Of a DNA stretch of 14,393 bases, positions 1-14,393 are shown one piece after another. This DNA is from Bacteroidales bacterium (GTDB lineage Bacteria; Bacteroidota; Bacteroidia; Bacteroidales; 4484-276): the NCBI GenBank assembly GCA_018400545.1, contig JAGYLT010000028.1, positions 1 to 14,393 on the forward strand, in the 5' to 3' direction. The notes beneath the pieces were generated by a model that was not told the origin of the DNA, did not search any database, and was given only the letters and a program-made list of their open reading frames with translations. The translations under genes and the position numbers were made by a program. How positions within the stretch are numbered: position 1 is the first letter of the stretch; the number at the start of each line of letters is the position of its first letter.

Positions 1-1641
1 AAACTCTTCGTTGGTTTGGGTAAACCTGAGTTTGTCCTTCAGGAATTCCATGGCCTCAACCGGGTTCATGTCAGCAAGGTGGTTTCTTAGAATCCAGATG
101 CGTTGTAACATTTCTTTGTCAAGCAGCAGGTCGTCGCGCCTGGTGCTGGAGGCAACAATATCGATGGACGGGTAGATGCGCTTGTTCGACAATTTGCGGT
201 CGAGCTGGAGTTCCATGTTTCCTGTACCTTTAAATTCCTCAAAAATAACCTCGTCCATTTTTGATCCGGTGTCGATAAGGGCAGTCGAGATAATTGTCAA
301 CGATCCGCCATTTTCAATCTGGCGTGCTGCACCAAAAAATCGTTTTGGCTTGTGCAGGGCATTGGCTTCCACACCGCCGGAGAGCACCTTGCCCGATGCC
401 GGCGAAACGGTGTTGTAGGCACGTGCCAGCCGCGTAATCGAATCGAGCAGGATCACAACATCATGGCCGCATTCTGTGAGGCGCTTGGCCTTTTCGAGTA
501 CGATGTTTGCAATTTTTACGTGTCGTTCGGCAGGTTCGTCAAATGTAGAGCTGATCACTTCGGCTTTCACACTACGCGCCATATCAGTAACCTCTTCCGG
601 GCGCTCATCAATGAGCAGGATCATCATATATACTTCCGGGTGGTTGTAAGCTATGGCGTTGGCGATTTCTTTCAGCAGTACAGTTTTACCGGTTTTCGGC
701 TGCGCAACGATCAGTCCACGCTGGCCTTTCCCAATGGGGGTAAACATGTCGATAACCCTGGTTGAAACGGTTTCGTTGGGATGGCCTGTCAGGTTGAATT
801 TCTTTTCCGGAAAAAGCGGGGTTAGAAAGTCGAAAGGTATCCGGTCTCTGGCTTCTTCTGGGTCACGTCCATTAATTTGTTCTACCTTAACCAGCGGAAA
901 ATATTTCTCGCCTTCTTTTGGCGGACGAATCTGCCCACGGATATTGTCGCCCGTTTTTAGTCCAAACAGTTTAATTTGCGACTGTGATACATAAATATCA
1001 TCCGGTGAGTTGAGGTAATTGTAATCCGAAGAACGTAAAAATCCGTACCCGTCCTGGATAATTTCCAAAACACCTTCGCTGGTTACAGCGCCGTCAAAAT
1101 CGAAAACAATATTGTTTCTTTGTTTTTGCTGTTCAGCTCTTTTGGTGCGGTCATCGTTTTCCTGCCGTTGCCTGTGATCCTTGTCTCTCCTGTCCCTGGG
1201 CGGATGGTCTCTGCCTGAATCCTGATCAGTCTGGCGACTTTGCCTTGGCTTTGGATCTTCTCTTCGGGGCTGAAATGCAGGTTTTTCTTGCTTTTCTTCC
1301 TCCGGTTTTTCAGCCTTCGTTGGTGGTTCTTTCGTTTCTTTTGATTTTTCTTCCTCATCTGTAACAATGCTGGAAGCAATTTTTTCTTTCTTGGGTTCGG
1401 CACTTATTCTTCTGCGCCTGCCCCTGGCTGTTTTTTGGCTTTCAGCTTTTTCTTCTTTTTTTTCCGGTGCTTTAGCGGCAGGCTTTTCCTGCTTTGTTTT
1501 TGGGTTCAATGCCTGATGATCCAGGATTTTGTAGATGAGGTCCTGCTTTTTCAGGTTGTTGATCTTCTGGATATTCAGTTCTTTTGCTATCTGCTTTAAT
1601 TCGGTCAACAGCTTTCCGTTCAATTCTATGATATCGTACAT
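1..1641 (-). CDS. rho: Transcription termination factor Rho (C-terminus cut by window edge)
   Basis: Hexameric RNA-dependent ATPase/helicase that terminates transcription in the cytoplasm. The frame is open for 547 codons from the ATG at 1641 to base 1. The last residues seen ([11 protein letters not shown]) match the extreme C-terminus of the family, so only a few codons are missing. Order: Rho N-terminal helical domain (residues 1 to about 45), a charged low-complexity insert rich in K, E, R, Q, D and P (about 47-172), cold-shock-like RNA-binding domain (about 175-265, containing [14 protein letters not shown] and [11 protein letters not shown]), then the RecA-like ATPase. Walker A is AQPKTGKT at 313-320, Walker B ends at D400 ([10 protein letters not shown]), and Q/R-loop residues lie in [11 protein letters not shown]. 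Rho of E. coli is 419 residues; the extra length here is the insert, a known Bacteroidota feature. It is transcribed divergently from the DUF4293 gene. Identity is certain. Confidence 0.98.
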
Positions 1642-1682
1642 CTGGATTTAATTTTGTTTCGCATAAATCATACATGCAAGTA

Positions 1683-1787
1683 ATGGCACATATTCAGTTT
1701 ATTGATGAAAATTTTGCTGATTTTTATTCTTCTGCTCCGGTGGAACAGGTTAAACGTTTAATGCAGCGAGAATTTGATGCATTTTAA
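1683..1787 (+). CDS. Possible 34-residue small protein opposite the rho leader
   Basis: An ATG at 1683 opens a 34-codon frame ending in TAA. It begins MAHIQFIDENFADF and ends KRLMQREFDAF. The composition is mixed, acidic and aromatic, like a real peptide, and unlike translated noncoding AT-rich DNA. A perfect TAnnTTTG (TAATTTTG, 1649-1656) ends 26 bases before the ATG, about the right distance for a short Bacteroidota leader, but no clear -33 TTG is present. The ORF lies antisense to the predicted rho leader. I recognise no family. It could be a real small protein or chance. Confidence 0.3.
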   Translation: MAHIQFIDENFADFYSSAPVEQVKRLMQREFDAF

Positions 1788-1892
1788 GCTTACAGTTGTT
1801 TAAGAGCGAAATATGAAATTTTTAAATGAAATACTTAAGGAAATAAACTTTTGTTGTGAGATAACCGGATGATTTCCGGCGTTTTGAGAGCG

Positions 1893-1900
1893 CAAATATA
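1893..1900 (-). promoter_or_regulatory. Candidate rho promoter, -7 element
   Basis: Read on the minus strand this is TATATTTG, a perfect TAnnTTTG. No good TTG lies at the expected distance upstream, so the -33 element is weak or absent. Use of this site would give rho a leader of about 245 nt. A small CCGGA/TCCGG hairpin (1865-1879) lies near the start of that leader. Confidence 0.5.
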
Positions 1901-1959
1901 CAACTTTCCTGAAACTGTGAATTTTTTAACGAAAAAAAACATTATTATTTCATGTAAAT

Positions 1960-1996
1960 TTTGGGCCATAGCCTCGGATAAATCCTTTTATATTTG
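1960..1996 (+). promoter_or_regulatory. Promoter of the DUF4293 gene
   Basis: TATATTTG at 1989-1996 is a perfect Bacteroidota -7 element. TTTG at 1960-1963 could be the -33 element, although the 25-base gap is longer than the usual 19-21. The start codon follows 34 bases after the -7 element. Confidence 0.6.
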
Positions 1997-2030
1997 CACC
2001 GGATTTAAACGATAAATATCATAAAACGCT

Positions 2031-2519
2031 ATGCTTCAACGAATTCAATCTGTTTTTATGTTTCTGGCCATTGTTGCCGGAGTGTTAATTTTTTTCTTCC
2101 CGATTGCGACCTATCTTTCAGATACCAGCTACCTGAAGTTTTTTCTGCATATGATAAAGGAACTATCACCGGAGCCATTCAACGACATGTCGATGGAAAA
2201 CCTGAAGTTCGAACAATGGTTCACACTGCCTTTGTCAGGCGGACAACTCGTTATCGTAATTTTAATTTTCATCTCCATATTTAGATTCAGGAAGCGCATC
2301 TCACAAATCAGGCTCAACAATCTGAGTATATTCCTGAATGTGTTGCTTGTGGGAGGAATTTTTTATTACACCACCATCCTTGAAGAACAAACCGGGGCAA
2401 CATCACAGTACGGGATTGGAGCCATATTTCCGCTCATCAGCATTATCTTGCTTTTCCTTGCAAATTACAACATTCGTAAAGACGAAAAGTTGATCCGTTC
2501 AGCCAACAGGTTGCGGTAG
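2031..2519 (+). CDS. DUF4293 family integral membrane protein
   Basis: A 162-residue membrane protein of unknown function. The N-terminus (MLQRIQSVFMFLAIVAG) is characteristic of the DUF4293 family, which is largely restricted to Bacteroidota. Four hydrophobic segments lie near residues 7-27, 70-87, 98-118 and 127-145, with a soluble acidic loop between the first two (about residues 30-65) and a basic C-terminal tail (RKDEKLIRSANRLR). The ATG fits the promoter just upstream. The gene is divergent from rho and converges on the phosphoesterase gene with two bases between the stop codons. Its role cannot be inferred from this context. Confidence 0.85.
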   Translation: MLQRIQSVFMFLAIVAGVLIFFFPIATYLSDTSYLKFFLHMIKELSPEPFNDMSMENLKFEQWFTLPLSGGQLVIVILIFISIFRFRKRISQIRLNNLSIFLNVLLVGGIFYYTTILEEQTGATSQYGIGAIFPLISIILLFLANYNIRKDEKLIRSANRLR

Positions 2520-2521
2520 GG

Positions 2522-3019
2522 TTATTTTTTGCGGGCCTTTTCGAAGACTTCCAGATTTTTTATTTCCCCATTTTTCACATCAAAACGCACCATGGTTATT
2601 TTTTGGTGCAAGCCTGCATTTCCTGCAGCGCCGGGATTGATGTGCAGAAGCTGGTGTTTTTTATCGAACATCACCTTTAAAATATGGGAATGCCCTGAAA
2701 TAAAAAGTTTGGGCTTTTCTTTCATGATCAGGTCCCGGGCTTTGGGTTGATACCTGCCCGGATATCCGCCAATGTGGATCATGCTCATTTTTACCCCTTC
2801 AATGGTTTCGGAAACGATTTCGGTGGTGCGCATCCTGATGTCATTTCCGTCGATGTTGCCAAATACGGCTTTCACAGGCCTGAAGGCTTCGAGGGTATCC
2901 AACACCTCCGGTTTGCCAATATCGCCGGCGTGCCAGATTTCATCGCAGGGTTTAAAAAAATCAAAGGTTTTTTCGGGTAAAGCGCCATGCGTGTCTGAAA
3001 GCAGTCCGATTTTTTTCAT
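2522..3019 (-). CDS. YfcE/MJ0936-type metallophosphoesterase
   Basis: A 165-residue cytoplasmic phosphoesterase of the calcineurin-like superfamily, single-domain YfcE/MJ0936 group, whose members hydrolyse phosphodiesters using two metal ions. All metal-binding motifs are visible in order: SDTHG at 8-12, HAGDIG at about 30-35, GNID at about 54-57, and GHSH at about 109-112 followed by NPGA near 128. The natural substrate of this group is generally unknown. The ATG lies 15 bases after the stop of the TonB-domain gene, so the two are probably one transcript from the promoter at 3876-3905. Confidence 0.92.
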   Translation of the reverse strand: MKKIGLLSDTHGALPEKTFDFFKPCDEIWHAGDIGKPEVLDTLEAFRPVKAVFGNIDGNDIRMRTTEIVSETIEGVKMSMIHIGGYPGRYQPKARDLIMKEKPKLFISGHSHILKVMFDKKHQLLHINPGAAGNAGLHQKITMVRFDVKNGEIKNLEVFEKARKK

Positions 3020-3034
3020 TTTCCAATTTGCTGT

Positions 3035-3847
3035 TTAAATCTGGTTAGCGTTGTTTGCCGGAACATACTTCATGTTTTCAGAATCCTTTATATTAAAGGT
3101 GATGCTGAGCTTCATTGCGGTCCGCACCGCTTTTCCGTTTTTAATTCCCGGGAACCATTGCAGCAACTTCAACAAACGCAGGGCTTCCTCATTGCAGCCG
3201 GCGCCAACCCCATTTTCAATTTTGTAATTGGTAAAATTTCCAGATGGTTCTACCACAAAAAACATATCCACAGTGCCTGAAATGCCCTGCCTGATGGCGG
3301 CATCCGGGTAGTTGAGGTTTTGAATAATAAATTGGCTGAAATCCATGTCGCCATTGGGGTAGATGGGTTTTGGCAACGAATCGAGCGCTTTGGGTTCATA
3401 AATGGTCAGCGATTTATCAACCGGTTCAAACGGATATTCAATCTGGTCGTAACCACGGTGTTTTACGGTTTTTCGGTATTTCTTGATTTTAAATTTAAAC
3501 GTGGTTTCCATTTCCATACTCATGTTGGCGCCTTTGCTGCGGGCTGGTGTCCAAAGCAAGAGGTTTAGCAATCTGAGCGCTTCCTTATCAAGGGATTCTG
3601 ACACGGATTCTACAACCTGAATATGATCAGGTTTACCGCTTTCGGTAATTGTAAATTTAAGCGTTACATCACCTTCATCTCTGGCCTCAATTGCTGATAC
3701 AGGATAAACCATTTCAAGTTTTTGCAATTCTTTAAGTGCCTGTTTTCCGCCATAGTTTTCGGCTGGAGAATAATAGTTTCCCTGAGCCTGCATATCTGCT
3801 GTCAGCAGTAAACTAACGAAGATCAGCAATAGTTTGGATAGTGTCAT
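3035..3847 (-). CDS. Exported protein with two TonB C-terminal domains
   Basis: A 270-residue protein related to the energy-transducer TonB family. Residues 1-22 form a hydrophobic signal sequence ending in MQAQG, so the protein is probably released into the periplasm and not anchored like classical TonB. Two TonB_C domains follow: the first at about 45-125 (VYPVSAIEARDEGDVTLKF ... LLLWTPARSKG), the second at about 175-258 (NYPDAAIRQGISGTVDMFF ... LLQWFPGIKNGKAV). The matched motifs (YP..A.. .G.V...F.V...G, then EALRLL..L.W.P) show an internal duplication. There is no ExbB/ExbD partner nearby. First gene of a two-gene unit with the phosphoesterase. It might bind a TonB-dependent receptor or peptidoglycan; that is inference. 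Confidence 0.85.
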   Translation of the reverse strand: MTLSKLLLIFVSLLLTADMQAQGNYYSPAENYGGKQALKELQKLEMVYPVSAIEARDEGDVTLKFTITESGKPDHIQVVESVSESLDKEALRLLNLLLWTPARSKGANMSMEMETTFKFKIKKYRKTVKHRGYDQIEYPFEPVDKSLTIYEPKALDSLPKPIYPNGDMDFSQFIIQNLNYPDAAIRQGISGTVDMFFVVEPSGNFTNYKIENGVGAGCNEEALRLLKLLQWFPGIKNGKAVRTAMKLSITFNIKDSENMKYVPANNANQI

Positions 3848-3875
3848 AACGATTATGGTTTGAAGTCCGATTTGG

Positions 3876-3905
3876 TAAAGTTACGATTTTTGATAGTTCT
3901 GCCAA
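3876..3905 (-). promoter_or_regulatory. Promoter of the TonB-domain/phosphoesterase unit
   Basis: On the minus strand TTG (3903-3905) is followed after 19 bases by TAACTTTA (3876-3883), one mismatch from TAnnTTTG. The start codon at 3847 lies about 28 bases beyond, giving a leader of about 22 nt. Spacing and position fit the Bacteroidota consensus well. Confidence 0.6.
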
Positions 3906-4110
3906 TTGAGATTGACATTAATTGGGTGAACGATATTCTGATATGCAAATCAATGGAAGATGCAGTAATTATTCTATGCAAGTTATCTGCGGGAAAACAA
4001 TCAATGTTGAAAAGATCAAACGAGCGTATTTTACAAAAACCAAACCGGATATCAACAATCAATGGTGGTGCGCGTGAGAATTTCTACTTTTATGGCAAAA
4101 TTTGAACTGT

Positions 4111-5460
4111 ATGGAAATAATTACACAATTGATCATTCTGATAGCGGGTTTTGCAGCCGGGTTTTTACTGGCATGGCTGATGGTGCGGGGAAAATATAAA
4201 AATGATGAAAGGGTTGACGCTCTCAATTTCAAAATCAATGAACTGTCGGTTGATCATAAGATGAAAGCCGGGGAGATCGAACGCAGTGCGATTGAAAATT
4301 CCGAACTGAAAACCGAACTTGCAAAAAACAGGGATCAGGTAATTGGTTTGAATGCCGAACTTTCGGAAGCAAAAACAAATTTAACGAATCTCAGGGAAAA
4401 GCTGGAAGGACAAAAAAAGGAGTTGGAGGAGATCAGGCAGAAGTTTGTTTTTGAGTTTAAATCGCTGGCTGGCGAGATCATGCAAAAGGAGAGCAGGACG
4501 TTTACCGAGCAAAACAAAAACCAGATAGAAGCACTGCTTAAGCCACTCGGCGAAAAAATTTCGGATTTTGAAAAGAAGGTGGTAGAAACCTACGATAAGG
4601 AATCTCAGCAGCGATTTTCGCTAAAAGAAGAAGTAAAACGGCTGTCGGAACTGAACAAGCAGGTGAGCACGGATGCCCAGAACCTTACCGATGCCCTGAA
4701 GGGGCAAAGCAAAACCCAGGGAAACTGGGGCGAGCTGATCCTGGAAAGTATCCTCGAAAAATCAGGCCTGGAGCGCGATCGCGAATTTTTTGTGCAGAAA
4801 GCTTTCCGTTCGGATGATGGCCGGCGGCTGCAGCCCGACGTGGTGTTGAACCTTCCGGGAAATAAAAATGTGGTGATCGATTCGAAAGTTTCGCTAACGG
4901 CCTATGAAAAATATGCTTCAGCGGATTCGGAAGAGGAACAGCAGTTGGCCCTGAAAAGTCATGTGTTGTCAGTAAAAAAACACGTGGAGGAACTGGCTGT
5001 AAAAAATTATCAGCACATCTACAGCCTGAACAGCCTGGATTTTGTGATTATGTTTATGCCTGTGGAACCGGCTTTCCTGGCCGCCGTGAAATCGGATCCC
5101 GGTCTTTGGGGTTTTTCGTATGAAAAGGGAGTCTTGCTCATCGGGCCCACCAACCTGTTTGCAACCCTGAAGATGGTCTCGAGCCTTTGGCAGCAGGAAT
5201 TTCAAAATCGGAACGTTATGGAAATTGCCAGGGAAAGCGGAAAGCTCTACGATAAGTTTGTTGGGTTTGCAAAGGATATGACTGATATAGGCGAAAAGCT
5301 GGATGCAACCCGGAAATCCTATGATCAGGCCATTGGGAAACTTTCAGAAGGCAGGGGCAATCTGGTTTCGCGGGCGGAGAAAATCAGGAAGTTGGGAGCC
5401 AAAACCAACAAAGCGCTTCCGGAGACGTTGATAAATAATGATGACGATACCAGGCTGTAA
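4111..5460 (+). CDS. rmuC: RmuC family DNA recombination protein
   Basis: A 449-residue protein of the RmuC family, linked in E. coli to limiting rearrangement at inverted repeats and predicted to have a PD-(D/E)XK nuclease fold. One N-terminal membrane segment (about 4-25), then a long coiled coil (about 35-130), then the RmuC domain (about 150-430). Hallmarks are GNWGE at 204-208, QPDVVLNLP with P242-D243, and VVIDSKVS at 254-260, in which D257 and K259 fit the nuclease signature. I chose the ATG at 4111 because the upstream extension starts with TTG (4102), adds only three residues and lies next to the predicted transcription start. A weak -7 element, TACTTTTA, lies at 4085-4092; the rest of 3906-4110 holds nothing convincing. 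The GWxTD gene follows after 50 bases, probably on the same transcript. Confidence 0.93.
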   Translation: MEIITQLIILIAGFAAGFLLAWLMVRGKYKNDERVDALNFKINELSVDHKMKAGEIERSAIENSELKTELAKNRDQVIGLNAELSEAKTNLTNLREKLEGQKKELEEIRQKFVFEFKSLAGEIMQKESRTFTEQNKNQIEALLKPLGEKISDFEKKVVETYDKESQQRFSLKEEVKRLSELNKQVSTDAQNLTDALKGQSKTQGNWGELILESILEKSGLERDREFFVQKAFRSDDGRRLQPDVVLNLPGNKNVVIDSKVSLTAYEKYASADSEEEQQLALKSHVLSVKKHVEELAVKNYQHIYSLNSLDFVIMFMPVEPAFLAAVKSDPGLWGFSYEKGVLLIGPTNLFATLKMVSSLWQQEFQNRNVMEIARESGKLYDKFVGFAKDMTDIGEKLDATRKSYDQAIGKLSEGRGNLVSRAEKIRKLGAKTNKALPETLINNDDDTRL

Positions 5461-5510
5461 TATTTTTTCAATCTTTAAAACAAGACCTTATTAAAAAAAA
5501 AACTTTATCG

Positions 5511-6758
5511 ATGACTTCCAGAATTACCTTAATATTCTTATTTTTTTTTGGTTTGTTTTCCTGCAAAACCACAAACGAGATCACTTACACCAATCTGGCT
5601 GCTACCTATGATGCGGCTTCGGTTCTGCAAATTGAGGGTTATCGTGTTTTTCATGAAAACGACAGCATTACAAGGGTTTACCTGAACTATAGTACTGCTG
5701 CACTAAAATATGTGCAACCTACCGGCAAGGACTATTTCAGATCGAATTACAGTTTTTCGTATCAGCTTTTCGATGATTATGAAAGTTCGAAAATATTGGA
5801 TGAGAATACATTCATCCTTTCCGACAGCCTCTTTTATAAAAATCCGGAAATACTTAATCTTGAATTTGCCGTGAAGGCATACACCCCGGGAGATTATCTG
5901 CTGGAAATCAGGTTTAACGACCTGAATGCAGATGATTACATTTTATATCCGGCTAAGGTGGATAAGCGCAGCTATGTTAGTGCCCAGAATTTTCTGCCGC
6001 AGGATGAGCATGAAAAAGTTTTATTAAACAACTGGATTTCGTGGAAGGACAAATTTGCCGTTAAATGCGGCAATCAGGACCTCAGTAAGCTGTATGTGAA
6101 TTACTACAACCTGGATTTTCCCGTTGCTGCACCACCTTTTTCGCAGGCCAGGCCCCAGGTTCACGACAATTCCCCAGAAAATAGTTTTACTGTAAATGTT
6201 GAAAATGGCATCACGGAAACAATGCAGATTGCCAAAGAAGGCTTCTATCAGTTTCGCGCCGACACTTCATCTCAGGGTGGAATCACGCTGTTTCGATTTC
6301 ACGATTATTACCCGGATATCCGCAGGCCTGAACTGATGGCGCCAGCCCTGCGATACCTTACTTCAAATAAAGAATTTGAAAAACTGATGAATGCCCCTGA
6401 CATTAAGCAGGCGGTGGATAGTTTTTGGATTGAAACGGCGGGCAGCAAAGAGCGTGCAAAGGAACTGATCGAAAATTATTATGCCCGTGTTGTGGATGCC
6501 AACCGATTCTTCACATCGCATAAGGAAGGCTGGAAAACCGACCGCGGTATGATTTACATCATCTTTGGAAAGCCCAGCCAGGTTTACCGACGTACCGATA
6601 TCGAAACATGGATTTATGGCGAACAGGGCAACCGGGTTTACCAGACCTTTGATTTCATTCGTGCAATAAACCCTTTTACTGTCAACGATTATGAGTTGCA
6701 GCGGGATCCGGATTACAAGGCCCAGTGGTATAATGCGATTTTATACTGGAGGCAGTGA
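5511..6758 (+). CDS. GWxTD domain-containing lipoprotein
   Basis: A 415-residue protein with a signal peptide ending in a lipobox (FGLFSC, Cys18), so it is probably a lipoprotein of the cell envelope. The middle is beta-rich with no recognised motif. The C-terminal region carries the GWxTD domain seen mainly in Bacteroidota and related phyla: GWKTD at 340-344, continuing RGMIYIIFGKPSQVYRR and ending in TWIYGEQGNRVYQTFDF. The domain's function is unknown. It starts 50 bases after rmuC with no obvious promoter between. No gene is seen in the 182 bases after it, apart from the terminator at 6889-6922. Confidence 0.9.
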   Translation: MTSRITLIFLFFFGLFSCKTTNEITYTNLAATYDAASVLQIEGYRVFHENDSITRVYLNYSTAALKYVQPTGKDYFRSNYSFSYQLFDDYESSKILDENTFILSDSLFYKNPEILNLEFAVKAYTPGDYLLEIRFNDLNADDYILYPAKVDKRSYVSAQNFLPQDEHEKVLLNNWISWKDKFAVKCGNQDLSKLYVNYYNLDFPVAAPPFSQARPQVHDNSPENSFTVNVENGITETMQIAKEGFYQFRADTSSQGGITLFRFHDYYPDIRRPELMAPALRYLTSNKEFEKLMNAPDIKQAVDSFWIETAGSKERAKELIENYYARVVDANRFFTSHKEGWKTDRGMIYIIFGKPSQVYRRTDIETWIYGEQGNRVYQTFDFIRAINPFTVNDYELQRDPDYKAQWYNAILYWRQ

Positions 6759-6888
6759 GCGGTGAGGAGATTCGGGATTTATGTAAGGAGTAGTTAGAAG
6801 AAAGCAGGCAATAAAAAGCGGGAAGAACGAAGATATTTCAGGCAGATGTCAGACCAAAGGTGGGGTGGGAGCAAATGGTAAAAAAAGA

Positions 6889-6922
6889 AAAAGCATGGAA
6901 ACCGGGGTGAATCCATGCTTTT
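6889..6922. terminator. Bidirectional intrinsic terminator
   Basis: An 11-bp perfect inverted repeat (AAAAGCATGGA / TCCATGCTTTT) encloses a 12-base loop. A-rich sequence lies on the left (from 6881) and T-rich sequence on the right. The hairpin can end both the rightward rmuC/GWxTD transcript and the leftward ECF operon, whose last stop codon is at 6941. Confidence 0.75.
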
Positions 6923-6940
6923 ATGTTTCATGCGTTTTTT

Positions 6941-7660
6941 CTACCGTTTTTTTACGGAGCCGGCGCCGCTAACGTTGCTGTCAACATTGGGATTTCCAAT
7001 GTACCTTACTGATGACGCGCCGCTGGCATTTACCCTGAGAGATTCGGTGGCATGCAGTTTCGCATCAGAAGCGCCGCTTACCTGAAGTTCTATTTCTTCC
7101 GCAATTAGATCGTAGGCGTTAATTTCGGATGCGCCCGAAACTTCAAAATTGCATTCGCGAACTTTTCCCGAAAACTTAGCTTCGCTGGCTCCTGAGAAAT
7201 CAAACCCGATAAACTCTGCGGTTAAATCCAGGTCAATCTCCGATGCACCGCTGGCTTCGAGGTTCAATCGTGAGAAAGCTAAACTGTTGGTTGCTTTAAG
7301 CTCGCAAGCCCCGGAAATATCGATTTCGTCCAGGGATTTAAAACTGACATAAATGTTTAATGCTTTTGCCCACCCAATATTTTCCTTTGCGTTAATATGG
7401 AGCATGTTCCCTTTCACCTTTGTTTTGATGATGGGGTGCAGGTTTTCATCCGCTTCAACGGTAACCGATTCCGCATCTCCCTGGGTAAGGATAACATTAA
7501 ATGCCCCACTAACATTGATAGCACTAAACGATCCGGTTTCGCGGGTTTCTTTAATTACATTTCCGTTGCCATCAACGCCATCCATAAACATGCACCCTGC
7601 TGAGGTAAATGTTGTGAATAGTAATATCATAATGGCTAAAGTTGTTGCCGGTTTCATCAT
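6941..7660 (-). CDS. GIN-domain (DUF2807) lipoprotein with SGAS repeats
   Basis: A 239-residue exported protein of the head-GIN/DUF2807 type. The signal peptide ends in a lipobox (TSAGC, Cys23). The family head region follows (GNGNVIKETRETGSFSAINV, residues about 31-50), then a beta-helix-like repeat region with eight SGA[S/C/F/G] turns spaced about 16-25 residues apart (ISGACE, ASGASE, FSGASE, VSGASE, VSGASD, ASGASS, VSGAGS). Such proteins are thought to form parallel beta structures on the envelope; their ligand is unknown. Last gene of the ECF operon, 29 bases after the upstream paralogue and followed by the terminator at 6889-6922. Confidence 0.9.
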   Translation of the reverse strand: MMKPATTLAIMILLFTTFTSAGCMFMDGVDGNGNVIKETRETGSFSAINVSGAFNVILTQGDAESVTVEADENLHPIIKTKVKGNMLHINAKENIGWAKALNIYVSFKSLDEIDISGACELKATNSLAFSRLNLEASGASEIDLDLTAEFIGFDFSGASEAKFSGKVRECNFEVSGASEINAYDLIAEEIELQVSGASDAKLHATESLRVNASGASSVRYIGNPNVDSNVSGAGSVKKR

Positions 7661-7689
7661 AATGAATTTGTTAGGTTAAAGATTTAAAA

Positions 7690-8541
7690 TTATCTGTGAT
7701 AAACATCGCCTGATCCTGAGGTGGATACATCTACAGTTTTGGGTTCACCCTTGTAGGTCAAATCACCGGATCCGTTTAGCCTGACTTTTAAATTGCCTGA
7801 AACAGAAACCACAATATCACCTGACCCGTTGCCTTTTGCCGTAACATCCTGAGCTTTTAGGTTATAGAGGTTAACATCTCCGGAGGCGGACAATGTTACT
7901 TCAACTTCGTTTGCTGATCCGGTCAACTCAACATCACCGGAACCCATAACTGATATCCCGCAAAAATTCAATTGCATGTCGTCGCCGTCAAAGCTTCCGG
8001 AGCCATTGATTTTGAGATTAAAATCGCCTTTAACACCTGAAAGTTCCATATCTCCTGATCCACTAATCGAACTCGAAACATTTTTCATATCCAAATCCAA
8101 TTCTATGTTGCCCGACCCATTTATTCCAACATCGAGCCCAATGCCGGAGATGGTGTTTTCAGATTCCACATCACCCGAACCATTTACCCTGATTTCATGC
8201 AGGTTTTTAACAGTTACATAAACTTCCATTGTTGTTGAGCGGGAAATGCTTCCGTCGATATCGATTTTCAATTTGTCGCCGCTAACATCTGTTTCGATTT
8301 TTTCGAGCAGGTTCTCATCGGCTTTTACGACCACTTTGGTTGATGATCCACAGCTAATGAATAAATCTGCAGAACAATTCAGGCTTATTTCTGAAAAATT
8401 CCCGACATTCCTTTCTGACTAACCACATTCCGTTTCCTTTTACGCCGCGGCCCCACTGAGCAAGGCATTATCAGCTATCCTTGTAGCACAAGTAATGGCT
8501 GATATTCCCAGTAAATTTTTCAAGTTTTTCATCTTCATCAT
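7690..8541 (-). CDS. GIN-domain (DUF2807) protein with GSGD repeats, N-terminus frame-disrupted
   Basis: A paralogue of the next gene. The intact part runs from about 8410 to 7690: NVGNFSEISL, then KADENLLEKI, then nine GSGD-type turns (NGSGDVE, SGSGDME, MGSGDVE and so on), ending in VYHR. The natural start is probably ATG 8541 or 8538 (MMKMKNLKNLLGISAI), 24 bases after the true stop of the gene before. That frame meets TAA (8442-8440) and TAG (8421-8419). The missing head is present in the other two frames: GVKGNG in one, NVVSQK in another, then back to NVGNF in the first. Three single-base losses, near 8451-8454 (GGGG), 8427-8430 (AA) and 8411-8414 (AAA), explain this. A GTG at 8334 would give only a leaderless fragment. 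Sequencing error is more likely than decay; a real pseudogene is possible. Confidence 0.8.
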
Positions 8542-8565
8542 GTTTTATTTTTGGTTTATTATTAT

Positions 8566-9617
8566 TTACATATCAATGGAAACGTTTCCAAAGGAACTTT
8601 CGATTTTTACGGTGGACTTTGGGTACCGCTGCCAAATGTACCGCGATAATATTTTCGGTAGGCTCAATAATGCGTTCCGAGAGTTCGCCTGACCACCCGG
8701 ATATTCCAGATCACAAAACTCCATGTTTGCTTCAAGGCTGAAGGAGACATCACTTTCGAAGTTGAGCGTTGATGATCAAAACTATTTACCACACTAATTT
8801 TGGAAAACTCAGCGGAAATTCGATGGACTTTCAGACTGCCATATTCAGTATCTGCTTCCATCATCCTGCCAAGGTAGCTGATCTTAAATTCTGAAAAATT
8901 TGAAGAAAGATCAACCTCATCCACGCGATCAACAGTTACATTACCACCTTCATTTTCGATCTCAAGGTTGCGTACTCCGGCAATCGAAACCGTTGAATAT
9001 TCTGATTCTATGCTCAATTCCGAAGCTTCGCCAATGGTGGCCGTTGAATAAGCAATCTCAACATCGGCTGATCCGATTTGGTCGATACGGGCTTCTCCAA
9101 AACTCACTTCCACATCATTGTTATCGGAAGCCAGCGATCCAATTTCAATTGATCCGTACTGGATACTGATGGATGATTGGCCTGAAACTTTTTCTATGTA
9201 GGCATTTCCAAACTGATGGTCAATTTCCAGCCTCACCGACTCCGGTATCATAATTTCGATGTTGATGGTCAGGTTGTTTTTGCCGTTGTTAAATATTTTT
9301 TCGTTAAAATCGCTTTCCACACGAACCTCATTTCGGTTGCCTTCCAGTTTAATGCTTACTTTATCGATTATTTTGTTTGCTTTCTCCACGCTGGTTGCAT
9401 TCACCGAAGCGATAACTTTTACCGATATGGCTTTTTGGTCCCAGTTTGTGCATTTCAGTTTACCAAATTTATGTTCCACCGAAAGCAAAGCATTGCTGTT
9501 TACATCAAATTTTTGTTGTGCGAGTGTTCGTTCCACCTCATCGGCTTGAGCAAAACTTACCTGAAGCAGTAGCAGCGCCAGGGTGAAAATTCCTGTGATC
9601 ATTTTTATCATTTTCAT
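8566..9617 (-). CDS. Exported DUF4097-like beta-repeat protein, C-terminus frame-disrupted
   Basis: The ATG at 9617 opens a signal peptide (about residues 1-25, ending SFAQA), then repeating beta-strand sequence (FGKLKCTNWDQKAISVKV, HQFGNAYIEKV, IQYGSIEIGSL, SFGEARIDQI) like DUF4097/GIN-type adhesin-like proteins. The uninterrupted frame runs to a TGA at 8664, but its last 43 or so residues are atypical. Continuation in other frames is clear: FESDVSFSLEANMEF, then ELSERIIEPTENIIAVH, then FGSGTQSPP, then VKIESSFGNVSIDM and TAA at 8568-8566. Four single-base losses account for it, near 8763, 8689, 8635 and 8613, each in or beside a short homopolymer. The corrected gene has about 350 codons and ends 24 bases before the next ATG, as expected in this tightly spaced operon. 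It lies 13 bases after the putative anti-sigma gene. Confidence 0.8.
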
Positions 9618-9630
9618 AATGGAAATAGGT

Positions 9631-10215
9631 TTATGGATTTGTGTTCATTTTTAATTCCAGATTCCGGATTTCTGAATTCGCTGTGGCTTCATCAACCTGT
9701 TTCAGGATGTTGTCCATAATCTCGGCTTTCTTGCGCTTGTTGTTGATAAGTGCAGCTTTTAGCCTTTTGTTATCCGGATATTTTGCATATTCTTTTTCGA
9801 TTTCAGCGAGGCTGGCATCCAGTTCCTGAAGTTTCTTTTGGGCTATTTGTTTTATTCGCGATGCTTCGGTGCTGTTTGGCGCGATCTCGTCAATCTGTTC
9901 AATTTTTTGTGCCGAAAGCGCGTCATAGTAGGCAAATACATTTTCGATTTCTGTTCCCAGACTAATCTCGGTAACCTGGTTTAGCATGCTGCCATCCAAA
10001 TCATCCACCGAGATGTTTCTCAGAACAAAATATCCCGAAATCAGCACAGCTAAAACGGCGGCAATCTTAAGGATACCCGGCCACCGGTCGGCCTTGATCT
10101 GCTCCTTCTGAACCTTGTCAAGCCGGTTGGTAAACCGCTTTTTGTGGCCTTCGGGTATTGGCTGGTCATCAAAAAAATCGCTGTTGTCTTTTATTTTTTT
10201 ATCGAGAAACGACAT
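9631..10215 (-). CDS. Putative membrane-anchored anti-sigma factor
   Basis: A 194-residue single-pass membrane protein: cytoplasmic N-terminus of about 45 residues (DFFDDQPIPEGHKKRFTNRLD), one membrane segment at about 47-66, and a helical, charged periplasmic part (about 110-185, likely coiled coil). The short N-terminal motif (FFDD..P.GH..RF..RL) resembles proteins encoded next to ECF sigma factors in Bacteroidota. No zinc-binding HxxxCxxC motif is present. It starts 24 bases after the sigma gene. The role as anti-sigma factor rests on topology and position; it could instead be an unrelated envelope protein. Confidence 0.75.
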   Translation of the reverse strand: MSFLDKKIKDNSDFFDDQPIPEGHKKRFTNRLDKVQKEQIKADRWPGILKIAAVLAVLISGYFVLRNISVDDLDGSMLNQVTEISLGTEIENVFAYYDALSAQKIEQIDEIAPNSTEASRIKQIAQKKLQELDASLAEIEKEYAKYPDNKRLKAALINNKRKKAEIMDNILKQVDEATANSEIRNLELKMNTNP

Positions 10216-10239
10216 GGTCGGGTTTGTTGATAATATTTG

Positions 10240-10815
10240 TTATTGTTGTTCTTCTCTTGTGTTCATTATAATGCTCAGCAGTTTTTGCTTGGCCCTGGAA
10301 AAGCGTGTGCGCACATTTCCATAGCTGGTGTTTAAAATTCCGGCAATCTCTTCATGATCGTAACCTTCCAAAAGGTTGAGAGAAAGTACCATTCGGTAGT
10401 TTTCCGGTAGCTTTTTCATGCCCGATCGGATCTCTTCGAGCCTGCAGAAAAGATTTTCTGAGTAAGCTTTGTCATCCGCTGCGTCATCCGGCAGATCAGT
10501 TTCTGCATTGTCAAGGCTGGTGGTAGGTTTTTGCTTTCGCAAATAGTTGATGGAGTTGTTAATGACAATGCGTTTCAACCACGATCCAAAAGAGCCTTCA
10601 CCCCTAAAAAAATGCAACTTTTCAAATGCTTCAATGAACGATTCCTGCATGATGTCTTCGGCTTCAGCCGGGTTCTTTACGATCCGGTAGCTGGTGTTGA
10701 ACATGGCATGGCTATAAAGGTCGTAGATTTTTTCCATGGCCTGCCTGTCTTTCATCCTGCACGCATCAATCAAATCGGCATGCTCTATTTTACTACCAGT
10801 TTCGAATTTCATCAT
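10240..10815 (-). CDS. ECF-type RNA polymerase sigma factor (sigma-70 family)
   Basis: About 191 residues, normal for the ECF group. Region 2 spans about residues 20-90 (IYDLYSHAMFNTSYRIV, AEDIMQESFIEAFEKL, FGSWLKRIVINNSINYLRKQ). Region 4 spans about 130-185 with a helix-turn-helix (LPENYRMVLSLNLLEGYDHEEIAGILNTSYGNVRTRFSRAKQKL). There is no region 1.1 or 3. I chose the ATG at 10815 (next ATG at 10812); a GTG at 10824 would add three residues. It directs core RNA polymerase to a regulon that probably includes its own operon. Promoter at 10878-10910. First gene of the five-gene unit running to 6941. Confidence 0.93.
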   Translation of the reverse strand: MMKFETGSKIEHADLIDACRMKDRQAMEKIYDLYSHAMFNTSYRIVKNPAEAEDIMQESFIEAFEKLHFFRGEGSFGSWLKRIVINNSINYLRKQKPTTSLDNAETDLPDDAADDKAYSENLFCRLEEIRSGMKKLPENYRMVLSLNLLEGYDHEEIAGILNTSYGNVRTRFSRAKQKLLSIIMNTREEQQ

Positions 10816-10877
10816 GATTTTCACCTAAGTGACACACATCATTTTAAATTGTTACAATTGCTGCGAAATTTTTTGGG

Positions 10878-10910
10878 TAAAGATAGGATAGGGGAGGTAT
10901 AAAAACAAAA
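10878..10910 (-). promoter_or_regulatory. Promoter of the ECF sigma operon
   Basis: On the minus strand TTTTG (10906-10910) is followed by TATCTTTA (10878-10885), one base from TAnnTTTG. The gap from TTG to the -7 element is 20 bases. The expected start near 10871 gives a leader of about 50 nt. The -33 element is part of the U-tract of the upstream RNA's terminator. The match is to the housekeeping consensus, not to an obvious ECF-type site. Confidence 0.55.
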
Positions 10911-10940
10911 CGGGAACCCAATCTTTCGATTAAGTTCCCG
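10901..10940 (-). terminator. Intrinsic terminator of the structured RNA
   Basis: On the minus strand 10940-10911 folds into an uninterrupted 13-bp stem (CGGGAAC, two U-G pairs, AAUC) capped by a GAAA tetraloop. It is followed directly by UUUUGUUUUU (10910-10901). The two U-G pairs become C-A mismatches on the plus strand, and the loop is GNRA only on the minus strand, so the transcript is leftward. Confidence 0.9.
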
Positions 10941-11484
10941 TTCGCTTCGGAGTCACCATAGTGGCTCTTCCACGCCAAGTTACAGTTATTATGGTTGTTC
11001 GTTCCGGGTTTCCCTTGCGGGATGCCCTTTCCCGAACCTGATCCGGTTGTAACCCCGTTGCCGGTTTTACAGGTCCGAATCGCTGTTTGTTAGCGGGCTT
11101 TCAGTATGTTGGTTCCGTAGAACCTCCCTGATTGCCCTGATACCGTTGCAATGCCTTGCGGTGTTGCTTGCCTTTCCTTGCGGTCAGGCCTTTGCGGTAT
11201 CCTGGTTCCCTGGAAGCGTCACATGTTTCCTGTACACGGGGTACTTTCCGCATTTGACGTCCCTGATGAAAACTTCCTTGCGGATGTTCAGGCTGTTACA
11301 CCTGACCGTCGATCCGAAGATCGGGGGCTTCATCGGGCAAACTCTCAAAGAACTGGTGAACCTTCCGGCCGGCAACCTAATGCCTTTCCTTTTTGTTCAC
11401 CCCGGGAGTTCCGAATTTGTTGTTGCCAACATTTTCTTTCTTCCCGCCGGCTTTCCAAAACAAACCTTTTATCTCTCGCTTGGT
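10901..11484 (-). ncRNA. Large structured noncoding RNA of unknown family (about 580 nt)
   Basis: Promoter at 11489-11520 and terminator at 10901-10940 bound a leftward transcript with no convincing ORF. Hairpins with GCAA tetraloops: 11418-11431 (UGUUG/CAACA), 11271-11288 (AAC/GUU outside, UCC/GGA inside), 11170-11189 (GCCU/AGGC, CC/GG), 11148-11167 (GCAA/UUGC, CC/GG), 11049-11070 (GUAA/UUAC, CCG/CGG) and 11006-11027 (GGG/CCC, CCC/GGG). UNCG-capped hairpins: 11310-11323 (CGAUC/GAUCG, UUCG) and 11111-11124 (GGUUC/GAACC, UACG). Other stems: 11288-11305, 11081-11095 and 11371-11384; helix 11217-11221 with 11255-11259 enclosing GUAC/GUAC; 11355-11361 with 11395-11401 (GGUGAAC/GUUCACC). A 7-bp stem, 11195-11201 with 11139-11145, closes a three-way junction. 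The hairpin at 10950-10967 pairs slightly better on the plus strand. I see no hallmarks of tmRNA, RNase P RNA, 6S RNA or group II domain V. Length and folds suggest a large ornate RNA; function unknown. Confidence 0.8.
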
Positions 11485-11488
11485 GAGA

Positions 11489-11520
11489 CAAATATAGGTG
11501 CATCCGCCGGCGGAAAGCAA
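11489..11520 (-). promoter_or_regulatory. Promoter of the structured RNA, with palindromic spacer
   Basis: On the minus strand TTG (11518-11520) is followed after 21 bases by TATATTTG (11489-11496), a perfect -7 element. The expected start is near 11484. The spacer contains CCGCCGGCGG (11504-11513), a perfect 10-bp palindrome placed where a repressor could act. CCGCCGGC occurs again at 11444-11451 inside the transcribed region. Confidence 0.65.
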
Positions 11521-11560
11521 GTTTTTTATGGCTTCGAAATTCACAAGATATTAAGGGGTT

Positions 11561-11660
11561 TTATCAACAATTGTTAATAACCTCTGAGGGTTCTATAAAT
11601 AAAGATATGCAGGGCTTTTTGCCGATTTACCGGGTGAACAATTTGTTAATAACCCTCGAG
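11561..11660. repeat. AT-rich near-palindrome and imperfect direct repeat
   Basis: TTATCAACAATTGTTAATAA (11561-11580) is a 20-base palindrome with one mismatched pair. Its right half, AACAATTGTTAATAACC followed by TCTGAG, recurs at 11637-11660 as AACAATTTGTTAATAACC followed by CTCGAG, with small indels. The second copy overlaps the last codons of the methyltransferase gene. Between them is AT-rich DNA with a weak GGC/GCC hairpin. It could be an operator, a scar of an insertion, or part of the methyltransferase 3' end; there is no U-tract for an intrinsic terminator. Confidence 0.45.
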
Positions 11661-12827
11661 CAGGCGTTCAAGATAATGATAATCAATGCCAAATAATCTT
11701 TTTAGTTCCGCAATACGGAAAGATATTTTGTCCTTATCAACATTTTGACCTGATTTAACGCCAATAATCATCACATTTTTTGGCGTGTGTTCAGTAGAAA
11801 TAAATTCAAGACTTTTGATATTATACCCGAATTTTTCCAGGATCAGACCGCGAATTCCGTCGGTGAGCAACTCGGCCTGGCGTTCCAAGTATATGCCATG
11901 CTTGAATATGGGCTGAAGTTCCGGCCCCGGACTCATGGATTTCCTGACCTGTTTGTGGCAACATGGCGCTACAATAATGCATTTTGCATTGGCTTTGATG
12001 CCCTTAAAAATGGCGTCGTCGGTGGCGGTATCGCAGGCATGGAGTGCAATGAGCAAGTCGGTGGCCGGCAGGTTGTATTCCCCGATGTTTGACTTTTCAA
12101 AATTTAAACCATCGAAAGATGAAGCTTCGGCAATGCGGTTGCATTTTTTTACCAGGTCCTCCCGGAGTTCAATGCCTGTGATTTTAGCTGGATATTTCAG
12201 GGAATTGGTTAGATAATCATAAAGCGCAAACGTGAGATAGCCTTTACCCGATCCCATGTCCACAATCCTGAATTCATTTTTTGGTGGTGTCTCGGGAAGT
12301 ACGGAACTGATGATTTCGATGAATTTGTTGATTTGCCTGAATTTGCTGTTCATGGCAGGAATAACCCGGAATTGCTGATCTGTGATTCCCAGGCTGGTCA
12401 GGTATTTTTTTCCATCGGGAGCGATCAGCCGCTGCTTGATTCTGTCGTGAAACAGAGGTTCAAGAACCGGGGTGGAAGGTTTCATGGATTTGAGTGTGGC
12501 TTTGCCCTTTTTGCTGATGATGAGTTGCACATCTTTTTCGGTGCTGAACAGGTTGGCCTGAAGAAATTTTTCCAGGAGCAGAGATTCAACAATTCCCGGT
12601 ATTTCCTGAGGCATATGGTTTTTGGTGATGTCATTGGTTGGGTACCGGTAGGTGAATGAAAGCATTTTTTTGCCGGTAATAACCACCGGCCTGAAGGTGA
12701 CCTTTTGAATATCCTGGCTTTTTCTAATCATCTTTCCCAGGGTGCATTTCTGGAATGTACCTTTCCCGATTGCACTGGCGAGAATTTCCAGGAACGTTTT
12801 AATTTCGTTTGATCTTGTTTTTTCCAT
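11646..12827 (-). CDS. Class I SAM-dependent methyltransferase (METTL25/RRNAD1-like domain)
   Basis: A 393-residue protein. An N-terminal region of about 150 residues has no motif I recognise. The Rossmann-fold methyltransferase domain follows: motif I VDMGSGKG at 189-196, acidic E220 in TGIELRED, LIALHACDTATDDAI at about 259-273, and VAPCCHKQVR at about 287-295. The HACDTATD and PCCH signatures match the group containing eukaryotic METTL25, RRNAD1 and the GSTCD methyltransferase domain. The substrate of bacterial members is not clear from sequence. The ATG at 12827 lies just after a TAnnTTTG element and is divergent from the membrane protein gene. It is a single-gene unit; its 3' end lies in the repeat upstream of the structured RNA. 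Confidence 0.88.
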   Translation of the reverse strand: MEKTRSNEIKTFLEILASAIGKGTFQKCTLGKMIRKSQDIQKVTFRPVVITGKKMLSFTYRYPTNDITKNHMPQEIPGIVESLLLEKFLQANLFSTEKDVQLIISKKGKATLKSMKPSTPVLEPLFHDRIKQRLIAPDGKKYLTSLGITDQQFRVIPAMNSKFRQINKFIEIISSVLPETPPKNEFRIVDMGSGKGYLTFALYDYLTNSLKYPAKITGIELREDLVKKCNRIAEASSFDGLNFEKSNIGEYNLPATDLLIALHACDTATDDAIFKGIKANAKCIIVAPCCHKQVRKSMSPGPELQPIFKHGIYLERQAELLTDGIRGLILEKFGYNIKSLEFISTEHTPKNVMIIGVKSGQNVDKDKISFRIAELKRLFGIDYHYLERLLEGY

Positions 12828-12839
12828 GATTTACGCCTG

Positions 12840-12873
12840 CAAAACTAACCATAATCATAATCCATTAATTTTG
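12840..12873. promoter_or_regulatory. Divergent promoters for the methyltransferase and GT-C genes
   Basis: Two perfect -7 elements face away from each other: TAGTTTTG on the minus strand (12840-12847) for the methyltransferase, and TAATTTTG on the plus strand (12866-12873) for the membrane protein. Neither has a clear TTG at the right distance, and the implied leaders are short (about 7 and 14 nt). Confidence 0.45.
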
Positions 12874-12892
12874 CTTTTTGAAATACCGGTAT

Positions 12893-14371
12893 ATGAAAAT
12901 CAGTGGCATTTTCCTGATATTAGTTTTACTTTTTCTGGCGCATTTGCCATTTTTGGCTGCCGACCCGGACAAAAGCGTTGATGTGCACACCCGCGGTGCC
13001 TGGACCGATGAAGGGCTTTATGCAGCGCAGATAAGGAATTTTTTAAATGATGGTGATTTTGGGATGGAAGAAAACACCACGTTTATCCGGGGGCCTATGT
13101 TTGATGTGATTCGTGTCCCGTTCTTTTTTGTGCTGGGGCCATCGCTGTGGCTTGCGAGGATGATTACCATTGCCGGTGTTTTACTGGGCCTGGCAATCCT
13201 GGCACTGAACCGGGAAACAAAACTGTTTGCTGTTTTTTTTATTCTGACCACATATTTACAATTCAGGATATTTCATTTTTCGCATTACGCCATGTCGGAG
13301 ATGCTGGCGGTTTCGGCAGTCCTGATCAGCTATGTATTCCTTTCAAAATTTTTTGCCACGCATAAAAGGAAATTTCTGTTCTTATCCGCACTCATGATTT
13401 TTGTGGCCTGGGGACTAAAAATTCAGTTTTTGTACCTGATGTTTTTGTTGCCGCTGATGGTGCTGGTTTTTGATCTGTTCAGATTTCTGGATCGGAAAAT
13501 CGGCCTGAAGCGTTATGTGCAGGATGTTTTGTGGGTTGCATTGTTCTCGGCTGGTTTTTTTCTGCTATACCTTATTATATGGTATCTGCCGAACAAGGAT
13601 TTTTACAACCTTATCATGTTTGAGCAGACTGATCGCAGATTTGAGTCCTGGGAGATTTTATATGGTACCATCGATTTTAATTTCTCATCCATCGTAATCG
13701 ATCAGTGTAACATCGTACTTTTGCTCGCCTTCCTGATAGCAATGGTGATTTTAATCCGGATTTTTCAAAAACAAGAAACCACCTTACCCAATCGTCTCAT
13801 CATCATTTTTGGAGCATTATGGCTCTTCATTGAACTGCATAAACTGGGTATGGTTTATCTTCCTCAAAGGTATTTGCTGAGCTTTTATGCATCAGCCGGT
13901 TTTTTTTCGTCATCTATTTTGTTCCAGGTATTTCAACAAAACCGCAAATTGAAAACTATTTTGGTTCTATCGCTTTCCGGTGCCGTTATGTTGAATGGTT
14001 GGTTCATTTTTAATTCGTATTCCGGCAGGACGTATGAATTACAAAAGGTAAACGAATATTTGCAGCAATACAATTGGGAAGGAAAAACCATTGCCGGGGT
14101 TTGGGCGCCGGCCGTGAGCTGGGGAACCAAAGCCCGGGTAATTCCGGTGTGGAAGGATTATCATGATCCGGATACTTTGTTCATCAGGCAAAAACCGGAA
14201 TTAATTCTTGAGGAACCCAATGAAGGGACTTCCGAAAATTTTTATCAGGAAAGTGGTATCGATTTATCAGGAAAGTCGGATTCGATTAAGGCTGTCAAAC
14301 TTTGGCGGTATGATGTGAACTTTTACTGGCTGGGTTATGAAAATGATTCCTCAATCAAAAAGCTGCAATAA
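12893..14371 (+). CDS. GT-C-type membrane glycosyltransferase-like protein (PMT/ArnT-like)
   Basis: A 492-residue polytopic membrane protein. Signal-anchor segment at about 3-22, then a periplasmic loop with the acidic pair D39-E40 in AWTDEGLYAAQIRNF, as in PMT/ArnT (GT39/GT83-like) enzymes that take sugars from polyprenyl-phosphate donors. About ten more hydrophobic segments follow to residue about 380. The C-terminal 110 or so residues are soluble (VWAPAVSWGTKARVIPVW, then an acidic stretch), probably periplasmic. I chose the ATG at 12893; the upstream in-frame TTG (12878) would sit at the predicted transcription start. It probably transfers a sugar to lipid or protein at the outer face of the inner membrane; substrate unknown. 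No partner gene is visible, as the window ends 22 bases after the stop. Confidence 0.8.
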   Translation: MKISGIFLILVLLFLAHLPFLAADPDKSVDVHTRGAWTDEGLYAAQIRNFLNDGDFGMEENTTFIRGPMFDVIRVPFFFVLGPSLWLARMITIAGVLLGLAILALNRETKLFAVFFILTTYLQFRIFHFSHYAMSEMLAVSAVLISYVFLSKFFATHKRKFLFLSALMIFVAWGLKIQFLYLMFLLPLMVLVFDLFRFLDRKIGLKRYVQDVLWVALFSAGFFLLYLIIWYLPNKDFYNLIMFEQTDRRFESWEILYGTIDFNFSSIVIDQCNIVLLLAFLIAMVILIRIFQKQETTLPNRLIIIFGALWLFIELHKLGMVYLPQRYLLSFYASAGFFSSSILFQVFQQNRKLKTILVLSLSGAVMLNGWFIFNSYSGRTYELQKVNEYLQQYNWEGKTIAGVWAPAVSWGTKARVIPVWKDYHDPDTLFIRQKPELILEEPNEGTSENFYQESGIDLSGKSDSIKAVKLWRYDVNFYWLGYENDSSIKKLQ

Positions 14372-14393
14372 CACCCAACTTGGACAAGCCAAA

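Follow-up and report, generated by a model that had tools for sequence, protein, structure and literature searches.

A probable new class of structured RNA in Bacteroidota, with paired ends as its constant part and a variable, tetraloop-rich interior

Y RNAs, which bind Ro, have paired ends and a conserved internal loop near the base. Among large structured RNAs, GOLLD and ROOL are described as RNA-only cages, and OLE is hypothesised to sequester a ribosomal protein, in PMC12286853. 6S RNA occurs in Bacteroidota according to PMC9723704 and PMC7366714, the latter of which also places promoter elements of B. thetaiotaomicron at −7 and −33. Here we describe a predicted RNA gene of a Bacteroidales bacterium that probably represents a new class of RNA in Bacteroidota, present in at least two orders and matching no catalogued family.

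The window, the whole stretch of 14,393 nucleotides that was analysed, contains an intergenic gap for which the first-pass annotation, made from the sequence alone, had proposed a stably folded noncoding RNA, possibly of a new family, between a promoter and a terminator (Table 1). GC content was 0.47 and 0.52 in the two central 500-base windows of the gap, compared with about 0.40–0.45 in the surroundings. The predicted folding energy of the minus strand (positions 11490–10895) was −222 kcal/mol, against a mean of −175 kcal/mol over 100 dinucleotide shuffles (z = −6.97, with 0 of 100 as low), which bears out the stable folding. The plus strand of the same interval was also unusually stable, though less so (z = −5.0). 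A promoter, typed by consensus letters that we take to be those of Bacteroidota, and an intrinsic terminator were both read in the gap as proposed. Since the scan counts alone were not above chance (two terminators versus 1.2 in shuffles, and two E. coli-type promoter hits versus 1.0), the weight of both elements comes from their conservation; a TAnnTTTG-like box was found upstream of the 5′ motif in most members listed. Promoter, terminator and loops together point to a leftward reading direction, from about 11484 to 10900. The 143-aa and 111-aa forward ORFs and the 63-aa reverse ORF in the gap had no Pfam match at E 0.1, and a coding gene was rejected on this basis.

Table 1. Predicted features of the RNA locus and its flanking genes, in window coordinates.
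Feature	Position	Strand	Details
Intergenic gap	10825–11645		between the ECF sigma factor gene and the Methyltransf_32 gene
ECF sigma factor gene	10824–10240	minus	
Methyltransf_32 methyltransferase gene	12827–11646	minus	
Predicted RNA gene	10900–11484	minus	about 585 nt; ends are estimates based on the promoter and the terminator
Promoter, Bacteroidota type	11489–11520	minus	TTG at 11520–11518, 21 nt, TATATTTG at 11496–11489; read by eye
5′ motif	11463–11483	minus	(C)CAAGCGAGAGATAAAAGGTT; P1 5′ strand 11483–11479, loop strand 11478–11467, P2 5′ strand 11466–11463
Variable tetraloop-rich interior	10997–11462	minus	predicted to fold with six GCAA and two UNCG loops
Closed three-way junction	11139–11201	minus	two GCAA-capped arms; predicted fold, coordinates read by hand
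3′ motif	10975–10996	minus	AACCATAATAACTGTAACTTGG; P2 3′ strand 10996–10993, loop strand 10992–10980, P1 3′ strand 10979–10975
Hairpin after P1	10944–10974	minus	loop cUAUGg here, cUACGg-type in many members; CRC/GYG closure in many
Intrinsic terminator and T-run	10900–10943	minus	stem 10943–10908, from terminator scan

Several features were noted around the gene. A palindromic TTATCAACAATTGTTAATAA and a repeat of TTGTTAATAACC (window positions 11561–11580 and 11643–11654) lie close to where the gap starts, between the end of the methyltransferase gene and the RNA promoter. Downstream of the ECF sigma factor gene, two adjacent genes carry DUF2807 (head GIN) domains (6941–8334), and a third gene there (8664–9617) had no Pfam match. 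The methyltransferase had 7998 relatives, the closest among the matches listed sharing 85% identity, and was about 53% identical to those of the nearest named records, Bacteroidales or Bacteroidetes bins. In four cyanobacterial-titled bins (L006, L033, L036 and L047) a methyltransferase was 47% identical to that of the window over nearly its full length, possibly as a result of bin contamination or transfer.

No known RNA family was recognized. The Rfam 15 covariance models gave no match to the gap (cmscan, E ≤ 5), and none above cut-off on the loci of 23 relatives (E ≤ 1). The RNA strand carried two matches below cut-off, one to tfoR in locus L106 (25.6 bits against a cut-off of 70, E = 0.028, in the region of the 3′ hairpins) and one to Chlorobi-1 in locus L110 (20.3 bits against a cut-off of 50, E = 0.34). 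Both were taken as chance because neither recurred in the other members scanned. A description of this RNA, its motif letters included, was not found in the open PubMed Central literature. Outside the comparison lay the 49 intergenic sRNAs that PMC7366714 lists with high confidence for B. thetaiotaomicron, the Bacteroidetes motifs without an Rfam number (Bacteroides-2 and GUCCY-hairpin) in PMC2864571, the thousands of candidates of PMC8040213, and all subscription papers and preprints, so that an unnamed earlier prediction of this RNA is possible.

The starting set for the homologue search consisted of genomes related by their methyltransferase, 12 of which were searched with the RNA as DNA. 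Genome G001 contained a homologue of the same total length, whose 3′ 151 nt were 74% identical (E = 1e-16) and whose 5′ end gave another match, and genome G006 kept the two ends with a very different sequence in between. In both (loci L101 and L102, respectively), the ends of the RNA gene were the same and its length was similar. With blastn and nhmmer searches of the RNA against L001–L080, no homologue was found beside the methyltransferase elsewhere. The family shares a 5′ motif, YCARGYGAGNGAUAAAAGG, and a 3′ motif, YCAYAAUAACNGUARCYUGR, the latter followed by a hairpin (often cUACGg-capped) and the terminator. When up to 2 mismatches were allowed, 75 of the 295 genomes in the order of G006 matched the 5′ motif, against 29 for a reversed control pattern. 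Of 30 loci and 40 further regions examined, 15 and 28, respectively, had both motifs (the 28 regions with 29 copies), which gives 44 copies plus the window; the remaining examined loci had no 3′ motif as written, including L167 and L173, later matched by a covariance model of the 3′ end.

The two motifs contain the strands of two short helices, P1 (5 bp) and P2 (3–4 bp), which enclose a nearly invariant internal loop (5′ strand YGAGNGAUAAAA, 3′ strand NAAUAACNGUAR). All five pairs of P1 were formed in 44 of 44 distinct members. As these members were picked by motif, their invariant positions partly reflect selection, while the varied positions do not. Pair −1/20 was CG in 22, TA in 15 and TG in 7 members, and pair 3/17 was AT in 25, GC in 16 and GT in 3; each was reached by 0 of 2000 shuffles. 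Two further pairs were invariant, pair 4/16 hardly varied (250 of 2000 shuffles reached it), and the pair directly outside P1 (−2/21) was formed in just 4 of 44. In P2, pairs 17/2, 18/1 and 19/0 held in 43, 43 and 44 of the 44 members (reached by 17, 15 and 0 of 2000 shuffles, respectively) and pair 20/−1 in 31 (92 of 2000 shuffles); further P2 pairs were no better than shuffles.

Compensatory changes extended to the 3′ end of the gene. Across 43 sequences, 22 of the 25 pairs of the hairpin and terminator showed changes on both sides, a number that 2 of 500 shuffles reached, and the covariation score was 0.569, compared with 0.234 in shuffled and at most 0.145 in slid alignments. Within the hairpin after P1 (helices 1 and 2), 10 of 11 pairs were double-changed, with 83.5% and 76.5% of cells paired; the terminator stem (helix 3) covaried over the 43 sequences, with 93.2% of cells paired. 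RNAalifold alone recovered just the terminator stem, and the structure of the hairpin was drawn by hand. With compensatory changes among homologues and no match to an Rfam or a Pfam family, the proposal of a structured noncoding RNA of a possibly new family has held up in the comparison of sequences. The family itself is well supported, and the comparison supports an independent RNA gene, read in the direction given above. In six loci (L183, L184, L187, L250, L251 and L252), the cUACGg hairpin and the terminator were kept and the core motif was changed or shortened; these 3′ ends are possible distant relatives.

The covariance model, built on the 3′ end alone (R2, threshold E ≤ 1e-4), matched 65 of 295 genomes (74 places) in the order of G006, probably Bacteroidales, a count that is not independent, many of the training sequences having come from genomes of this order. 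It also matched 26 of 241 genomes (37 places) in the order of Marivirga arenosa (G313, Cytophagales), a named carrier of the RNA (locus L180), and 0 of 244 genomes in a control phylum, that of a Microcoleus bin, a control without a known positive. The 5′ motif lay within 900 nt upstream in 20 of the 20 Marivirga-order loci returned (16 new, several of them close relatives, and 4 whose 3′ ends were in R2), and its background rate was 15 in 1938 stretches of 900 nt. P1 paired at five of five positions in these loci (TCAAG/CTTGA in 12, CCAAG/CTTGG in 6, CCAAA/TTTGG in 1 and TCAAG/CTTGG in 1) in a test whose patterns fix letters (YCARR, YYUGR), so that only three of the five positions could fail; in a free-letter version, all five paired in 12 of 20 and the rest were misread or missed. 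The presence of the 5′ motif is the stronger point here. An older model (R1, E ≤ 1e-5, strict filters) matched 8 of 395 in a phylum-wide sample, four of the eight being partial or false; among its matches, L249 looks like a tRNA plus terminator, and L250–L252 keep just the 3′ part of the motif. A 40-genome search at E ≤ 0.1 gave matches in 33 of 40; among the best-scoring, the full 3′ motif was present only in G001, G010, G006, G313 and G316, many others being terminators.

The interior differed strongly in length between members. The distance between motif starts ranged from 191 to 558 nt and was about 130–150 nt in some Marivirga-order loci, and interiors could not be aligned across subfamilies. 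For the window, the predicted fold of the RNA (11484–10900) reproduced the six GCAA hairpins (loops near 11427, 11282, 11182, 11160, 11062 and 11019), the two UNCG hairpins (UUCG near 11319, UACG near 11120) and the closed three-way junction that the first-pass annotation had described; two of the six GCAA stems are just 2 bp before an internal loop, and P1 was absent from this single-sequence fold. By a stricter test, restricted to the interior and to 3-bp stems with two GC pairs, the window retained 4 GNRA and 0 UNCG hairpins, against 0.4 and 0.07 in shuffles, with neither kind on the opposite strand. Across 29 non-redundant interiors (out of 45 rows; 3-bp stems), 57 GNRA and 17 UNCG hairpins were counted, whereas 200 shuffles gave 7.5 and 1.4, with maxima of 15 and 6. 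The remaining kinds of tetraloop hairpin were not enriched (113 versus 122 in shuffles). This selective excess suggests that selection maintains stable RNA hairpins in the interior even though its sequence and length are free. Whole-fold models of two subfamilies gave double changes in 25 of 81 pairs with 34 of 81 violated (7 sequences) and in 46 of 141 pairs with 52 of 141 violated (4 sequences), and because of the violated pairs in both, the interior is only partly resolved. The comparison indicates that the paired ends are the constant part of the RNA and its ornate middle the variable part, which is beyond the reach of the window sequence alone.

The size of the RNA and the density of GNRA and UNCG loops in its predicted fold would suit an RNA-only assembly like GOLLD, ROOL and OLE, in which tetraloop arms dock to receptors in other copies, a homo-oligomer forms and the role of the ends is just to close each unit. 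Such an assembly is nonetheless unlikely, as conservation is lowest in the interior, which spans only about 130 nt in some Marivirga-order loci; contacts conserved between molecules are difficult to reconcile with this. Moreover, no phage or tRNA-island setting was seen, as judged from one viral-contig pattern and 40 loci. One exact pattern of the 5′ motif gave 2 matches in viral contigs, neither with a promoter or a 3′ motif, and tRNAs occurred in just 4 of 40 family loci; a phage element was rejected on the former result, obtained with that single pattern.

Where the RNA was found (40 of 42 sources), flanking genes occurred in both orientations. In a neighbour survey that left out ORFs overlapping the RNA, the largest clusters of proteins within three genes comprised 12 proteins from 6 of 40 loci and 9 proteins from 9 of 40 loci. 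Of 68 adjacent proteins with 120 aa or more, all but an open frame of 1393 aa were compared with Pfam, and the 67 matched DnaG in 5 of 67 and RelA/SpoT in 3 cases, with no higher count for the others among the 25 of 86 Pfam families listed. Some clades have a common neighbour and none is general; that neighbours differ between clades points to action in trans. A riboswitch, cis-element or leader was rejected because there is no general downstream gene, the clade-varying neighbours stand in both orientations and the RNA has its own terminator.

A base-pairing regulatory RNA with the conserved A-rich loop strands as its seed would likewise have its own promoter and terminator and no general neighbour. 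We consider this role rather improbable, because the invariant letters lie on either side of a single internal loop in both orders, which is more fold-like than seed-like, and pairing would presumably need no long folded interior. Known ribozymes have a tiny invariant core and a large variable periphery. That this RNA has the same proportions would agree with a catalytic or ligand-binding RNA whose active site is the P1–P2 internal loop, a reading that we regard as quite improbable given that the neighbours examined show no cis-linked gene or consistent pathway.

In several lineages, direct-repeat copies of the RNA, about 1.5–2 kb apart, flank a single gene (L304 in G755, L305 in G726, L306–L308, L233 in G050, L313 in G084, L311 in G893 and L312 in G904). 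The enclosed genes differed among the four scanned: a BNR repeat (sialidase-like) gene in L305, a polysaccharide lyase 14 in L233, a methyltransferase in L313 and an M48 peptidase in L311. Head-to-tail copies without a large gene between them were found in L310, L314 and L319. The direct repeats may reflect duplication or a cassette-like insertion habit.

One or two copies in many genomes and conserved ends are also what a very diverged housekeeping RNA (6S, RNase P, tmRNA or Y RNA) would show, and since standard 6S RNA (RF00013) matched 0 of 14 RNA-bearing genomes, their 6S RNA is not firmly located. Each candidate was nevertheless rejected, and this origin is very improbable. All 14 RNA-bearing genomes had an RNase P RNA (RF00010) match that exceeded the cut-off and lay elsewhere, and ARAGORN called no tmRNA in the window or in the 40 family loci. 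The gap and the loci of the 23 relatives matched neither RF00013 nor 6S-Flavo (RF01685), the predicted fold does not resemble the single rod of 6S RNA, and sub-cut-off 6S-Flavo matches lay elsewhere in 6 of the 14 genomes. For Y RNA, the Ro/TROVE protein was found in 2 of 295 genomes (G069 and G205), neither among the 65 RNA-positive ones. As a separate observation, the sub-cut-off 6S-Flavo matches in L253–L258 span the full model and are perhaps diverged 6S RNAs barely reached by current models. Finally, a protein-coding remnant, a repeat or chance structure, to which the 143-aa forward ORF might point, is barely credible, as that ORF has no Pfam match, promoter, ends and terminator recur with compensatory changes, the loops are enriched, and the covariation already contradicts such a reading.

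In the core, the YGAGNG and CNGUAR strands of the internal loop showed the combinations G6/A14 in 39 of 43, A7/U13 in 44 of 44, G8/G12 in 41 of 43 and G10/C10 in 44 of 44 members. Pair 5/15, which should flank a loop E, was formed in 34 of 44 members, a count that does not exceed that of shuffles. Loop E of 5S rRNA (RF00001) reads GGUAC over GGGAGAG in G137, G313 and G191, and the present RNA has NGUAR over YGAGNG; in G001, the fourth of the four RNA-bearing genomes read, the 5S strands differ (GAUAC over GGAAAAG). The GUA/GAG part of the core could form the non-Watson–Crick pairs of a 5S-type loop E. The likeness to 5S rRNA is a local motif only, the rest of 5S rRNA being absent from this RNA. 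Because loop E motifs are common among RNAs, the likeness names no ligand; because they bind proteins in known RNAs, a protein-binding core is the best guess.

With a probability of about one half, we favour a new family of RNAs acting in trans, in which the loop-E-like core at the ends would probably serve as a protein-binding site. Confidence in this reading comes mainly from the P1/P2 pairing test, the GNRA/UNCG excess and the covariation of hairpin and terminator. As supported by the comparison, the two ends of the RNA pair into a small constant core of P1, internal loop and P2, followed by the hairpin and then the terminator, and the sequence between the P2 strands is a lineage-specific, tetraloop-studded scaffold. 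This interior would need just to stay folded and compact. The core would be recognized by a protein, and the RNA, as a stable ribonucleoprotein, would act in trans. The search for a protein partner, which covered the single candidate TROVE, yielded none, and RNA-only, catalytic and base-pairing roles are compatible with the anatomy too. A more specific version, in which a Bacteroidota-wide trans-acting RNA mimics the 5S loop E and captures a ribosomal protein (L25/CTC type) or another RNA-binding protein, thereby tuning ribosome assembly or stress survival, is a long shot. If true, the interior, armoured with tetraloops and free to evolve, would serve as a scaffold without fixed sequence, and the RNA with its protein would represent a regulatory ribonucleoprotein of new design.

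With a length of about 240–650 nt and carriers among 65 of 295 and 26 of 241 sampled genomes of two Bacteroidota orders, an RNA gene outside Rfam would be a sizeable uncatalogued class in a major phylum. As the constant core comprises only about 45 nt, small mutations can test its function, and the variable tetraloop-rich interior is a natural experiment on the share of the scaffold in a large RNA.

In comparison with known systems, the RNA is new as a class by homology, large orphan structured RNAs being already known as a broad kind. Like 6S RNA, it is by prediction an independent RNA gene with paired ends; 6S RNA has a long rod with a central bubble, whereas the predicted fold of this RNA is without one. 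It shares paired ends and a conserved internal loop with Y RNAs as their anatomy is commonly described, and we know of no sequence common to both. The likeness to OLE, GOLLD and ROOL suggested by the first-pass annotation, which claimed no identity, stands for size and style alone: no match to any of the three was obtained in Rfam, no viral member was seen with one exact pattern, and tRNAs occurred in 4 of 40 loci. As with GOLLD, ROOL and OLE, it is a predicted stand-alone RNA of several hundred nucleotides with dense stable hairpins, in a group whose function is mostly unknown. Unlike in these RNAs, the constant part consists of two paired ends, and, unlike in GOLLD and ROOL, no phage or tRNA-island context was seen (one exact viral-contig pattern, 40 loci). 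With 130–560 nt between its motifs, this RNA resembles GOLLD, ROOL and OLE in size and style only.
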